Shown here one piece after another: positions 1 to 64,000 of a stretch of DNA of 64,000 nt. The stretch is from Pseudomonadota bacterium (GTDB lineage: Bacteria; Pseudomonadota; Alphaproteobacteria; Acetobacterales; Acetobacteraceae). The notes under the pieces are model-generated. The model ran no database searches. It was not told the DNA's origin and saw nothing but the letters and a program-made list of their open reading frames with translations. How positions within the stretch are numbered: position 1 is the stretch's first letter; every line of letters begins with the position of its first letter. A program made the translations under genes and the position numbers. Location: positions 62,001-126,000 of the forward strand of contig JAJZES010000017.1 of NCBI GenBank assembly GCA_021845985.1. Direction: 5' to 3'.

Positions 1-407
1 TCCGCCGGCCACCGCCGCCTCGAACGCCAGCGGCACGCCCTGACGTTCGGCCAGCGCCGCCAGTTCGGCGCCATGCACCGCGAGCAGCGCCTTGTTGGCG
101 GTCGCCACCGCCTTGCCGGCGGCAAGCGCCGCCAGCACCACGGCGCGCGCGGTGCCCTCGGCGCCGCCGATCGCCTCCACCACCACATCGGCGGCAGGGT
201 CGGCGGCGAGCGCCACCGCATCGTCGAACCAGCGCAGGCCGGAGAGCGAGATGCCGCGGTCGCGGCTGCGGTCGCGCGCGGCAACCGCGGTGACGGCGAT
301 CGGCCGGCCGGCGCGCGCGGCGATGATGTCGGCGTTCTGCCGCAGCAGGGTCAGCACGCCGGCGCCGACGGTACCGAGGCCGGCCAGGGCGACCGAAAGA
401 GGCCGGG

Positions 408-411
<4 letters not shown>
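1..411 (-). CDS. hom: Homoserine dehydrogenase, N-terminal part (cut by window edge)
   Basis: NAD(P)-dependent reduction of aspartate semialdehyde to homoserine, the branch point to threonine and methionine. The minus strand from 411 encodes about 137 residues opening with MTRPLSVALAGLGTVG, a Rossmann GLGTVG dinucleotide loop. Further on come an ADVVVEAIGG segment and TANKALLA, both typical of this family's NAD-binding domain. The catalytic and any ACT domain lie beyond the window. The ATG shares four bases with the stop of the upstream aminotransferase, so translation is probably coupled. Confidence 0.9.
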
Positions 412-1628
<1,217 letters not shown>

Positions 1629-1638
1629 GGGTTCTGTC

Positions 1639-2646
1639 TCAATTGGTCAGGCGGGCGGAGGCGCCGCCGCCTTGTGGCTCGGCGGCGAGGCGGACGGAGG
1701 AGGCCGGCACGCCAATGGTGGCGAGGTCGGCGGCGACGGCGCGCGCCCGGTCGAAGCCGAGCGGCAGGGCGCTGGTCTGCTGCGACGGATCGGCCCCGGG
1801 CGGCGCATCGCCATAGCCGGTGATGGCGACGACGCGGGCGCCACGGGTCTTGGCCAGTGCGGTCAGCACGATATGGCCGGCGGCCGGCAGGATGGCCGAG
1901 CCGGGCGGAAACGGGATGGCGACCGGTACGCCGGGCAGCAGCGGTGCCGGCGGCGGGGCGGGCGGCGGCACCGGCGGCAGCACCGGCGCGGTGACCGACG
2001 CCACGCTGACCCCGGCGATCTGCGGCGGCGCCGGTGGCGCCGCCGGCAGATCCGGCATGACGACATCGCCAGCCGTGGCGGCGGCCGGCGCCACGGCCAC
2101 TGGTGCCGGCGCCGATGGAGGCGGGGCGGATGGAGGCGGCGCCGATGGAGGCTGGGCGGATGGAGGCGGGGCGGATGGCGCCGCAACAGATGGTGAGGGG
2201 GCCGATGTTACCGAGGCCGGCGGTGCCGAGGCAGCGGCCAGCGAGGCGTTGCTTTGCGAGTCGTCCTCGGCCGCCGCCGGCGGCGCCGGCATCGCCTCGG
2301 GGTGCAGCACCGGCGGCGGCAGGGTCGGGATCGGCACCGTCTTGGCGGCATATTGCGCGCTGCCGCGATCGGCCAGCAGCGCCGCGGACATCGCCGTCAG
2401 CCCGGCCGAATCCGGCGCCGGCGGCTTGGCCGGAATGCTGGCGAGTTTCGGATAGGGCGCGTCGGCGTTCGGCGGCGGCGGCCGGGCGGCGGCGATCGGG
2501 CCACCCTCGGCCTGGTGCCACCAATCGACCGGGCTTGCCGATTGCGGCAGGGCGCAGCCGCCGAGCAGCAGTGCCAGCGCCGCGCAGCCCCGCCCTTGAA
2601 CCCGTACCGGCGCCCGGCTAACAGCAAGGCGGCTTGCTCGTCTCAT
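1639..2646 (-). CDS. Proline-rich lipoprotein with OmpA-like C-terminal domain
   Basis: About 335 residues. A basic N-terminus and hydrophobic core end in the lipobox LLGGC (C31), so it should be acylated and anchored to a membrane. The middle is low-complexity and rich in Pro, Ala and Ser, including PPSAP pentapeptides from a 15-base DNA repeat. The last 100 residues resemble an OmpA/peptidoglycan-binding domain: IPFPPGSAIL, then ITGYGDAPPG, then FDRARAVAADL. The start at 2646 was chosen because it sits just ahead of the signal sequence; an upstream extension to 2748 lacks such a feature. It probably spans from outer membrane to peptidoglycan. Confidence 0.72.
   Translation of the reverse strand: MRRASRLAVSRAPVRVQGRGCAALALLLGGCALPQSASPVDWWHQAEGGPIAAARPPPPNADAPYPKLASIPAKPPAPDSAGLTAMSAALLADRGSAQYAAKTVPIPTLPPPVLHPEAMPAPPAAAEDDSQSNASLAAASAPPASVTSAPSPSVAAPSAPPPSAQPPSAPPPSAPPPSAPAPVAVAPAAATAGDVVMPDLPAAPPAPPQIAGVSVASVTAPVLPPVPPPAPPPAPLLPGVPVAIPFPPGSAILPAAGHIVLTALAKTRGARVVAITGYGDAPPGADPSQQTSALPLGFDRARAVAADLATIGVPASSVRLAAEPQGGGASARLTN
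2114..2173. repeat. Four 15-bp tandem repeat units inside the lipoprotein gene
   Basis: Four near-identical units beginning GATGGAGGC lie end to end at 2114, 2129, 2144 and 2159. They encode PPSAP-type pentapeptides on the minus strand. Copy-number change would alter linker length without breaking the frame. Confidence 0.85.
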
Positions 2647-2747
2647 GTGTCGGGACCGCCCACTCCGGCTGCGCACGCCCCCTGGCCACGCGCGCCTCGC
2701 CTCGCCACATGTAGCAGCGCCGCTCAAGCGACGAAAGGACGCCCGCA

Positions 2748-4553
2748 ATGGCCGATGTCCAGAAGCCGGACGCCACCCAGTTCCGGCTACCTGATCCCGC
2801 CGGCATCGGACGATCGATGGCCGACATCGCCGAACGATCGCAGCGCATCGTCGGCGAATGGGTCAAGCGTCAGAGCGCCGAAGGCGGCTCCGGCGGCGCC
2901 GACCCGCTCAACATCGCCGGCGCCTTCATGGAGATGACCGCCAAGCTGATGTCCAATCCGGCGCGGCTGATGCAGGCGCAGATGGGATTCTGGCAGGACT
3001 ACATGTCGCTGTGGCAGAACACCGCGCGGCGGATGATGGGCATGGACAGCGCGCCGGTGATCCAGGCCGACGCCAAGGACCGCCGCTTCAAGGACGACGC
3101 CTGGAAGGAGAATGAGGTCTTCGACTTCATCAAGCAGTCCTATCTGCTCTCCGCCCGCTACATCCAGGATGTCGTCAAGCAGGCCGACGACCTCGACCCG
3201 CACACCGCGCAGAAGGTCGATTTCTACTCGCGGCAGTTCGTCGATGCGATGAGCCCGAGCAATTTCCTGTTCACCAACCCCGAAGTGCTGCGCAAAACCG
3301 CTGAAACCGGCGGTGACAATCTGCTGCGCGGGCTGAGCAATCTGCTCGCCGATCTGGAGCGCGGCAAAGGCCAGCTCCGCATCAAGATGACCGATACCGA
3401 CGCCTTCAGCGTCGGCGACAATATCGGCGTGACACCGGGCAAGGTGGTGTTTCAGAACGACCTGCTGCAGCTGATCCAGTACGCGCCGACCACCGACAAG
3501 GTGCTGAAACGGCCGCTGCTGATCATCCCGCCGTGGATCAACAAATTCTACATTCTCGACCTGCGGCCGAAAAACAGCCTGGTGCGATGGGCGGTTTCCC
3601 AGGGGCATACGGTGTTCATGGTGAGCTGGGTCAACCCGGACGAGCACCTGTCGGAAAAAGGCTTTGACGATTATCTGAAGGAGGGCGTGCTCGACAGCCT
3701 CAGCGCGATCGAGGCGGCGACCGGCGAGCACGAGATCAACGCCATCGGCTACTGCCTCGGCGGCACGCTGCTGTCGAGCGCGCTGGCCTGGATGGCGGCG
3801 CATGACGACACGCGCGTCAAGTCGGCGACGTTCTTCGTCACGCTGACCGATTTCCGCGAATCCGGCGAGCTCAACGTGTTCATCGACGAGGAGCAGATCA
3901 AACACCTCGAAGAGAAGATGAACCGGCGCGGCTTTCTCGAAGGCAGCGAGATGGCGACGACCTTCAATATGCTGCGCGCCAACGACCTGATCTGGTCGTT
4001 CGTGGTCAACAACTACCTGCTCGGCAACGATCCGTTCCCCTTCGACCTGCTCTACTGGAACAGCGATTCGACGCGCATGCCGGCGCGCATGCACAGTTTT
4101 TATCTGCGCAACATGTATCAGGAAAACCGGCTGGCTGAACCGGGCGGGATCACCCTGCTCGGCACGCCGATCGACCTGTCGCGCGTCACCGTGCCGGCCT
4201 ATTTTCTGTCAACCCGCGAGGACCATATCGCGCCGTGGCGTGCCACCTATCGCGGCACCCAGTTGCTGCACGGCAAAAACCGCTTCGTGCTCGCCGCCTC
4301 CGGCCATATCGCCGGCGTGGTCAATCCGCCGGAGGGCGGCAAATACAGCCACTGGATCAACCCCGACCTGCCGCCCGAGGCCGAGGCATGGTTCGCCGGC
4401 GCGACCGAGATCGCCGGCTCGTGGTGGCCCGACTGGCAACGCTGGATCACCGCGATCGACAAGCGGCAGGTCAAGGCGCGGGTGCCCGGCGAGGGCAAGC
4501 TGCCGGCGATCGAGGACGCGCCGGGCAGCTATGTGAAGGTGAAGGCGAACTGA
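2748..4553 (+). CDS. phaC: Class I poly(3-hydroxyalkanoate) synthase
   Basis: Polymerises (R)-3-hydroxyacyl-CoA into polyhydroxybutyrate granules in the cytoplasm. At 601 residues it matches class I PhaC length. The lipase-box variant GYCLGG gives the nucleophile C336, with D492 (STREDHIAPW) and H520 (AASGHIAGVVNPP) completing the triad. The N-terminal half carries the usual FWQDYMSLWQ region. An AAGGA-like ribosome site precedes the ATG. Transcribed away from the lipoprotein gene across a 101-base gap. No phaA, phaB or phasin gene is adjacent, so it appears to be a stand-alone synthase gene. Confidence 0.97.
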   Translation: MADVQKPDATQFRLPDPAGIGRSMADIAERSQRIVGEWVKRQSAEGGSGGADPLNIAGAFMEMTAKLMSNPARLMQAQMGFWQDYMSLWQNTARRMMGMDSAPVIQADAKDRRFKDDAWKENEVFDFIKQSYLLSARYIQDVVKQADDLDPHTAQKVDFYSRQFVDAMSPSNFLFTNPEVLRKTAETGGDNLLRGLSNLLADLERGKGQLRIKMTDTDAFSVGDNIGVTPGKVVFQNDLLQLIQYAPTTDKVLKRPLLIIPPWINKFYILDLRPKNSLVRWAVSQGHTVFMVSWVNPDEHLSEKGFDDYLKEGVLDSLSAIEAATGEHEINAIGYCLGGTLLSSALAWMAAHDDTRVKSATFFVTLTDFRESGELNVFIDEEQIKHLEEKMNRRGFLEGSEMATTFNMLRANDLIWSFVVNNYLLGNDPFPFDLLYWNSDSTRMPARMHSFYLRNMYQENRLAEPGGITLLGTPIDLSRVTVPAYFLSTREDHIAPWRATYRGTQLLHGKNRFVLAASGHIAGVVNPPEGGKYSHWINPDLPPEAEAWFAGATEIAGSWWPDWQRWITAIDKRQVKARVPGEGKLPAIEDAPGSYVKVKAN

Positions 4554-4555
4554 CA

Positions 4556-4580
4556 GCGGGCGGCCGGGTGGCCTGCCCGC
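4556..4580. terminator. Hairpin between convergent phaC and msrQ
   Basis: GCGGGC then GGCC (4556-4565) pair with GGCC and GCCCGC (4570-4580) around a GGGT loop, with one bulged T at 4574. It begins two bases after the phaC stop codon and lies between convergent genes, so it may terminate both. There is no U-run, which lowers confidence in intrinsic termination. Confidence 0.5.
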
Positions 4581-4604
4581 CCGGCCCGGCTGCGGCGGAG
4601 CGGC

Positions 4605-5459
4605 CTATGCCCGGCGCACCGCGCCGCGCGGCAGCCGCCGCCGGCCGCGCCAGCGGCGCAGCGCCGCCACCGCGACCAGCAACGCGCCGGCCAGCAGCAC
4701 CGCGACCGCCGGCCGCGGCCCCATCGACAGATCGAAATTGGTGTCGAGCACCAGCCGCGGATCGACGTGGTTGCGCACTGCATACCACCCCGCCTCGATC
4801 GCCGCGGCGAGCAGCCCGGCGCCGAGCACCAGCAGCGGCAGCGGCCACAGTTTCTGCTGGTGGCGCCGCTTCAGCGCCCGCCACAGCATCAGGAAGGCGA
4901 ACAGCCCGGCCAGGAACACCGCATCGGTCACGTCCGCCTTCGACTGGATGGCGTAATGCAGCAGCGCCAGCACGCCCAGCCCATAGGCGATGCGGTGCAA
5001 CTGCTTCCAGCGCACGCCGAGCCGCTTCTGCCAGCCATCGGTGGAGGTGATGGCCAGCGCCAGCAGCCCGAGCAGGGTGACGAAGCCGATGGTCAGATAG
5101 AAGCGCAGCACGATCTCGCTCGCCACCTTGACCAGATTCCATTTCTGGTCGAGGGCGTACAGCACCAGATGCGCGGTCGCGTAGCACGCCGCGGTGACCC
5201 CCAGCATGCGCCGCACGACGACCACGCGCGGCCAGTCGAGCAGCGCCCGCGCCGGCGTCACCGCCAGCGACAGCAGCAGGAAGCGCACCGCCAGCAACCC
5301 GGTATCGTGGATCGCCTCGGTGATCGGGCGCGGGCCGAGCGCATGCATCCACCAACTCAGCAGCAGCGCCCCGGCATTGCTCAGTGCAACCAGCAGCACC
5401 ACCGATTTCAGCCAGGAAAACCGCCCGGCCGGATCGCGCACCAGTCCCGTCACCCGCAT
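4605..5459 (-). CDS. msrQ: MsrQ/YedZ haem-binding membrane subunit
   Basis: Inner-membrane b-type haem protein of the ferric-reductase-like family that passes quinone electrons to the periplasmic molybdoprotein MsrP, which repairs methionine sulfoxide. The 284-residue protein has about six hydrophobic spans. Histidines sit in the expected helices: WWMHALG, ATAHLVLYALDQKW, and LHRIAYGLGVLALLHY. The N-terminus VRDPAGRFSWLK is also typical. No msrP gene is visible within the window, although the two are usually adjacent, so the partner must be elsewhere or be different. Confidence 0.88.
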   Translation of the reverse strand: MRVTGLVRDPAGRFSWLKSVVLLVALSNAGALLLSWWMHALGPRPITEAIHDTGLLAVRFLLLSLAVTPARALLDWPRVVVVRRMLGVTAACYATAHLVLYALDQKWNLVKVASEIVLRFYLTIGFVTLLGLLALAITSTDGWQKRLGVRWKQLHRIAYGLGVLALLHYAIQSKADVTDAVFLAGLFAFLMLWRALKRRHQQKLWPLPLLVLGAGLLAAAIEAGWYAVRNHVDPRLVLDTNFDLSMGPRPAVAVLLAGALLVAVAALRRWRGRRRLPRGAVRRA

Positions 5460-5533
5460 CTCTGCCTCCGCACGCTCTGACGCAGGGACTCTGCCGCGCC
5501 GCCTCCGTTACGCCGCGACCGCCGAAACGGACG

Positions 5534-6178
5534 TCAGTGCCGGGCCATATCGCGAAACTCAGCGGCCAGCGCCGCCGCCTGCAGCGCCACGGGCCAGCGC
5601 ACCGGGGCATCGACCGCGGCGGCGAGCAGCGCCCGATACTCCTCGCGGGGGATTTCCAGCGCGCCGAACTGCGCCAGATGCGCGGTGACGAACTGCGTGT
5701 CGAGCAGCCGGAACCCGGCCAGCCGCAGCCGTGCGACGAGATGCGCCAGCGCCGCCTTGCTGGCATCGCGCGACCGGCTGAACATGCTCTCGCCGAAAAA
5801 CACCCCGCCGAGCACCACGCCATACAGGCCGCCGACCAGCGCCTCGCCCTGCCACGCCTCGACCGAATGGGCATGGCCGAGCCGGTGCAACTCGACGAAC
5901 AGGCGCTCGATCTCGTCGTTGATCCAGGTATCCTCCCGCCCCGGCGCCGCCGCGGCGCAGCCGGCGATGACGCCCGAAAAATCGGCGTCGGCGGTGACGG
6001 TGAAGGTGTCGGCCAGCAGCGTGCGCAGCAGCCGCCGCGGCAGGTGGAAGCCGCCGAGCGGCAGCACCCCGCGCTGTTCCGGGTCGAGCCAGTACAGCCG
6101 GTTGCCGCGTCGCGTCTCCGCCATCGGAAACAGCCCGGCGCGATAGGCCCGCAGCATCAGGTCGGGCGTGATTTCCAT
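5534..6178 (-). CDS. aat: Leucyl/phenylalanyl-tRNA--protein transferase
   Basis: Transfers Leu or Phe from tRNA to N-terminal Lys/Arg of proteins, marking them for ClpS/ClpAP degradation. The 214-residue protein opens with [19 protein letters not shown], the family start. Downstream are [47 protein letters not shown] and [16 protein letters not shown], all strong Aat signatures. An upstream in-frame ATG at 6232 would add 18 residues with no family match, so the start at 6178 is preferred. It follows tyrS on the same strand. Confidence 0.95.
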
Positions 6179-6231
6179 CGAACGGCGCGACACGCGCGGA
6201 GTGTGCCCGATGCCGCGCCGCGGGGGAAGCA

Positions 6232-7470
6232 TTACACGGGGCGCACCAGCCGGTGCTGCTTGCGCCCGGCCGAGAGTTTGATCGCGCCGTCGCGCAGGTC
6301 GGCGGCGCCGATCACCTGCCCCTCATCGGCCAGCGGCACGTCGTTGAGCCGCGCCCCGCCGCCGCGGATCAGCCGCCGCGCCTCGCCGTTGGAGGCCGCC
6401 AGCCCGGCCTCGGTGAACAGGCGGAAGGCCGGGATGCCGGCATCGAGGTCGCTGCGCGGCACGCCAATGCCGGGCAGCGTCGCGGCCGCCGCGCCCTGCT
6501 CGAAGGTGCTGCGGGCGGTCGCCGCGGCCGCGGCGGCGGCGGCGGCGCCGTGGGCGAGCGCGGTCGCCTCGGTGGCCAGGATCTTCTTCGCCTCGTTGAT
6601 CTCGGCGCCGCCCAGCGCCTCCAGCCGCGCCGTCTCGTCGAGCGGCAGATCGGTGAACAGGCGCAGGAAGCGGCCGACATCGGCGTCCTCCGTGTTGCGC
6701 CAGAACTGCCAATAGTCATAGGGCGCCAGCCGGTCGGCGGTGAGCCAGACGGCGCCCTGCGCGGTCTTGCCCATCTTGGCGCCGGAGGCGGTGGTGATCA
6801 GCTTCGTGGTCAGGCCATAGACGGTGGCGGCGTCGGTGCGCCGCACCAGTTCGATGCCAGAGACGATGTTGCCCCACTGGTCCGAGCCGCCCATCTGCAG
6901 GGTCACCCCGTGGCGGCGGAACAGCTCGCGGAAATCGTAGGATTGCAGGATCATGTAGTTGAATTCGAGGAAGGTGAGCGGCTGCTCGCGCTCCAGCCGC
7001 AGCTTCACCGAATCGAAGGTCAGCATGCGGTTGATGGTGAAATGCGTGCCGACCTCGCGCAGCAACGGGATATAGCCGAGCGGGTCGAGCCAGTCGGCGT
7101 TGTCGGCGACCATCGCCGCGTCCGGCCCGAAGCGCAGGAAGGGGGCGAAGACGCGGGCGATGCCGGCCATGTTGGCGGCGATCTGCGCGTCGGACAGAAG
7201 CTGGCGCGATTCGTCCTTGCCGGAGGGGTCGCCGATGCGCGTGGTGCCCCCGCCCATCAGCACCACCGGGCGATGGCCGTGGCGCTGCATCAGCCGCAGC
7301 AGCATGATCTGCACCAGACTGCCGACATGCAGGCTGTCGGCGGTGCAGTCAAAGCCGATATAGCCGCGCACCGGCCCGGCGGCGAATGCGGCGTCGAGCC
7401 CCGCGGGGTCGGTGCACTGATGGACGAAGCCGCGCGCGGTGGCTTCGGCGAGGAAATCGCTGTTGGGCAT
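6232..7470 (-). CDS. tyrS: Tyrosyl-tRNA synthetase
   Basis: Class I aminoacyl-tRNA synthetase charging tRNA-Tyr. It has 412 residues, the normal length. The HIGH-like motif appears as LHVGSL after [22 protein letters not shown] is the tyrosine-binding signature, and the KMSKS loop is the KMGKT variant. The C-terminal S4-like RNA-binding domain is visible as [18 protein letters not shown] at 7470 fits known TyrS N-termini better than one six codons upstream. A run of about nine alanines near residue 330 reflects a GC-rich linker. It is transcribed divergently from anmK. Confidence 0.96.
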
Positions 7471-7524
7471 GGCGGGGTCCCGTGGCATCGCCGGCGGGGT
7501 TAGCACGGCGGAGGGAGCAGAAGA

Positions 7525-8589
7525 ATGCTGCGCGCGATCGGGCTGATGAGCGGCACCTCGCTCGACGGGGTGGATGCGGCGCTGGTGGAAACCGACGGTG
7601 CGGAGGTCGGGCGGCTCGGCCCGGCGCTGACGCTGCCCTATGACGACGGCTTGCGCGCCGAGCTGCGGCATCTGCTCGATCTGGCGCCGGGGCTGGCGCC
7701 CGATGATGCGCGGGTGGCCGAGGCCGCCGAGCGGCTGACGCGGGTGCATGCGCAGGCGGTGGCGGCGCTGGGCGTGGCGGCAGACATCGTCGGCTTCCAT
7801 GGCCAGACCATCCTGCACCGCCCGGCCGAGCGGCGCACCTGGCAGATTGGCGATGCGGCCCTGCTGGCGCGGCTGACCTTGCTGCCGGTGGCGCATGATT
7901 TCCGCGCCGCCGACGTGGCTTCCGGCGGCGAGGGCGCACCGCTGGCGCCGGTGTTCCATGCCGCGCTGGCGGCCGGGCTGGAACGGCCGCTCGCCGTGCT
8001 GAACATCGGCGGCGTCGCCAATCTGACCTGGCTCGGCGCCGACGGGACGCTGCTGGCCTGCGACACCGGGCCGGGCAACGGGCCGCTCGACGACTGGGTG
8101 CAGCGTCACAGCGGCGCCGCGTTCGACCGCGACGGGGCGCTGGCCGGTGCCGGGCGGGAAGATGCGGCGGTCCTCGGCCGGCTGCTGGCCGAGCCATATT
8201 TTGCCCGGCCGATGCCGAAATCGCTGGACCGGCTGGACTTCGCCCGCGCCCTGGCGGCGAGCGGCCTTGCCGCGCTGTCGGCGGCGGACGGGGCGGCAAC
8301 GCTGGTCGCCTTCATCGCCGAGGCGGTGGCGCGGACGACGCTGCCGGCGGCGCCGCGGCGCTGGCTGGTGACCGGCGGCGGGCGGCACAATCCGGCGATC
8401 ATGGCGGCGCTGCGCCGGCGCCTCGGCACGGTCGAGCCGGTGGAGGCGGCGGGCTGGGACGGCGATGCGCTGGAAGCGCAATGCTTCGCGGTGCTGGCGG
8501 TGCGGGTGCGGCGCGGCCTGCCGCTCAGCTTTCCGGGCACCACCGGCGTTGCCGCGCCGCTGACCGGGGGGCGGATCGCGGTGCCATAA
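7525..8589 (+). CDS. anmK: Anhydro-N-acetylmuramic acid kinase
   Basis: Phosphorylates and hydrates 1,6-anhydro-MurNAc during peptidoglycan recycling, giving MurNAc-6-phosphate. The 354-residue protein starts [15 protein letters not shown], the family ATP-binding loop. It also has [22 protein letters not shown] and [13 protein letters not shown], and ends with the [12 protein letters not shown] segment. It diverges from tyrS with a 54-base gap; the tyrS-anmK divergent pair is common in alphaproteobacteria. Confidence 0.96.
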
Positions 8590-8657
8590 TTGCGCGCCAG
8601 CGCCCTGCGCCGACCTCGCCGGGGCATGCATGGGGCGCGGCGTTGCGCCGCCGAGGG

Positions 8658-9095
8658 TCAGTTGGCCGGCGGCAGCGCGGCGGGATATGGCACAACGATG
8701 ATGTTTTTGCCGTCGATGCCCGCCTTGCGCAGCATCTCGATAAAATCCTTCGGCTCCACCCCGCTCCGCTGCGAGAATGACACCTGCTTCTGGTAGCCGT
8801 GGATTTGCTGTGACAGGTCGGCAATCGCCGTGTTGACCTGGTCAACTTTGCCGCCGAACGTGGCCAGCGTGACGTTCAACGCGCCGATCTGCCGAGTAAA
8901 GTCCAGCTCAGCCTGCTTGATGTTGACCGCATTGTCTTTGTCCGACCCCTGCAGGGTCGCAAGCGAGGTGCGCATGGCGCTGACATCATCGCGCAGCCCG
9001 GCGCTGGTCCAGGAGGCGAGCGCCCAGAACGCCCCGACGCCCACCGCCAGAATGGCTGCCGCCGAAGTGACGAGTTGCCCCACGGTCACCACCAC
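8658..9095 (-). CDS. Hypothetical membrane-anchored coiled-coil protein
   Basis: A 145-residue protein of no recognised family. One N-terminal hydrophobic segment (about residues 5-32) is followed by a heptad-like region (about 35-110, with repeated TLATLQGSD- and LSQQIHG-type patterns) and a short soluble tail. It was probably anchored in the inner membrane with the coiled coil outside. The start is one of three consecutive GTG codons because an in-frame TAG lies 13 codons upstream. It reads opposite to anmK and converges with it. Confidence 0.5.
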
Positions 9096-9246
9096 CTGTG
9101 TCTTGCCGTTTTCCCCACCTGCGGAGAAGATCTAGGGGCGCGCGGCGACAGCAGCAACAATTATGCAGCGCGCGGCAGCGGGGCCGGTTTCATCTGCCCG
9201 GACGCCAACGCCAACGCCACCGTGGCGTGGTATCGCCGACTGTCGC

Positions 9247-9579
9247 TCACGCGGTATGGAAAACTTCTGTCATCGGCGCCCACCACTCGCCCTCGGCGCA
9301 GCTTTGCAGTTTCTCCTGGCACGGGTCGGTGAGCGCCCACCAGCGGCGGGTTTCCGGGTCTGCCGCCATGCGCGCCGCATCGGCCGCCCAGTCGTCGCCG
9401 TGGTAGTCCCACACCGCGAACAGCAGCATCTCCGGCCGACGCAGGAAGATGGAATAGTTGCGGATGTTGCAGCCGGCGATGGTCGCCAGCACCGACGGCC
9501 AGACCGCCTGATGCAACCGCAGATATTCCGCCTCTGTTTCCGGCCGCAGCCGGACCACGCGCGCCATGCGCTGCATCAT
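9247..9579 (-). CDS. L-rhamnose mutarotase family protein
   Basis: A 110-residue dimeric alpha/beta-barrel-like protein of the RhaM family, which interconverts anomers of L-rhamnose and related sugars. Supporting segments are EAEYLRLHQAVWPSVL, NIRNYSIFL, YHGDDWAADAARMAADPETRRWW and DPCQEKL. No other rhamnose catabolic gene is nearby, so the sugar is uncertain. ATG ATG at 9579/9576 follow a GGAG site that is itself duplicated in the preceding repeat. Confidence 0.82.
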   Translation of the reverse strand: MMQRMARVVRLRPETEAEYLRLHQAVWPSVLATIAGCNIRNYSIFLRRPEMLLFAVWDYHGDDWAADAARMAADPETRRWWALTDPCQEKLQSCAEGEWWAPMTEVFHTA

Positions 9580-9580
9580 C

Positions 9581-9610
9581 GTCGCTCCAGGCTGCGTCGC
9601 TCCAGGCTGC
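9581..9610. repeat. Perfect 15-bp tandem duplication at the RhaM-like start
   Basis: GTCGCTCCAGGCTGC occurs twice without mismatch, one base upstream of the mutarotase ATG. On the coding strand each copy contains CTGGAGCGAC, so the ribosome-binding GGAG is duplicated. Confidence 0.9.
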
Positions 9611-9702
9611 GGCCGGCGGGGCATGCCGCCGCGGCCCTGCACGCAGGGAGCGATCATCGGCGATTGCGCCGCCGCCGGCAACCTCGTCGCCGGCATGCCG
9701 GA

Positions 9703-9942
9703 TCACGCCTGAAAGCCGGCGGCCGGCACCTCCGCCGCCGCCAGGCGCAGCACCGCGGCGAGCAGCCGCAGCGCCTCCGGGCCACCGCGATCGGCCAGCA
9801 CGCCGCCCTCGATCTCGCCGGCCAGCAGTTCCGCCTGATGGGCGAAGCTGCGCGCCGCACGCCGCATCGCCTCCTGCGCCAGCGTGAGCTGCAGCGTGTC
9901 CGGCAAGGAGTCCCAATCGGTCGCAGCCAAGTCGGGGATCAT
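9703..9942 (-). CDS. Small hypothetical protein
   Basis: A 79-residue acidic, largely helical protein beginning MIPDLAATDWDSLPDTLQL. It has no recognised domain. An AGGGG-like ribosome site lies immediately before the ATG, and codon use resembles neighbouring genes. It lies on the same strand between aroK-aroB (upstream, 119-base gap) and the mutarotase gene. The reading frame remains open upstream inside aroK-aroB, so only the position of the RBS and the composition argue for this start. Confidence 0.5.
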   Translation of the reverse strand: MIPDLAATDWDSLPDTLQLTLAQEAMRRAARSFAHQAELLAGEIEGGVLADRGGPEALRLLAAVLRLAAAEVPAAGFQA

Positions 9943-10061
9943 CCCCTCGCCCCTGGTCCGGCCGTTTTGGCGTGGCGCCGCGGAGAGATGCGCGCGGCGA
10001 GTCGGGTGAGCATGGCGGCGGCGGGTTAACCGGCGGCGAAGACGGCGCCGGGCGGGTGTCG

Positions 10062-11771
10062 TCAGGCCCCGCAGCCCTCCGCACGCAACAATGCCGTCAC
10101 CTCCGGCGCCGGCACGTCGTCCCTGGTGACGGCCTGACCGATCCCCTGCACCAGCACGAAGGTCAGCCGCCCGTCGCGGGTCTTCTTGTCGCGGCGCATA
10201 TGCAGTAGCAGCCGCTCGGCGGAGAGGCGGCGGTTGAGGTGGCGCAGTTCCGCCGGCAGCCCGACCGCCTCCAGATGCGCCACCACCCGCTCGGCATCCT
10301 CGGGCGCGCACAGACCGAGCCTGGATGACAGGCGGAACGCCAGCCCGATGCCGACCGCCACCGCCTCGCCATGCAGGATGGTGCCGAAGCCCAGCTCCGC
10401 TTCCAGCGCATGGCCGAACGTATGGCCGAGATTGAGCAGCGCCCGGCCGCCGGAGGGCTTTTCCTCGCGCTCGTCGTCGCCCACCACCTGCGCCTTGAAG
10501 GCGCAGGCGCGCAGCACCGCCTCGGCCTGCAGCGCCGCGTCGCCGCCGACCACCGCGGCGCCATTTGCCTCGCACCAGGCAAAGAACGCGGCATCGCCGA
10601 TCAGCCCGGCCTTGGCGATCTCGGCATAGCCGGCGGCAAGCTCGCGCGGCGGCAGCGTCGCCAGCGTCGCCGTGTCGGCGATCACCATGCGCGGCTGGTG
10701 AAACGCGCCGAGCAGATTTTTGCCGTGGCGCGTGTTGATGCCGGTCTTGCCGCCGACCGAGCTGTCGACCTGGGCCAGCAGCGTCGTCGGCACCTGCACG
10801 AAGGGCAGGCCGCGCAGCGTCGCCGCCGCGGCGAAGCCGGCCAGATCGCCGACCACACCGCCGCCGAGCGCCAGCACCGCCGTCCGCCGCTCCGCCGCCG
10901 CGTCCAGGATGCGGTCGGTGATGTCGGCGAACACATCGAGGCACTTGCTCGCCTCGCCCGACGGCACGGTGATCGGCGTCGCCGCGAAGCCGGTCTGCTC
11001 CAGCCCGACGAGCAGCGCCGGCAGATGCAGCGGCGCCACCGTCGCATCGGTGACGACGAAGACGCGCTTCTGCGGCAGCACCGGGGCCAGCAGGGCGCCG
11101 GCGCGGGCGAGCAGGCCGGGGCCGACGATGACGTCATACTGCGCCGAGGCCAGCGCCACCGTCAGCCGTCGCGGCGGACGCCAGGAGAGCAGCGCCTCGG
11201 CCACCAGGCCGGTGGTCACCTCGGGGCTTTCGTCGCCGCACTGGACGATGACATCGGCCTCGGCATAGGTGGTGTCGCGCTGCTGCATCAGCCGGCGCAG
11301 CGTCTCCTCGGCGTCGCCATCGTTGAGCAGCGGGCGATGGCTGCGCCCGGCGACGCGGCGCAGCAGCGTCGGCAGCGGGCAGCGCAGCCAGACGCTGACC
11401 GCCTCGCGGCGCAGACTGGCGCGGGTCTGCGGGTCCATGAAGGCGCCGCCGCCGGTCGCCAGCACAGTCGGGTCGCCGGCCAGCAGGCGGGCAATGACGC
11501 GGCGTTCGCCGGCGCGGAACTCGCTTTCGCCGTAGCGTTGAAAGATTTCTGGAATGGTGCAGCCGGCGGCCAGCTCGATCTCGGCATCGGCGTCGCGGAA
11601 CGGCAGGCCGAGGCGGGCGGCCAGCCGGCGGCCGATGGAGGTCTTGCCGGCGCCCATCAGCCCGACCAGCGCGATGCTGCGACCGGCCACCGCCGCCGGC
11701 AGCGGCGGCGGTGCCGTCTCCTGCAGACCGGTCGCGAGGCCGGACGGTCTGGGCATGATGTTGCGTGTCAT
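10062..11771 (-). CDS. aroKB: Bifunctional shikimate kinase / 3-dehydroquinate synthase fusion
   Basis: One open frame of 569 residues joins two shikimate-pathway enzymes. Residues about 30-195 are AroK: Walker [12 protein letters not shown] (37-47), DADAEIE, and the shikimate-binding GGG at 107-109. Residues about 203-569 are Aro[12 protein letters not shown] (303-313), [20 protein letters not shown], and the metal-ligand region [12 protein letters not shown] (446-457). No stop or frameshift was seen at the junction ([12 protein letters not shown]). AroB and AroK catalyse non-consecutive steps. Genes aroK and aroB are normally separate neighbours, so the fusion is probably a stop-codon loss. 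Confidence 0.93.
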
Positions 11772-11834
11772 GGCGGCGGACGCTAGCACACGCGGCCGGG
11801 GCGCCAAGGGTCGCGCCACGCGGCAAAGGGTGTC

Positions 11835-11978
11835 ATGGCGCGACTGTTCCTTATGGTGGTCCTGCTTGGGCTCGTCGTCCTGGCCGTCGGCGGGGTGATG
11901 CTGGGCGCCTTCCCGCCCGAGCCGCATACGCAGCAGATCCAGAAAATACTGCCCAACGACCGCTTCCAGAAAGGCTGA
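11835..11978 (+). CDS. Small single-span membrane protein upstream of xerD
   Basis: A 47-residue open frame starting [20 protein letters not shown], followed by a short polar tail [15 protein letters not shown]. The shape (one N-terminal span, basic C-terminus) suggests an inner-membrane peptide. It ends nine bases before the xerD ATG and diverges from aroKB, so it probably opens the xerD transcript. Function unknown; the clear membrane segment and close spacing are the evidence for a real gene. Confidence 0.65.
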
Positions 11979-11987
11979 CCGGCGGCG

Positions 11988-12878
11988 ATGGACCGGCATA
12001 TCGAGGCGTTCCTCGAAATGCTGGCAGCCGAGCGCGGCGCGGCGCGCAACACGCTGGCCGCCTATGCCGCCGACCTGACCGACGCCGCCCGCTTCGCCGC
12101 GGCGCGCGGCGAAGCGGCGGCGGCGATGAGCGAGGCGGTGCTGCGCGCCTGGCTCGGCGCGATTGCCGCGGCCGGGCTGTCGGCGCGCACCGCGGCGCGG
12201 CGGCTGTCGGCGCTGCGGCATTTTCATCGCTTCCTGCTGCGCGAGGGCATCCGCGCCGACGACCCGACCGAATTGCTGGACCGCCCGCGGTTGCCGCAGA
12301 CGCTGCCGAAATACCTGTCCGAGGCGGAGGTCGATGCGCTGCTCGCCGCCGCGGCGGCGCTGCCACCGCGGCGCGCGGCGGTGATGCGGGCCGCCCTCGA
12401 AATCCTCTATTCCACCGGGCTGCGGGTGTCCGAACTGCTCGGGCTGCCGCGCGCCGCCCTGGCCGGCGACGCGGCGCTGCTGCTGGTGCGCGGCAAGGGC
12501 GGCAAGGACCGCATCGTGCCGCTGTCGGCGGCGGCGCGCGCGGCGGCGGCGCCGCTGCTGGCCGGCAAGGGCCGGTTCCTGTTTCCCGGCCGCGCCAGGA
12601 CGCAGCCGATGACGCGGCAGGGCTTCGGCCTGGTGCTCAAAGAGGTGGCGCTGGCCGCCGGCATCGACCCGGCGCGCGTCTCGCCGCATGTGCTGCGGCA
12701 TTCCTTCGCCAGCCACATGCTGGCGCGCGGCGCCGACCTGCGCAGCCTGCAGCTGCTGCTCGGCCACAGCGACATCGCCACGACGCAGATCTACACCCAT
12801 GTCCTGGCCGAGCGGCTGCAGCTTCTGGTCGAGCAGCATCACCCGCTGGCGCGCCCGCCGGGCGACACGCGGGGGTGA
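11988..12878 (+). CDS. xerD: Tyrosine recombinase XerD
   Basis: Site-specific recombinase that, with XerC, resolves chromosome dimers at dif. It has 296 residues, normal for the family. The N-terminal SAM-like core-binding domain spans about 1-90. All catalytic residues are present: R146 (STGLRVSEL), K170 (RGKGGKDR), H234 and R237 (HVLRHSF), H260 (LGH) and nucleophile Y269 (IYTHV). Location in a housekeeping context next to accA argues for XerD rather than a phage integrase. Confidence 0.94.
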
Positions 12879-12931
12879 CGCGCAGCGCCGGGGGCTGACC
12901 CGGCCGGCGACCGGTGCTAAAGCCGCGCGCC

Positions 12932-13888
12932 ATGCGCCATTACCTCGATTTCGAAAGACCGATCGCCGAGCTGGAGGGCAAGATCGAGGAGCTGCGGAAG
13001 ATGTCGGAGGCCGACGGCCTCAATATCGCCGAGGAGGTGGCCAGGCTCACCGAGAAATCCGACCGCCAGATTCGCGCCACCTATGCGAAACTGACGCCCT
13101 GGCAGAAGACGCTGGTGGCGCGCCACCCCGACCGGCCGCAGGCGAGCGACTATCTGACCGGCCTGCTCGACGGCTTCACCCCGCTGGCCGGCGACCGCGC
13201 CTTCGCCGAGGATGCCGCCGTCGTCGGCGGCATCGGCCGGTTTCGCGGGCGCTCGGTGGTGGCGATCGGCACCGAGAAGGGCACCGATACGGAAAGCCGG
13301 GTGCGGCACAATTTCGGCATGGCGCGGCCGGAGGGCTACCGCAAGGCACGGCGGCTGATCGAACTGGCCGGGCGGTTCGGCCTGCCGATCCTCAGCTTCG
13401 TCGATACCTCGGGCGCCTTCCCCGGCATCGACGCGGAGGCGCGCGGGCAGGCGGAAGCCATTGCCCGCTCGATCGAGGCGTGTCTGCAAGCGCCGGTGCC
13501 GGTGGTGGCGACGATCATCGGCGAGGGCGGCTCGGGCGGCGCCATCGCGCTCGCCGCGGGCGACGCGGTGCTGATGCTTGAACACGCGATCTATTCGGTG
13601 ATCTCGCCGGAGGGCTGCGCGGCGATCCTGTGGAAGGATGCGGCGCAGGCGCCGGCGGCGGCGGAGGCGATGAAACTGACCGCGGAGGACCTCAAGCGGC
13701 TGCGGCTGATCGACGCCATCGTCGGCGAGCCGTTGGGCGGCGCGCATCGCGACCGGGCGGCGACGCTGGTGGCGGCGGCGGAGGCAATCGCCGGGGCGCT
13801 GGCGCCGCTGCTGACGCTCGACCCGGCGGCGCTGAAGGCGCAGCGGCGCGAGAAGTTTCTCGAGATGGGGCGCGAGGCCCTGGCCTGA
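12932..13888 (+). CDS. accA: Acetyl-CoA carboxylase carboxyltransferase subunit alpha
   Basis: Alpha half of the biotin carboxyltransferase that makes malonyl-CoA for fatty acids; it works with AccD. About 318 residues starting [18 protein letters not shown], the classic AccA N-terminus. Also visible are [43 protein letters not shown] and [12 protein letters not shown], which forms the oxyanion region. The upstream in-frame start at 12914 has no family match. It lies on the same strand as xerD, 53 bases away. Confidence 0.97.
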
Positions 13889-13889
13889 T

Positions 13890-13908
13890 CCGACGCTTGG
13901 CGCGTCGG
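13890..13908. terminator. Short perfect hairpin between convergent accA and FAD oxidase genes
   Basis: CCGACGC (13890-13896) and GCGTCGG (13902-13908) pair perfectly around a 5-base loop, in the 20-base gap between two convergent stops. There is no T-run, so its role as an intrinsic terminator is inferred from position. Confidence 0.5.
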
Positions 13909-15483
13909 TCAATCAGCCGGCGGCCGGCCGAGGCCGAGCGCCTCGGGGTTCATCAGCCCGCGCGGGTCCACCGCCTGCTTGACCGCATCGAGCAGGCCGC
14001 GGGTGCCCGGCGCCAGCAGCTCGCGGAACGGATAATCCCGCGCCACCTGCCAGGAGACGCCGCCGAGGCCGGCATAAAGCTCCTGCGTGGCGCGGCGCAG
14101 CGCCACCACCGCCTGACGCGCCGGCAGATTGGCCGGGCGGTGGCGCCATGGCCGCACCACGTCGTCGCCCAGGCTGCGCGCATGCAGTTCGGTGATTTCA
14201 TCCTGCCAGTAGAACGCCGGCTCGAGAAAAAACTCCTGGCCGGTGGTCATCGTCATCACCGAATAGACGATGCCGGCGCGCTGCATCTCGGCCCGTCTTG
14301 CGGCGAAGAAGGCGTCGTTGGCGTCCAGCACGCGGCGCGCCTCGCCGAGCGGGAAGACGGCATGGATCGGCACCCAACGCTCCCCGTCGCGGCCGAGCAT
14401 GCCGCGCACCGGGCCGAACGGGCGGGCGCGCATCACCCGCGGCACCGCATTGGCGATCTCCGTGCCCTGCGCCGCCGCCCCGATCGCCCGCGCCGCCGCC
14501 AGCGCCCGCTGCAATGCCGGCGCGTCGTCGGCCTCGATCACCAGATGCAGCGTGAAATCGTGCTGGCGCAGAAACGCCGTGCCGCCGGTGGCGATGCCGA
14601 GCGCATCGCGCATGCCGGCCAGCCGCGAGGTGCCGGCGGCGGCGACATTGCCCAATATCTGCAACCCCTCGCTGATGCGGTTGACGCTGGCCGAATGCTC
14701 GGCCTTGGTGCGGTCGATGCCGAAGCCCTCGGAGACCAGCCGCGCCCGCGCCAGACCGACCTGCGCCTCGGCCATCGCCTGGATGGTCGGGAAGCCGAAG
14801 GACAGGAAGTCGATGGCGGCAGGGGTCGGGATCAGCCGCAGCGTCGCCGCCAGTTTCAGCCCGAAGGCACCGTTGTCGCCGAGGAACAGCCCGGTCAGGT
14901 CCGGGCCGCCTTCGCGGGTGAACGGGCGGGTGCCGGCCCGGCCGCCGGCGCCGGTGACGGCGATGCTGCCATCGGCGAGGACGACCGAGACGCCGAGCAC
15001 GCTGTCGGCCACCGTGCCGTGGCGGGCCGAGCCGAAGAACGCGCTGTTCTGCGACAGCGCCCCGCCGATGGTCGCATTGAGACCCGACAGCGGCCCCCAA
15101 TAGGGCGTGCGCAAGCCGCTGCCGTCCAGCGCCTCGGCGAGCCTGGCCCAGGTGCAGCCGGCCTCGACGGTCACGTAGCGATCGGCGGCGTTGATCTCGA
15201 TCACCCGGTCCAGCCGGCGGGCGTCGATCACCAGCGACTCGGCGCGCGCCGGCAAATACCCCTTGCTGTAGGACATGCCGCCACCGCGCGGCACCACGGC
15301 GATGCCGGCCGCGGTGGCGATCCGCACCGCCGCCGCCGCCTGCTCGGCGGTGGCCGGCAGCGCGATCATGCGCGGGGCGATGCCGGGCTGCCAGAACACG
15401 TCATTGGCATAGAACGCAAGGCTGGCGGCATCGTCGAGAACGCCCCCGGCGCCGAGTGCGGCACGAAGCTGCGCGATGATCAC
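13909..15483 (-). CDS. FAD-binding oxidase (GlcD / D-lactate dehydrogenase-like, PCMH fold)
   Basis: A 524-residue flavoprotein. The N-terminal FAD-binding PCMH domain (about 30-210) contains VVPRGGGMSYSKGY and LSGLNATIGGALSQNSAFFG; the C-terminal part ends DPRGLMNPEALG, as in FAD-linked 2-hydroxyacid oxidases. The probable reaction is oxidation of a 2-hydroxy acid or alcohol, but the substrate is not apparent. The GTG start at 15483 overlaps the preceding metallo-hydrolase stop by three bases (GTGA), so it is probably the last gene of the long catabolic array. Confidence 0.83.
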   Translation of the reverse strand: MIIAQLRAALGAGGVLDDAASLAFYANDVFWQPGIAPRMIALPATAEQAAAAVRIATAAGIAVVPRGGGMSYSKGYLPARAESLVIDARRLDRVIEINAADRYVTVEAGCTWARLAEALDGSGLRTPYWGPLSGLNATIGGALSQNSAFFGSARHGTVADSVLGVSVVLADGSIAVTGAGGRAGTRPFTREGGPDLTGLFLGDNGAFGLKLAATLRLIPTPAAIDFLSFGFPTIQAMAEAQVGLARARLVSEGFGIDRTKAEHSASVNRISEGLQILGNVAAAGTSRLAGMRDALGIATGGTAFLRQHDFTLHLVIEADDAPALQRALAAARAIGAAAQGTEIANAVPRVMRARPFGPVRGMLGRDGERWVPIHAVFPLGEARRVLDANDAFFAARRAEMQRAGIVYSVMTMTTGQEFFLEPAFYWQDEITELHARSLGDDVVRPWRHRPANLPARQAVVALRRATQELYAGLGGVSWQVARDYPFRELLAPGTRGLLDAVKQAVDPRGLMNPEALGLGRPPAD

Positions 15484-16379
15484 GCCGACACTCCTGTCAC
15501 CGGGATGAACCTGAATGCGTCGCCGGCGACGGCGACGCGGCCGGCATGCGGCGCGCCGGTATGGGTCGGGAACACCACCGCACCGCTTTCCGCCGCCTCG
15601 CGCAGCACGCGGCGGCGGGTGGCGACGGCGAGGTCCGGCACTTCGCAGAAACAACTGTTCCACTCCGGCCGCAGCATCTGCATCGGCTGGTGGAACACGT
15701 CAGCGGTGAAGATGCCCAGCGCGCCCTGCGAGGCGACGCGCACGATCAGTTGGCCGGCGGTGTGGCCGGGCGCCGCATGCACGCTGATGCCGGGCAGGAT
15801 GCTGTCGCCATCGGCGATCAGCTCGACCAGCCCGGCCTGCTCCACCGGATCGACGCTGTCGGCGATCACCTCGATGCCGGCGGGATGCAGCCGCGGGCCG
15901 CCCTCCGGGTCGCGCCAGTGGGCCAGTTCGTCACGACCGATCAAATAGCGCGCGCGGGGGAATGTCGGCACCAGGCGCCCCCCCTCATAGCGCGTGTTCC
16001 AGCCGACATGATCGACGTGCAGATGGGTGTTGACCACCAGCGTCACCTGCTCCGGCCGCACGCCACAGGCGGCCAGCCGCTCCAGCCAGGGCGTGTCGAG
16101 CATGCTGAAGCGGCGGAAGGCGGGGTGCGAGCGCGGCTTGCCGTTGCCCGAACAGGTGTCGATCAGCACCACCGCATCCCCGACGCGCAGCAGCCAGCAA
16201 TGGATGCTCGACATCAGCTTGCCGGCGGCACGGTCGAACAGCGCCGGCGCGGCGAGCAGCGGATGTTCGTCCAGCACCGCCGGATCATAGAGCGGGAACA
16301 GGAACGCCGGGTCGAAGCCCGGTCCGAGCGATTCCTCGACCCGCATGACCTCGACGGCGCCGATCCGCATGTGCCACAT
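15480..16379 (-). CDS. Metallo-beta-lactamase-fold hydrolase
   Basis: A 299-residue MBL-fold protein. The binuclear zinc motif is intact: NTHLHVDHVGW gives H119, H121, D123 and H124. PGHTAG supplies the next His and FTADVFH the bridging Asp. The layout resembles AHL-lactonase-like and other lactone or ester hydrolases. The start chosen is the ATG at 16379, seven bases after GAAGGAA; a GTG two codons upstream is possible. It lies between LivF and the FAD oxidase, so a lactone or ester intermediate of the imported substrate is a reasonable but unproved target. Confidence 0.83.
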   Translation of the reverse strand: MWHMRIGAVEVMRVEESLGPGFDPAFLFPLYDPAVLDEHPLLAAPALFDRAAGKLMSSIHCWLLRVGDAVVLIDTCSGNGKPRSHPAFRRFSMLDTPWLERLAACGVRPEQVTLVVNTHLHVDHVGWNTRYEGGRLVPTFPRARYLIGRDELAHWRDPEGGPRLHPAGIEVIADSVDPVEQAGLVELIADGDSILPGISVHAAPGHTAGQLIVRVASQGALGIFTADVFHQPMQMLRPEWNSCFCEVPDLAVATRRRVLREAAESGAVVFPTHTGAPHAGRVAVAGDAFRFIPVTGVSA

Positions 16380-16391
16380 CGCCACGTTCCT

Positions 16392-17087
16392 TCAGGACAG
16401 ATAGGCTTCCAGCACGCCCTGATCGCTGCGCAGCGTCGCCGCCGCGCCCTCGGCGACGATGGCGCCGCGCTTCATCAGATAGGCGTAGTCGCAGACCGCC
16501 AGGGTGATTTCGGCATTCTGCTCGACCAGCAGGATCGACTGGCCCTGCTTGTGCAGCGCCACGATGGCGGCGAAGACGAGGTCGATGATGGCCGGGGCGA
16601 GGCCCATCGACGGCTCATCGAGCAGCAGCACGCGCGGCGCCGTCATCAGCGCGCGGCCGATCGCCAGCATCTGCTGCTCGCCGCCACTGAGCAGGCCCGA
16701 CACCTGCCGCCGGCGTTCCTTCAGGCGCGGGAACAGGTCATAGACGCGGGCCAGCAATTCGGCTTCGCGGCCGCGCCGCGCGTAGCGGCTGAGCGCCAGA
16801 TTCTCCTCCACCGTCAGCGGCGCCACCACCATGCGGCCCTCCGGCACCAGGGCGAGGCCGCGCCGCACCACGCGATGCAGCGGCAAGGCGCCGATTTCGC
16901 TGCCGTCGAGCAGGACGCGCCCGCGCACCGGCCGGTGCAGCCCGGCGATGCCGCGCAGCGTGGTCGATTTGCCGGCGCCGTTGGCGCCCAGGATCGCCAC
17001 CATGCCGCCCGCCGGCACCGACAGCGCGACATCGGCGACGGCGCGGATGGCGCCGTAGCTAGCGCAGAGCCCGGATACGCTCAGCAT
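16392..17087 (-). CDS. Branched-chain-type ABC transporter ATPase LivF-like (system 1)
   Basis: A 231-residue ATPase of an importer in the HAAT (branched-chain amino acid) family. Walker A is GANGAGKST, the Q-loop lies in LALVPEGRMVV, the signature is LLSGGEQQM, and Walker B is VLLLDEPSMGLAP, whose MGLAP tail is typical of LivF. The start at 17087 overlaps the livG-like gene by 29 bases; an upstream start at 17132 would add a non-conserved leader. The imported compound need not be a branched-chain amino acid, since the family also takes amides, aromatic acids and urea. Confidence 0.92.
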   Translation of the reverse strand: MLSVSGLCASYGAIRAVADVALSVPAGGMVAILGANGAGKSTTLRGIAGLHRPVRGRVLLDGSEIGALPLHRVVRRGLALVPEGRMVVAPLTVEENLALSRYARRGREAELLARVYDLFPRLKERRRQVSGLLSGGEQQMLAIGRALMTAPRVLLLDEPSMGLAPAIIDLVFAAIVALHKQGQSILLVEQNAEITLAVCDYAYLMKRGAIVAEGAAATLRSDQGVLEAYLS

Positions 17088-17868
17088 CGCCGCTCCGTCC
17101 GAAATAGGCCGCCTGCACCTCGGGATGGGCAAGACAAGCGGCGGGGGTCCCCTCGGTCAGCTTGCGGCCGAAGCTCATCACCGCGACATGGTCGCAGAAA
17201 TCGGTCACCAGCCGGACATTGTGCTCGACCATCAGCACCGTCAGCCCGGCGTCGCGCAGCTCATGCACCAGACCGCCGATCGCCGCAGATTCGGCGGCAT
17301 TCATGCCGGCGGTCGGCTCGTCGAGCAGCAGCAGCCGCGGATGGGCGCCGAGCGCGCGGGCGATCTCGATGCGCCGCTGCTCGCCATAGGACAGCGTCTC
17401 GGCCAGCACGTCGGCCCGGTGGGCGAGGCGCACGCGGTCGAGCAGATGCCGCGCCTCGGCCAGGGAACGGGCGCGCGCGGCGCGCGACGCCGGGGTGCCG
17501 AGGAAGGAGGCAATGAGCGAGGTGCCGCGGCGCAGGAAGCCGCCGGCCAGCACCTGCTCCAGCGCCGTCATGCCGCTGAACAGGCGGACGTTCTGATAGG
17601 TACGGGCGATGCCGCGGGCGGCGATGCGGTGGGCTGCGGCGCCGCCGATCTCGGCGCCGTCGAAGCGGATATGGCCGCGGTCGAAGCCCAGCAGCCCGGT
17701 GATGAGATTGATGACGGTGGTTTTGCCGGCGCCGTTCGGTCCCATCAGGCCCATGACGCTGCCGGTCGGCACGGCGAAGCTGAGATCGGCGACGGCGGCG
17801 ACGCCGCCGAAGGATTTGCCGACGCCGTCGAGTTCCAGCAGCGCCGGCGTGTCGCCGTCACCGCGCAT
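17059..17868 (-). CDS. Branched-chain-type ABC transporter ATPase LivG-like (system 1)
   Basis: A 269-residue partner ATPase. Walker A is GPNGAGKTTVIN, followed by GLLGFDRGHIRFDG and ARTYQNVRLFSGMTALEQV, the LivG-specific Q-loop region. The signature is LSYGEQRRIEIARAL and Walker B LLLLDEPTAGMN, which is diagnostic for LivG. The C-terminus HPEVQAAYFG is also typical. It overlaps both neighbours, so the four membrane and ATPase genes are translated together. Confidence 0.93.
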   Translation of the reverse strand: MRGDGDTPALLELDGVGKSFGGVAAVADLSFAVPTGSVMGLMGPNGAGKTTVINLITGLLGFDRGHIRFDGAEIGGAAAHRIAARGIARTYQNVRLFSGMTALEQVLAGGFLRRGTSLIASFLGTPASRAARARSLAEARHLLDRVRLAHRADVLAETLSYGEQRRIEIARALGAHPRLLLLDEPTAGMNAAESAAIGGLVHELRDAGLTVLMVEHNVRLVTDFCDHVAVMSFGRKLTEGTPAACLAHPEVQAAYFGRSGDAERIRALR

Positions 17869-18706
17869 GGCGCAGCCGCCACGCGCGCGGGTCGATCAGC
17901 CCGCGCGGCAGGAACACCATGATGGCGAGCAGCGCCGCGCCGTTGGCGACATCCTGAATCTGCGGCAGCACCGCCTGCATCACCACCGGCAGCGCGGTGA
18001 AGACGAACGCGCCGGCCACCGCGCCGGCCCAGTGATACGATCCGCCCAGCACCACGGCGGCGATCATGGTGAAGGCGATGTTGATGAAATAGGTGTCCGG
18101 CGAGATGAACTGCAGCATCGCCGCCAGCAGCATACCGCCCGCCCCGCCGACCGCGCCCGAGATGACGAAGGCGATGGTCTGCAGCCGCCGCGCCGGCATG
18201 CCAAGACTGGCGGCAACCGCCGGATCTTCGCGCACCGCCCGCACGGCGATGCCGTACCACGACCCCGACAGCCGGTGAAACACCAGCATCAGCAGCAGCA
18301 GCAGCACGGTCAGCGTGGCCAGCGACAGATCGACCGGCAGACTCAGCCCGTTGACGCCGCCGGTCAGCGTCGGGGCGTTGAGCACCACCACCCGCGTCAT
18401 CAGCACCAGCGCCAAACTGGCCAGCGCCATCCAGTGCCCGTCGAGCCGCAGGAACAGCAGCGCCACCGCATAGGCCAGCAGCGCGCCGGCAACGGCACTG
18501 ACCGGCAGCGCCAGCAACGGCGAGATGCCGGTGTTGAGCACCAGTTGCGCGCCGATGAAGCCGCCGAACGCGGCATAGCTGACGCTGGCGAAGCTCAGCA
18601 CGCCGGCCGACAGCACGGCGTAGGTGCTGAGGGCGAAGAACACGTTGACCATGGCGAAGCCGACACTGCTCTGGTAGGCGGCCCAAAGATCGGCGAGCAT
18701 CTGCAT
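17858..18706 (-). CDS. Branched-chain-type ABC transporter permease LivM-like (system 1)
   Basis: A 282-residue integral membrane protein with about eight to nine hydrophobic spans. LivM signatures are FASVSYAAFGGFIGAQL (normally SxGHAAFFGxGAY) near the N-terminus and AVREDPAVAASLGM in the cytoplasmic loop that contacts the ATPases. The next segment is VISGAVGGAGGMLLA. The N-terminus is shorter than in many LivM proteins. It overlaps livG by 11 bases and sits four bases after livH. Confidence 0.9.
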   Translation of the reverse strand: MQMLADLWAAYQSSVGFAMVNVFFALSTYAVLSAGVLSFASVSYAAFGGFIGAQLVLNTGISPLLALPVSAVAGALLAYAVALLFLRLDGHWMALASLALVLMTRVVVLNAPTLTGGVNGLSLPVDLSLATLTVLLLLLMLVFHRLSGSWYGIAVRAVREDPAVAASLGMPARRLQTIAFVISGAVGGAGGMLLAAMLQFISPDTYFINIAFTMIAAVVLGGSYHWAGAVAGAFVFTALPVVMQAVLPQIQDVANGAALLAIMVFLPRGLIDPRAWRLRHAR

Positions 18707-18709
18707 GGC

Positions 18710-19612
18710 TCAGGCGCGCAGGAAGGCGGCGCGGCCGAACAGCCCGCGCGGACGCAGCAGCAGAAAGCCGAGCAGCAGCGCATAGGTGATGCCGTCGCGC
18801 AGGCTGGTGGAGAGATATTGCGCGCTCATCACCTCCAGGATGCCGAGGGCGACGCCGGCGATGGCGGCGCCGCGCACATCGTCATAACCGCCGACGACGA
18901 CGGCGGCGAAGCCTTTCAGCATCAGCCCCTCGCCGAGGGTGAACGACACGTTCTGCGTCGAGATGCCGCCGAGCACGCCGGCCAGCCCCGACGTGGCGCC
19001 GGCGAGAAAGGCGGTGACGACGATGACGACGCGCGGATTGACCCCGCCCAGCGCCGCCGCGGCGCCGTTCCAGCCAACCGCGCGCATCGCCGCGCCGAAC
19101 CGGCTGTGCCGCACCAGGGCATGAATCCCCGCCGTCGCCAGCAGCATTGCCGCGATGGTGACGAGTTGCATCGACGGCAGCGGCAGCGCGCCCAGATGCA
19201 GCATGCGTGCCGGATAGGAGTCGGCGGGAAAGTTCAGACTCTGCTGGCCGGTGGCGAAACCGGCGAGACTGTCGAGCATGATCCAGAAGGCGATGCTGGT
19301 GATCAGGGCGCCGAGCATGCCGCCCTCTTTCGCCGGCCCGCCGCGCCCGCGCAGCGGCTGGAAGGCGATCTGATCGACCAGCAGCGCCAGCAGCCCGCCT
19401 GCGACGACGCCGGCCGCAACGGCGAGCGGAAACGGCGCGCCGAGATGCTGCACCGCCGCCAGCGCGGCAATCGCCGCCCAACTGGCGTAGGTGCCGTGGG
19501 CGGCGTTGAGGATGCCGAGGGTGGCGAACACGAGGCCGAAGCCGACCGCAAACAGCGCGTAGAGCGAACCGAGAGCGCAGCCGTTGACGAGCTGTTCGAC
19601 GAACAGGAGCAT
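18710..19612 (-). CDS. Branched-chain-type ABC transporter permease LivH-like (system 1)
   Basis: A 300-residue inner-membrane permease with about eight spans. The N-terminus VEQLVNGCALGSLYALFAVGFGLVFATLGILNAAHG is the LivH hallmark (read in short pieces: NGCALGSLYAL, LGILNAAHG). RAVGWNGAAAALGGVNPRVV is the ATPase-contact loop. It pairs with the LivM-like protein and is preceded by the periplasmic binding protein gene, eight bases away. Confidence 0.92.
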   Translation of the reverse strand: MLLFVEQLVNGCALGSLYALFAVGFGLVFATLGILNAAHGTYASWAAIAALAAVQHLGAPFPLAVAAGVVAGGLLALLVDQIAFQPLRGRGGPAKEGGMLGALITSIAFWIMLDSLAGFATGQQSLNFPADSYPARMLHLGALPLPSMQLVTIAAMLLATAGIHALVRHSRFGAAMRAVGWNGAAAALGGVNPRVVIVVTAFLAGATSGLAGVLGGISTQNVSFTLGEGLMLKGFAAVVVGGYDDVRGAAIAGVALGILEVMSAQYLSTSLRDGITYALLLGFLLLRPRGLFGRAAFLRA

Positions 19613-19620
19613 TTAGCGGG

Positions 19621-20757
19621 TCACGGCGCCGGCCACGGCGCCAGCGTGCCGTCCGGCTGCCACGCGACGATCAGCGTGCCCTGCGTTGCCGCCTGTCCGT
19701 CAGTGACGATCTCGCCGCCATAGACGTTGTGGTCGATCTGTTTGACCTCGGCCAGCGCCGCCGCCAGCGTCTCGCGCGTCGGCGTGCCCGACAGCGACTT
19801 CATCGCCTGCGCGATCATATAGACCGCCGCATAGCCCTGCGCCGAATAGATGTCGGGCGCGGCGCCGAAGCGGGCGGTATAGTCGCCGACGAATTTCTTG
19901 GCCTCCGGCGTCTGCGCCAGCGCCGCCGAGAAGCTGATCGGGAACGGCACGCCGGCCACCGTCTTGCCCATTTTCTGCACCACCGACTGCGGCGACAACA
20001 CGTCGTTGCCGACGATCGGATGGTCATAGCCGCGGCTGCGCAGCGCGGTGATGATGCCCTCGGCCGGGGTCTGCGTGGTGTAGATCAGGATCATGTCGGG
20101 CGACAGGCCCATCGCCTGCGTCGCCGGCGCGGTGAAATCGGTGTCCGACGACAAGACGCTGACCACGCCGGCGGTTTTCACCCCCATCGCCTCCACCGCC
20201 TGCTGCGCCGCCGCCATGCGTGCCTTAAAGGCGTCGTTGTCGGCGGCGACGAACCAGGCGGCGGTCTTCGGCTTGATGATGTCCGCCGCGCGCTGCGCCG
20301 TCGCCGTGTCCTTCGGGCCGGGCAGGATGGTGACGCTGTAGATCAGCGGCGGATGCGGCAGGCCGGGGGCGGTGGCGCCGAACACCACCAGCGGGATTTT
20401 CGCCCCGAGCACGATCGGGGTCAGCGATTTGACCACGCCCGACAGGATGCAGCAGCTCGTCGCCAGCACCGTGCGGTCGGCGATGAACTGGTGCATGTCC
20501 TGAATGGCGCGCGCCGGCTCGCTGGCGCTTTCCTTCTCGACCAATGCGAGCCCGGTGCCCGCGCCCATATAGCCGGAGGCGGAAATCTCCGCCGCGGCGA
20601 GCTGCGCGCCGTGGTCATAGGACAGGCCGGCGAAGGCGATCGGCCCGGTATTCTCGGTGATGAAGCCGATCTTGTAGGTGCCAGCGGCAAGTCCATCGGC
20701 CCAGGCCGGCGCCGTGGCCAACATCCCGGCGGCCAGCGCCGCGCGCAGCATGTGCAT
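19621..20757 (-). CDS. Periplasmic substrate-binding protein of ABC system 1 (Peripla_BP_6 type)
   Basis: A 378-residue type I periplasmic binding protein. A signal peptide ends at about APAWA-DG. The mature part shows YKIGFITENTGPIAFAGLSYDHGAQLAA, split here as the N-lobe start, and SCCILSGVVKSLTPIV in the ligand cleft region. It captures the substrate for the adjacent LivHMGF-like importer. The ligand cannot be predicted; the surrounding hydratase, lyase and oxidase genes favour a carboxylic acid over an amino acid. Confidence 0.9.
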   Translation of the reverse strand: MHMLRAALAAGMLATAPAWADGLAAGTYKIGFITENTGPIAFAGLSYDHGAQLAAAEISASGYMGAGTGLALVEKESASEPARAIQDMHQFIADRTVLATSCCILSGVVKSLTPIVLGAKIPLVVFGATAPGLPHPPLIYSVTILPGPKDTATAQRAADIIKPKTAAWFVAADNDAFKARMAAAQQAVEAMGVKTAGVVSVLSSDTDFTAPATQAMGLSPDMILIYTTQTPAEGIITALRSRGYDHPIVGNDVLSPQSVVQKMGKTVAGVPFPISFSAALAQTPEAKKFVGDYTARFGAAPDIYSAQGYAAVYMIAQAMKSLSGTPTRETLAAALAEVKQIDHNVYGGEIVTDGQAATQGTLIVAWQPDGTLAPWPAP

Positions 20758-20795
20758 CGTGTTCCCCCCTTTTCGTCCCGTCTGTGCGGGATCGC

Positions 20796-21686
20796 TCAGC
20801 TTGCCAGACGCTCCAGAACGGCCGGCGCTTCCGGCAGCAGGCGCATCTGTATGTCGGCGATGGCGGAGAAATCCAGCAGTTCCGCGAACGCCTTGTGGTC
20901 CATGCAGGGCAGCGGCAGGGCGTGGGTCGATTTCGCCTCCATCAGCGCCTTCAGATTGGTCTGCAGCGCGCTGGCAACGGTCATCAGCCCCACCAGCGGG
21001 AAGGTGGCGATGCCGGCGATCTCGCGCAGATCGTCGGGCGACAGATCCTTCTCCAGCCAGCCGAGCACCTGCAGCGACAGCGGCACGCCGGCGGCGGCCT
21101 TGAAGCGGCGCAGCATCGCCGCGTCCTTCATCGTCTTGGAAATCGGCTGCACCATGTCGGCGCCGGCGGCGACATAGGCGCGGGCGCGCTCGATCGCCTC
21201 CGCCTCGCTGCCGGCATCGGTGCGGGCGATGATGACGAGGTCGGGATCACGCCGAGCCTCGACGGCGGCGCGGATTTTGGCGACCCCCTCGGCGACCGGG
21301 ATGACCTCGATGCGGTTGGCGATGGCCGGGCAGCGCTTGGGCACCACCTGATCCTCCAGGATCACCGCGGCGACGCCGGCCGTCTCGAACTCGCGCACGG
21401 TGCGCATCACGTTCACCGCGTTGCCATAGCCGGTGTCGCAATCGGCGATCACCGGGATCTCCACGGCACTGACCACCTGACGCACCACCGCCAGATTTTC
21501 CGTCATGGTGTACAGCTCGACATCCGGCTTGCCGAGGAAGGAGGCCGAAATGCCGAAGCCGGAGGTCAGCACCGCCTCGAACCCCGAGGTCTCGATCAGC
21601 TTGGCGCTGAGCGCGTCATAGGCGCCGGCGGCCCACACCGTGCGGCGCGCGGCGAGGCGCTCGCGGATCAGTTTGCGCTGTTGCAT
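20796..21686 (-). CDS. Isocitrate lyase / PEP mutase superfamily lyase
   Basis: A 296-residue TIM-barrel enzyme of the ICL/PEP mutase group, which cleaves or rearranges 2-hydroxy or phosphono acids. GAYDALSAKLIE, SGFGISASFLGKPD and ADCDTGYGN (Asp82-region metal site) are clear. The catalytic loop, usually K(K/R)CGH, reads PKRCPAIANR: the cysteine (C119) is kept but GH is replaced. This suggests a lyase other than standard methylisocitrate lyase, for example a dimethylmalate- or alkylmalate-type lyase. The ATG at 21686 was chosen over an upstream frame extension. It is next to an aconitase-fold hydratase pair. Confidence 0.87.
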   Translation of the reverse strand: MQQRKLIRERLAARRTVWAAGAYDALSAKLIETSGFEAVLTSGFGISASFLGKPDVELYTMTENLAVVRQVVSAVEIPVIADCDTGYGNAVNVMRTVREFETAGVAAVILEDQVVPKRCPAIANRIEVIPVAEGVAKIRAAVEARRDPDLVIIARTDAGSEAEAIERARAYVAAGADMVQPISKTMKDAAMLRRFKAAAGVPLSLQVLGWLEKDLSPDDLREIAGIATFPLVGLMTVASALQTNLKALMEAKSTHALPLPCMDHKAFAELLDFSAIADIQMRLLPEAPAVLERLAS

Positions 21687-21720
21687 GACTGGGTCCTTCG
21701 CAATGGGGGAGTATAACGGG

Positions 21721-22239
21721 TCAGGCGTGGGTGAGGTCGCGGCTGCGCTTGAGGTAGGGCACCAGCCCGCCGGTCTCCAGCATGGTGCGGTCGGCATCCG
21801 ACAGCGGCTCGATCGGACGGGCGCCGCCGGTGGTCAGGTTGCGCAGCATGCCATCCTGCCAGTCGAGCGCGATCTCGTCCCACCGCCGCACCAGCCCGAG
21901 CACGCCGGGGCAGGCGGCGAGCATGGTGCCCATGCTGATCTCGCCGCGCCAGAAGCCGGGCGAGAACGACTCTGCGATCACCCCGGCAATGCCGAGATGG
22001 CGCAGCGCGCGCAGCGGCGGGTAATGCGGGTGGCCGTAGCCGAAATTGCCGGCGCCGATCACCACATCGCCCGGCCTGACGCTGGCGGCGAAATCCGCGT
22101 CGTAGCCGCGCATGGCGAGTTTGGACAATTCCTCGACATTGGTGATCTTGATGTTCTTGACGCCGACGATCTGATCGACGTCGAAGTTCTCCTCATCGAA
22201 GATCCAGGCGACGCGGCCGCGCAACGTGGCGAGACTCAT
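21721..22239 (-). CDS. Aconitase-family hydratase, small subunit (LeuD-like)
   Basis: A 172-residue swivel-domain subunit that completes the active site of the adjacent large subunit. It begins VAWIFDEENFDVDQIVGVKNI, matching the LeuD/homoaconitase small-subunit start in outline, and has VVIGAGNFGYGHPHYPPLRALRHLGIAGVIAESF, where the usual GCSREHA loop is replaced by FGYGHPHYPP (recognised family variant, substrate-determining). A very strong AGGAGGA ribosome site precedes the ATG. Only 14 bases separate it from the large subunit. It probably hydrates or isomerises an unsaturated di- or tricarboxylate. Confidence 0.85.
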   Translation of the reverse strand: MSLATLRGRVAWIFDEENFDVDQIVGVKNIKITNVEELSKLAMRGYDADFAASVRPGDVVIGAGNFGYGHPHYPPLRALRHLGIAGVIAESFSPGFWRGEISMGTMLAACPGVLGLVRRWDEIALDWQDGMLRNLTTGGARPIEPLSDADRTMLETGGLVPYLKRSRDLTHA

Positions 22240-22253
22240 GGCGATTCCTCCGC

Positions 22254-23510
22254 CTACAGATATTTCCGCGGATCGGCGACGCAGCCCTCGATCGCTGCGG
22301 CGGCGACGGCGGCGGCGTTGCACAGGTAGATTTCCGAATCCGGGTTGCCCATCCGCCCGGCGACGTTGAGCGTGCCGGTGGACATCGCCCGCTGCCCGCC
22401 GGACAGCACGGCGATGCGGCCGAAGCAGTAATCGCAGCTTGGGCTGGAGGTGAAGGCGCCGGCCTCCACCAGGGTCGAGATCAATCCCTCTTCGGCGGCG
22501 CGGGCCATGATCTCCTGCGAGGTCGGGATGACATGCAGCGAGAACCCGTCCCTGACCCGCCGGCCCTTCAGGATCTGTGCGGCGATGCGCAGATCCTCCA
22601 GCCGCCCGCTGGCGCAACTGCCGAGATAGCCGGCATTCATCGGCAGACCGACATGGTCCATCAGGTTGCGGGTGTTGGCCGGGTTGGGCGGCACCACGAT
22701 CACCGGCTCCAGCGCCGAGATCTCGATGTCATGCACGGCGGCATATTCGGCATCGGCGTCGCTGCTGACCTCGGGCAGATGCAGCCGCGCCCGCGGGTCG
22801 GTGTAGGCGCGCGACAGCGCGTCTGGGTTGACGACGCCGGTGATGGCGCCGGTGAACATCGCCAGCCCGCAGATCACCTGCCGGCCTTCGAGCGAGATGC
22901 CGGCCAGCGCCGGGCCGCCGACCTCCATCACCTGAAAGCGGCAGGCGCTCGGCCCGAGCACGCGCACGATGTGATGGAACACGTCGCGCGCCATCACCCC
23001 CTTCTGCAGCGCGCCGGTCAGGTTGATGCGGGTGGTGTGCGGCACCTTGAGCGACACGTGCTCGCGCACGAAGGCTTCCAGCACGTTGCGGCGAAGCCCG
23101 ATGGCGAGCGTGCCGAAGGCGCCGAGCTGGCTGATATGGCCGTCGAAATGCACCACGAAGGCGCCGGGGCTGGCATAGCCGAGTTCGGCCGAGACCTGAT
23201 GGCCGATGCCGCGCCGCTCATACAGCGGCACCGATTGTTCGCGGCACCAGTCGCGGGTCTGGATGTGCAACTGTTCCTCGGCCGCTGTGGCCACCGGCAC
23301 CATGTGGTCGATGAACACGGCGAAGCGGTCCGGCTCGGCCAGCAGACCGATGCCGAAATCCTCTTTCATCTGGCGGAAGATGACATCGGTGTAGCCGGGA
23401 AAATCATAAACGACGACGAAATCGGGCTTCGCCATCACCTCCTCGCCGGCGCGCACATGGTCGCGGCCGGAAACCCGCGCCAAAACCTTCTCGGCCAGGG
23501 TGTATCCCAT
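22254..23510 (-). CDS. Aconitase-family hydratase, large subunit (LeuC-like)
   Basis: A 418-residue [4Fe-4S] hydro-lyase of the isopropylmalate isomerase/homoaconitase/dimethylmaleate hydratase group. Cluster cysteines are C299 (GSCASGRLEDL), C359 and C362 (SPSCDYCFG). The loop that normally reads GDSHT...GAFG is FDGHISQLGAFG, and STSNRNF.GR is MSTGTLNVAGR, so substrate contacts differ from LeuC. The ATG at 23510 fits the family start MGYTLAEKVLAR. It is followed by the small subunit and then an ICL-type lyase, a hydratase-lyase order like that of the dimethylmaleate pathway (family knowledge), though the true substrate is unknown. Confidence 0.87.
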   Translation of the reverse strand: MGYTLAEKVLARVSGRDHVRAGEEVMAKPDFVVVYDFPGYTDVIFRQMKEDFGIGLLAEPDRFAVFIDHMVPVATAAEEQLHIQTRDWCREQSVPLYERRGIGHQVSAELGYASPGAFVVHFDGHISQLGAFGTLAIGLRRNVLEAFVREHVSLKVPHTTRINLTGALQKGVMARDVFHHIVRVLGPSACRFQVMEVGGPALAGISLEGRQVICGLAMFTGAITGVVNPDALSRAYTDPRARLHLPEVSSDADAEYAAVHDIEISALEPVIVVPPNPANTRNLMDHVGLPMNAGYLGSCASGRLEDLRIAAQILKGRRVRDGFSLHVIPTSQEIMARAAEEGLISTLVEAGAFTSSPSCDYCFGRIAVLSGGQRAMSTGTLNVAGRMGNPDSEIYLCNAAAVAAAAIEGCVADPRKYL

Positions 23511-23602
23511 CGCCGCCTCCCATCCGTGTTCTTGGCCTGATCCTACGCTGCTATGGCCGGGTCGTGTCAAGCTGCAAAGTGCATTTCATCCTGCGAACCA
23601 CG

Positions 23603-24391
23603 TCAGGTCAAATGGCTGGAAATCTCGGCCGCGGCGGCGGCAAGGCCAGTCAGGAAGCGCGGCGTCCCGTCCGCGGCCAGCAGCACGCCGGTCAGTCCGC
23701 CCAGGCTGAGCGCGGCGACGACGCTGCCGGCGCCGTCGCGCACCGGCACCGCCACCGCCGCCAGCCCGACCGCGACATCATCCGTTGTCACCTCGAAGCC
23801 GCGTCGGCGCACCTCGTCCATATGCCGGCGCAGCCACCCCGGATCGGTCTCCGAGCGCGCCGTGAGCGTTTGCGGCCGGGCCAGCGCGGCGGCCACCGCC
23901 GCCTCGTCCATATGCGCCAGCAGCAGCCGCGGGCCGGCGCCGCAGTTCCACGGCAGATGGCTGCCGACGGCCCACCACTGCACCTGCACCGGGTCGTGCC
24001 CATGCGCCCGTTCCAGGCACAGCGCCCCCGGCCGGTCGGCGACGCTGAGGAACACCGTCGCCCCGGTCTCCGCGGCCAGGCGCAGCATCACCGGCCGCGC
24101 CTCCTCGCGCAGCCCACCGGTCTGCACCGCCGCCGCCAGCGCCAGCACCTGCAGGCTGAGCGCATAGCGCTGCGTCGCCGCGTCCTGGCGCACCAGCCCG
24201 GCTTCCATCAGCGTCAGCAGCAGTCGCCGCGCGGTGCCCTTGTCGAGCGCTGCCGCCTGCGCCGCCTCGGCGAGGCTGAGGCGCGGGCGTTCGGCGGTGA
24301 AGGCGCGCAGCAGCGCCAGCGCCCGGCTGACCGCGCGCACCGTCGCCGGGTTGCGCGCCACCGGGTTGCGCCCCACCGGCAGGTCGTTCAC
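23603..24391 (-). CDS. IclR-family transcriptional regulator
   Basis: A 262-residue regulator. The winged helix-turn-helix is at about 17-80 (ALALLRAF, LAEAAQAAALDKGTARRLLLTLMEAGLV), and the ligand-sensing domain is at about 95-255 (GATVFLSVADRPGALCLE, LAAVAVPVRDGAGSVVAALSLGG). IclR proteins commonly control catabolic operons in response to the pathway substrate. It lies between the SDR gene (12 bases upstream) and the hydratase genes on the same strand, so it may regulate the whole minus-strand array and itself. Confidence 0.92.
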   Translation of the reverse strand: MNDLPVGRNPVARNPATVRAVSRALALLRAFTAERPRLSLAEAAQAAALDKGTARRLLLTLMEAGLVRQDAATQRYALSLQVLALAAAVQTGGLREEARPVMLRLAAETGATVFLSVADRPGALCLERAHGHDPVQVQWWAVGSHLPWNCGAGPRLLLAHMDEAAVAAALARPQTLTARSETDPGWLRRHMDEVRRRGFEVTTDDVAVGLAAVAVPVRDGAGSVVAALSLGGLTGVLLAADGTPRFLTGLAAAAAEISSHLT

Positions 24392-24403
24392 GGCACCCGC
24401 CCC

Positions 24404-25162
24404 TCACCCGCGCTCGTGCTGGGCGGCGATATAGCCGCGGTTCCAGGTCGGCGTGATCAGCACCTCGTTGAGGCAGACATGCGGCGGCAGGCAGGCGATG
24501 TAGCGGATCAGGTCGGCGCAGTCCGCCGCCTGCAGCATGCGCGCCCGCTCCTCGGCCGGCACCGGCACCGGCCGACGGTCGAGGATCGGCGTCGCCACCT
24601 CGCCGGGACACACCGCCGTCGAGCGGATGCCGTTGGCGCATTCGGCCTGATTGATGCTGTGACTCATCGCCACCACGCCGTGCTTGGCGGCGGTATAGGC
24701 CGGGCCGCTGAGCAGGCCGACGAAGCGGCCGGCGAAGGAGGCGGTGTGGATCATCACCCCGTCGCGCTGCGCCCGCATCATCGGCAGCGCCGCGGTGACA
24801 CAATAAAAGGCGCTGGCGAGATTGGCGCCGATCACTTCGTCCACCCCCGCCGGGGTCAGCGCACCCCAGGCGCGGGCGCTGATATTGCCGCCGGCATTGC
24901 TGACCAGCACGTCGAGCCGGCCGAACCGGCGTTCGATGCCCGCCGCCACCGCCTGCACTGCCTCCGCCACGCTGACATCGGCCGGCTGCACCTGCGCCGT
25001 GCCGCCGGCGTCGCGGACCCGCGCCGCCACCGCCTCCAACGCCGCGGCGCGCCGGCCGGTCAGCACCACTGTCGCGCCCTCCCCGGCCAGCGCCAGCGCC
25101 GCCGCCTCACCGATGCCTGACCCCGCGCCAGTGATCCAGCAGATTTTCCCGTCGAGCCGCAT
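24404..25162 (-). CDS. Short-chain dehydrogenase/reductase
   Basis: A 252-residue classical SDR. The cofactor loop TGAGSGIG is at 11-18, NAGG near 89, and the catalytic S142, Y156 and K160 (AYTAAKHG) are present. The TGRR after strand 2 favours NADP(H) over NAD(H). It is the first gene of the minus-strand array and faces the extradiol dioxygenase gene across a 175-base control region. The substrate is unknown; it could oxidise or reduce a hydroxy intermediate. Confidence 0.92.
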   Translation of the reverse strand: MRLDGKICWITGAGSGIGEAAALALAGEGATVVLTGRRAAALEAVAARVRDAGGTAQVQPADVSVAEAVQAVAAGIERRFGRLDVLVSNAGGNISARAWGALTPAGVDEVIGANLASAFYCVTAALPMMRAQRDGVMIHTASFAGRFVGLLSGPAYTAAKHGVVAMSHSINQAECANGIRSTAVCPGEVATPILDRRPVPVPAEERARMLQAADCADLIRYIACLPPHVCLNEVLITPTWNRGYIAAQHERG

Positions 25163-25229
25163 GCCTGTCCTCCCACGTCGTGCCGCCATGCCTACACCGG
25201 AGCGGCGGTCGCTGTCGCGCCGGCAGAGT

Positions 25230-25256
25230 GATCGATCAACGATTGGAAAATCGATC
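25230..25256. promoter_or_regulatory. Inverted repeat, candidate operator in the divergent control region
   Basis: GATCGAT (25230-25236) and ATCGATC (25250-25256) form a perfect 7-base inverted repeat with 13 bases between them. It lies in an AT-richer patch within the 175-base gap between the divergent SDR and dioxygenase genes. A TTGACC at 25263-25268 may be part of a plus-strand promoter. The nearby IclR or GntR protein is the likely binder. That is inferred from position and symmetry. Confidence 0.55.
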
Positions 25257-25337
25257 TTCTGCTTGACCCGATGCGGCAGCGGTGCAGGATGGCGGCAAGA
25301 CGCCGCTTCGTCACGGCGCGCGACAGGGAGGATCACC

Positions 25338-26300
25338 ATGACGGCCATCGGCGGCTTCAAGCCCCCCGCACGGCGCGGCCAGCGCCCGGCCATCCATTCG
25401 ATCGGCGAATTCGTCCTGAGCGTGCCCGATCTGGCCCGCGCGCAGGATTTTTACGCCGCCTTCGGTCTGCACGTAGCGGAGCAGGGCGCGACGCTGACGC
25501 TGGCCACCGCCGGCGACGGCTATCGCTGGGGCCGCCTCGTCCCCGGCGCGCGCAAGGCGATGCACCACGTCACCTTCCACTGCTTTGCCGAGGATTTCGA
25601 GCCGCTGCGCCGCCATATCGAGGCGCAAGGCGTGCGCCTGCTCGACCCGCCGCCCGGCTTCGACAGCAACGGCCTGTGGCTGCGCGACCATGACGGCATG
25701 CTGATCGAGGTCACCGTGGGGGTGAAAACCTCGCCCGATGAAAAGCGCCTCGTCGGCTGGGCGGAGGCGCCAGCCGGGCAGCGCAACGCGCCCTATCGCC
25801 GCATGACCCGGCCGGTGCAGCCGCGCCGGCTCGCCCACATCCTGCGCTTCACCCCCGATATCGCGGCGGCGATTGATTTCTACAGCCGCGTGCTCGGCCT
25901 GCGCCTGTCCGACCGCTCGGGCGACCTGATCGCCTTCATGCACGGCGTCCACGGCAGCGACCATCACCTGATGGCGTTCAGCCGCTCCAACGCCCCCGGC
26001 CTGCATCATCTGAGCTGGGACGTGCCGACGCTCGGCGATGTCGGCATCGGGGCGATGGCGATGGCCGATCGCGGCTATGACCGCGGCTGGGGCCTCGGGC
26101 GGCATGTGCTGGGGTCCAACTACTTCCACTACGTGCGCGACCCCTGGGGCAGTTACTGCGAATATTCCTGCGACATCGACTTCATCCCGGCGACGATGGA
26201 CTGGCAGAGCGCCGACCATCCGCCGGAGGACTCGTTCTATCTCTGGGGTCCGCAGGTGCCGCCCGAGTTCATCGTCAACATGGAAGCCGCCGCGGCATGA
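25338..26300 (+). CDS. Extradiol ring-cleavage dioxygenase (type I, VOC superfamily)
   Basis: A 320-residue two-domain VOC protein resembling catechol 2,3- or biphenyl-2,3-diol dioxygenases. It cleaves a catechol meta to the hydroxyls using Fe(II). Candidate metal ligands are H167 (LAHILRF), H223/H224 (GLHHLSWD) and E275 (SYCEYSCD), with the conserved HVLGSNYFHYVRDPWG stretch between. An AGGGAGG ribosome site precedes the ATG, eight bases away. It starts the plus-strand operon and overlaps the FAD hydroxylase by four bases. Confidence 0.9.
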   Translation: MTAIGGFKPPARRGQRPAIHSIGEFVLSVPDLARAQDFYAAFGLHVAEQGATLTLATAGDGYRWGRLVPGARKAMHHVTFHCFAEDFEPLRRHIEAQGVRLLDPPPGFDSNGLWLRDHDGMLIEVTVGVKTSPDEKRLVGWAEAPAGQRNAPYRRMTRPVQPRRLAHILRFTPDIAAAIDFYSRVLGLRLSDRSGDLIAFMHGVHGSDHHLMAFSRSNAPGLHHLSWDVPTLGDVGIGAMAMADRGYDRGWGLGRHVLGSNYFHYVRDPWGSYCEYSCDIDFIPATMDWQSADHPPEDSFYLWGPQVPPEFIVNMEAAAA

Positions 26301-27913
26301 CCGAGCGGGCCGACGTGGTCATCATCGGCGCCGGCCCGGTCGGGCTGGCGCTGGCGATCGAGCTTGGCATGCGCGGTGTACGGGCGACGTTGGTGGAGGA
26401 AAACGACCGCATCGCGCCGCAGCCGCGCGCCAAGACGACCAATGTGCGCTCGATGGAGCATATGCGCCGCTGGGGCATCGCCGCGGCGCTGCGCGCCAGC
26501 GCGCCGCTGCCCGCCGACTATCCGACCGACGTGATCTTCACCACCCGCCTGTTCGGCCACCGCCTCGCCCGCTTCGAGAACGCCTTCAACGGCTACCGCG
26601 TCCGCGACGAGCGGTATTCGGAGCCGGCGCAATGGGTGCCGCAATTCAAGGTGGAGGCGGCGCTGCGCCGCCGCGCCCTCAGCCTGCCCGGCGTGACGCT
26701 GCACGCGGCGACGCGGTTTCTGTCGCTGGTGGAAACCCCCGCCGGGGTCAGCGCGGAGGTCGAGGACATCGCCAGCGGGGCGCGGCGGCAGATCGCCGCG
26801 TCCTATCTGGTCGGCGCCGACGGCGCGCGCAGCCAGGTGCGCCGGGTGCTCGACATAGCGATGCAGGGCCGCCACGCCTTCGGCTTCAACCTCAATTACG
26901 TCATCCGCGTGCCCGGACTGCGCCAGTTCGGCGCCCTCGATCCGGCGATCATGTACTGGCTGGTCAATCAGGACAGCCCCGCCGCCACCGGCCCGATGGA
27001 TCAGGACGATGTCTGGTTCTACGGCTTCCTGCGCGGCAAGGACGAGCCGCCGCCGGACGACGCGGCGGTCAAGGCGCGCATCCGCCGCTCGTTCGGCCGT
27101 GATGTGGACGTCGAGATTCTCGTCACCGACGCCTGGGCGGCGCACAGCCTGATCGCCGAACGCTACGGCACCGCGCGGGTCCACCTCGCCGGCGATGCCT
27201 GCCATCTGCATCCGCCGTTCGGCGGCTACGGGATGAATCTCGGTCTCGGCGACAGCGTCGATCTCGGCTGGAAACTCGCCGCGATGGTGCAGGGCTGGGG
27301 CGGCGCGGCGCTGCTCGACAGCTACGCGGCCGAACGCCGCCCCGTGCATCGCCGCGTCATCGACGAGGCGGTGGCCAATTACGCGCTGCTGTCGGACCAT
27401 CTGGCACGCCCGGAAATCGAGCAGGACGGCGCCGCCGGCGCGGCGGTGCGGCGCGCCTTGGGCGACGCCATCCTGACCGGCAAGGCGCGCGAGTTCCACA
27501 CCCTCGGCGTGGTGCTCGGGGCGCAGTATTCCGGCTCGCCGATCGTCGTGCCGGACGGCAGCGCAGCGCCGCCGGAGCACACCTCGGACTACGTCCCCTC
27601 CGCCCATCCCGGCTGTCTCGCGCCGCATCTGTGGCTGGCCGACGGAAGCTCGCTTTATGACGGGTTCGGCCTCGGCTTCACCCTGCTGGCGACGCCGGCC
27701 GCCGCCGCCGCATCGGTCGCCGCGCTGGCCGGAGCGGCGCAGGCGGCGGGGCTGCCGCTAACCGTGCTGCGGCCGGAGGATGGGCGCATTGCCGCGCTCT
27801 ACCAGGCGGCGCTGACGCTGATCCGTCCCGACCAGCATGTCGCCTGGCGCGGCGACGCGGCGGGCGCGGACGCCGCCGGCATCATCGCCCGGGTGCGCGG
27901 GGCGGCGCCATGA
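26297..27913 (+). CDS. FAD-dependent aromatic monooxygenase (MhpA/PheA-like)
   Basis: A 538-residue class A flavin monooxygenase that hydroxylates a phenolic ring to a catechol. GAGPVG (11-16) binds ADP of FAD. The DG motif is in LVGADGARSQVRR, and the GD motif reads HLAGDACHLHPPFGGYGMNLGLGD. The C-terminal thioredoxin-like domain typical of MhpA/PheA proteins follows. Its ATG overlaps the dioxygenase stop by four bases. With the dioxygenase it forms a hydroxylase-dioxygenase pair for a phenolic acid. Confidence 0.93.
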   Translation: MTERADVVIIGAGPVGLALAIELGMRGVRATLVEENDRIAPQPRAKTTNVRSMEHMRRWGIAAALRASAPLPADYPTDVIFTTRLFGHRLARFENAFNGYRVRDERYSEPAQWVPQFKVEAALRRRALSLPGVTLHAATRFLSLVETPAGVSAEVEDIASGARRQIAASYLVGADGARSQVRRVLDIAMQGRHAFGFNLNYVIRVPGLRQFGALDPAIMYWLVNQDSPAATGPMDQDDVWFYGFLRGKDEPPPDDAAVKARIRRSFGRDVDVEILVTDAWAAHSLIAERYGTARVHLAGDACHLHPPFGGYGMNLGLGDSVDLGWKLAAMVQGWGGAALLDSYAAERRPVHRRVIDEAVANYALLSDHLARPEIEQDGAAGAAVRRALGDAILTGKAREFHTLGVVLGAQYSGSPIVVPDGSAAPPEHTSDYVPSAHPGCLAPHLWLADGSSLYDGFGLGFTLLATPAAAAASVAALAGAAQAAGLPLTVLRPEDGRIAALYQAALTLIRPDQHVAWRGDAAGADAAGIIARVRGAAP

Positions 27914-29274
27914 GCGGCGCAGCCGATGTCTGCGATGTCGCGGCGCTGATCGACCGGCGCGGCCTGTCGCCGCTGCAGCTGCGCATCATCGCGCTGTGCG
28001 CGCTGGTCGCAGTGCTGGACGGCGCCGATACCTCCTCGATCGCCATTGCCGCCCCGGCCATCGCCGCAAAACTCGCCATGCCGATGCGCGGTCTGGGCGT
28101 GGTGTTCTCGGCGGCGACGCTGGGCGCCATGCTCGGCGCCATGAGCTTCGGCCCGCTGGCCGACCGGCTGGGACGCAAGCGGGTGCTGGTGGCAGCGGCG
28201 GCCATCTTCGGGCTGTTTACGATCCTCACCGCGCTTGCCGGCAGCCTCGCCGCGCTCATCGCCTGCCGCTTCGTCGCCGGCATCGGGCTGGGCGGGGCGA
28301 CGCCGTGCTTCCTCGGTCTGGCCAGCGAATATGCGCCACGGCGCATGCGCGGGGCGCTGGTCAGCGTGCTGTGGGCCGGCTTCCCGCTCGGCATCATGCT
28401 CGGCGGCTTCGGCAATGCGTGGCTGGTGCGCAATTATGGCTGGCCGGCGATCTTCCTGGTCGGCGGCACGCTGCCGATCCTGGTGGCGCTGGCCAGTGCC
28501 GCCTGGCTGCCCGAGAGCCTGACCTTCCTGGTGCTGCGTGAGCGTGGCGCGGCGGCGGCGCGCGACATCCTGGCGCGGCTGGCGCCGGGCGCGGTCGGCC
28601 CCGGTGAGCCGCTGGTGGTCAGCGAGCGCGCCCTGCCGGGCGTGCCGGTGGCCCATCTGTTCCGCGCCGGCCGGGCGCTGCCGACGCTGCTGCTGTGGCT
28701 GCCGTTCTTCGCCGGCTTTGGCGTGCTCGGCGTGGTGGTGCTGTGGATGCCGACGCTGCTGCAGGCGGGCGGCGCCGCGCGCAGCATGGCGACGGCGGCC
28801 AATGTCAATGCGTTCAACGGCCTGGGCGGCTGCATCGGCATGGCGGCGGCGGGGTTCCTGGTCGATCGGTTCGGCGCGGCGCGGGTGCTGGCGCCGGCCT
28901 TCGTGGTCGGCGCCGCCTGCACCGCGGCGCTTGGCGCCGCCGTCGCCTCGGTGGCGCTGGCCGCCGCCTGCACCGGGGCGATCGGGTTGTCGGTCGGCAT
29001 CGCCTCCTCCGGCGCGATCGCGCTGGCGGCGCTGGCCTATCCGACGCCGATGCGCGCCACCGGCATCGGCTGGGCCATGGGGTTGGGACGCTTCGGGCAG
29101 GTTGCGCTGCCGCTGCTGGCGGCGCGCATGATCGGGCCGGGCGGCGCGGCACAGACCATGTTGCTGGTGATGGCCGGGCTGCTGCTGCTGGCCGCCGTGG
29201 CGGTGCTGCTGCTGCGCGTCGCCAGCGTGGCGCCGCGCCCGGCGCTGTCCGCCGCCGCGGCCGGCCGGCTGTGA
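27910..29274 (+). CDS. MFS transporter, aromatic acid:H+ symporter-like
   Basis: A 454-residue major facilitator with about 12 spans. DGADTSSIAIAAPAI near the first span and the loop GPLADRLGRKRVL (motif A) match the AAHS family of aromatic-acid symporters. Repeated GFG/GIG motifs and QTMLLVMAGL in the last span are consistent. It is coupled to the monooxygenase by ATGA overlap, so it probably imports the phenolic substrate across the inner membrane. Confidence 0.9.
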   Translation: MSGAADVCDVAALIDRRGLSPLQLRIIALCALVAVLDGADTSSIAIAAPAIAAKLAMPMRGLGVVFSAATLGAMLGAMSFGPLADRLGRKRVLVAAAAIFGLFTILTALAGSLAALIACRFVAGIGLGGATPCFLGLASEYAPRRMRGALVSVLWAGFPLGIMLGGFGNAWLVRNYGWPAIFLVGGTLPILVALASAAWLPESLTFLVLRERGAAAARDILARLAPGAVGPGEPLVVSERALPGVPVAHLFRAGRALPTLLLWLPFFAGFGVLGVVVLWMPTLLQAGGAARSMATAANVNAFNGLGGCIGMAAAGFLVDRFGAARVLAPAFVVGAACTAALGAAVASVALAAACTGAIGLSVGIASSGAIALAALAYPTPMRATGIGWAMGLGRFGQVALPLLAARMIGPGGAAQTMLLVMAGLLLLAAVAVLLLRVASVAPRPALSAAAAGRL

Positions 29275-29281
29275 CGGCGGC

Positions 29282-30004
29282 ATGGCCAAAAGCCTCACCG
29301 AGACGGTCACCAGCCGGCTGCGTCAGGACATCCTGCGCTGCGCCCTGCCGCCCGGCGCGCGGCTGCTGACCGGCGCGCTCTGCGCCCGCTTCGATGTCAG
29401 CCTCGCGGTGGTGCGCGAGGCGCTGTCGCGGCTCGTCGCCGAGGGGCTGGTGGTCGCCGAGCCGCAGCGCAGCTTTCGGGTGGCGCCGATCTCGGTCGAT
29501 GATCTGCACGATCTGACGTGGCTGCGCATCGAGATCGAGACGCTGGCGCTGCGCCGCGCCATCGCCCGCGCGACGCTGGACTGGGAAAGCGCGGTGGTGT
29601 CGGCGCTGCACCGGCTGCTGCACACGCCGCTCTATGCCGAAGGCGCGGCGCCGCCGATGAACGAGGCCCCCGTCGTCAACGAAGCCTGGGCGGCGGCGCA
29701 TGCCGCGTTCCATCTGGCGCTGGCCGCCGGCTGCGGCAGCCCGAGCCTGCTGGCGGTGCGGGCCAGCCTGTTCGACCGTTCCGAACGCTATCGCCGTTTA
29801 TCGGCGCGCGCCGGCGCCGAACCGGACCGCGATCTGGAGCGCGAGCACCGCGGCATCGCCGAGGCGGCGCTGCGCCATGAGGCGGACGCCGCCGCGGCGC
29901 TGCTGGCCCGCCATCTGGAGCTGACGGCGGCGCTGACGCTGGACAATCTGGCGCTGGCGGCGGGGGCAACCACCGCCAGCGTCGAGCCGATTACCGCTTG
30001 CTGA
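29282..30004 (+). CDS. GntR-family regulator (FCD/FadR-type)
   Basis: A 240-residue regulator. The GntR winged helix spans about 4-75 ([24 protein letters not shown], then [15 protein letters not shown]). The FCD ligand-binding domain follows, with [22 protein letters not shown] and [12 protein letters not shown]-type His/Asp contacts visible as [12 protein letters not shown]. It is the fourth gene of the plus operon, seven bases after the MFS gene. Its end overlaps the convergent rpsI by 14 bases. It probably controls the dioxygenase promoter. Confidence 0.92.
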
Positions 30005-30479
30005 ACTGGAAGCTGCGGCGGGCCTTGGCGCGGCCGTATTTCTTGCGTTCCACCACGCGCGAGTCGCGGGTCAGGAAGCCCGCGGCCTTGAGGATGGCGC
30101 GCAATTCCGGCTCGTAATGCGTCAGCGCCCGGCTGATGCCGTGGCGCACCGCACCGGCCTGCCCGGACAGGCCGCCGCCGACCACCGTGCAATAGACGTC
30201 GAACTGGTTGTAGCGGTCGGCCACCAGGAACGGCTGGGTGATCAGCATGCGCAGCACCGGGCGGGCGAAATACTGCCCGACGCGCTTGCCATTGACCATG
30301 ATCTCGCCCTTGCCGGGCTTGACCCAGACGCGGGCGATGGCGTTCTTGCGCCGGCCGGTGGCGTAGCTGCGGCCGAAGGCGTCGCGCTTGGGTTCACGTT
30401 TGGGCTGGTCGGTCGGCAGCGCCGCGGCGACGGCCAGGTCCTTCAAATCCGCGAGACTGCGGGTCTGTGTTCCAGACAT
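29991..30479 (-). CDS. rpsI: 30S ribosomal protein S9
   Basis: Component of the small ribosomal subunit head whose C-terminal tail reaches the P-site tRNA. The 162-residue protein has a roughly 33-residue N-terminal extension typical of alphaproteobacteria. [15 protein letters not shown] and [17 protein letters not shown] are S9 signatures, and it ends in the expected FQFSKR. It follows rplM by four bases, the standard L13-S9 operon. Confidence 0.98.
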
Positions 30480-30483
30480 CGGC

Positions 30484-30951
30484 TCAGGCCCTCCGGTTCT
30501 TCTTGTTCATCGCGGCGATGTCGAGCGTCTGCGGCTGCTGCCCGTCATGCGGGTGGGCGGCGCCGGCGTAGATGTGCAGGTGCTTCATCTGCCGCCGCTG
30601 CAGCGGCCCGCGGGTGATCATCCGCTCCACCGCCTTCTCCAGCACCCGCTCGGGGTGGCGGCTTTCCAGCCGCTGGCGGATGGTGCGGCCCTTGACGCCA
30701 CCGGGGAAGCCGGTGTGCCAGTGGAACACCGACTGATCGGCCTTGTTGCCGGTGACGCGGACTTTTTCGGCGTTGATGACGACGACGTTGTCGCCGCAAT
30801 CGACATGCGGGGTGAATTGCGGCTTGTGCTTGCCGCGCAGGCGGTAGGCGATGATCGCAGCGAGGCGGCCGAGCACCAGGCCCTGCGCGTCGATCAACAC
30901 CCACGCCTTGCTCACCTCCGCGGGTTTCAGCGAGAGGGTGGTCTTCAACAT
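30484..30951 (-). CDS. rplM: 50S ribosomal protein L13
   Basis: Large-subunit protein needed early in assembly. 155 residues, with [15 protein letters not shown] near residue 20, [24 protein letters not shown], and the [21 protein letters not shown] stretch (shown only in part). It is the first gene of the rplM-rpsI operon, with a clear promoter upstream. Confidence 0.98.
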
Positions 30952-30983
30952 CTGTTCCTGCCGGATTGCCTATGGCGGCGCGG

Positions 30984-31012
30984 CTTATGACGAAGTTCGC
31001 GCGCCGGGTCAA
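30984..31012 (-). promoter_or_regulatory. Predicted sigma-70 promoter of rplM-rpsI
   Basis: On the minus strand TTGACC (31012-31007) and CATAAG (30989-30984) are separated by 17 bases, close to consensus for a housekeeping promoter. Transcription would start just upstream of the rplM ATG at 30951, leaving a short leader. Confidence 0.6.
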
Positions 31013-31080
31013 GGGTTTCCCCATGTGGTAAGATGATACCGGAAGCTTGCCGGGCCTGCCGCCGGCGCTATAACCGGCGC

Positions 31081-31935
31081 ATGCGCGGGGCCGTCCACAT
31101 CATCGGCGCGGGCGGACGCTCGGGCGCGGCGCTGCTGCGGGCGCTGCTGGCCCAGGGTATCGGCGTCGTCCCGGTGGTGCGCGATGCCGGGCGCTTCGCC
31201 GCCGCGCCGCACCCGCTGCTGGCGCCGCCGCGCATCGCCGATCTGACGCAGCCGGCGACGCTGCGGGCGGCGCTGGCGGACGCCACCCGCATCGTCTCGA
31301 CCGCGCATGCCCGCACCACCGCGCTGTTGCTGACGGCGGCGCCGCCCTCGGCCATGCTGGTCACCCTCGGCAGCACCCGGCGCTTCACCCGCTGGATGGA
31401 TGCGCACGGCGCCGGCGTGCTGGCCGGCGAGGCGGCGCTGCTCGGCAGCGGGCGGGCCGGCGTCATGCTGCATCCGACGATGATTTACGGTGCCGCCGGC
31501 GAGGACAATGTGCGCCGGCTCGCCGCCCTGCTGCGCCGCCTGCCGGTGCTGCCGCTGCCGGGTGGCGGCCGGGCGCTGGTGCAGCCGATCCATCAGGACG
31601 ATCTGACGCGCTGCCTGCTGGCGGCGCTGGCGGGCGAGTGGGCGGCGCCGGCGGCGCTGGTGGTGGCCGGCCCGGCGCCGCTCAGCTATGCTGATTTCGT
31701 CCGCGCCGTCGCCCGCGCCGCCGGCCTCGCCCCGCCGCGCATCGTCACCCTGCCGGCGGCGCCGCTGATGGCGCTGGCGCCGCTGACCGCCGTGCTGCCG
31801 TTCGTGCCGCGCATCCGCGCCGCCGAAATCCGCCGCCTCGGCGAGGACAAGGCATTCGATATCGTGCCGATGTCTGCCACACTCGGGGTGCGTCCGATCC
31901 CGCTCGACGAAGGATTGGCCCGCACCTTCGCCTGA
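31081..31935 (+). CDS. NAD(P)-binding oxidoreductase, NmrA/atypical SDR-like
   Basis: A 284-residue atypical SDR. It begins HIIGAGGRSGAALLRALL, a Rossmann loop (GAGGRSG), and has VSTAHARTTALL and LHPTMIYGAAGEDN, the MIYG segment being typical of epimerase-like SDRs. PLPGGGRALVQPIHQDDL is the sugar-epimerase-like region. The start at 31081 is chosen because the Rossmann strand begins there. The catalytic Tyr-x-x-x-Lys is not clear. Function unknown; related proteins include complex I assembly factors (NDUFA9-like). Confidence 0.78.
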   Translation: MRGAVHIIGAGGRSGAALLRALLAQGIGVVPVVRDAGRFAAAPHPLLAPPRIADLTQPATLRAALADATRIVSTAHARTTALLLTAAPPSAMLVTLGSTRRFTRWMDAHGAGVLAGEAALLGSGRAGVMLHPTMIYGAAGEDNVRRLAALLRRLPVLPLPGGGRALVQPIHQDDLTRCLLAALAGEWAAPAALVVAGPAPLSYADFVRAVARAAGLAPPRIVTLPAAPLMALAPLTAVLPFVPRIRAAEIRRLGEDKAFDIVPMSATLGVRPIPLDEGLARTFA

Positions 31936-31947
31936 CAGGAGCCGCCC

Positions 31948-33138
31948 ATGCCGGTCATCAATCGCATCGCCGCCTTCCACCCCGAGATGACGGCGTGGCG
32001 TCAGGATTTTCACCGCCATCCGGAACTCGGCTTCGCCGAGCACCGCACCAGCGCCAAGGTCGCCGAACTGCTGCGCGGCTTCGGCGTCGATGAGGTCGTC
32101 ACCGGCATCGCGCGCACCGGCGTCGTCGGCGTCATTCGTGGGCGCGAGGCAGGCGCGGCGCCCGGCGCGGCCATCGGCCTGCGCGCCGACATGGACGCGC
32201 TGCCGATCGTCGAGGAAACCGGCCTGCCCTATGCCAGCGCGACCCCCGGCACCATGCATGCCTGCGGCCATGACGGGCATACCGCGATGCTGCTCGGCGC
32301 CGCGCGCTATCTCGCCGAGACGCGCAACTTCGCCGGCACCGTGCATGTCATCTTCCAGCCCGCCGAGGAGGGTCTCGCCGGCGGCAAGCTGATGGTCGAG
32401 GAAGGGCTGTTCGAGCGGTTTCCGATGCGCGCGGTGTTCGGCATGCACAACTGGCCGAGCGGGCCGCAGGGCCGGTTCCTGTGGCGCGCCGGGCCGATCA
32501 TGGCGGCCTGCGCCACCATCGACATCGTCGTCACCGGGCGCGGCGGCCACGCCGCGGTGCCGCAGGCCACCGTCGATCCGATCGTCGTCGCCGCCCACAT
32601 CATCACCGCGCTGCAGGGCATCGTCGCGCGCAGCGTCGATCCGGCCGAGGCCGGCGTCGTCACCATCGGCCATATCGACGGCGGCCACACCCACAACGTC
32701 ATCCCCGAGACGGTGCGGCTGCGCGGCACTTCGCGCTGGTTCAGCCCCGAGGTCGGCGACCTGCTGGAAGCGGGCGTGCGCCGCATCGTCCCCGGCATCG
32801 CCGCCAGCCTCGGCGCCACGGCCGAGGTCAGCTATGTCCGCACCTATATCGCCACCGTCAACGATGCCGAGGCAACGGCGCTGACGGTGCGCGCGGCGGA
32901 GGCGGTGGCCGGCCCGGCGCAGGTGCAGCATCTCGCCAAGGCGCCGATGTGGGGCGAGGATTTCGCCTTCATGCTGGACGCCAAGCCGGGCAGCTACATC
33001 ATGCTCGGCGCCGGCCGCTCCGCCACCGACGCCAACGTTCACCATCCGCGCTATGATTTTAACGACGCACTGCTGCCGATCGGGGCGAGCTACTGGGCGA
33101 CGCTGGCGGAACAATGCCTGCCGCCGGCGGCCAAGTGA
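31948..33138 (+). CDS. M20 family amidohydrolase (hippurate hydrolase-like)
   Basis: A 396-residue zinc amidohydrolase of the M20D group, which removes acyl or amide groups from amino acids, indole-acetate or hippurate conjugates. RQDFHRHPELGF, GLRADMDALPIVE, HACGHDGH (C106, H108, H111), QPAEEG (E140/E141) and the HPRYDFND C-terminus are all present, so the metal ligands look intact. It lies 12 bases downstream of the NmrA-like gene. The substrate cannot be assigned. Confidence 0.93.
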   Translation: MPVINRIAAFHPEMTAWRQDFHRHPELGFAEHRTSAKVAELLRGFGVDEVVTGIARTGVVGVIRGREAGAAPGAAIGLRADMDALPIVEETGLPYASATPGTMHACGHDGHTAMLLGAARYLAETRNFAGTVHVIFQPAEEGLAGGKLMVEEGLFERFPMRAVFGMHNWPSGPQGRFLWRAGPIMAACATIDIVVTGRGGHAAVPQATVDPIVVAAHIITALQGIVARSVDPAEAGVVTIGHIDGGHTHNVIPETVRLRGTSRWFSPEVGDLLEAGVRRIVPGIAASLGATAEVSYVRTYIATVNDAEATALTVRAAEAVAGPAQVQHLAKAPMWGEDFAFMLDAKPGSYIMLGAGRSATDANVHHPRYDFNDALLPIGASYWATLAEQCLPPAAK

Positions 33139-33171
33139 TCGACACCGGCGCGGACCGGTAGGGCCGCCGTC

Positions 33172-35346
33172 ATGCCCGCGTTCAACCCGGAAAAACTGTT
33201 CGCCCCGGCCGCGCTCAGCATCTGCGGCGCGACCAGCGCGACCGGCGGGCGGGTGCTGGCCAATCTGCATGCCGGCGGGTTTCGCGGCATGCTGCATCTG
33301 GGCGAGCATCCGGCCGATCTGGCGCTGATCTGCGGCGGCGACGTGCCGGCGGCGTTCGCCGCATTAGGCCGGCTCGGCGTGCCGACCGCCATCGTGTTCG
33401 GCGCTGCCGAGGATCTGCGCAGTCTCGCGCTGGCGCACGGGATTCGCGCGCTGGGGCCGCACAGTTTCGGACTGGCGGTGCCGGGGATCGGGCTGAACGC
33501 GACGCTCGGCCATCTGCCGGCGCTGCCGGGGCGGCTGGCGCTGGTGTCGCAATCGTCGTCGATGTGCCGCGCGGTGCTCGACTGGGCGGCGCCGAACGGG
33601 GTCGGCTTCAGCCATATCATCGGCATCGGCGAAAACCACGATCTCGGCTTCGCCACCGCGCTCGACCGGCTGGCGCGCGACCCCGGCACCGGGGCGATCC
33701 TGCTCGACATCCACCGGCTCAAGGACGTGCGCGCCTTCCTCTCCGCCGCCCGCGCCGCGGCGCGGCTGCGCCCGGTGGTGGCGATCCGCGCCGGCGCGCG
33801 GCGGCTCGACCCGGACGGCGCCGCCGAGGCCGCCTTCGCCGCGGCGCTGCGCCGCTGCGGCGTGCTCAGTGTCGAGCGGATGGAAGACCTGCTCGCCGCC
33901 GCCGAGACGCTGACCCGCGCCCGCACCCTGCGCGGCGAACGGCTGGCGATCGTCGCCAACGGGCGCGGCCCGGCGCGGCTCGCCGCCGACGCCGCCCTGC
34001 GCGCCGGGCTGACGCTGGATGGCGCCATCGTCACCACCACTACGGCGGGGCTGGCCGAGGCCGCCGCGGCGCAGCACACGGCCGGGGCGGTGCTGGCGGT
34101 GCATGCGCCGAGCGGGGCCGAGGACACCGCCGGCATCGCCGCGCTGGCCGCAGCGGCGCGCGGCCTGGCCGCGCCGCTGCTGGTGGCGGCGCTCGGGGAA
34201 ACCACCGGGGCGGCGCATCGGCGCAGCATCGCCGCCGCCGGCCTGCCGGTGTTCGCGACGCCCGAGGAAGCGGTGCGCGGCTTTCTCCACCTCGCCGAGC
34301 ACCAGCGCAACCGCGAGGCGGCGCGCGAATTGCCGGCCTCGACGGTGCTGGAGGTGGCGCCGGACCGCGCCGCCGCCGCCGCCCTGCTCTCTGGTCCGGA
34401 GGGGCTGGCAGCGGACGCCGCGCTGGCGGTGCTCGCCGCCTACGGCATCGCCGCCGTTGCCCCCGGCGGGCCGGGGCCGCAGGCGCAGGCGCTGCGCATC
34501 GCCGTCCGACGCGACGCGCTGTTCGGCCCGGTGATCGGCTTCGGCGAGGGGGGCGCGGCGGCCGACCGGGCGGCCGATCTGGCGCTCGACCTGCCGCCGC
34601 TCAATCTGCCGCTGGCGCGCGCGCTGATCGGCCGCTCGCGCATCGCCCGCGCGCTCGGCGCGGCGCAGGCGGAGGCGGTGGCCGACGTGCTGGTGCGGGT
34701 GAGCCAATTGCTGGTCGATTTCCCCGCCATCGGCGAACTCGACATCAATCCGCTGTTCGCCGCGGCCGACGCCGCCACCGCGGCGGCGGCAACGCTGCGC
34801 CTCGGCAAGGAGCCGGGGCGGCTGGCCATCGCGCCCTATCCGGCCGAGCTGACGGCGCGCTTCCAGGGCCGTCACGAGGCGTTTCTGATCCGCCCGATCC
34901 GCCCCGAGGACGCGGCGGCGCATGCCGCGTTCTTCGCCCGGCTGCCGGCCGAGGACGTGCGGTTCCGTTTCTTCACCGCCGTCCGCGCCCTGCCGCCCGA
35001 GCAGATGGCGCGGCTGACCCAGGTGGACTACGACCGTGAGATCGCCTTCATTGCGGTGCGCGAGCCGACCGGCGAGACGGCGGGGGTGGCGCGGCTGGTG
35101 CGCAACACGGCGGGAGAGGCGGAGTTCGCCATCGTCGTGCAGCCGGACGCCAAGGGGCAGGGGCTGGCCGCGCACCTGATGCGCCGGCTGCTCGACTGGG
35201 GCCGGGCGCAGGGGGTGGCGGCGGTGGTTGGACAAGTGTTGGCGGACAATGCGGCGATGCTCGGCTTCGTCCGCCATCTCGGCTTCACGCTGCACCGCCA
35301 GCCAGATGACGAGACGGTGCTGGAGGCGCGGCTTGAGCTGTCGTGA
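33172..35346 (+). CDS. Pat-like protein: NDP-forming acyl-CoA synthetase region fused to GNAT acetyltransferase
   Basis: A 724-residue relative of Pat/PatZ protein-lysine acetyltransferases. Residues about 1-110 are a CoA-binding domain (LFAPAALSICGATSATGGRVL), about 115-400 the succinyl-CoA-synthetase-like ligase domains, and about 560-720 the GNAT domain (IRPIRPEDAAAHAAFF, FRFFTAVR, AGVARLVRNT, VQPDAKGQGLAAHLM). Between AAYGIAAVAP and LRIAVRRDALFGPVIGFGEGG the ATP-grasp subdomain is much shorter than in typical 890-residue homologues. The synthetase half is probably non-catalytic and may serve as a sensor. Downstream gene eamA overlaps by four bases. Confidence 0.85.
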   Translation: MPAFNPEKLFAPAALSICGATSATGGRVLANLHAGGFRGMLHLGEHPADLALICGGDVPAAFAALGRLGVPTAIVFGAAEDLRSLALAHGIRALGPHSFGLAVPGIGLNATLGHLPALPGRLALVSQSSSMCRAVLDWAAPNGVGFSHIIGIGENHDLGFATALDRLARDPGTGAILLDIHRLKDVRAFLSAARAAARLRPVVAIRAGARRLDPDGAAEAAFAAALRRCGVLSVERMEDLLAAAETLTRARTLRGERLAIVANGRGPARLAADAALRAGLTLDGAIVTTTTAGLAEAAAAQHTAGAVLAVHAPSGAEDTAGIAALAAAARGLAAPLLVAALGETTGAAHRRSIAAAGLPVFATPEEAVRGFLHLAEHQRNREAARELPASTVLEVAPDRAAAAALLSGPEGLAADAALAVLAAYGIAAVAPGGPGPQAQALRIAVRRDALFGPVIGFGEGGAAADRAADLALDLPPLNLPLARALIGRSRIARALGAAQAEAVADVLVRVSQLLVDFPAIGELDINPLFAAADAATAAAATLRLGKEPGRLAIAPYPAELTARFQGRHEAFLIRPIRPEDAAAHAAFFARLPAEDVRFRFFTAVRALPPEQMARLTQVDYDREIAFIAVREPTGETAGVARLVRNTAGEAEFAIVVQPDAKGQGLAAHLMRRLLDWGRAQGVAAVVGQVLADNAAMLGFVRHLGFTLHRQPDDETVLEARLELS

Positions 35347-36236
35347 CTGACGCCGGCCGCAACCGGGCCATCCTGTGCGTGCTGGCCGACGGGGCGTGTT
35401 TTGCCGTTGCCGCGGCGCTGATCAAGGCGACGCGCAGCGCCGGGATTCCGGTGGTCGAGATGGTGGTGTTCCGCAGCGCCGTCATCGCCGCGGCGATGAT
35501 GGCCGCGCTGGCGCTGCAGGGCGGGGTGCTGGCGGCGCTGCGCACCCGGCGCTGGCTCGGCCACGCGGTGCGCATCGTGCTCGGCTTCGCGGCGATGGCG
35601 TCGTCCTATTACGGCTATGTGCGGCTGCCGCTGGCCAGCGTCACCGCGCTCAACTTCGCCATGCCGCTGTTCCTGACCGTGCTGTCGGTGCCGCTGCTGG
35701 GCGAGCGGGTGGGCTGGCGGCGCTGGGCGGCGGTGCTGGCGGGGTTTGCCGGCGTGCTGGTGATCGTGCGGCCGTGGCAGGCGGTGGCGGCGGGGCTGCC
35801 GCTGGTGGCGGTCGCGGTGGTGATGGGCGGGGTGGTGGCCTGGGCGCTGACCACCATCACCATCCGCCGTCTGGGCGCGGCGGGCGAGGGCAACGCGACC
35901 ATCGTCCTGCTGTACAGCCTGGGCACTTTGGTCCTGTCGGCGGGGCTGGCGGTGCCGGTCTGGGTGGCGCCGTCGCCGCGCATCGCCGCCCTGCTGGTGG
36001 CGGCGGGGCTGGCGACGGCGGCGGCGCAATGGCTGATGACGGAGGCCTATCGCGGCGGCGAGGCGACCTCGGTGGCGCCGTTCGAATATGGCGCGATCAT
36101 CCCGGCCTCCCTGCTCGGCGCGCTGTTCTGGGGCGAGTGGCCGGACGGCTGGACGATCGCGGGGGTGGCGATTCTGGTTGCGGCGGGGGTGTATATCTGG
36201 CGGCGGGAAAACGCCCTGGCGCGGACGCGACGTTGA
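35343..36236 (+). CDS. EamA/DMT-family transporter
   Basis: A 297-residue integral membrane protein with about ten hydrophobic spans and two EamA repeats (FAVAAALIKATRSAGIPVVEMVVFRS, and the second ending LLGALFWGEWPDGWTIAGV, shown in parts). This family exports metabolites or imports amines. The start is a GTG that overlaps the previous stop (GTGA). It converges with the glycan island, 14 bases away. Substrate unknown. Confidence 0.92.
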   Translation: MTDAGRNRAILCVLADGACFAVAAALIKATRSAGIPVVEMVVFRSAVIAAAMMAALALQGGVLAALRTRRWLGHAVRIVLGFAAMASSYYGYVRLPLASVTALNFAMPLFLTVLSVPLLGERVGWRRWAAVLAGFAGVLVIVRPWQAVAAGLPLVAVAVVMGGVVAWALTTITIRRLGAAGEGNATIVLLYSLGTLVLSAGLAVPVWVAPSPRIAALLVAAGLATAAAQWLMTEAYRGGEATSVAPFEYGAIIPASLLGALFWGEWPDGWTIAGVAILVAAGVYIWRRENALARTRR

Positions 36237-36250
36237 CGGCGGGCGGCGCG

Positions 36251-37228
36251 CTATGCTGCGGTGCCGTCTGCCGGCGCAATGGGCGGCGGCAACGGCGTCT
36301 GCGTGGCCACGATCGGGCTTGGCGAGCGTCCGTCGTCGGTACGTCGGCCGAGCGCCCCACCCAGCAGATTGTACACGTAGTGGTTATCGACATGCCGTCC
36401 GGTTCGGCAGAAGCGATCGAACGTCACCATGTTGGAAAAGGTCGAGCGCGACATCCCAACGAAGCACTCGGCAGCGGAGACGATCTCAAAATCAATGATC
36501 GACAGGTCGAGCGGATTGAACGCCCGCAGTTCAAATCCGGTGAGGATGTCAGATTTCCAGATCAGCTCGAACCCATATTGATTTGCCGCATGTTCCTGCA
36601 TCAACTGCTTGGGCACCAGCAGCGTCGGCTCGTCGCAGACGACATAGATGGTCCGCGTGCCCGGCAGGGTCGCCTTGATCTTGTCAAGAATCTGCTCGTA
36701 GGGAATGCAGTAATCCTCGGTGCCGGCGAGGCGTGGGCCGAGATCCTTGGCGGAGTGATGATGCCAGTCCGCCTCGATGCGAAAATGGGCGGCGATCACC
36801 GGCCCCTGGCGGTCATAGACCGCGGGCAGAAGATGGCGGACCAGGAACGAGGAGCGGCCGACCGGCACCAACGCACGCATGAAGTCGGCGATGAAGCCCT
36901 CAGTCGCGGTCGCGACATCGGCAACGGGATGATGAATCGTCGCCTGCCAGCCCTTGCCGAAATATGGCCAGCTTTCATGCATCGAAACGCGCGGCCCGCT
37001 GTCCAGGACAGTGATCCCATAGCTGCGGGCGACGCCGCGCAGCGCCTCGGTATCCAATATCTCGCCGATCGGCGCGGTTCCGGCCTTGCCGCGCGCAACA
37101 TCCATCAGCCACATCTCCGGCAGCACGATCGGCTGCCCGGTCTCGCGCGCGGTCAGGAAAAGGCCGAGCAGCGCCAGCTTCTGATTGGTCAGGCCAGCGG
37201 GGAGAACGTGATACCCAATTGCGTCCAT
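36251..37228 (-). CDS. O-fucosyltransferase-like (GT-B) protein
   Basis: A 325-residue protein resembling the GDP-fucose O-fucosyltransferase/NodZ superfamily. The N-terminus AGLTNQKLALLGLFLTARET...IVLPEMW matches the family's GxxNQ donor-side start. HFRIEADW (148-155) is the HxRxExD-like catalytic segment, and ECFVGMSRSTFSNMV near 265 resembles the C-terminal donor-binding loop. GC is visibly lower than around it. It converges with eamA and lies 60 bases downstream of the acetyltransferase gene on the same strand. It probably transfers a sugar to a surface glycan; a donor other than GDP-fucose cannot be excluded. Confidence 0.7.
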   Translation of the reverse strand: MDAIGYHVLPAGLTNQKLALLGLFLTARETGQPIVLPEMWLMDVARGKAGTAPIGEILDTEALRGVARSYGITVLDSGPRVSMHESWPYFGKGWQATIHHPVADVATATEGFIADFMRALVPVGRSSFLVRHLLPAVYDRQGPVIAAHFRIEADWHHHSAKDLGPRLAGTEDYCIPYEQILDKIKATLPGTRTIYVVCDEPTLLVPKQLMQEHAANQYGFELIWKSDILTGFELRAFNPLDLSIIDFEIVSAAECFVGMSRSTFSNMVTFDRFCRTGRHVDNHYVYNLLGGALGRRTDDGRSPSPIVATQTPLPPPIAPADGTAA

Positions 37229-37288
37229 TGCTCATCTCCGCGTCGTCATCGCGCGCCAGGGGTATAGTGCGGGAAACATCGCAAGTCG

Positions 37289-38221
37289 TTACTGCTGTGG
37301 CCGCTCCGCCGTCGCCGCGGCGATGAAGGCGGCAATATCGGGAGACATGATCCGCGGCAGCCAGGCTTCGATCGTTTCGTCGGGCCAGGACCACCAGGCG
37401 ATACGCAACAGCGCCTCGACGATCGCCGGCGGGAAACGCTGGCGCCGGGTGCGCGCCGGATTGCCCATCGCCACCCCATAGGGTGGCACATCGCGCGTCA
37501 CCACCGCATGCGCGCCGATGACGGCGCCGTCACCGATGGTGACGCCTGAGCCGATGAAAGCGTAGGCACCGATCCACACGTCGTTGCCGATACGCACATC
37601 GCCGCGGCTCTCGTGGTCGTCAATTTCCGGGGCGGCGAGCCAGATGTGGCGCAAGGTGGCAAACGGATAGGTGCTGACCATGTCGGTGCGGTGATTGCCG
37701 AGAGCGATTGCGACATGGGCGGCGATGGAGGTGAACCGGCCGATCGACAGGTGCGCGGCCTGCGGCTCCAGCACCAGTGGCGCACCATAGGAATGATCGC
37801 CGATTTGCCAGCCGAGGCGCCCGATCTCGGCGCTGAACGCCTGCCGCGTCAGCGCCGGCGGGCGCCCCGGCGGCAGACCGCCGATCAGGGTACCATCGGC
37901 GCGGCGGGCAAGCTCCTCCAGGCAATGCACCACGTTAAGCGACGGATGTAGGACGAACCGGCCGCGCAGGATCAGCCTGCCGTCCTGCTCGGCACCCTCG
38001 TCGAAGCGGGTGGTGCAATGGCCGTGCGGATCAAAGAAGGACAGGATTCCGTTCTCGACGGTCCAGCGGCTTTCGTTGGGATGGTCATGGCCGGCAATCC
38101 GATGGTCGGCGAGGAAGCGGATTTCCCCGGTCGCGGACGATCCATCGTCCCGGCGCATGCGCCACAGCCGGTCAAGCAACAGCGCCTCCGTCAGCGGCGG
38201 CGCCAAACGAAAATTGGGCAT
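37289..38221 (-). CDS. N-terminal novel domain + left-handed beta-helix O-acetyltransferase
   Basis: A 310-residue protein. Residues about 15-103 form a domain with a central GHDHPNE...W motif (44-53) and LRGRFVLHP; it recurs in the GT61 protein at 40155. Residues about 140-275 are a hexapeptide-repeat CatB/XAT-type acetyltransferase (IGRFTSIA, GNHRTDMVSTYPF, DVWIGAYAFIGSGVTIGDGAVIGA, VAMGNPARTRRQRF in parts). It probably O-acetylates a sugar. ATG at 38221 is preferred; a GTG seven codons upstream is possible. It lies between the fucosyltransferase-like and sulfotransferase genes on the same strand. Confidence 0.8.
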   Translation of the reverse strand: MPNFRLAPPLTEALLLDRLWRMRRDDGSSATGEIRFLADHRIAGHDHPNESRWTVENGILSFFDPHGHCTTRFDEGAEQDGRLILRGRFVLHPSLNVVHCLEELARRADGTLIGGLPPGRPPALTRQAFSAEIGRLGWQIGDHSYGAPLVLEPQAAHLSIGRFTSIAAHVAIALGNHRTDMVSTYPFATLRHIWLAAPEIDDHESRGDVRIGNDVWIGAYAFIGSGVTIGDGAVIGAHAVVTRDVPPYGVAMGNPARTRRQRFPPAIVEALLRIAWWSWPDETIEAWLPRIMSPDIAAFIAAATAERPQQ

Positions 38222-38269
38222 GCCGATCTCTAGCCAGTCCACGGCCGCGGAGACAAGCGGCGGCGGGCG

Positions 38270-39043
38270 CTATCGTTGGGCAAGAAAACGGGCCCGCCAT
38301 TCGGCGTTGACCGCCCCGCCCTGGGGGCGCATGCGGACTGCGCGTGGCATGACCGCGAATTCGGTGATGCCGAGGACCGCGGCGATGTCACCCAGGACCG
38401 CTTCGGGCATCCTGACGAACTGTTCGTAGGTGACGATGTGCGGCACCAGCCCGTTCAGTCCGAAGAAGCGGTCGAACAACCCGTTGGCATTGGTCAGACC
38501 CTCCATAATCGAGGCTATCGCCGGGCCGTCATAGACGAGAGCGGTGTCGGGGATGCGGGCGGGCTGCGCATCGCTCCAGCGGTCATTTTGCACTGCGATG
38601 GCCAGGGAAATCGCCTGCGCCAGCCGGTCGGCGCGTTGCACCAGCATGAAATGGCTGCGGTCGAGGATTTGGTCGAGCAAGCCGATTTCAGTCAGGATCG
38701 CCAGATGCTCGACTGCCAGCTTGGCGACAAGCCAGCCGTTCATGCTGCGTTCCTCGATCAGCATGGCGGTGAAGGCACCCACCGAATCCAGTCCGCGATC
38801 GCGGCAGTTGGCCAGGATCGTCCCGGCGTTGTAGAATTCCTCGCCAAGATTGAGCCGGCCGCCCGACGCGAGCGCTTCGCACACGTAATTGGAGCCGCAG
38901 CGGTTGGTGAAACCGACGAACAGTAAGCGGATATCTGGACGGATCGCATGAGCTTGCCGCCCCAACGGGCCGAAATGGGCCTCCAACTCCTCACGATGGA
39001 TGTTTTGCATCTGCTGAAGCGAGTGTGGCATGAGCAGCGGCAT
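38270..39043 (-). CDS. Stf0-type sulfotransferase
   Basis: A 257-residue predicted PAPS-dependent sulfotransferase related to mycobacterial Stf0 (trehalose 2-sulfotransferase). The PAPS 5'-phosphosulfate loop is FVGFTNRCGSNYV (42-54), followed by LNLGEEFYNAG, which is like the Stf0 G-x-P-x-E-F-F region. HFMLVQRADRLAQAISLAIA matches the 3'-phosphate-binding strand and helix (RxDxLxQAxSxxxA). It would sulfate a sugar in lipid, EPS or LPS. The start at 39043 leaves only 17 bases before the divergent secreted-protein gene. A longer N-terminal extension has no family match. Confidence 0.78.
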   Translation of the reverse strand: MPLLMPHSLQQMQNIHREELEAHFGPLGRQAHAIRPDIRLLFVGFTNRCGSNYVCEALASGGRLNLGEEFYNAGTILANCRDRGLDSVGAFTAMLIEERSMNGWLVAKLAVEHLAILTEIGLLDQILDRSHFMLVQRADRLAQAISLAIAVQNDRWSDAQPARIPDTALVYDGPAIASIMEGLTNANGLFDRFFGLNGLVPHIVTYEQFVRMPEAVLGDIAAVLGITEFAVMPRAVRMRPQGGAVNAEWRARFLAQR

Positions 39044-39060
39044 GGGCGGGGAGAGCCTTT

Positions 39061-40158
39061 GTGACACACGCGCCGGATAGATTAGGGCAGACGGTTCGGC
39101 AGTGCCACGTCTCTCGGCGCGGCATCGGCCGGGCCGGACTGTTGCTGCTGGCCGTGCTCGCCATGCCGTGCAATTTGGCACAGGCTGACAGTCTTTTCCC
39201 CGAACCCGGTCTGACCAACCCGAAGCTGCGCTTCGCCACCGGGCGCGTCGTCGGCAACCAGCCGGAGGTGTCGCCGGACCTGCCGAACATTCCGGGGCCG
39301 CCATCCGACTGGGTGGTCGGCCAGTGGCAGCACACGCACTACCTGTCGAGCAACGATCAGGTGCCGGCGCCGACCATCGGCGATGCCCGCTACGGCGGCG
39401 CGCTCTATGCCTTCAATGCGCCGTTCGACGAATCGCATCTGTGGATTTTCCACGATCGCGCCAGCTATGTCTTCGAGCTGTTCGAGCGCGACGGCGTGCT
39501 GCGCGGTGGCGGCGCCAATCTGTTCCTGTCAGCCAAGGCGAGCACCGAAGCGACGCTCGACAAGCCGATTGATTACGCGCTGTCCGCCCGCATCTCGCGC
39601 GCCGAGGCAGCCTATTGGACCGCCACTGCCGAGGCCAGCGGCGCGGTGATGGGGCAGGTGTTCAGCGGTTTCGTGCTGCGATTCGACGATCCGCAATCGC
39701 CGCGCCGGATCAACATGTTCCTGCAAATCCCGATTGCCGCCTCGCGCCCCGGCCATGGCAGCTACCGCTCCTGCAATGCCGGCGCCGAGATCGTCGGGGT
39801 GACCGCCAATGAAAGCCTCGACCGCGACCCGCCGCTTGCTTTCGCCGCTGATCCTGGACCGCTGCGACCGCTGCGCCTGCGCCTCAACGACTATGTCTGC
39901 GCGGTGATCACCCACCCCGCGGCCTGCGCGCAGCCGGGTGGCCGCAGCACACAGTTGGGGGCATTTGCGCGGGTGCGGGATCTGCACAACTGGCGGCTGC
40001 AGGCGATGTATGTCGGGCTGGAAACCCAGGCGCGCGATCTGCGGCCGGGCGCCGTGACGGCGGTGCCGCAAGGCAGCGTCGCCGTCGGGGTCCAGCTCTC
40101 CGGCCTCAGCATCACGCGCGACGAAGGCCGCAACTACGGCGACGGATTCTGCCATTGA
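39061..40158 (+). CDS. Secreted protein of unknown function
   Basis: A 365-residue protein with a basic stretch (SRRGIGRAG) and a hydrophobic core LLLLAVLAMP ending near LAQA-DS, a plausible signal peptide. The mature part is beta-rich with aromatic motifs (WVVGQWQHTHYLSS, HLWIFHDRASYVFELFERDG, GHGSYRSCNAG), six or so cysteines, and WRLQAMYVGLETQ. No family recognised; a lectin- or glycan-binding role is only a guess from context. The GTG start is the sole candidate that keeps the signal peptide. Its end shares TTGA with the GT61 gene. Confidence 0.65.
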   Translation: MTHAPDRLGQTVRQCHVSRRGIGRAGLLLLAVLAMPCNLAQADSLFPEPGLTNPKLRFATGRVVGNQPEVSPDLPNIPGPPSDWVVGQWQHTHYLSSNDQVPAPTIGDARYGGALYAFNAPFDESHLWIFHDRASYVFELFERDGVLRGGGANLFLSAKASTEATLDKPIDYALSARISRAEAAYWTATAEASGAVMGQVFSGFVLRFDDPQSPRRINMFLQIPIAASRPGHGSYRSCNAGAEIVGVTANESLDRDPPLAFAADPGPLRPLRLRLNDYVCAVITHPAACAQPGGRSTQLGAFARVRDLHNWRLQAMYVGLETQARDLRPGAVTAVPQGSVAVGVQLSGLSITRDEGRNYGDGFCH

Positions 40159-41564
40159 CGCCGCCGGCCGACCAGATCGACGAGGTCGCCTTGCTCGGCA
40201 CGCCATGGCGCTATGGCCATGACGGGCGGGTGCCCTCGACCGATTGTTTCCGTCTGCTGCCCGATGGCGGCATCGGCGGCTATGACCATCCGAACGAACG
40301 CGGATGGCGCATCGACGACGGCGTGTTGGCGCTGCTGGCCGCTGACGGTAGCTGCACGGTGCGCTTCGACGCCGTCGCCGTCGAGCATGGCCGGCAGGTG
40401 CTGCGCGGGCGCTATCTGCGCGATCCGGCCGCAGGCATCACGCTGCGGCTGGAACAAGCCTCCGCCGAAGCCGCCATCGCCCCTGAGACGGTCAAGACGA
40501 TCCTCTCGCCGGGGTTCAGCATCGCCCCGCCGCTGCTGCGCAATGGCCACCTGATCCCGCCCGGGGTGCAGGCGACGCTCACGCCGATATGGCAAAGCGG
40601 CAGTTTTCCCGCCATGCCGATCCAGTTTTCCGTTCTGCGTGAGGCGATTATCGCCAAGGAAGGATTGGTCTTCACCGCCGACCTGGCGCTGGTGCCGGCC
40701 AGCATCACCCAGCATTCGCCAGCGGAGATCGACTGGGCACGCAGCGCGGCGGCGGCGGCGCTGACCGAGGGCAGCCTGCCGCGGATCGACGGCACCGCCG
40801 TCCTCTGTAAAAAGCGCGGCGTCGGCAATTACGGCCACTGGCTGCTGGAGATGTTTCCCAAGGCGGTGCTGGCGACGCAGCACCTGGCGTTCGCGGAGAT
40901 GCGCTTCATCGTGCCGGATGCGTCCGGGGCGCTGCGCGACACGATCCTTGCCACGCTGCGGCGCATCGGTGTCGTCGGCGCACGCTGCCTGCCACGCGGC
41001 GACGCGCCGGTCCGGGTCGAGCGGCTGGTGATGGTCGATGGCATGACCACGCACGGCTCCTATATGTCGCCGCTTGCCGTTGCCGCCGTCGAGCCGCTGT
41101 CGTGGGACGTCCTGGCCGGCTCGGACCGGCTGCTCTACCTCTCGCGCGGCAGCGCCGGGCACCGGCGGTTTCGTAATGAAGCGGACGTGGCGGCCATCGC
41201 GCGCGCCGCCGGCTATCGCATTTTCGACCCCGGTACCGCTGCGCTGCACGAGCAGATCGCGGTGTTTGCCGGCGCCCGCCACATCGTCGGTATCCTGGGC
41301 GCGGCGCTGACCAATACGGTGTTCGCCCCGCCCACCGCCGCGGTGACGGTTCTGGCGCCGGCCAACATGCCGGACACGTTCTTCTGGTTCATCGCCGGAT
41401 TGCGCGGCCAGAGTTACGAAGAAGTGCGCTGCGAGCTGGAGGGGCCGATTCGCGGCGTCGCCGACTGGGATCGCGACATGATCTTCCCCGAGGATCTCGC
41501 GGCGACGATTTTCAGGCCGCCCACGCCGCCACCACCACCGTCACCATCCCCAGCAACAGGTTGA
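40155..41564 (+). CDS. GT61-family glycosyltransferase with N-terminal novel domain
   Basis: A 469-residue protein. Residues about 12-100 repeat the domain seen in the acetyltransferase (GGYDHPNERGW at 41-51, QVLRGRYLRDP at 81-91). Residues about 215-450 are a glycosyltransferase 61 domain: RGVGNYGHWLLEMFPK (221-236), LLYLSRGSAGHRRFRNE, and GILGAALTNTVFAPP, typical of xylosyl/arabinosyl-type GT61 proteins. It starts at TTG 40155, overlapping the secreted-protein stop by four bases, which couples their synthesis. It probably adds a sugar to a surface polymer. Confidence 0.85.
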   Translation: MTPPADQIDEVALLGTPWRYGHDGRVPSTDCFRLLPDGGIGGYDHPNERGWRIDDGVLALLAADGSCTVRFDAVAVEHGRQVLRGRYLRDPAAGITLRLEQASAEAAIAPETVKTILSPGFSIAPPLLRNGHLIPPGVQATLTPIWQSGSFPAMPIQFSVLREAIIAKEGLVFTADLALVPASITQHSPAEIDWARSAAAAALTEGSLPRIDGTAVLCKKRGVGNYGHWLLEMFPKAVLATQHLAFAEMRFIVPDASGALRDTILATLRRIGVVGARCLPRGDAPVRVERLVMVDGMTTHGSYMSPLAVAAVEPLSWDVLAGSDRLLYLSRGSAGHRRFRNEADVAAIARAAGYRIFDPGTAALHEQIAVFAGARHIVGILGAALTNTVFAPPTAAVTVLAPANMPDTFFWFIAGLRGQSYEEVRCELEGPIRGVADWDRDMIFPEDLAATIFRPPTPPPPPSPSPATG

Positions 41565-41952
41565 TCCGCAGCAGCCGGCGGACGCGCTCCGCCGCGGCGG
41601 CATCCGGGGCGCGGCGCATCGCCCGCCACGGGCCGAGCACGTTGACGACAAAAATCGCCGCCATCACCAGCCCCAGCAGATGCATCACATGCACCGCCGG
41701 CGGCGCATGGGCGAAGCCACCGAGCGCGCCGAACAGCATCGCATAGCCGCTCAGCAGCACCAGCGGCATCGCCACCCACACCAAGGCGAAAAACCGCCGG
41801 AACACCTCGCCATGCACGGCCAGCCGCCCGGCCGGATCGAGCACCGAGAGCGCCGGGCGCAGCACCATCAGGGCAAACGCCATCCCCCCCACCCACATCA
41901 CCACGCCCAGCAGATGCAGCGCCAGCGCCAGCGCCACGTTCACCCACATCAT
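41512..41952 (-). CDS. CopD-like/DUF membrane protein
   Basis: A 146-residue membrane protein with four hydrophobic spans (ALALALHLLGVVMWVGGMAFAL, FFALVWVAMPLVLLSGYAMLF, HVMHLLGLVMAAIFVVNVL, LLLGMVTVVVAAWAA, shown in pieces). HxxxMWVGG and conserved His in span 3 fit the CopD superfamily of haem or copper-handling proteins. Its ATGATG start overlaps the parA stop by four bases. Its 3' end converges and overlaps with the GT61 gene by 53 bases on the opposite strand, which is unusual. Confidence 0.75.
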   Translation of the reverse strand: MMWVNVALALALHLLGVVMWVGGMAFALMVLRPALSVLDPAGRLAVHGEVFRRFFALVWVAMPLVLLSGYAMLFGALGGFAHAPPAVHVMHLLGLVMAAIFVVNVLGPWRAMRRAPDAAAAERVRRLLRINLLLGMVTVVVAAWAA

Positions 41953-42575
41953 CCGATGATCCCTTCGATCTCCGCCAGCAGCGCGCGCAGCTCCGCCGCC
42001 GCCAGCGATTTCGGCGCCGCTTCGGTGACGCCCAGCCCCTCGGCAAAGGCGCCGGCAAAGCCGGCCCGGTTGCCCAGCACGCTGGCCAGCACACTCAGCC
42101 CGCGGCGCGCCAGCTCCGTCTCCACCATCGTCCGCAGCCGGCCGCTGGCCGGCGCCCGGTTCAGCACCAGCCGCACCGCCCGCTTCTCCGCCGCGGCCAG
42201 CGCCAGCGTGCCCTCGGCCGCCCACAGGTCGGGCGGGCTCGGTTGCAGCGGCACCAGCACGAGGTCGGCGGCGCGCACCGCCAGCCGCGCGTCGGTGTCG
42301 ATCTGCGGCGGGCTATCGACGATCAGCATGTCATGGCTGCGCCGCAGCCGCTCGATCTCGGCGCCGAGCCGCCAGCCGGCCGCGTCCGACAGCGTCACCG
42401 CCGCCGCGCCGCCGCGCGCGGTGCGCAGCGCGTGCCAGCGGGCGAGGCTGCGCTGCGGATCGATGTCGAGCACGGCGACGCGCCGCCCGGCGGCGAAGGC
42501 GGCGGCAAGGTTGGCCGCCAGCGTCGTCTTGCCCGCCCCGCCCTTCTGCTGCGCAATCGTGATGACGTGAACCAT
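41949..42575 (-). CDS. ParA-family ATPase
   Basis: A 208-residue MinD/ParA ATPase. The deviant Walker A is QQKGGAGKTT, VLDIDPQRSL follows, and DMLIVDSPPQID is Walker B. RAVRLVLNRAPASGR is also typical. No parB or centromere is nearby, so this is an orphan ParA that may position a cellular complex instead of a chromosome. It is divergent from nnrDE and coupled to the CopD-like gene. Confidence 0.9.
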   Translation of the reverse strand: MVHVITIAQQKGGAGKTTLAANLAAAFAAGRRVAVLDIDPQRSLARWHALRTARGGAAAVTLSDAAGWRLGAEIERLRRSHDMLIVDSPPQIDTDARLAVRAADLVLVPLQPSPPDLWAAEGTLALAAAEKRAVRLVLNRAPASGRLRTMVETELARRGLSVLASVLGNRAGFAGAFAEGLGVTEAAPKSLAAAELRALLAEIEGIIG

Positions 42576-42684
42576 CCCGCCACCTTACAGGAAGCGGCCG
42601 TCACCGCCAGCAGCGCCGGGTCGCGGCGTTTGGGCCGGGACGAGACCCTTCCCGCCCGGCCATGGTGCGGCCTATCCTGGCGCG

Positions 42685-44043
42685 ATGACCGACCCGAGTG
42701 ACGCGGCGCTGCTGACCCCGGCCGAGATGGCGGAGGTGGATCGCGCCGCGGTCGCCGCCGGGGTGCCGGTGGCGACGCTGATGGAGCATGCCGGGCGGGC
42801 GGTGGCGCGCGCGGTGCGCGCCCGCATCGCCCCCTGCCGGACGCTGGTGCTGTGCGGGCCGGGCAACAACGGCGGCGACGGGCGCGTCGCCGCCCGCCAC
42901 CTTGCCGCCGCCGGCTGGCCGGTGCGCGCGCTGCGGCCCGGGGCGGTGTCGGCCGATCAGGTGGCGCGGGCCGAACTGGTGATCGACGCGGTGTTCGGCG
43001 CCGGCCTGACGCGCGCTCTCGACCCGGCGCTGGCGGCGATGCTGGCGGCGGCGCGTCGGCTGGTGGCGGTGGATGTGCCGAGCGGGCTGGACGGCGCCAC
43101 CGGGCAGGTGCGCGGCTTCGCCCCGCAGGCGGAGTTCACCGTCACCTTCGTCCGCCGCAAGCCCGGCCATCTGCTGCTGCCCGGCCGCGACCTGTGCGGC
43201 GCGGTGATACTGGCCGAGATCGGCATGCCGGCGGCGGCGGTCGCCACCGTGCGGCCCAGCACGTTCCAGAACGGCCCGGTGCTGTGGACGCTGCCGACGC
43301 CGCAGCCGGAGGGGAACAAATACGGCCGCGGCCACGTCACCGTGCTGGGCGGCGCGCTGATGACCGGCGCCGCCCGCCTCGCCGCCATCGCCGCCCGGCG
43401 CGGCGGCGCCGGCATGGTGACGATCGCCGCCGAGCAGGGCGCCGGCGTGTACCGCGCCGGCGAGCCGGGCAACATGGTCGATGCGCGCCCGCTGGCCACC
43501 CTGCTGGAGGATGCGCGGCGCACCGTCTGGGTGTGCGGCCCCGGCCTCGGCGCCGCCGCGGCGGGCGCCGCCCTGCCGGTGCTGTTCGCCGCGCGGCGGC
43601 TGGTGGTGGCCGATGCCGACGCCTTCACCGCCTGTGCCGGCGCGCCGGAGCGGCTGCGCGGCGCCGCGGTACTGACCCCGCATGCCGGCGAGTTTGCCCG
43701 CGTCTTCGGCGCCCTCGGCGGCGACCGGCTGGCCGCCGCGCGCGCCGCCGCGGCGCGCACCGGCGCCGTCGTGCTGCTGAAAGGCGCCGACACCATCATC
43801 GCCGCACCCGACGGCCGCGCCGCGATCAACGACAGCGCACCGCCCTGGCTGGCCACCGCCGGCGCCGGCGACACGCTCGCCGGGCTGATCGCGGCATTGC
43901 TGGCACAGGGCATGGCGCCGTGGCAGGCTGCCGCCGCCGGGGCTTGGCTGCACGGCCGCGCCGGCGTGCATGCCGGCCCGCATCTGATCGCCGAGGACCT
44001 CGCCACCGCCCTGCCCCGCGCCTTCCAGGATGCCGCACCATGA
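42685..44043 (+). CDS. nnr: Bifunctional NAD(P)H-hydrate epimerase / ADP-dependent hydratase
   Basis: Repairs damaged NADHX/NADPHX. The 452-residue protein fuses an N-terminal YjeF/NnrE epimerase (about 10-200; LCGPGNNGGDGRVAARHL, AVDVPSGLDG) with a C-terminal ribokinase-like NnrD dehydratase (about 215-450; NKYGRGHVTVLGGALMTGAARLA, VLTPHAGEFARVF, TAGAGDTLAGLIAALLAQG, in parts). This fusion is common in bacteria. Its stop overlaps the malonyl-CoA decarboxylase start (ATGA). Confidence 0.95.
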   Translation: MTDPSDAALLTPAEMAEVDRAAVAAGVPVATLMEHAGRAVARAVRARIAPCRTLVLCGPGNNGGDGRVAARHLAAAGWPVRALRPGAVSADQVARAELVIDAVFGAGLTRALDPALAAMLAAARRLVAVDVPSGLDGATGQVRGFAPQAEFTVTFVRRKPGHLLLPGRDLCGAVILAEIGMPAAAVATVRPSTFQNGPVLWTLPTPQPEGNKYGRGHVTVLGGALMTGAARLAAIAARRGGAGMVTIAAEQGAGVYRAGEPGNMVDARPLATLLEDARRTVWVCGPGLGAAAAGAALPVLFAARRLVVADADAFTACAGAPERLRGAAVLTPHAGEFARVFGALGGDRLAAARAAAARTGAVVLLKGADTIIAAPDGRAAINDSAPPWLATAGAGDTLAGLIAALLAQGMAPWQAAAAGAWLHGRAGVHAGPHLIAEDLATALPRAFQDAAP

Positions 44044-45452
44044 GCGAAGCCGCCCCCGCCGCCGCCCCCGGATTGATCGACCGCGCGCTGCGCCGCATCG
44101 CCGGTGTCTGGCGCGACATGGCGCAGGGTGTGGCGCGCGAGGAAGATGACAGCATTGCCGGCCAGATGCGCGCCTGTCTCGACGGCCATGGCGGCGAGGT
44201 CAGTGCCCGCAACCGCGCCGCCAAGCTCGCCGAAACCTATCTGACGCTGGACGCGGCCGGGCGGCACGCCTTCCTTGCCACCCTGGCCGGCTTCGACAGC
44301 GACGCCGAGGCGGTCGATGCCGCCTATGTCGAGGTGCGCGACGCCGCCGACGCCGCCGCCCGTGCCGCCGCCAAGGCGCGGCTGCGCCGGGTGCTGGAAC
44401 CGCCGCGGGCGCGGCTGCTGACCCAGTTCACCACTATCCCCGACGGGGTCAAGTTCCTGGTCGATCTGCGCGCCGAGCTGATGGCGCGGATGGCGGGTGA
44501 CCCGATGCTGGGGGCGCTGGAGAGCGACCTCAAATCCTTGTTGGCAAGCTGGTTCGGCGTCGGCTTCCTGGTGCTGCAATCAATCGACTGGAACTCGCCG
44601 GCGGCGCTGCTGGAAAAACTGGCCGGGTATGAGGCGGTGCACGGCGTGCGCTCCTGGCGCGATCTGAAGAACCGGCTCGACAGCGACCGCCGCTGCTACG
44701 CCTTTTTCCACCCGCGCATGCCGACCGAGCCGCTGATCTTCGTGGAAGTCGCCTTGGTGCGCGGGCTTGCCGACAGCGTGCAGAAACTGCTCGACCCGAA
44801 GGCGCCACTGGTCGATATGCGCGAGGCCGATTCGGCGATCTTCTACTCCATCAGCAACTGCCAGCGGGGACTGGCCGGCATCAGCTTCGGCAACTTCCTG
44901 ATCAAACGGGTGGTCGAAGTGCTGTCGCGCGAACTTCCCGGGATCAAGACCTATGCCACGCTGTCGCCGGTGCCCGGCTTCCGCCGCTGGCTCGACGCGC
45001 AGCTCGCCACCCCCGAACCCGGCCTGTTGAGCGACGATGAGTCGATGGCGCTGTGCACCGCGGCGCGATCCGACGGGCCGGCCCCCGACACCGGCGCGGC
45101 GGCCATGGCCGCCATCCTCGCCGCGCGCGGCTGGTGGCGCGACGGGCCGCTGCGCCGCGCCGCCGAGCCGGTGTTGCTGCGGCTGTGCGCACGCTATCTG
45201 CTGGTGGAAAGCCGCGGTGGCCGCGCGCTCGATCCGGTGGCGCATTTTCATCTGTCCAACGGCGCGCGGCTGGAACGCATCGTGCCGCTGGCCGACATCG
45301 CTGACAAAGGTATTCGGGAGAGCGCCGGGATCATGGTGAACTACCTCTACGACCTGGCGAAAATCGAGGAATACCACGAGGACTATGCCGGCGCCGGCAA
45401 GCGCAACGCGGCGACCGCGGCGCGGCGGCTGGCGCGGGGCTGGGCCGGATGA
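44040..45452 (+). CDS. Malonyl-CoA decarboxylase
   Basis: Converts malonyl-CoA to acetyl-CoA and CO2. The 470-residue protein matches bacterial MCD in length. FYSISNCQRGLAGISFGNFLIK carries the acyl-CoA site, and AHFHLSNGARLERI followed by AGIMVNYLYDL holds the catalytic His and Ser/Asn region. The N-terminal helical domain covers about 1-180. The ATG overlaps nnrDE and the stop overlaps the next gene, so it is the middle of a tightly coupled operon. Confidence 0.94.
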   Translation: MSEAAPAAAPGLIDRALRRIAGVWRDMAQGVAREEDDSIAGQMRACLDGHGGEVSARNRAAKLAETYLTLDAAGRHAFLATLAGFDSDAEAVDAAYVEVRDAADAAARAAAKARLRRVLEPPRARLLTQFTTIPDGVKFLVDLRAELMARMAGDPMLGALESDLKSLLASWFGVGFLVLQSIDWNSPAALLEKLAGYEAVHGVRSWRDLKNRLDSDRRCYAFFHPRMPTEPLIFVEVALVRGLADSVQKLLDPKAPLVDMREADSAIFYSISNCQRGLAGISFGNFLIKRVVEVLSRELPGIKTYATLSPVPGFRRWLDAQLATPEPGLLSDDESMALCTAARSDGPAPDTGAAAMAAILAARGWWRDGPLRRAAEPVLLRLCARYLLVESRGGRALDPVAHFHLSNGARLERIVPLADIADKGIRESAGIMVNYLYDLAKIEEYHEDYAGAGKRNAATAARRLARGWAG

Positions 45453-47827
45453 ACGCGCCCGTTTCGATCCGCCCGGCGCTGACCGCCGAACGCCGCACCG
45501 CGCTGCTGCACCAGGTCGAGCGCAAGCTGCTGTGGCTTTCGGCGTGGATGATCCACAATGCCAACCATATCCGGCCCAACCGCGACGGGCTGAAAGTCGG
45601 CGGGCATCAGGCGTCCTGCGCCTCGGTGATCTCGATCATGACGGCGCTTTATTTCGAGATGCTGCGCCCGCAGGACCGGGTGGCGGTCAAGCCGCATGCC
45701 GGCCCGGTGTTCCACGCGGTGAACGCGCTGTTCGGCCGGCAGACGGTGGCGCAGATGGAGGGACTGCGGCAGTTCGGCGGCGCGCAATCCTACCCGAGCC
45801 GGGTGAAGGATGGGCCGGAGGTCGATTTCTCCACCGGCTCGGTCGGCCTCGGCGTCGCGATGACCAGTTTTTCGGCGCTGATGGCCGATTACGTGCGGCT
45901 GCACGGATTGTCGCCGGCCGATCTGCCGGCCGGCCGCCACATCGCCATCGCCGGCGACGCCGAGCTCGACGAGGGCAATATCTACGAGGCGCTGCTCGAA
46001 GGCTGGAAGCACGATGTCCGCAATGTCTGGTGGATCATCGACTACAACCGCCAGAGCCTCGACAGCGTCGTGCCGGACCGGCTGTTCGGCCGCATCGAGG
46101 GGCTGTTCCGCGACATGGGGTGGAACGTCGTCACCCTGAAATACGGCCGCCGGCTGGAGGCGGCGTTCGCCCGCGACGGCGGCGATGCGCTGCGGCGCTG
46201 GATCGACGATTGCCCCAACAGCCTCTACTCGGCGCTGACCTTCCAGGGCGGGGCGGCGTGGCGCGCCGCGGTGCTGGCCGATCTCGGCCGCTCCGGCGCG
46301 GTGCGCGCCATCATCGACCCGCTGTCGGACGATGAGCTGGCCGAGCTGATGACCAATCTCGGTGGCCACGACATCGCCACCATCATCGAGGCATTGCGCA
46401 CCGCCGCCGCCGACGGCGACCAGCCGACCTGCTTCATCGCCTACACCATCAAGGGCATGGGACTGCCCTTCGCCGGGCACAAGGACAACCATGCCGGGCT
46501 GATGACCAAGGAGCAGATGGCGCAGTTCCGCACCGCCATGCATATCCGCCCCGGCCATGAGTGGGATATTTTCGAGGGTCTGGACGCCACCGCCGACGAG
46601 ATGGCGGCGTTACTCGCCGAGGTGCCGTTCGCACGGCCGCTGACGCCGCAGGGACGGGCGCTGTCGGCGCCGCTGGTGCCGGTGCCGGCGGCCTTGCCGA
46701 TGCCGCGCGCGGCGGGCAAGAAACTCTCCACCCAGGCGGGCTTCGGCGACATTCTCGCCGAGATCGGCCGCGGCCAGGGCGAGCTGAAACAGCTTGCCGC
46801 GCATATCGTCACCACCAGCCCCGATGTCGCGGTCTCGACCAGCCTCGGGCCGTGGGTGAACCGGCGCGGCGTGTTCGACCGGCACACCCGCAACGACGTG
46901 TTCCGCGACGCCAAGCTGGCCAGCGCGCAACGCTGGGGCATGACGCCGCAGGGTCAGCACATCGAACTCGGCATCGCCGAACAGAACCTGTTCCTGCTGC
47001 TCGGCGCCGCCGGGCTGGCGCCGGCGCTGCACGGCGCGCGGGTGCTGCCGATCGGCACCGTCTATGACCCGTTCGTCAACCGCGGCCTCGATGCGCTGAT
47101 CTATGCCTGCTACCAGGACGCGCGCTTCCTGCTGGTCTCGACGCCATCAGGCCTGACCCTGGCGCCGGAGGGCGGGCAGCATCAGAGCGTCAACACGCCG
47201 CTGCTCGGCATCGCCGCCGATCGGCTGGCGAGCTATGAGCCGACGCATGTGGATGAGTTGGCGATCCTGCTGCGCCATGCGTTTGTTCACATGCAGGCGC
47301 CACAGGGATCGGCGGTGTGGCTGCGCCTGTCCACCCGCCAGATCGCCCAGCCGGTGCGCAGCCTGGACGCCGCCTCGGTGATCGCCGGTGCGCACTGGGC
47401 GGTGCCGCCGCTGCCGGGCGCGCGGATCGCGCTGGCCTATCAGGGTCCGATCGCCCCGGAGGCGGAGGCGGCGTTCGCCGAACTGCGCGCCGAGGAGCCG
47501 GGCGCCGGCCTGCTCGCCCTGACCAGCCCGGACCGGCTGCATGCCGGCTGGCTGGCGGCGCAGCGGGCGCGGCGCGACGGGGTGCGCGCGGCGATGAGCC
47601 ATATCGAGACGATCCTGGCGCCGTTGGCGCCAGAGGCGGCGCTGGTGACGGTGCTCGACGGGCATCCGGCGGCGCATGCTTGGCTCGGCGCGGTGCGCGG
47701 ACAGCGGGTGGTGCCGCTCGGCCCGGATCGCTTCGGGCAGAGCGGCGATATTCCCGACCTCTACCGCGAATACGGGCTGGACACCGAGGCGATCCTGGAT
47801 GCCTGCGCACAGGCGCTGCTGGGGTAG
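45449..47827 (+). CDS. Thiamine-diphosphate enzyme, AceE/transketolase-like
   Basis: A 792-residue single-chain TPP enzyme with an AceE-like layout: N-terminal diphosphate-binding GDAELDEGN (169-177) with N200 at the end of the motif, FSTGSVGLGVAMTS, then a pyrimidine-binding domain with the catalytic-Glu motif ELGIAEQNLF and a transketolase C-terminal domain (LVTVLDGHPAAHAWLGAVRG). It is about 100 residues shorter than homodimeric pyruvate dehydrogenase E1 and no E2 or E3 gene is near, so it could be a transketolase-type enzyme or a PDH E1 homologue. It is coupled to malonyl-CoA decarboxylase. Confidence 0.78.
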   Translation: MNAPVSIRPALTAERRTALLHQVERKLLWLSAWMIHNANHIRPNRDGLKVGGHQASCASVISIMTALYFEMLRPQDRVAVKPHAGPVFHAVNALFGRQTVAQMEGLRQFGGAQSYPSRVKDGPEVDFSTGSVGLGVAMTSFSALMADYVRLHGLSPADLPAGRHIAIAGDAELDEGNIYEALLEGWKHDVRNVWWIIDYNRQSLDSVVPDRLFGRIEGLFRDMGWNVVTLKYGRRLEAAFARDGGDALRRWIDDCPNSLYSALTFQGGAAWRAAVLADLGRSGAVRAIIDPLSDDELAELMTNLGGHDIATIIEALRTAAADGDQPTCFIAYTIKGMGLPFAGHKDNHAGLMTKEQMAQFRTAMHIRPGHEWDIFEGLDATADEMAALLAEVPFARPLTPQGRALSAPLVPVPAALPMPRAAGKKLSTQAGFGDILAEIGRGQGELKQLAAHIVTTSPDVAVSTSLGPWVNRRGVFDRHTRNDVFRDAKLASAQRWGMTPQGQHIELGIAEQNLFLLLGAAGLAPALHGARVLPIGTVYDPFVNRGLDALIYACYQDARFLLVSTPSGLTLAPEGGQHQSVNTPLLGIAADRLASYEPTHVDELAILLRHAFVHMQAPQGSAVWLRLSTRQIAQPVRSLDAASVIAGAHWAVPPLPGARIALAYQGPIAPEAEAAFAELRAEEPGAGLLALTSPDRLHAGWLAAQRARRDGVRAAMSHIETILAPLAPEAALVTVLDGHPAAHAWLGAVRGQRVVPLGPDRFGQSGDIPDLYREYGLDTEAILDACAQALLG

Positions 47828-47875
47828 AGCAACGTCGCGCCTGCACGCAGGTCGTCCCCCGGCGCATCGCCTGCC

Positions 47876-49312
47876 ATGAGCTTCCATCAACCGCCGCCCG
47901 GCGCCGCGCCGGACGACGACTATCCGACCATGCGCAGCCGCAAGCTCCGGCTGATCCTGCCGCTCACCGTCGCATTCGCTTTCATGATGGAGCAGCTCGA
48001 CTCGACGATCATCACCACCGCCATTCCCGACATCGCCCGCAGCCTCGGCACGACGCCGCTGCAGATGAATCTGGCGATCACCGGCTACATCCTCAGCCTT
48101 GCCGTGTTCATCCCGCTCAGCGGCTGGTTCGCCGACCGGTTCGGCGCGCGCCACGTCTTCGCCGCCGCGCTGGCCATGTTCACCGTCACGTCCGGGCTGT
48201 GTGGACAGTCGCAGACCCTGCTGCACATGGTCGCGATGCGCATGCTCCAGGGCTTCAGCGGCGCGATGATGACGCCGGTGGGGCGGCTGATCCTGTTGCG
48301 GGCATTTCCACGCAGCCAGTTGCTGACGGCGATGACGTATATGTCCATCCCGGTGGTGATCGGCCCCACCGCCGGGCCGCTGGTCGGCGGGCTGATCACC
48401 ACCTATGCGAGCTGGCGCTGGCTGTTCTACGTCAACATTCCGCTCGGCCTGATCGGGATCGTGCTGGCGTTGCGTTACGTCGAAAACACCAGGCTCGCCA
48501 CCCCGCCGCCATTCGATGTCGTGGGCTTCATCATCTGCGGCAGCGCGCTCGCCGCCGCGCAGCTCGCGATCGAGGCGGTCGGCCATGCGGTGCTGCCCGG
48601 CCTCGCCACGCTGGCTCTGTTCGTTGCCGCGGCGCTGCTGTTCGCCCTGTATGCCCGCCATGCACGGCGCCGCCCGAACCCGGTGATCGACCTTGCCCTG
48701 TTCGCCAACCGCACCTTTCGCGTCAGCACCCTGGTCGGCGGGCTGTGCCGAACCGGCGCCAATGCCGTACCGTTCATGCTGCCACTGATGCTGCAGGTCG
48801 GCTTTGGTCTCTCCCCGATCCAGTCTGGATCACTCACCTTCATCATCAGCCTGGGCGCGCTGGCGGTGCGGCCGGCGACGAAATCGGTGCTCAGCGCGTG
48901 GGGCTTTCGTCGCCTGCTGATCATCAACGCGATCGTCACCGCGGCGGTCATCGCCGCCTTCGCGCTGCTGCAGCGGACCACGCCGCATATCGTCGTGTTC
49001 GCGCTCGCCGCGGTGTTCGGCATCGCCCGCGGCACGCAGTTCCTTGCCACGAATACGCTGACCTTTTCCGAGATGCCGGCCGCCCTGCTCAGCCGCGCCA
49101 CCAGCCTCGCGGGGGTCATCCAACAACTGACGATATCATTCGGCGTGGCCGCGTCGGCGGCGCTGCTGTCGCTCGCCGCCGGATCACGCGCGTTGCCGTC
49201 GGTGGCGGATTTCCATTTGGTGTTCGTGCTGGTGGCGCTGGTGACGCTGGCATCTGCGCCGGGATTTCTCCTGCTGCAGCGCGGCGCCGGCGCGCAGGTG
49301 ACCGGCCGATGA
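47876..49312 (+). CDS. MFS exporter, DHA2 (EmrB/QacA) family
   Basis: A 478-residue major facilitator with about 14 spans. MMEQLDSTIITTAIPDIARSLG is the DHA2 start (LDxTIV-type), GWFADRFGARHVF is motif A, and PTAGPLVGGLITTYASWRWLFYVNIPLGLIG is motif C (shown in short blocks). Such proteins are drug/H+ antiporters. There is no adjacent HlyD/EmrA-type adaptor, so it acts alone or borrows one. It lies 48 bases after the TPP enzyme and could be cotranscribed. Confidence 0.93.
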   Translation: MSFHQPPPGAAPDDDYPTMRSRKLRLILPLTVAFAFMMEQLDSTIITTAIPDIARSLGTTPLQMNLAITGYILSLAVFIPLSGWFADRFGARHVFAAALAMFTVTSGLCGQSQTLLHMVAMRMLQGFSGAMMTPVGRLILLRAFPRSQLLTAMTYMSIPVVIGPTAGPLVGGLITTYASWRWLFYVNIPLGLIGIVLALRYVENTRLATPPPFDVVGFIICGSALAAAQLAIEAVGHAVLPGLATLALFVAAALLFALYARHARRRPNPVIDLALFANRTFRVSTLVGGLCRTGANAVPFMLPLMLQVGFGLSPIQSGSLTFIISLGALAVRPATKSVLSAWGFRRLLIINAIVTAAVIAAFALLQRTTPHIVVFALAAVFGIARGTQFLATNTLTFSEMPAALLSRATSLAGVIQQLTISFGVAASAALLSLAAGSRALPSVADFHLVFVLVALVTLASAPGFLLLQRGAGAQVTGR

Positions 49313-49448
49313 GCCTGCCGCCGGAGCAGCGTCGCGGTGGCCTGGTGCACCACCCGGCGCCAGGCGGTCCCAGCCGTCGCTGATCTGGGCGGGCGGCGTG
49401 ACCGGGCACCGGTGGAGCGTCAACCGCGCCGGCCGCCAGCGTCGCGCG

Positions 49449-49757
49449 TCATCGCGCGGCGAACACCATGCTGTCGCGATTGTCCTGCATCAGCCGCGAC
49501 AGGCCCTGGATGCTGACCAACCCCAGCCCGCGCGGCACGCCGCTGTCGGCGTCGGGTGCGATTGCGGCATAGCTGGCGCCGGAGACTTTTTCCCAACGCC
49601 CGGCGGGTTTCCTGATCTCGACATTGGCCACGGTGGCTTTCAACACCAGCCGCACGATCGCCTCCCCCGGCCGCGATGGTTTGCACAGGCTGGGACAGCC
49701 GCCGATCATCTTCCATCCGCTGGCCAGCGCCCAGGTGGTCAACTCTTCCTTGGTCAT
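49449..49757 (-). CDS. Small hypothetical protein
   Basis: A 102-residue soluble protein of unrecognised family. The N-terminus MTKEELTTWALASGWKMIGGCPSLCKPS suggests a small alpha/beta fold, followed by AIVRLVLKATVANVEIRKPAGRWEK (beta strands). The C-terminus is GLSRLMQDNRDSMVFAAR. It is flanked by gaps of 136 and 194 bases and reads opposite to the MFS and sulfotransferase genes. Codon use resembles neighbours, supporting a real gene. Confidence 0.6.
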   Translation of the reverse strand: MTKEELTTWALASGWKMIGGCPSLCKPSRPGEAIVRLVLKATVANVEIRKPAGRWEKVSGASYAAIAPDADSGVPRGLGLVSIQGLSRLMQDNRDSMVFAAR

Positions 49758-49951
49758 GCCCGGCTCCCATGGTCAGTGACAAAGATCGTCCGCACGACGC
49801 GGCGCGCCGATGCACACCGCCCCGCGGCCGCATGCCCCGCCGATAGACCCCGTCCGGCCGCCGCTGTCGAGACACGCGGGCGTGTCGCGGTTGCGTCGGC
49901 GGGATCATCCGGCAATGATGGCCCGACGACCTTTGCGGAAACTCTCGCGGC

Positions 49952-50776
49952 ATGCGCAACGGTATTCATTTCATCTCCGGCCTGCCACGCTCCGGCTCGA
50001 CACTGCTGGCGGCAATCCTGCGGCAGAACCCGCGCTTTCATGCCGGGATGACCAGCCCGGTCGGCAGCCTCTATCTGGCGCTGGAAGGCGCGCTCAGCCG
50101 GCGTAACGAGGCGGCGGTGTTCATCGACGAGGCCCGGCGGCGCGACGTGCTGCGCGGGCTGTTCGGCAACTACTACGCAGCCATCGAGACCGACAAGCTG
50201 GTGTTCGACACCAACCGGGTCTGGTGCACCAAGCTGCCGGCGCTGTCGCAGCTGTTTCCACAGGCGCGCGTGGTGTGCTGCGTGCGGTCGATTTCGTGGA
50301 TCATGGATTCGATCGAACGGCTGGTGCGCCACAACGCCTTTGAACCCTCCGGCATGTTCGGCTTCGACCCTGGCGGCACCGTGTTCACCCGCGTCAACCG
50401 GCTGGCGACCAGCGACGGCATGGTCGGCTTTGCGCTCGACGCGCTGAAGGAGGCGTTTTTCGGCGAACAGTCGGATCGGCTGGTGCTGGTCGAATATCAG
50501 GCCCTCGCCCGCGCGCCGGAGGCGACGCTGCGGCGCCTGTACGAGGTGCTGAACGAGCCGTATTTTCCGCATGATTTCGATCAGGTGGAGTACGAAGCCG
50601 ACGATTTCGACATGGCGCTGGGCGCCCGCGGGCTGCATCGGGTGCGCCGCAAGGTGGCGTGGATCGAGCGCAACACGGTGCTGCCGCCGGAACTGTTTGC
50701 CCGCTTTGAAAACGACATGTTCTGGCGCGCCCCCGGCGTCGTGCCCCCCGGCCTGGTGATGATCCGCGCCGACTGA
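49952..50776 (+). CDS. Sulfotransferase family protein
   Basis: A 274-residue PAPS-dependent sulfotransferase. The N-terminal GLPRSGSTLL (10-19) is the 5'-phosphosulfate loop, and ARVVCCVRSISWIMDS is the 3'-phosphate-binding strand with Arg. LVLVEYQALARAPEATLRRLYEVL is the usual following segment. The acceptor is unknown. It is preceded by 194 bases with no recognised gene and is separated by eight kilobases from the Stf0-like gene of the glycan island, so the two may or may not act together. Confidence 0.88.
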   Translation: MRNGIHFISGLPRSGSTLLAAILRQNPRFHAGMTSPVGSLYLALEGALSRRNEAAVFIDEARRRDVLRGLFGNYYAAIETDKLVFDTNRVWCTKLPALSQLFPQARVVCCVRSISWIMDSIERLVRHNAFEPSGMFGFDPGGTVFTRVNRLATSDGMVGFALDALKEAFFGEQSDRLVLVEYQALARAPEATLRRLYEVLNEPYFPHDFDQVEYEADDFDMALGARGLHRVRRKVAWIERNTVLPPELFARFENDMFWRAPGVVPPGLVMIRAD

Positions 50777-50863
50777 GCGGCGGCGCGGCACGCCGGCCGA
50801 ATGGCGTCGGTCGGTGGCAGCCCGACCATCAGCAGGACCGGGCCGACGACGCTGCACGCCAGC

Positions 50864-50892
50864 CCTGCGCCGGCCCGTCCTGCGCCGGCCCG
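50864..50892. repeat. Two-copy 15-bp period repeat in the convergent gap
   Basis: CCTGCGCCGGCCCG occurs twice (50864-50877 and 50879-50892) with one T between the copies. It lies just past the 3' end of the hydratase gene and may fold through its CCGG core. Function not apparent. Confidence 0.75.
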
Positions 50893-50898
50893 CCCGCC

Positions 50899-51693
50899 TC
50901 AGACGAAACGCAGTTCGACCGCCGGCAGATCGTCGAACTCGATGCGCACCGCGCAGGGCTCGGGCAGGGTGATCGAGGGGATGACGCTGCCGAGCAGCAC
51001 CACCTGCCCCGCCTTCAGCCCGCCGAACGCCGCCGCCACCGGGCTTGCCGCCAGCCATGCCAGGCCGCGCAGCGGGTGGCCGAGCAGATCGGCGCCCTTG
51101 CCCGCGTTGCGCTGGGTGCCATCGACGATGGCCCGCCCCTCCAGCGCCGGCAGATCGAGGCGGCGCCAGTCGGCCGGCGGCGCGCCGATCACCGCGGCGG
51201 CGTGGTAGAACTGGTCGGCGATCATCGTCGGCAGGCCGACCGCCGCCACGTCGCCGACCGGCGGCGGACCATAGCGGTTCTCGACGATCTCGATGGCGGC
51301 GAACAGCGTGCCGACCGATGCCGCCGCCTGCTCCATGGTGCAGGGGCCGGGCGGCAGATCGCTGGCGAGCCGCACCGCCAGTTCACATTCGATCTGCGGC
51401 AGGCGGAAGGCGGCATGCGGCAGCATGACACCGGACGGATAGATGTCGCGCGCCGCCATGAAACCGGCGCAGGGATGGTCGATGCCGAGAAACGCCTGCA
51501 TGCGGCTGCCGGTGGCGCCGATCTTGAAGCCGCCGAGCGGCAGCGCGCCGGTGCGCCCGGCCAGCGCCACCTGCACCGCGGCGGCCTCGCCGGCGTCGCG
51601 CGGGGCAAGGCCGTCGGGCAGCGGGCCGGCGACGCGCCGATCGCGCCGGGCGGCGAGCAGGGCATCGGCGGCGGCGGCAGGGTCGAAACTCAT
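50899..51693 (-). CDS. 2-keto-4-pentenoate hydratase / FAH-family decarboxylase-like
   Basis: A 264-residue FAH-superfamily enzyme of the MhpD/XylJ group, which hydrates 2-hydroxypenta-2,4-dienoate after extradiol ring cleavage, or decarboxylates oxalocrotonate. GGFKIGATGSRMQAFLGID, IECELAVRLASDLPPGP (metal-binding ExE), and GHPLRGLAWLA are typical, with the GxKxG substrate loop. It overlaps rlmB by four bases, an odd partner. It may act in the same meta pathway as the distant dioxygenase. Confidence 0.87.
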   Translation of the reverse strand: MSFDPAAAADALLAARRDRRVAGPLPDGLAPRDAGEAAAVQVALAGRTGALPLGGFKIGATGSRMQAFLGIDHPCAGFMAARDIYPSGVMLPHAAFRLPQIECELAVRLASDLPPGPCTMEQAAASVGTLFAAIEIVENRYGPPPVGDVAAVGLPTMIADQFYHAAAVIGAPPADWRRLDLPALEGRAIVDGTQRNAGKGADLLGHPLRGLAWLAASPVAAAFGGLKAGQVVLLGSVIPSITLPEPCAVRIEFDDLPAVELRFV

Positions 51694-52580
51694 GCGCGGC
51701 GTCCCAGTTCATAAAGTGCCACCGCGGCGGCGGCGGCGACGTTGAGGCTGTCGAGTCCGCCGCCGGCACCGCGCAGCGCGATGCCCGAGACCTCGTCGCA
51801 GGTATCGCGCGTCAGCCGCCGCAGCCCCTCGCCCTCGGCGCCGAGCACCAGGGCGACGCGCCGCTCGGCCAGCGCCGGACCGGAGAGCGCGGCGCCGCCG
51901 GCATCCAGCCCGACCACCCAGCACCCGGCCGCCTTCAGCGCGATAAGCGTGCGGGCGATGTTGACGGCGCGCAGCAGCGGCACGGTTTCCAGCGCGCCGG
52001 AGGCGGCCTTGGCCAGCGCGCCGGTCTCCTCGGGCGCGTTGCGCTCCTGCGTCACCACCCCGGCGGCGCCGAACGCCGCGGCGCAGCGCAGGATGGCGCC
52101 GACATTGCGCGGATCGCTGACCTGATCGAGCACGATCAGCGGCCCCGGCCGCTCCAGCACCTGCGCCAGCGGCGGCGGCGCCAGCGGGTCGGCGAGCAGG
52201 GCCACCCCCTGATGCACCACGTCGCGGCCGAGCAGATGGTCGATGCGGCCGCGCTCCGTGCGCTCGGCGGCGAGCGGCCAGGGCTGGCGCAGCCGGCCGC
52301 TCAGCGCCGCCTCCGCCTCCTCGGTCAGCAGCAGCCGGCGCAGCCGCCGCGCCGGGTTGGCCAGCGCCGCGGCCACGGCATGCTGGCCATACAGCCAGAC
52401 GGCGCCGCGCGGCGCCTCCGGCGGGCGCGGCGCGCGGGGCTGCGCCTGGAACGCCGGCGATTGGGGCGGGCGCGATTGGGGTGGGCGCGACGCTGCGCCC
52501 TGGCCCGGACCTTGGGCCGGACGCTGATCCGATCGGGCGAAACGGTTCGGGCCGGGCGGGCGGCCGTGCGGGGGTTTCAT
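51690..52580 (-). CDS. rlmB: 23S rRNA (guanosine-2'-O)-methyltransferase RlmB (TrmH/SpoU family)
   Basis: SpoU-class methyltransferase for 23S rRNA G2251. Of 296 residues, about 1-55 are a disordered Pro/Gln/Arg-rich tail, then a TrmH N-terminal substrate-binding domain (WLYGQHAVAAAL) and the knotted catalytic domain: DPRNVGAILRCAAAFG, LVLGAEGEGLRRL, and LDSLNVAAAAAVALYE are SpoU motifs 1-3. ATG at 52580. It precedes the hydratase gene on the same strand. Confidence 0.92.
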   Translation of the reverse strand: MKPPHGRPPGPNRFARSDQRPAQGPGQGAASRPPQSRPPQSPAFQAQPRAPRPPEAPRGAVWLYGQHAVAAALANPARRLRRLLLTEEAEAALSGRLRQPWPLAAERTERGRIDHLLGRDVVHQGVALLADPLAPPPLAQVLERPGPLIVLDQVSDPRNVGAILRCAAAFGAAGVVTQERNAPEETGALAKAASGALETVPLLRAVNIARTLIALKAAGCWVVGLDAGGAALSGPALAERRVALVLGAEGEGLRRLTRDTCDEVSGIALRGAGGGLDSLNVAAAAAVALYELGRRA

Positions 52581-52664
52581 GCGTGGGCGGTATAGCCGCC
52601 GCCGGCAGGCGCGACAAATCGCCGACCCTTGACGCATGCCGCGCGCAGGCTGTCTTGTCCGGCG

Positions 52665-52841
52665 ATGGACGAACCGCATGCCGACCGGCCCGCGCCGCAG
52701 CTCACCGACCATGCCCGCGCCGAGCAACAGGCCCGCCGCGACCGTGAGGCCGCGGCGCTGCGCCGCAACCTCCTGCGCCGCAAGGCGCAGGCCCGCGCCC
52801 GCGCCGACGAAGCGGACGCCGCGCCGACGGAGCCGGGCTGA
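52665..52841 (+). CDS. Small hypothetical protein upstream of dcd
   Basis: A 58-residue highly charged protein, very rich in Arg, Ala and Glu, with [19 protein letters not shown] in the middle, probably helical. Its stop and the dcd start share TGATG, so the two are translationally coupled. Unknown function. ATG at 52665 is preferred to one 12 codons upstream, which lies nearer the rlmB promoter region. Confidence 0.6.
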
Positions 52842-53398
52842 TGGCGGTGATGTCGGATCGCTGGATCCGCCGCATGGCGAGCGAGCAGGCGATGATCGCG
52901 CCCTTCGTCGAGACTCAGAAGCGCGACGGGGTGATCAGCTTCGGCCTGTCGAGCTATGGCTATGACGCGCGCGTCGCCGACGAGTTCAAGGTGTTCACCA
53001 ACGTCGATTCGGCGATCGTCGATCCGAAGCAATTCTCCCCGGCCAGCTTCGTCGATCGCCGCGGCCCGGTCTGCGTCATCCCGCCGAACAGTTTCGCGCT
53101 CGCCCACACGGTCGAATATTTCCGCATCCCGCGTGACATTCTGGTGATCTGCCTCGGCAAATCGACCTATGCGCGCTGCGGCATCATCGTCAACGTCACC
53201 CCGCTGGAGCCGGAATGGCAGGGCCAGGTGACGATCGAGATCAGCAACACCACGCCGCTGCCGGCGAAAATCTATGCCTTCGAGGGCATCTGCCAGTTCC
53301 TTTTCCTGCGCGGCAACGAGCCGTGTGAGACCAGCTATGCCGACAAGGCGGGCAAATACATGGGCCAGACCGGCGTGGCACTTCCCCGGCTCGGCTGA
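52841..53398 (+). CDS. dcd: dCTP deaminase
   Basis: Deaminates dCTP to dUTP for thymidylate synthesis. A 185-residue jelly-roll trimer of the Dcd/dUTPase family: [43 protein letters not shown] (S and R of the active site), and [28 protein letters not shown] (all read in parts). The final residues [14 protein letters not shown] are standard. It is followed by murA 19 bases later. Confidence 0.96.
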
Positions 53399-53417
53399 TT
53401 GTCGCTAGAACACCGGC

Positions 53418-54680
53418 ATGGATCGAATTCGCATTCGCGGCGGCCGGCCGCTTTCCGGCAGCATCCTCATCGGCGGCGCCAAGAACGCCGCCCTGCCGCT
53501 GATGGCCGCCGGGCTGCTGACCAATGAGCGGCTGACGCTGTCCAACGTGCCGCTGCTGGCCGACATCGCCACGATGACCAGCCTGATCGCCCAGCACGGC
53601 GTCGCCGTCGAGCCGCTCGACGATGCCGGGCGCAGCCTGTCGATCGGCGGGACAATCGACAATACCGAGGCGCCGTACGACATCGTGCGCAAGATGCGCG
53701 CCTCGGTGCTGGTGCTCGGCCCGCTGCTGGCGCGCGCCGGAGAGGCGCAGGTCAGCCTGCCCGGCGGCTGCAACATCGGCACGCGGCCGATCGACCTGCA
53801 CCTCAAGGGCCTGGAGCAGATGGGGGCGGTGATCCGGCTGGAGGGCGGCTATGTCCACGCCACCGCGCCGCGCGGCCTGCACGGCGCGTCGATCCTGCTG
53901 ACCATGCCGAGCGTCGGCGCGACGGAAAACCTGCTGATGGCGGCGAGCCTCGCCGACGGCCGGACGGTGATCGCCAATGCGGCGCGCGAGCCGGAGATTT
54001 CCGACCTCGCACGCTGCCTCGTGGCGATGGGCGCGCGCATCGAGGGTATTGGCAGCGACCGGCTGACGGTGGAGGGGGTGTCACGGCTGCATGGCGCGCA
54101 GCACGCCATCGTGCCCGACCGGATCGAGACCGGCACCTATGCCTGCGCCGCCGCCATCACCGGCGGGGAATTGTTGCTGCGCCATGCGCAGTTGGAGCAT
54201 CTCGGCGCCGTCGCCCGGGTGCTGGCCGAGGCCGGGGTGGAGGTGACGGAGCAGGCGGACGGGCTGATGGTCCGCCGCCTGAACGGCCTGCACGGGGCGG
54301 ACGCGATGACCGAACCCTATCCGGGGTTCCCGACCGACATGCAGGCGCAGTACATGGCGCTGATGTCGGTCGCCGAGGGTGCGGCGATGCTGACCGAGAC
54401 GATTTTCGAGAACCGCTTCATGCATGTGCCGGAGCTGAACCGGCTCGGCGCGCGGGTCAACGTGCACGGCGCCTCGGCGATCGTGCGCGGGGTGCCGGCG
54501 CTGTCGGGCGCCCCGGTGATGGCCAGCGACCTGCGCGCCTCCGCCTCGCTGGTGCTGGCCGGGCTGGCGGCGCGGGGCGAGACGATGGTGAGCCGGGTCT
54601 ATCACCTCGACCGCGGCTATGAGGCGATGGAGCGCAAGCTGGCGACGTGCGGGGCGGAGATTGAACGGGTGGAGGGGTAG
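53418..54680 (+). CDS. murA: UDP-N-acetylglucosamine 1-carboxyvinyltransferase
   Basis: First committed step of peptidoglycan synthesis: transfer of enolpyruvate from PEP to UDP-GlcNAc. It has 420 residues. K22 and N23 in GAKNAALP, C118 in [11 protein letters not shown] (the fosfomycin-sensitive cysteine), and [15 protein letters not shown] near the C-terminus are conserved. It forms a small operon with dcd. Downstream is a 600-base region with only remnants. Confidence 0.98.
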
Positions 54681-54734
54681 GCGGCGCGTTCCAGCCGTCT
54701 GACCGCCGAGCGCCGCCGTCCCCGGCCAGATGCG

Positions 54735-54815
54735 TCAGCCCCCCGCCGCGCGGGCGAGCGCCGCCGCGTCCAGCCTGACCATGCCCTGCAGGGCGGCGAA
54801 GACGCGCGCGACCTA
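54735..54815 (-). pseudogene. Possible truncated C-terminal remnant of an unidentified gene
   Basis: On the minus strand a short open frame ends at a TGA (54735-54737) and encodes VARVFAALQGMVRLDAAALARAAGG, low-complexity but codon-like for this genome. Just upstream the character changes abruptly to lower-GC sequence containing the resolvase remnant. It may be the stump of a gene cut by that insertion. The evidence is weak and no family is recognised. Confidence 0.25.
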
Positions 54816-54879
54816 CGTCACAGCTCTCGGCCAATCCTCTGAGCGCAGCACCTTCGACACGCCGTTGCCGCGCCTCTGC

Positions 54880-55185
54880 CTATTGCGGCGGGATGAGGGC
54901 AGCGAGTCGCCCCATATGCTTCCCCCCCGCCTTGGCGCGGCTCTGGCCCTCTGCCGTCCGGGTGCGGATCAAGTCGCGCTCAACGTCGGCCATCCCGCTG
55001 AGCACGGCGATCATCAGGCGGCCAGTGCTGGTGAATATATCGGCCCGTCGCTCGGCCAGTGATCGGAATTGCCCGCCAGTGTCCACGATCTGCCTGACGA
55101 TTGCGAACAGGTCGAAGGTCGAGCGGGCAAGGCAATCGGTACGCGTCACCGTTACCAGGTCGCCGGATGGTCGCTCCTGAGTGCA
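54880..55185 (-). pseudogene. Serine resolvase/invertase fragment
   Basis: About 100 codons resemble the middle of a Tn3-type serine recombinase: VTVTRTDCLARSTFDL, FRSLAERRADIFTSTGRLMIAVLSGMADVERDLI, and RTRTAEGQSRAKAGGKHMGR (read in parts). The usual LARST motif Arg before it is Cys here. The N-terminal part with the catalytic serine is missing because the frame is closed by a TGA at 55186-55188, and the C-terminal HTH is absent because the frame stops soon after HMGR. It therefore appears dead. It marks an old mobile-element scar. Confidence 0.8.
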
Positions 55186-55359
55186 TCACCTGCCTGGTCT
55201 CACTGGCCTGAACGGCCCGACGCTATGGTGATAAGCGGCACGCCACAAGCGGCCGTTGACGCCAACCGGCAACTCCCGCATTGTATACTATAGACGGCGG
55301 CGCGGCGCGTCAGTGGCGGGCGGGCGGCGCCTGTGCAGGACAACCGCCTGGGGACGAAC
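55186..55359. promoter_or_regulatory. Leader of ABC system 2 with GTATAC-centred candidate operator
   Basis: Between the resolvase remnant and the binding-protein ATG there is no gene. TTGACG (55256-55261) is a possible -35. ATTGTATACTATAG (55280-55293) contains a TATACT -10-like hexamer (55284-55289), but the 22-base spacing is long. The same stretch is a near-palindrome around GTATAC (55283-55288), as in many GntR operators (TnGTATACnA-like). The rest shows nothing recognisable. Confidence 0.5.
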
Positions 55360-56553
55360 ATGCGCGCACTGACCCTGCCGGCCGCCCTTTTCGTCTTGCT
55401 CGCCGCCGGCGCCGCGGCGCGGGCGGCGGAGCCGATCCGGCTCGGCTGCATCGCCGCGCTGTCCGGCGCCGGGGCGGATATCGGCACCCGGCTGCGCGAA
55501 GGGGCGGAGCTTGCCGTTGCGGCGCGGCCCGACATCGCCGGCCGCCCGGTGCAACTGCTGGTGCGCGACAGCAAAAGCGACCCGTCGGTGGCGCAGCAGC
55601 AGGCCGCCAGCCTGCAATCCGACGGCGTATCCGCCTTGCTCTGCTCATCGCTCAGCAGCGAGGGCGCGGCGCTCGCCGCCGCGGCCCGGGCCGGCCGCAT
55701 GCCGGTGCCCGACCTGCTGGCCAGCGCGGTGGCCGACGAGATCACCGGCAAGAGCTGCAACCCGTGGACCTTCCGCCTCGTCCCCGCGGCAACCACCATC
55801 GCCCACGCGGTGGCGCGCTTCACCGCCGGGCAGCCGAAACTGTCGGCCGGCGGCTTCTACATCCTGGGCAGCGACTATCTGTATGGCCGGTCCTCGGGCC
55901 GCGCCTTCGCGGCGATCCCCGGTATCCGGATCGCCGGCGAGAGCTACGCCCCGCTCGATACCGCGGACTGGACGCCCTATCTGAACAAGGTCAGCCAGTC
56001 GGGCGCCACCGGGCTGTGGCTGCCGGTGGCGCTGGGGTCGCCCTATGTGCAGTTGATGGTCGCCGCCAACGCCATGCAGGTGCTGCGGCATGTCACCGTG
56101 CTGGCGCCGACCGGGCTGCCGCAGGAGATCATCGACCAGCTCGGCGACGCCGCCGTCGGCGCGGTCGAACCGGCCAGCGCGGTGCTGATGACCGAGCCGG
56201 CGGTGATCCCGGTCGCCGACGCGTACCGCGCCAGATATGGCCGGGCGCCGAGCGAGGGGGCGCTGCAATCCTACATCGCCACCGGCATCATGCTCGACGC
56301 CATCGCGGCGGCCAGGGATGCGACGCCGGCGGCGGTGCGAGACGCGCTGCAGACCGGCCACTTCGACACCATCATCGGCCCGGTGCGCTTCCGCCCCGGC
56401 GACCAGCAGGCGATTGCCCCGGTGTGGTCGGCGCGGATCGAAAAACTGCCGCAGCCGGTGGCCGGCTCCGCCTACGCCTTCGTCGCGGTGCAGAAACACC
56501 CGGCGGAGGAGGTGATGCCCGCCTTCGACCAGACGGGCTGTGTGCCGCGCTGA
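55360..56553 (+). CDS. Periplasmic substrate-binding protein of ABC system 2 (Peripla_BP_6 type)
   Basis: About 397 residues. A signal peptide (MRALTLPAALFVLLAAGAAARA-AEP) directs it to the periplasm. IRLGCIAALSGAGADIGTRLREGAELAV is the family N-lobe start, and YILGSDYLYGRSSGRAF is also typical (read in parts). ATG at 55360 has a GGGGA ribosome site and sits at the start of the signal; a GTG nine codons upstream is possible. The ligand is unknown. It overlaps the permease gene by one codon (TGATG). Confidence 0.9.
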   Translation: MRALTLPAALFVLLAAGAAARAAEPIRLGCIAALSGAGADIGTRLREGAELAVAARPDIAGRPVQLLVRDSKSDPSVAQQQAASLQSDGVSALLCSSLSSEGAALAAAARAGRMPVPDLLASAVADEITGKSCNPWTFRLVPAATTIAHAVARFTAGQPKLSAGGFYILGSDYLYGRSSGRAFAAIPGIRIAGESYAPLDTADWTPYLNKVSQSGATGLWLPVALGSPYVQLMVAANAMQVLRHVTVLAPTGLPQEIIDQLGDAAVGAVEPASAVLMTEPAVIPVADAYRARYGRAPSEGALQSYIATGIMLDAIAAARDATPAAVRDALQTGHFDTIIGPVRFRPGDQQAIAPVWSARIEKLPQPVAGSAYAFVAVQKHPAEEVMPAFDQTGCVPR

Positions 56554-57413
56554 TGCAGACCGCGGCGCTCGCGGTGGCCGGCGGGCTGCTCTACGGCTGC
56601 ACGCTGCTGCTGGTGGCGACCGGGCTGACGCTGGTGTTCGGCGTCGGCCGGGTGGTCAATTTCGCCCACGGCACGCTTTATGCGCTGGGCGCCTTTCTCG
56701 GCGCCAGCCTGCATGCGCTGGCCGGGTGGTGGGCGGCGTGCCTGCTGGCGCCGGCGCTGGTGGCGGCGGCGGCGGTGGCGCTCGACCTGCTGGTCATCCG
56801 CCGGCTGCGGCGGCGCGGCGAGATGGCCGTGCTGCTGTTCACCTTCGGCCTGGGCATCGTCATCGACGCGGCGATCACCGGCATCTGGGGCGCGCGCAGC
56901 TACGCCGTGCCGGTGCCGGCCGCGCTGGCCGGCGGGGTGGCCCTGTTTGGCGGCCAGATCTCGCTCTATTCGATCGTGCTGGCGGCCAGCGCGCTGGCCG
57001 TCACCGGGCTGCTGGTGGCGGCGCTGCACGGCACCGGCTTTGGCCTGCGCCTGCGCGCCGCGGCCGAAGACCCGGCGACGGCGGAGATCGCCGGCATCGA
57101 CGTGGACCGCGCCTTTACCGCGGTGCTGGCGATCGGGTCGGGCTTCGCCGCCCTCGCCGGGGTGCTGGTGCTGCCGATGATCGGCGCCAGCAACGGGATG
57201 GACCTGTCGGTGACGGTGCTGGTGTTCATCGTGGTGATCGTCGGCGGGCTGGGCAGCCTGCCGGGCACCGCCCTGGCGTCGCTGCTGGTCGGCGTCATCC
57301 TGACGCTCGGCGCCACCTATGCCGCGTCCTCGGCCTATCTGCTGCTATTCGCCGCGGTCATCGCGATGCTGTTGCTGCGGCCGTTCGGGTTGGTGGCGAG
57401 CCGCGGCGAATGA
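56553..57413 (+). CDS. Branched-chain-type ABC transporter permease LivH-like (system 2)
   Basis: A 286-residue membrane protein with about eight spans. LAVAGGLLYGCTLLLVATGLTLVFGVGRVVNFAHGTLY is the LivH start (read in parts), and RAAAEDPATAEIAGIDVDRAF is the ATPase-contact loop. GLGSLPGTALASLLVG is the conserved GxxGxxxGA-type segment near the end. ATG at 56553. It is coupled to the binding-protein stop and to the next permease (ATGA). Confidence 0.93.
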   Translation: MQTAALAVAGGLLYGCTLLLVATGLTLVFGVGRVVNFAHGTLYALGAFLGASLHALAGWWAACLLAPALVAAAAVALDLLVIRRLRRRGEMAVLLFTFGLGIVIDAAITGIWGARSYAVPVPAALAGGVALFGGQISLYSIVLAASALAVTGLLVAALHGTGFGLRLRAAAEDPATAEIAGIDVDRAFTAVLAIGSGFAALAGVLVLPMIGASNGMDLSVTVLVFIVVIVGGLGSLPGTALASLLVGVILTLGATYAASSAYLLLFAAVIAMLLLRPFGLVASRGE

Positions 57414-58369
57414 AGCCGGCGATGGCAATGCGCGATCCGGCCGCCGCCGGCCGGATGCCCGCGCTGACGGGTCCCGCACTGGTCGCTGCGGTGCTGCTCG
57501 CCGGCGCCGCGGCGCCGCTGGTGCTGCCGCCGTTCACCATCCACCTGCTGGCGCTGGTGCTCTGCTACGGCACCTGGGCGATGAGCTTCGGGCTGGTGAT
57601 GGGGCAGCTCGGGCTGACCTCGTTCGGCCACGCGGCGCTGTTCGGCGGCGGCGCCTATGCGGCGGCGTGGGTGGCGCTGAACCTGTCGGACAGCCTGGCG
57701 GGCGGGCTGGCGGCGGGCGGGCTGTTCGGGGCGGCGATGGGCGCGGTGATGGGCCTCGTGCTCGGCCGCCTGTCCGGGGTGGCGTTCTCCATCGGGTCGC
57801 TGGCGTTCGGCGGCATGGTAACGCAGGTGGCCAATAGCTGGGCCGAGGTGACCGGCGGCAGCGACGGGCTGGTCGGGCTGCCGTTCCCGCGCCTGTTCGG
57901 TCGGGAGCTTGGCGACCGCGCCCTGTACGCGGCGGCGGCGGCGCTGGCGGTGCTGACCTGGGTTGGGCTGCGCGCGCTGCTGCGCCGCCGGGCCGGCCTC
58001 GTCGTGCATGCGGTGCGCGACGATCCGCTGCGCGCGGCGTCGAGCGGCATCGCGGTGCATGCCGTGCGGGTGGCGACGCTCGCCGGCTCCGGCCTGCTGG
58101 CCGGCCTCGCCGGCGGGGTGTCCGCCTTCGTCGTCGGCTCGGTGGCGCCCTCCGCGCTCGACTGGTCGGCCTCCGGCAGCGTCCTGGTGATGGCGGTGGT
58201 CGGCGGCGTGAGCAGCGTCACCGGGCCGTTCCTGGGGGCGGTCGGCTACACGCTGTTCGAGCAGGCACTGAGCCAGGTGCTGCCGAATTACCGGCTGGTG
58301 CTGGGGCTGGCGTTCATCGCCGCGGTGTTGCTGTCGCCGGTGGACCGGCGGGGGCGACGTGACGCCTGA
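57410..58369 (+). CDS. Branched-chain-type ABC transporter permease LivM-like (system 2)
   Basis: A 319-residue membrane protein with about nine spans. LGLTSFGHAALFGGGAYAAAW is the LivM signature (normally LSxGHAxFxGxGAY). HAVRDDPLRAASSGIAVHAVR is the EAA-like loop and VGGVSSVTGPFLGAVGYTLFE the conserved C-terminal part. The ATG at 57410 overlaps the LivH-like stop; the stop overlaps the next gene by 11 bases. Confidence 0.92.
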   Translation: MKPAMAMRDPAAAGRMPALTGPALVAAVLLAGAAAPLVLPPFTIHLLALVLCYGTWAMSFGLVMGQLGLTSFGHAALFGGGAYAAAWVALNLSDSLAGGLAAGGLFGAAMGAVMGLVLGRLSGVAFSIGSLAFGGMVTQVANSWAEVTGGSDGLVGLPFPRLFGRELGDRALYAAAAALAVLTWVGLRALLRRRAGLVVHAVRDDPLRAASSGIAVHAVRVATLAGSGLLAGLAGGVSAFVVGSVAPSALDWSASGSVLVMAVVGGVSSVTGPFLGAVGYTLFEQALSQVLPNYRLVLGLAFIAAVLLSPVDRRGRRDA

Positions 58370-59090
58370 GCCGCCGCCCAGCCCCGCCGGCGCCCCGGCG
58401 CTGGACGCCAGCGGCCTCAGCAAGTGGTTCGGCGGCAAACAGGCGCTGCGCGAGGTGTCGTTGCGCCTGGAGCGGGGCAGCATCCTCGGGCTGATCGGGC
58501 CGAACGGCGCCGGCAAATCCACCCTGCTCGGCGTGCTCGCCGGCACGGTGGCGCCGGATCGCGGCCAAGTGACGCTCGGCGGCAGCCTGCTGGGCCGCGC
58601 CGGGCCGCGACGGCGGGCACTGAGCGGCCTCGGCCGCACCTTCCAGACGCCGCGCGTGTTCGAAAGCCTGACCCTGCGCCAGCATATCCTGCTCGGCGCG
58701 GCCGATGGCGGCTGGGGGTTCGAGGCGTCGGCCCGGCTCGGGCTCGACCGTTTCCTGGATCGCCCGGCCGGCACGTTCAGCCACGGGCTGCGCCGGCTGG
58801 CCGAGTTGTGCCATGTCGCGGCGCAGATGCCGCGGGTGCTGCTGCTCGACGAGCCGGCGGCCGGGCTGACCGCCGCGGAGATGGCGCAGCTCGATGCCGC
58901 GCTGCGCTGGCTGCGGCCGCGGACGGCGGTGTGCGTGGTCGAACACAACATGCGCTTCCTGCTCGGCATCGCCGATCTGGTGACGGTGCTCGATCATGGT
59001 CAGGTGATCGCCGCCGGCCCGCCCGGCACGATCGTCGCCGACCCGGCGGTGCGTCTTGCCTATCTGGGGGCGTCCTTTGTCGGTGGTTAG
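58359..59090 (+). CDS. Branched-chain-type ABC transporter ATPase LivG-like (system 2)
   Basis: A 243-residue ATPase. Walker A is GPNGAGKSTLLG. LGRTFQTPRVFESLTLRQHILLG is the Q-loop region, FSHGLRRLAELCHVAAQMP replaces the usual LSYGxQRxLEIARAL signature and is atypical, and Walker B is VLLLDEPAAGLT. The signature lacks the normal SGGQ/SYGE form, so activity should be treated with caution. GTG start at 58359 overlaps the LivM-like gene. Confidence 0.88.
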   Translation: MTPEPPPSPAGAPALDASGLSKWFGGKQALREVSLRLERGSILGLIGPNGAGKSTLLGVLAGTVAPDRGQVTLGGSLLGRAGPRRRALSGLGRTFQTPRVFESLTLRQHILLGAADGGWGFEASARLGLDRFLDRPAGTFSHGLRRLAELCHVAAQMPRVLLLDEPAAGLTAAEMAQLDAALRWLRPRTAVCVVEHNMRFLLGIADLVTVLDHGQVIAAGPPGTIVADPAVRLAYLGASFVGG

Positions 59091-59847
59091 CCTGGAGGGG
59101 GTGCATGCGGCGCGCGGCGGCGTGGCAATTCTGCACGGCGTCGATCTGCAGCTCGGCGACGGCGAGGCGGTGGCGCTGTTCGGGCGCAACGGCATGGGCA
59201 AGACGACGACGCTCGACGTCATCGCCGGCGTGTTGCGGCCGACGGCGGGGCGGGTGACGCTGCTCGGCGCGGCGGTCAGCGGCGGCCGGCCGCACCGGGC
59301 GGTGCGCGCCGGGCTCGGCTATGTGCCGGAGAACCGCGGCATCTTCCCGCGCCTGACGGTGGGCGAGAATCTGGCGGTGTCGCGCGCCGCCGGCACGCCG
59401 TGGACGCGGCAGCGGCTGCTGGCGCTGTTCCCGGCGCTGGACGGAAGGCTCGGCGAGCGTGCCGGTCAGCTCAGCGGCGGGCAGCAGCAGATGGTGGCGC
59501 TCGCCCGCGCCCTGTCGGGCAACCCGCGCGTGCTGCTGCTGGACGAGCCGACGGCGGGGCTGGCGCCGCTGGTGATCGAGGTGATCGCCGCGGCGCTGGC
59601 CGAGATCGCCGGCGCGGGCGTGGCATTGCTGGTGGTCGAGCAGACGATGGCGGTGGCGGGGCGGGTGGCTGACCGCTTCCTGTTCATGGAGGACGGCCGG
59701 ATCGCCGCGGCTGCGGGGCGCGCGGCGCTGGCGGCCGATCCGGGGCTGTTCGAGCGCTACCTCGGGGCGGACCAGACGGGGGCGACTCTTGCGCAGGACG
59801 GCGCCGGCGCTATCCCCTCCGCCATGACATCGCCGAGCGCGCCGTGA
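59077..59847 (+). CDS. Branched-chain-type ABC transporter ATPase LivF-like (system 2)
   Basis: A roughly 256-residue ATPase. Walker A is GRNGMGKTTTLD, LGYVPENRGIFPRLTVGENL contains the Q-loop, the signature is LSGGQQQMVALARAL and Walker B VLLLDEPTAGLAP, with the GLAP ending of LivF. Start codons TTG (59056 or 59077) and GTG (59083) are all possible; TTG 59077 gives MSVVSLEGVHAARGG, which fits the family. The stop overlaps the GntR gene (GTGA), so the regulator is in the same operon. Confidence 0.9.
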   Translation: MSVVSLEGVHAARGGVAILHGVDLQLGDGEAVALFGRNGMGKTTTLDVIAGVLRPTAGRVTLLGAAVSGGRPHRAVRAGLGYVPENRGIFPRLTVGENLAVSRAAGTPWTRQRLLALFPALDGRLGERAGQLSGGQQQMVALARALSGNPRVLLLDEPTAGLAPLVIEVIAAALAEIAGAGVALLVVEQTMAVAGRVADRFLFMEDGRIAAAAGRAALAADPGLFERYLGADQTGATLAQDGAGAIPSAMTSPSAP

Positions 59848-60524
59848 GCGACCGCATTGCCGAGCTGCCCGGCGCCCGGCTCCCGGACGTGCTGGCCCGC
59901 GAACTGGCGCGGTTCCTGCAGGACCAGATCGTCTATGGCGACATCGCCCCCGGCACCCGGCTGACCGAGGAGGAGATCGTCCGCCGCTACAGCGTCAGCC
60001 GTTCGCCGGTGCGCGAGGCGTTCCACTTCCTCGAACAGGACGGCCTGCTGGTGCGCGACCGCCGCCGCGGCGTGCGAGTCGGGCTGCTCAGCGTGCCGGA
60101 TCTCGACGAGATCTATGTCTGCCGCATTCCGCTGGAGGGGCTGGCGGCCGAGGCCGCGGCGCAGCAGCGCACGGCGGCGCATCTGCCGGCGCTGGATGCG
60201 GCGATGGCCGGGCTGCAGGCGGCGTTCGCTGAGGCCAATGTGCGCGACTATTTCGCGCAGAACGTGCGGCTGACCGACCAGATCCTGCTCGCCTCGGGCA
60301 ATGCCACGCTGCGCCGGCTGCTCGGCACGATCGGCAAGCAGGCGCTGCGCTACCGGTACCTCGCCTACAGCCGGACCGCCAACATGATGCAGCTTTCGGT
60401 CGAGACCAACCGCGAGATCATCGACGCCATCCGCCATCAGCGCGGCCGCACCGCGCGGTCGCTGACCGAGGATCTGATCCAGCAATCGTGGCAGGGCATC
60501 CGCGCCACCTTTGGCGAGACTTGA
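59844..60524 (+). CDS. GntR-family regulator (FCD type), last gene of ABC operon 2
   Basis: A 226-residue GntR regulator. The winged helix is at about 18-80 (LQDQIVYGDIAPGTRLTEEEIVRRYSVSRSPVREAFHFLEQDGLL, read in parts, with the TRLTEEEIVRRYSVSRSPVREAF core). An FCD domain follows, with LDEIYVCRIPLEGLAAEAAAQQ and NVRLTDQILLASGNATLRRLL. It starts at GTG 59844. It probably represses ABC operon 2 and possibly the next operon, since similar GTATAC sites precede both. Confidence 0.92.
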   Translation: MSDRIAELPGARLPDVLARELARFLQDQIVYGDIAPGTRLTEEEIVRRYSVSRSPVREAFHFLEQDGLLVRDRRRGVRVGLLSVPDLDEIYVCRIPLEGLAAEAAAQQRTAAHLPALDAAMAGLQAAFAEANVRDYFAQNVRLTDQILLASGNATLRRLLGTIGKQALRYRYLAYSRTANMMQLSVETNREIIDAIRHQRGRTARSLTEDLIQQSWQGIRATFGET

Positions 60525-60549
60525 AACGAGCCGTCGTATACAGTATTCG
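60521..60549. promoter_or_regulatory. Promoter with GTATAC-centred candidate operator before ehuB-like gene
   Basis: TTGAAA (60521-60526) and TATTCG (60544-60549) are 17 bases apart, a plausible sigma-70 promoter. TCGTATACAG (60534-60543) between them is centred on the palindrome GTATAC (60536-60541), so a bound regulator would block RNA polymerase. It resembles the site ahead of the 55360 gene. Confidence 0.5.
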
Positions 60550-60568
60550 GTGTCAAAGGAGGCGTTTC

Positions 60569-61432
60569 ATGCAGGTCATGCGCCGTACCCTGGTTGCCTC
60601 GCTCGCCACCGCCGCCCTCGCCGCCCGCATCGGCACCGGCACCGCCGCGGCGGCGGACGACACGCTGGCCCGGCTGCGCGCCGCCGGCAGCGTGCGCGTC
60701 GGCTTCCCCAACCAGGTGCCCTACGCCTATGCCGACGAATCCGGCGCCCTGACCGGGGCGGATGCCGAAATCGCCCGTCTGGTCTTCGCCCGCATGGGCA
60801 TCGCCAGCATGAACGGCGTGCTGACCGAGTTCGCGGCGCTGATTCCGGGCCTGCGCGCCGACCGCTTCGACACCGTACTGGCGATGTTCGTCACGCCGGC
60901 GCGCTGCGCCCAGGTGGCGTTCTCTGAGCCGATCTACGCCATCGGCCAGGGCATGGTGGTGAAGTCCGGCAATGCCGCCGGCATCACCGGTTATGACGAC
61001 TTCGTCCTTAAGCCGCTGCGTCTGGCGGTGATGGCGGGCGCCGCGCAGGCGGGATACGCCAAGGCGCTCGGCATCCCGCAGGGCCGCGTCATCGCCTTCC
61101 CCGACGGGCCGAGCGCGATGGCGGCGGTGTCCGCCGGGCGCGCCGATGCTTTCGCGATCAGCGACCTGCCCGCCCGCCGCCTGCTGGCCACCGCCGGGGC
61201 GGCCAGAGGCCTGCAACTGGTGCCCGACTTCGCCGACCCGGTGATCAACGGCCGGCCGGCCCGCGGCTACGACGCGTTTGCCTTTCGCCCGGCCGATACC
61301 AGCCTGCGCGATGCCTTCAACCAGGCGCTCGCCGGGCTGCGGGAAACGCCGCAGTTCCTCGCCGCCATGGCGCCGTTCGGCTTCACCAGGGCGAACCTGC
61401 CGGACCGCACGACGCAGGAGCTGTGCGGCTGA
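60569..61432 (+). CDS. Amino-acid/ectoine-type ABC transporter substrate-binding protein (EhuB-like)
   Basis: A 287-residue type II periplasmic binding protein. The signal peptide ends near GTAAA-ADD. VGFPNQVPYAYADESGALTGADAEIAR, GVLTEFAALIPGLRADRFD and ARCAQVAFSEPIY closely follow the ectoine/hydroxyectoine binder EhuB (family knowledge). FPDGPSAMAAVSAGRADAFAIS is also EhuB-like. An AAAGGAGG ribosome site precedes the ATG. A different polar amino acid cannot be excluded, since EutABCDE genes are not seen. Confidence 0.85.
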   Translation: MQVMRRTLVASLATAALAARIGTGTAAAADDTLARLRAAGSVRVGFPNQVPYAYADESGALTGADAEIARLVFARMGIASMNGVLTEFAALIPGLRADRFDTVLAMFVTPARCAQVAFSEPIYAIGQGMVVKSGNAAGITGYDDFVLKPLRLAVMAGAAQAGYAKALGIPQGRVIAFPDGPSAMAAVSAGRADAFAISDLPARRLLATAGAARGLQLVPDFADPVINGRPARGYDAFAFRPADTSLRDAFNQALAGLRETPQFLAAMAPFGFTRANLPDRTTQELCG

Positions 61433-61466
61433 CCGCAGCGCCCGCCGCGCCCCGACCGGCCGGCGG

Positions 61467-62114
61467 ATGATGCCGGGGATCGGGCTGCTGCTTGCCGGCA
61501 GCCTCGTGACCATCGAGATATCGCTGCTGTCCGGCGCGCTGGCGCTGATCGCCGCCGGGCTGGCCGGGCTGGCCCGGCAATCGCGCCGCCGCCTGCTGCG
61601 CTGGCCGGCCATCGTTTATATCGAACTGTTCCGCGGCACGGCGCTGCTGATCCAGTTGTTCTGGATGTACTTCGTGCTGCCCGATTTCGGGGTGAACCTG
61701 CCGGCCTTCGCGGTGGCGGTGCTGGCGGTGGGACTGAACTACGGTGCCTATGGCGCCGAAGTGGTGCGCGGCGCGATGCAGGCAGTCGGACGGGGCCAGC
61801 GCGATGCGGCACGCGCGCTCGGCCTGTCGCCGGCGCAGGAACTGCGGCTGGTGGTGCTGCCGCAGGCTGCCGCCATCGCCGTGCTGCCGTGGGGCAATCT
61901 GATGGTGCAGTTGGTCAAGGCGACCTCGTTGGTCTCGCTGATCACCATCGCCGAGCTGTCCTACCGGGCCTATCAGTTGAACCAGGTGACGATGCGCACC
62001 AGCAGCATCTTCGCCACCGTGTTGGTGCTCTACTTCGTCATCACTCAGGCGGTGGCGGTGGCGACGCGCCGGCTCGATCGCGGGATTGGCCGCTGGCGGC
62101 GGGCGGCGGTGTGA
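61467..62114 (+). CDS. Amino-acid ABC transporter permease (EhuC-like)
   Basis: A 215-residue HisMQ-type permease with about five spans. IELFRGTALLIQLFWMYFVLP is the PAAT-family motif (E-x-x-R-G-T-x-x-x-Q), and GLNYGAYGAEVVRGAMQAVGRGQRDAARALGLSPAQ contains the EAA loop (GQRDAARALGL). VLPWGNLMVQLVKATSLVSLITIAEL is conserved. ATG ATG at 61467/61470. It pairs with the next permease, and the GTGA overlap links them. Confidence 0.92.
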   Translation: MMPGIGLLLAGSLVTIEISLLSGALALIAAGLAGLARQSRRRLLRWPAIVYIELFRGTALLIQLFWMYFVLPDFGVNLPAFAVAVLAVGLNYGAYGAEVVRGAMQAVGRGQRDAARALGLSPAQELRLVVLPQAAAIAVLPWGNLMVQLVKATSLVSLITIAELSYRAYQLNQVTMRTSSIFATVLVLYFVITQAVAVATRRLDRGIGRWRRAAV

Positions 62115-62770
62115 GCGACACCTGGGACTGGTCGGCGGCGGCCGAGGCGGTGTCGCCGCTGTCGCGTGCGTTCGTCACCACGCTGCTGGCCGGCGTGGCC
62201 GGGTTCGCGCTGGCGGTGGTGCTCGGCCTGCCGCTCGCCCTCGGCCGCGACGCGCGGCGGCCGGCGATCCGCCTGCCGGTCACCGCCGGCATCGAATTCG
62301 TCCGCGGCACGCCGCTGCTGATCCAGGTCTATGTGCTGTATTTCACCCTGCCGTCGATCGGCGTCGTGCTGCCGGCGCTGCTCACCGGGGTCGGCGCGCT
62401 GGGCCTGCACTATGCGACTTATGTTTCTGAGGTGTACCGGGCCGGGCTGCGCAGCGTCGGACGCGGGCAGCGCGATGCGGCGGCGGCGCTCGGCCTGCGT
62501 CCGGCGGCGGCGTTTCGCCGGGTGATCCTGCCGCAGGCGCTGCTGCCGGTGTTTCCGGCGCTCGGCAACTACGCGTTGGCGATCCTCAAGGAGACGCCGA
62601 TCCTCGCCTCCATCTCGATCACCGAGATGCTCCAGCAGGCCAAGCTGATCGGCGCCGAGACGTTCCGCTACACGGAGCCGCTGACGCTGGTCGGGCTGGC
62701 GTTCCTGATCGTCAGCCTGGCCGGCGCCGCCGCGCTGCGCTGGATGGAGCGGCGGCTCAGACCGCCTTGA
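62111..62770 (+). CDS. Amino-acid ABC transporter permease (EhuD-like)
   Basis: A 219-residue HisMQ-type permease. IEFVRGTPLLIQVYVLYFTLP is the family motif and GLHYATYVSEVYRAGLRSVGRGQRDAAAALGL contains the EAA loop. LGNYALAILKETPILASISITEMLQQA and the C-terminal LRWMERRL are also typical (read in parts). GTG start at 62111 overlaps the EhuC-like stop. No EhuA-like ATPase follows; the 3' end instead overlaps a convergent aminotransferase by 14 bases. Confidence 0.92.
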   Translation: MSDTWDWSAAAEAVSPLSRAFVTTLLAGVAGFALAVVLGLPLALGRDARRPAIRLPVTAGIEFVRGTPLLIQVYVLYFTLPSIGVVLPALLTGVGALGLHYATYVSEVYRAGLRSVGRGQRDAAAALGLRPAAAFRRVILPQALLPVFPALGNYALAILKETPILASISITEMLQQAKLIGAETFRYTEPLTLVGLAFLIVSLAGAAALRWMERRLRPP

Positions 62771-64000
62771 ACGCCCGGCAGGCGCGGTCGAACGCCTCAA
62801 ACGTCTGCGCCAGATCGTCGTCGGTGTGGGTGATGGAGATGAAGCGCCGGTTGTTGGGCAGCACGAACAGGCCCTGGCGGATCATCTCCGTCTCCAGCGC
62901 CGCCTGCCGCTTCATGTCGGTGCGCAGGATGTCGCCGTAATTGACCGGCGGCGCCTCGGCGAACAGGAAGTGCCACATCGGCCCGTCGCCGAACACCACC
63001 AGCCCCATGCCGTTGCGCTCGGCCACTTCCCTGATCCCGGCGCGCAGCTTGTCGGCCATCGCGAAGACGCGCGGATAGAGGCCCGGCTCGCTCAGCACGT
63101 CGAGCACGGCAAGCGCCGCGGCGCAGCCCAGCGGGTGCCCCTGCAGGGTGCCGTTCTGGTAGACGTAGCCGGGTTGGCCCTTCCTGGCAGGGTCGGCCTG
63201 ATCCATGATATCGGCGCGGCCGGCGACCGCGCCGACCGGCAGACCGCCGCCGATGATCTTGCCGTAGGTGGCCAGGTCCGGCACCACGTCGAAATAGTCC
63301 TGCGCCCCGCCCAGCCCATAGCGGAAGCCGGTCACCACCTCGTCGAGGATCATCACCACGCCGTGCCGTGCGGTCAGCTCGCGCACACCGGCGAGAAAGC
63401 CGGGCAGCGGCGAGATGATGCGCTGGATCGGCTCGATGATCACCGCCGCGATCTCGTGGCCATGCGTGTCGAGGATGGAGCGGAGCGCGTCGAGGTCGTT
63501 GAACGGGGCGACCAGCATCAACTCCTGCACGGCGGCCGGGATGCCGGCCGTGTCCGGCTGGGCGACCGGGAAGTTGGAGGAACGCTTGGGCGACGTGCTG
63601 AGCTGGGCGTAGTCGTGGGTGCCGTGATAGGCGCCCTCGAACTTCAGGATCTTGTCGCGCCCGGTGAAGCCGCGGGCGAGGCGGATGGCGTGGAACGTGG
63701 AGTCCGAGCCGGAGGTGGTGAAGCGGATGCGCTCGGCGCAGCGCAGCAGCGGGGTGACGCGCCGGGCAAGCTCAACGGCGGGCTGGTTGAGATAGGCGAA
63801 AAAATGGGTGCCGCGGCCGGCCTGCTCGGCCACCGCCTGCTGCACCGCCGGGTGCGCGTGGCCGAGGAACATGGCGCCGGAACCCAGCACGTAATCAATG
63901 TATTCGTTGCCCGAGGTGTCCCAGAAGCGCGGCCCCTTGCCGTGGCTGACGACGAAGCGGACGTCCTGCGCCAGCGCATTGCCGCCCAGCGCGCCGCCGG
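62757..64000 (-). CDS. Class III PLP aminotransferase / glutamate-1-semialdehyde aminomutase-like (5' end outside window)
   Basis: About 414 residues of the C-terminal part; the start lies beyond 64000. FTTSGSDSTFHAIRLARGFTGRDKILKFEGAYHGTHD contains the PLP phosphate site (TSGSDST) and conserved YHG, ILDEVVTGFR supplies the cofactor Asp, and TYGKIIGGGLPVGA the PLP lysine. Use of an amino acid or an ectoine-derived amine is possible given the adjacent ABC genes, but the substrate is not known. It converges with ehuD and overlaps it by 14 bases. Confidence 0.88.
   Translation of the reverse strand, partial: GGALGGNALAQDVRFVVSHGKGPRFWDTSGNEYIDYVLGSGAMFLGHAHPAVQQAVAEQAGRGTHFFAYLNQPAVELARRVTPLLRCAERIRFTTSGSDSTFHAIRLARGFTGRDKILKFEGAYHGTHDYAQLSTSPKRSSNFPVAQPDTAGIPAAVQELMLVAPFNDLDALRSILDTHGHEIAAVIIEPIQRIISPLPGFLAGVRELTARHGVVMILDEVVTGFRYGLGGAQDYFDVVPDLATYGKIIGGGLPVGAVAGRADIMDQADPARKGQPGYVYQNGTLQGHPLGCAAALAVLDVLSEPGLYPRVFAMADKLRAGIREVAERNGMGLVVFGDGPMWHFLFAEAPPVNYGDILRTDMKRQAALETEMIRQGLFVLPNNRRFISITHTDDDLAQTFEAFDRACRAFKAV

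Follow-up and report, generated by a model that had tools for sequence, protein, structure and literature searches.

A conserved gene triad pairs an aconitase-fold hydratase with an isocitrate lyase-type lyase, both with altered active-site residues

The aconitase family is a textbook example of active-site constancy. Apart from aconitase X, all superfamily members share more than 15 of 20 active-site residues, and Ser642 serves as the general base (PMC8184944). The locus analyzed here, found in a 64,000-nucleotide stretch of an Acetobacteraceae genome (contig JAJZES010000017.1; hereafter the window), encodes an aconitase-fold hydratase next to a lyase of the isocitrate lyase (ICL)/PEP-mutase family, and both depart from the usual active-site motifs. 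It raises the question of whether these are ordinary enzymes that have drifted or a pair that acts on a different substrate.

Layout of the locus

Ten minus-strand genes follow one another here, adjacent or overlapping, and the hydratase-lyase triad (20796-23510) comes first. Their order is large subunit, small subunit, lyase, substrate-binding protein, LivH, LivM, LivG, LivF, MBL-fold hydrolase, and FAD_binding_4 oxidase. Upstream of the triad, the same strand carries an IclR regulator and an SDR. The features are listed below, with their occurrence among 80 related loci where it was counted.

22254..23510, minus strand: large subunit, aconitase fold, 418 aa; C299/C359/C362; altered D123-G-H125, F219, and T380-L381
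21721..22239, minus strand: small (swivel) subunit, 172 aa; H-P-H at S642-S643-R644; K31 at the R580/YLRT loop
20796..21686, minus strand: lyase, ICL/PEP-mutase family, 296 aa; PKRCP, I182, and Q206; D55, D82, D84, E111, C119, and R155 kept
23603..24391, minus strand: IclR-type regulator, PcaR/PobR-like (below cutoff); homologue in 38/80 loci
19621..20757, minus strand: substrate-binding protein, ABC importer of the branched-chain amino acid type; family in 23/80 loci
18710..19612, minus strand: LivH-type permease, ABC importer
17858..18706, minus strand: LivM-type permease, ABC importer
17059..17868, minus strand: LivG-type ATPase, ABC importer
16392..17087, minus strand: LivF-type ATPase, ABC importer
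15480..16385, minus strand: MBL-fold hydrolase, lactonase-like; homologue in 32/80 loci
13909..15492, minus strand: FAD_binding_4 oxidase; homologue in 28/80 loci, median identity 67%

The MBL-fold hydrolase and the FAD_binding_4 oxidase are probably accessory enzymes. A divergent plus-strand run (25341-29274) encodes an extradiol-dioxygenase-like glyoxalase protein, an aromatic FAD monooxygenase (NF004780, above cutoff), and an MFS-like transporter, and it is probably a separate aromatic catabolic operon.

Family membership and phylogeny

The large subunit scored 199.7 bits against PF00330 (curated cutoff, 28.7). Among solved structures, it is closest to the archaeal isopropylmalate/citramalate isomerase, whose partner subunit is in turn matched by the window's small subunit. 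The lyase falls in the PEP-mutase/ICL superfamily. Two AlphaFold models (mean pLDDT of 91.6 and 89.2) confirmed both folds, with a TM score of 0.92 for the large subunit to Methanocaldococcus jannaschii IPMI (4kp1) and 0.86 for the lyase to methylisocitrate lyase. None of the three proteins reached the cutoff of an NCBIfam family. The large subunit scored 145 of 560 bits for TIGR00170 (leuC), 274 of 611 for TIGR02083, and 349 of 385 for the broad NF001614; the small subunit scored 96 of 109 for TIGR02087 and the lyase 186 of 354 for prpB. True LeuC (768 bits) and PrpB (416 bits) proteins, both over their cutoffs, are encoded elsewhere in the same genome.

Phylogenetic trees, both of them quick searches with SH-aLRT support only, gave the same picture. 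The window clade of large subunits (support of 100) was separate from LeuC (support of 100) and joined three other altered lineages (support of 97), whereas the window-clade lyases formed one group (95) outside PrpB (97). By these sequence comparisons, neither the hydratase nor the lyase is LeuCD or PrpB. This agrees with the original prediction, for which a placement of the proteins inside LeuC and PrpB would have counted as a refutation. No characterized relative was found in this analysis.

The same genome also contains a second hydratase-lyase pair (G000:C19; L194; L003 with L148), in which the lyase has a normal CGH signature and adjoins a LeuC-type large subunit that is above the leuC cutoff.

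Distribution and linkage of the triad

Within the family and class of the window, relatives were found at 57-90% identity, and the next match was at 38%. Scanning a single genome for each species yielded the 80 related loci, at 62-90% identity, from alpha-, beta-, and some gammaproteobacteria. Plasmids carry the triad too (in Azospirillum, Variovorax, Polaromonas, and Comamonas), and one from Rhodococcus opacus encodes a relative at 46% identity that shares the motifs but not the gene order. In public annotation, the plasmid relatives are named only aconitase family protein, 3-isopropylmalate dehydratase, or isocitrate lyase/PEP mutase family protein.

A clade lyase was present near the hydratase in 75 of the 80 loci. 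The other five (L122, L129, L130, L133, and L138), some of which are contig ends, had none nearby; the pairing is thus strongly conserved, yet not absolute. All three genes were on one strand in each of the 74 complete sets and contiguous in 64 of them. Pairwise identities of the large subunits and the lyases were correlated with an r of 0.85, compared to a maximum of 0.12 after shuffling, and the hydratase and the lyase share one phylogeny.

Active-site residues of the hydratase

For the large subunit, profile alignment assigned the columns to both M. jannaschii IPMI and mitochondrial aconitase; the small subunit was assigned by reference to M. jannaschii IPMI alone. Translation and residue numbering confirmed the cluster cysteines C299, C359, and C362 and the altered stretch FDGHISQLGAFG from residue 122 of the large subunit, both of which the original prediction had reported, and translation confirmed its NFGYGHPHYPP (FGYGHPHYPP) motif in the small subunit. 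Further replacements not listed there were E262 to F219, N258 to G/C215, and N446-R447 to T380-L381. In total, 17 classical aconitase active-site residues could be mapped, and Q72, N170, and R580 had no confident mapping; the list of 20 is what we take to be the standard set. Nine were kept (D100, H101, H147, D165, H167, the three cluster cysteines, and R452) and eight were replaced (S166 to G, N258 to G/C, E262 to F, N446 to T, R447 to L, and S642-S643-R644 to H-P-H).

These features were nearly uniform across 95 rows, which cover the 80 loci of alpha-, beta-, and some gammaproteobacteria and count repeats. The three cysteines, aligned to C358, C421, and C424 of mitochondrial aconitase, were present in 95/95 rows, as were D123, H125, F219, T380-L381, and the small-subunit H-P-H, with G124 in 94. 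The R580 loop had Lys or Arg in all rows. That the altered letters are near-invariant in 80 loci and recur in the Rhodococcus plasmid rules out chance or sequencing error. The window hydratase falls short of the more than 15 of 20 residues, including the Ser642 base, that define the classical Acn, IPMI, and HACN enzymes (PMC8184944). With the three cysteines kept along with Asp165, His167, and His147, which surround Fe4 in aconitase (PMC8184944), the hydratase would carry a [4Fe-4S] cluster, and a His of the small-subunit HPH motif probably stands in for the serine base.

Active-site residues of the lyase

The lyase reads PKRCPAIANR and retains C119, as originally described and as found again by translation and numbering. 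The GH of the KRCGH loop is replaced by P-(A/I/C), and additional replacements in the second pocket, beyond those described, were E to I182, N to Q206, and F to Q180. D55, D82, D84, E111, C119, and R155 are kept. Across 84 lyases, C119-P120, I182, and Q206 were each found in 83. In ICL, Asp108, Cys191, and Arg228 are core residues for C-C cleavage (PMC7609661), and their equivalents D55 (84/84), C119 (83/84), and R155 (84/84) are retained, whereas the KKCGH/KRCGH signature of ICL-type lyases is lost at its GH. Asn313 is among the ICL contacts to succinate and itaconate (PMC8099091). Since the catalytic residues are kept and those of the second pocket are replaced, the half of the site that forms the 2-oxo acid is, as judged from its residues, preserved, and the leaving-group half has been remodeled.

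The motifs of the two enzymes also changed in step. A CGH lyase was found beside none of 90 altered hydratases but beside 13 of 14 canonical hydratases, a comparison whose canonical set consists of more distant paired genes and whose rows are phylogenetically non-independent, so that its Fisher value does not measure how probable the hypothesis is. The three altered lineages that join the window clade (B, C, and D) likewise lack S-S-R. They differ from it in having NPH; HNH with D165 to E and H167 to N; and SxH (L156-L162, L166-L170, and L171-L172). Their nearby lyases, where present, are altered too (CGL, CPY, and CGA).

Two other arrangements were observed. At L122 (Paraburkholderia humisilvae), the clade hydratase has D-P-H for D-G-H, and the lyase-family neighbor is clearly different, with a GKHTNL motif, possibly a change of partner. 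At L174-L183, canonical IPMI-like large and small subunits that are widespread in alphaproteobacteria and lack a named function are followed directly by a KRCGH lyase.

Transport and accessory genes

Transport varied by lineage, with three ABC types, TRAP, and TTT systems and an MFS-like transporter in Rhodococcus. In loci of the LivH-C type, the importer genes lie between the small subunit and the lyase. About one-third of the loci add an MBL hydrolase, an FAD oxidase, and a double alpha/beta hydrolase. Many TRAP/TTT loci, by comparison, consist of the triad and a transporter without a constant further enzyme, which means that the triad can complete a pathway. HyuA/HyuB (hydantoinase/oxoprolinase) pairs were beside the triad in five loci in varied arrangements (L074, L101, L108, L126, and L131), LigXa-type Rieske oxygenases were nearby in three loci, and cytosine deaminase was nearby in two. 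The accessory genes varied by lineage without convergence, and no constant accessory set that would point to the substrate was found among the related loci. The simplest reading is that the triad turns an imported acid into central metabolites and that the accessory enzymes feed precursors in.

Beside TRAP-type triads, a 545-aa protein (L087, L092, L105, and L116) had no Pfam or NCBIfam match, and a 390-aa protein (L099) had no Pfam and no solved-structure match. A pyridine-ring route, for which these neighbors had been guessed to be 2,5-dihydroxypyridine dioxygenases, was not supported, as they had no Pfam match and none elsewhere among the resources searched.

Comparison with known systems

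Among the closest known systems is the M. jannaschii IPMI/citramalate isomerase (large subunit MJ0499, 4nqy/4kp1; small subunit 3vba), which shares with the window hydratase the fold, the two-subunit layout, the cluster cysteines, and the DH, HQ, and D-x-H motifs. However, the two are ~32% identical, S166, N258, E262, N446, R447, and S-S-R are all replaced in the window protein, and the latter is paired with a lyase. Aconitase X (cis-3-hydroxyproline and mevalonate-5-phosphate dehydratases) sets a precedent in the superfamily, its active site having diverged toward new chemistry (PMC8184944). In aconitase X the Ser base is retained and the cluster cysteines differ, whereas the window hydratase keeps the classical cysteines and loses the Ser. 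Membership in aconitase X was rejected because of these cysteines and a TM score of 0.56 (rank 17-20).

On the lyase side, PrpB, petal death protein, and PEP mutase share the TIM-barrel superfamily, the Mg site, and Arg155 with the window lyase, which also has Cys119 as in the lyases of this group. It differs in that GH, E, N, and F186 are replaced by P-(A/I/C), I, Q, and Q, and in its position outside PrpB in the tree. In nicotinate fermentation, DmdAB and 2,3-dimethylmalate lyase combine an aconitase-type hydratase and an ICL-family lyase in one pathway, and both substrates of that pathway are dicarboxylates. The dimethylmalate lyase structure (3fa3) was just one among many similar matches to the window lyase, in which the KKCGH motif is lost. 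We found no description of such an altered hydratase-lyase pair in the open-access literature searched.

A proposed two-step pathway and its alternatives

Aconitases form a 2-hydroxy acid, and ICL-type lyases cleave the C2-C3 bond of such an acid. We consider it reasonably probable that the triad works as a catabolic module of two steps, with a [4Fe-4S] hydro-lyase first and an ICL-type Mg lyase second, acting on a substrate that probably lacks the usual second carboxylate. Gene content, conservation, co-inheritance, fold, and phylogeny are established by the analysis, and the cluster, step order, base, and substrate class are inferred. The heterodimeric hydro-lyase would add (or remove and re-add) water on an imported small acid to give a 2-hydroxy acid, either by hydrating an unsaturated acid or by dehydration/isomerization of a hydroxy acid. 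The Mg-dependent lyase would then cut the C2-C3 bond of the product, releasing a 2-oxo acid, either pyruvate or glyoxylate, along with another fragment, which Cys119 would protonate. The substrate would have another group (amide, ketone, or ring derived) at the carbon next to the cleaved bond. We propose this because the residues that we take to help hold the carboxylate at that position (in aconitase R447, R644, and S643; in the ICL pocket H, E, and N) are missing from virtually all members of the clade, in the hydratase and the lyase alike. We found no paper in the open-access literature that ties carboxylate contacts to individual residues of aconitase, and the step from these losses to a substrate with another group there is the weakest of the argument. 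For a remaining anionic group, the Lys/Arg at the R580 loop is a possible binding site.

The original prediction had proposed a hydrate-then-cleave step analogous to the dimethylmaleate pathway. The pairing of the two enzymes is real and strongly conserved, with the hydratase genes linked to an ICL-family lyase in 75/80 loci as in that pathway, and the hydrate-then-cleave idea is plausible and partly supported. The likeness to dimethylmaleate, however, is not established: the substrates there are dicarboxylates, and the residues lost here suggest another group in place of the second carboxylate. A related explanation is an ordinary alkylmaleate/alkylmalate pathway, in which a dicarboxylate such as citraconate, dimethylmaleate, or an isopropylmalate analogue is hydrated or isomerized and then cleaved, with the altered residues binding the same groups differently. 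The enzyme order is that of the established dimethylmaleate route, R452 and a Lys/Arg at the R580 loop are available, the transporters are of kinds typical for small acids, and relatives with canonical motifs have the same gene pairing. But eight catalytic or binding positions that are near-fixed in classical members are replaced, and the paired relatives that keep these positions also keep KRCGH, so that we regard this explanation as rather unlikely.

The hydratase and the lyase might also belong to different pathways that share a regulator and an importer, their co-location reflecting a generally useful catabolic island. The five loci without a nearby clade lyase and the importer genes that separate small subunit and lyase in LivH-C type loci would fit this. 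Yet the same-strand linkage in all complete sets, the matching trees and motif losses, and the retention of the triad in a distant actinobacterium with a different gene order make it improbable. Least probable is that the proteins are diverged but plain LeuCD and methylisocitrate lyase. Although the solved structures closest to them are those of IPM isomerase and methylisocitrate lyase, identity with LeuCD and PrpB was rejected on the NCBIfam scores (leuC, 145 versus 560 bits; prpB, 186 versus 354), the separate clades (support of 100 and 95-97), and the genuine LeuC and PrpB elsewhere in the genome, and the base and binding residues are lost.

Implications

As an extension of the two-step module proposed above, we put forward, tentatively and with more doubt than conviction, that the hydratase of the triad belongs to a functional class new to the aconitase superfamily. 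Its members would use a non-serine (probably His) base, turn over a substrate that lacks the usual second carboxylate, and work with their own re-engineered ICL-type lyase in a novel degradation pathway, and the three sister lineages would run related chemistry on other substrates. If this is true, a widespread lineage has replaced the base and half of the binding residues of this active site, and its partner lyase has changed to match, and the case would show how the two enzymes of a pathway are retooled together. It would also provide a function for genes whose present labels go no further than aconitase family protein and isocitrate lyase/PEP mutase family protein. Because the loci have dedicated importers, the substrate should be findable through simple growth and fitness screens.
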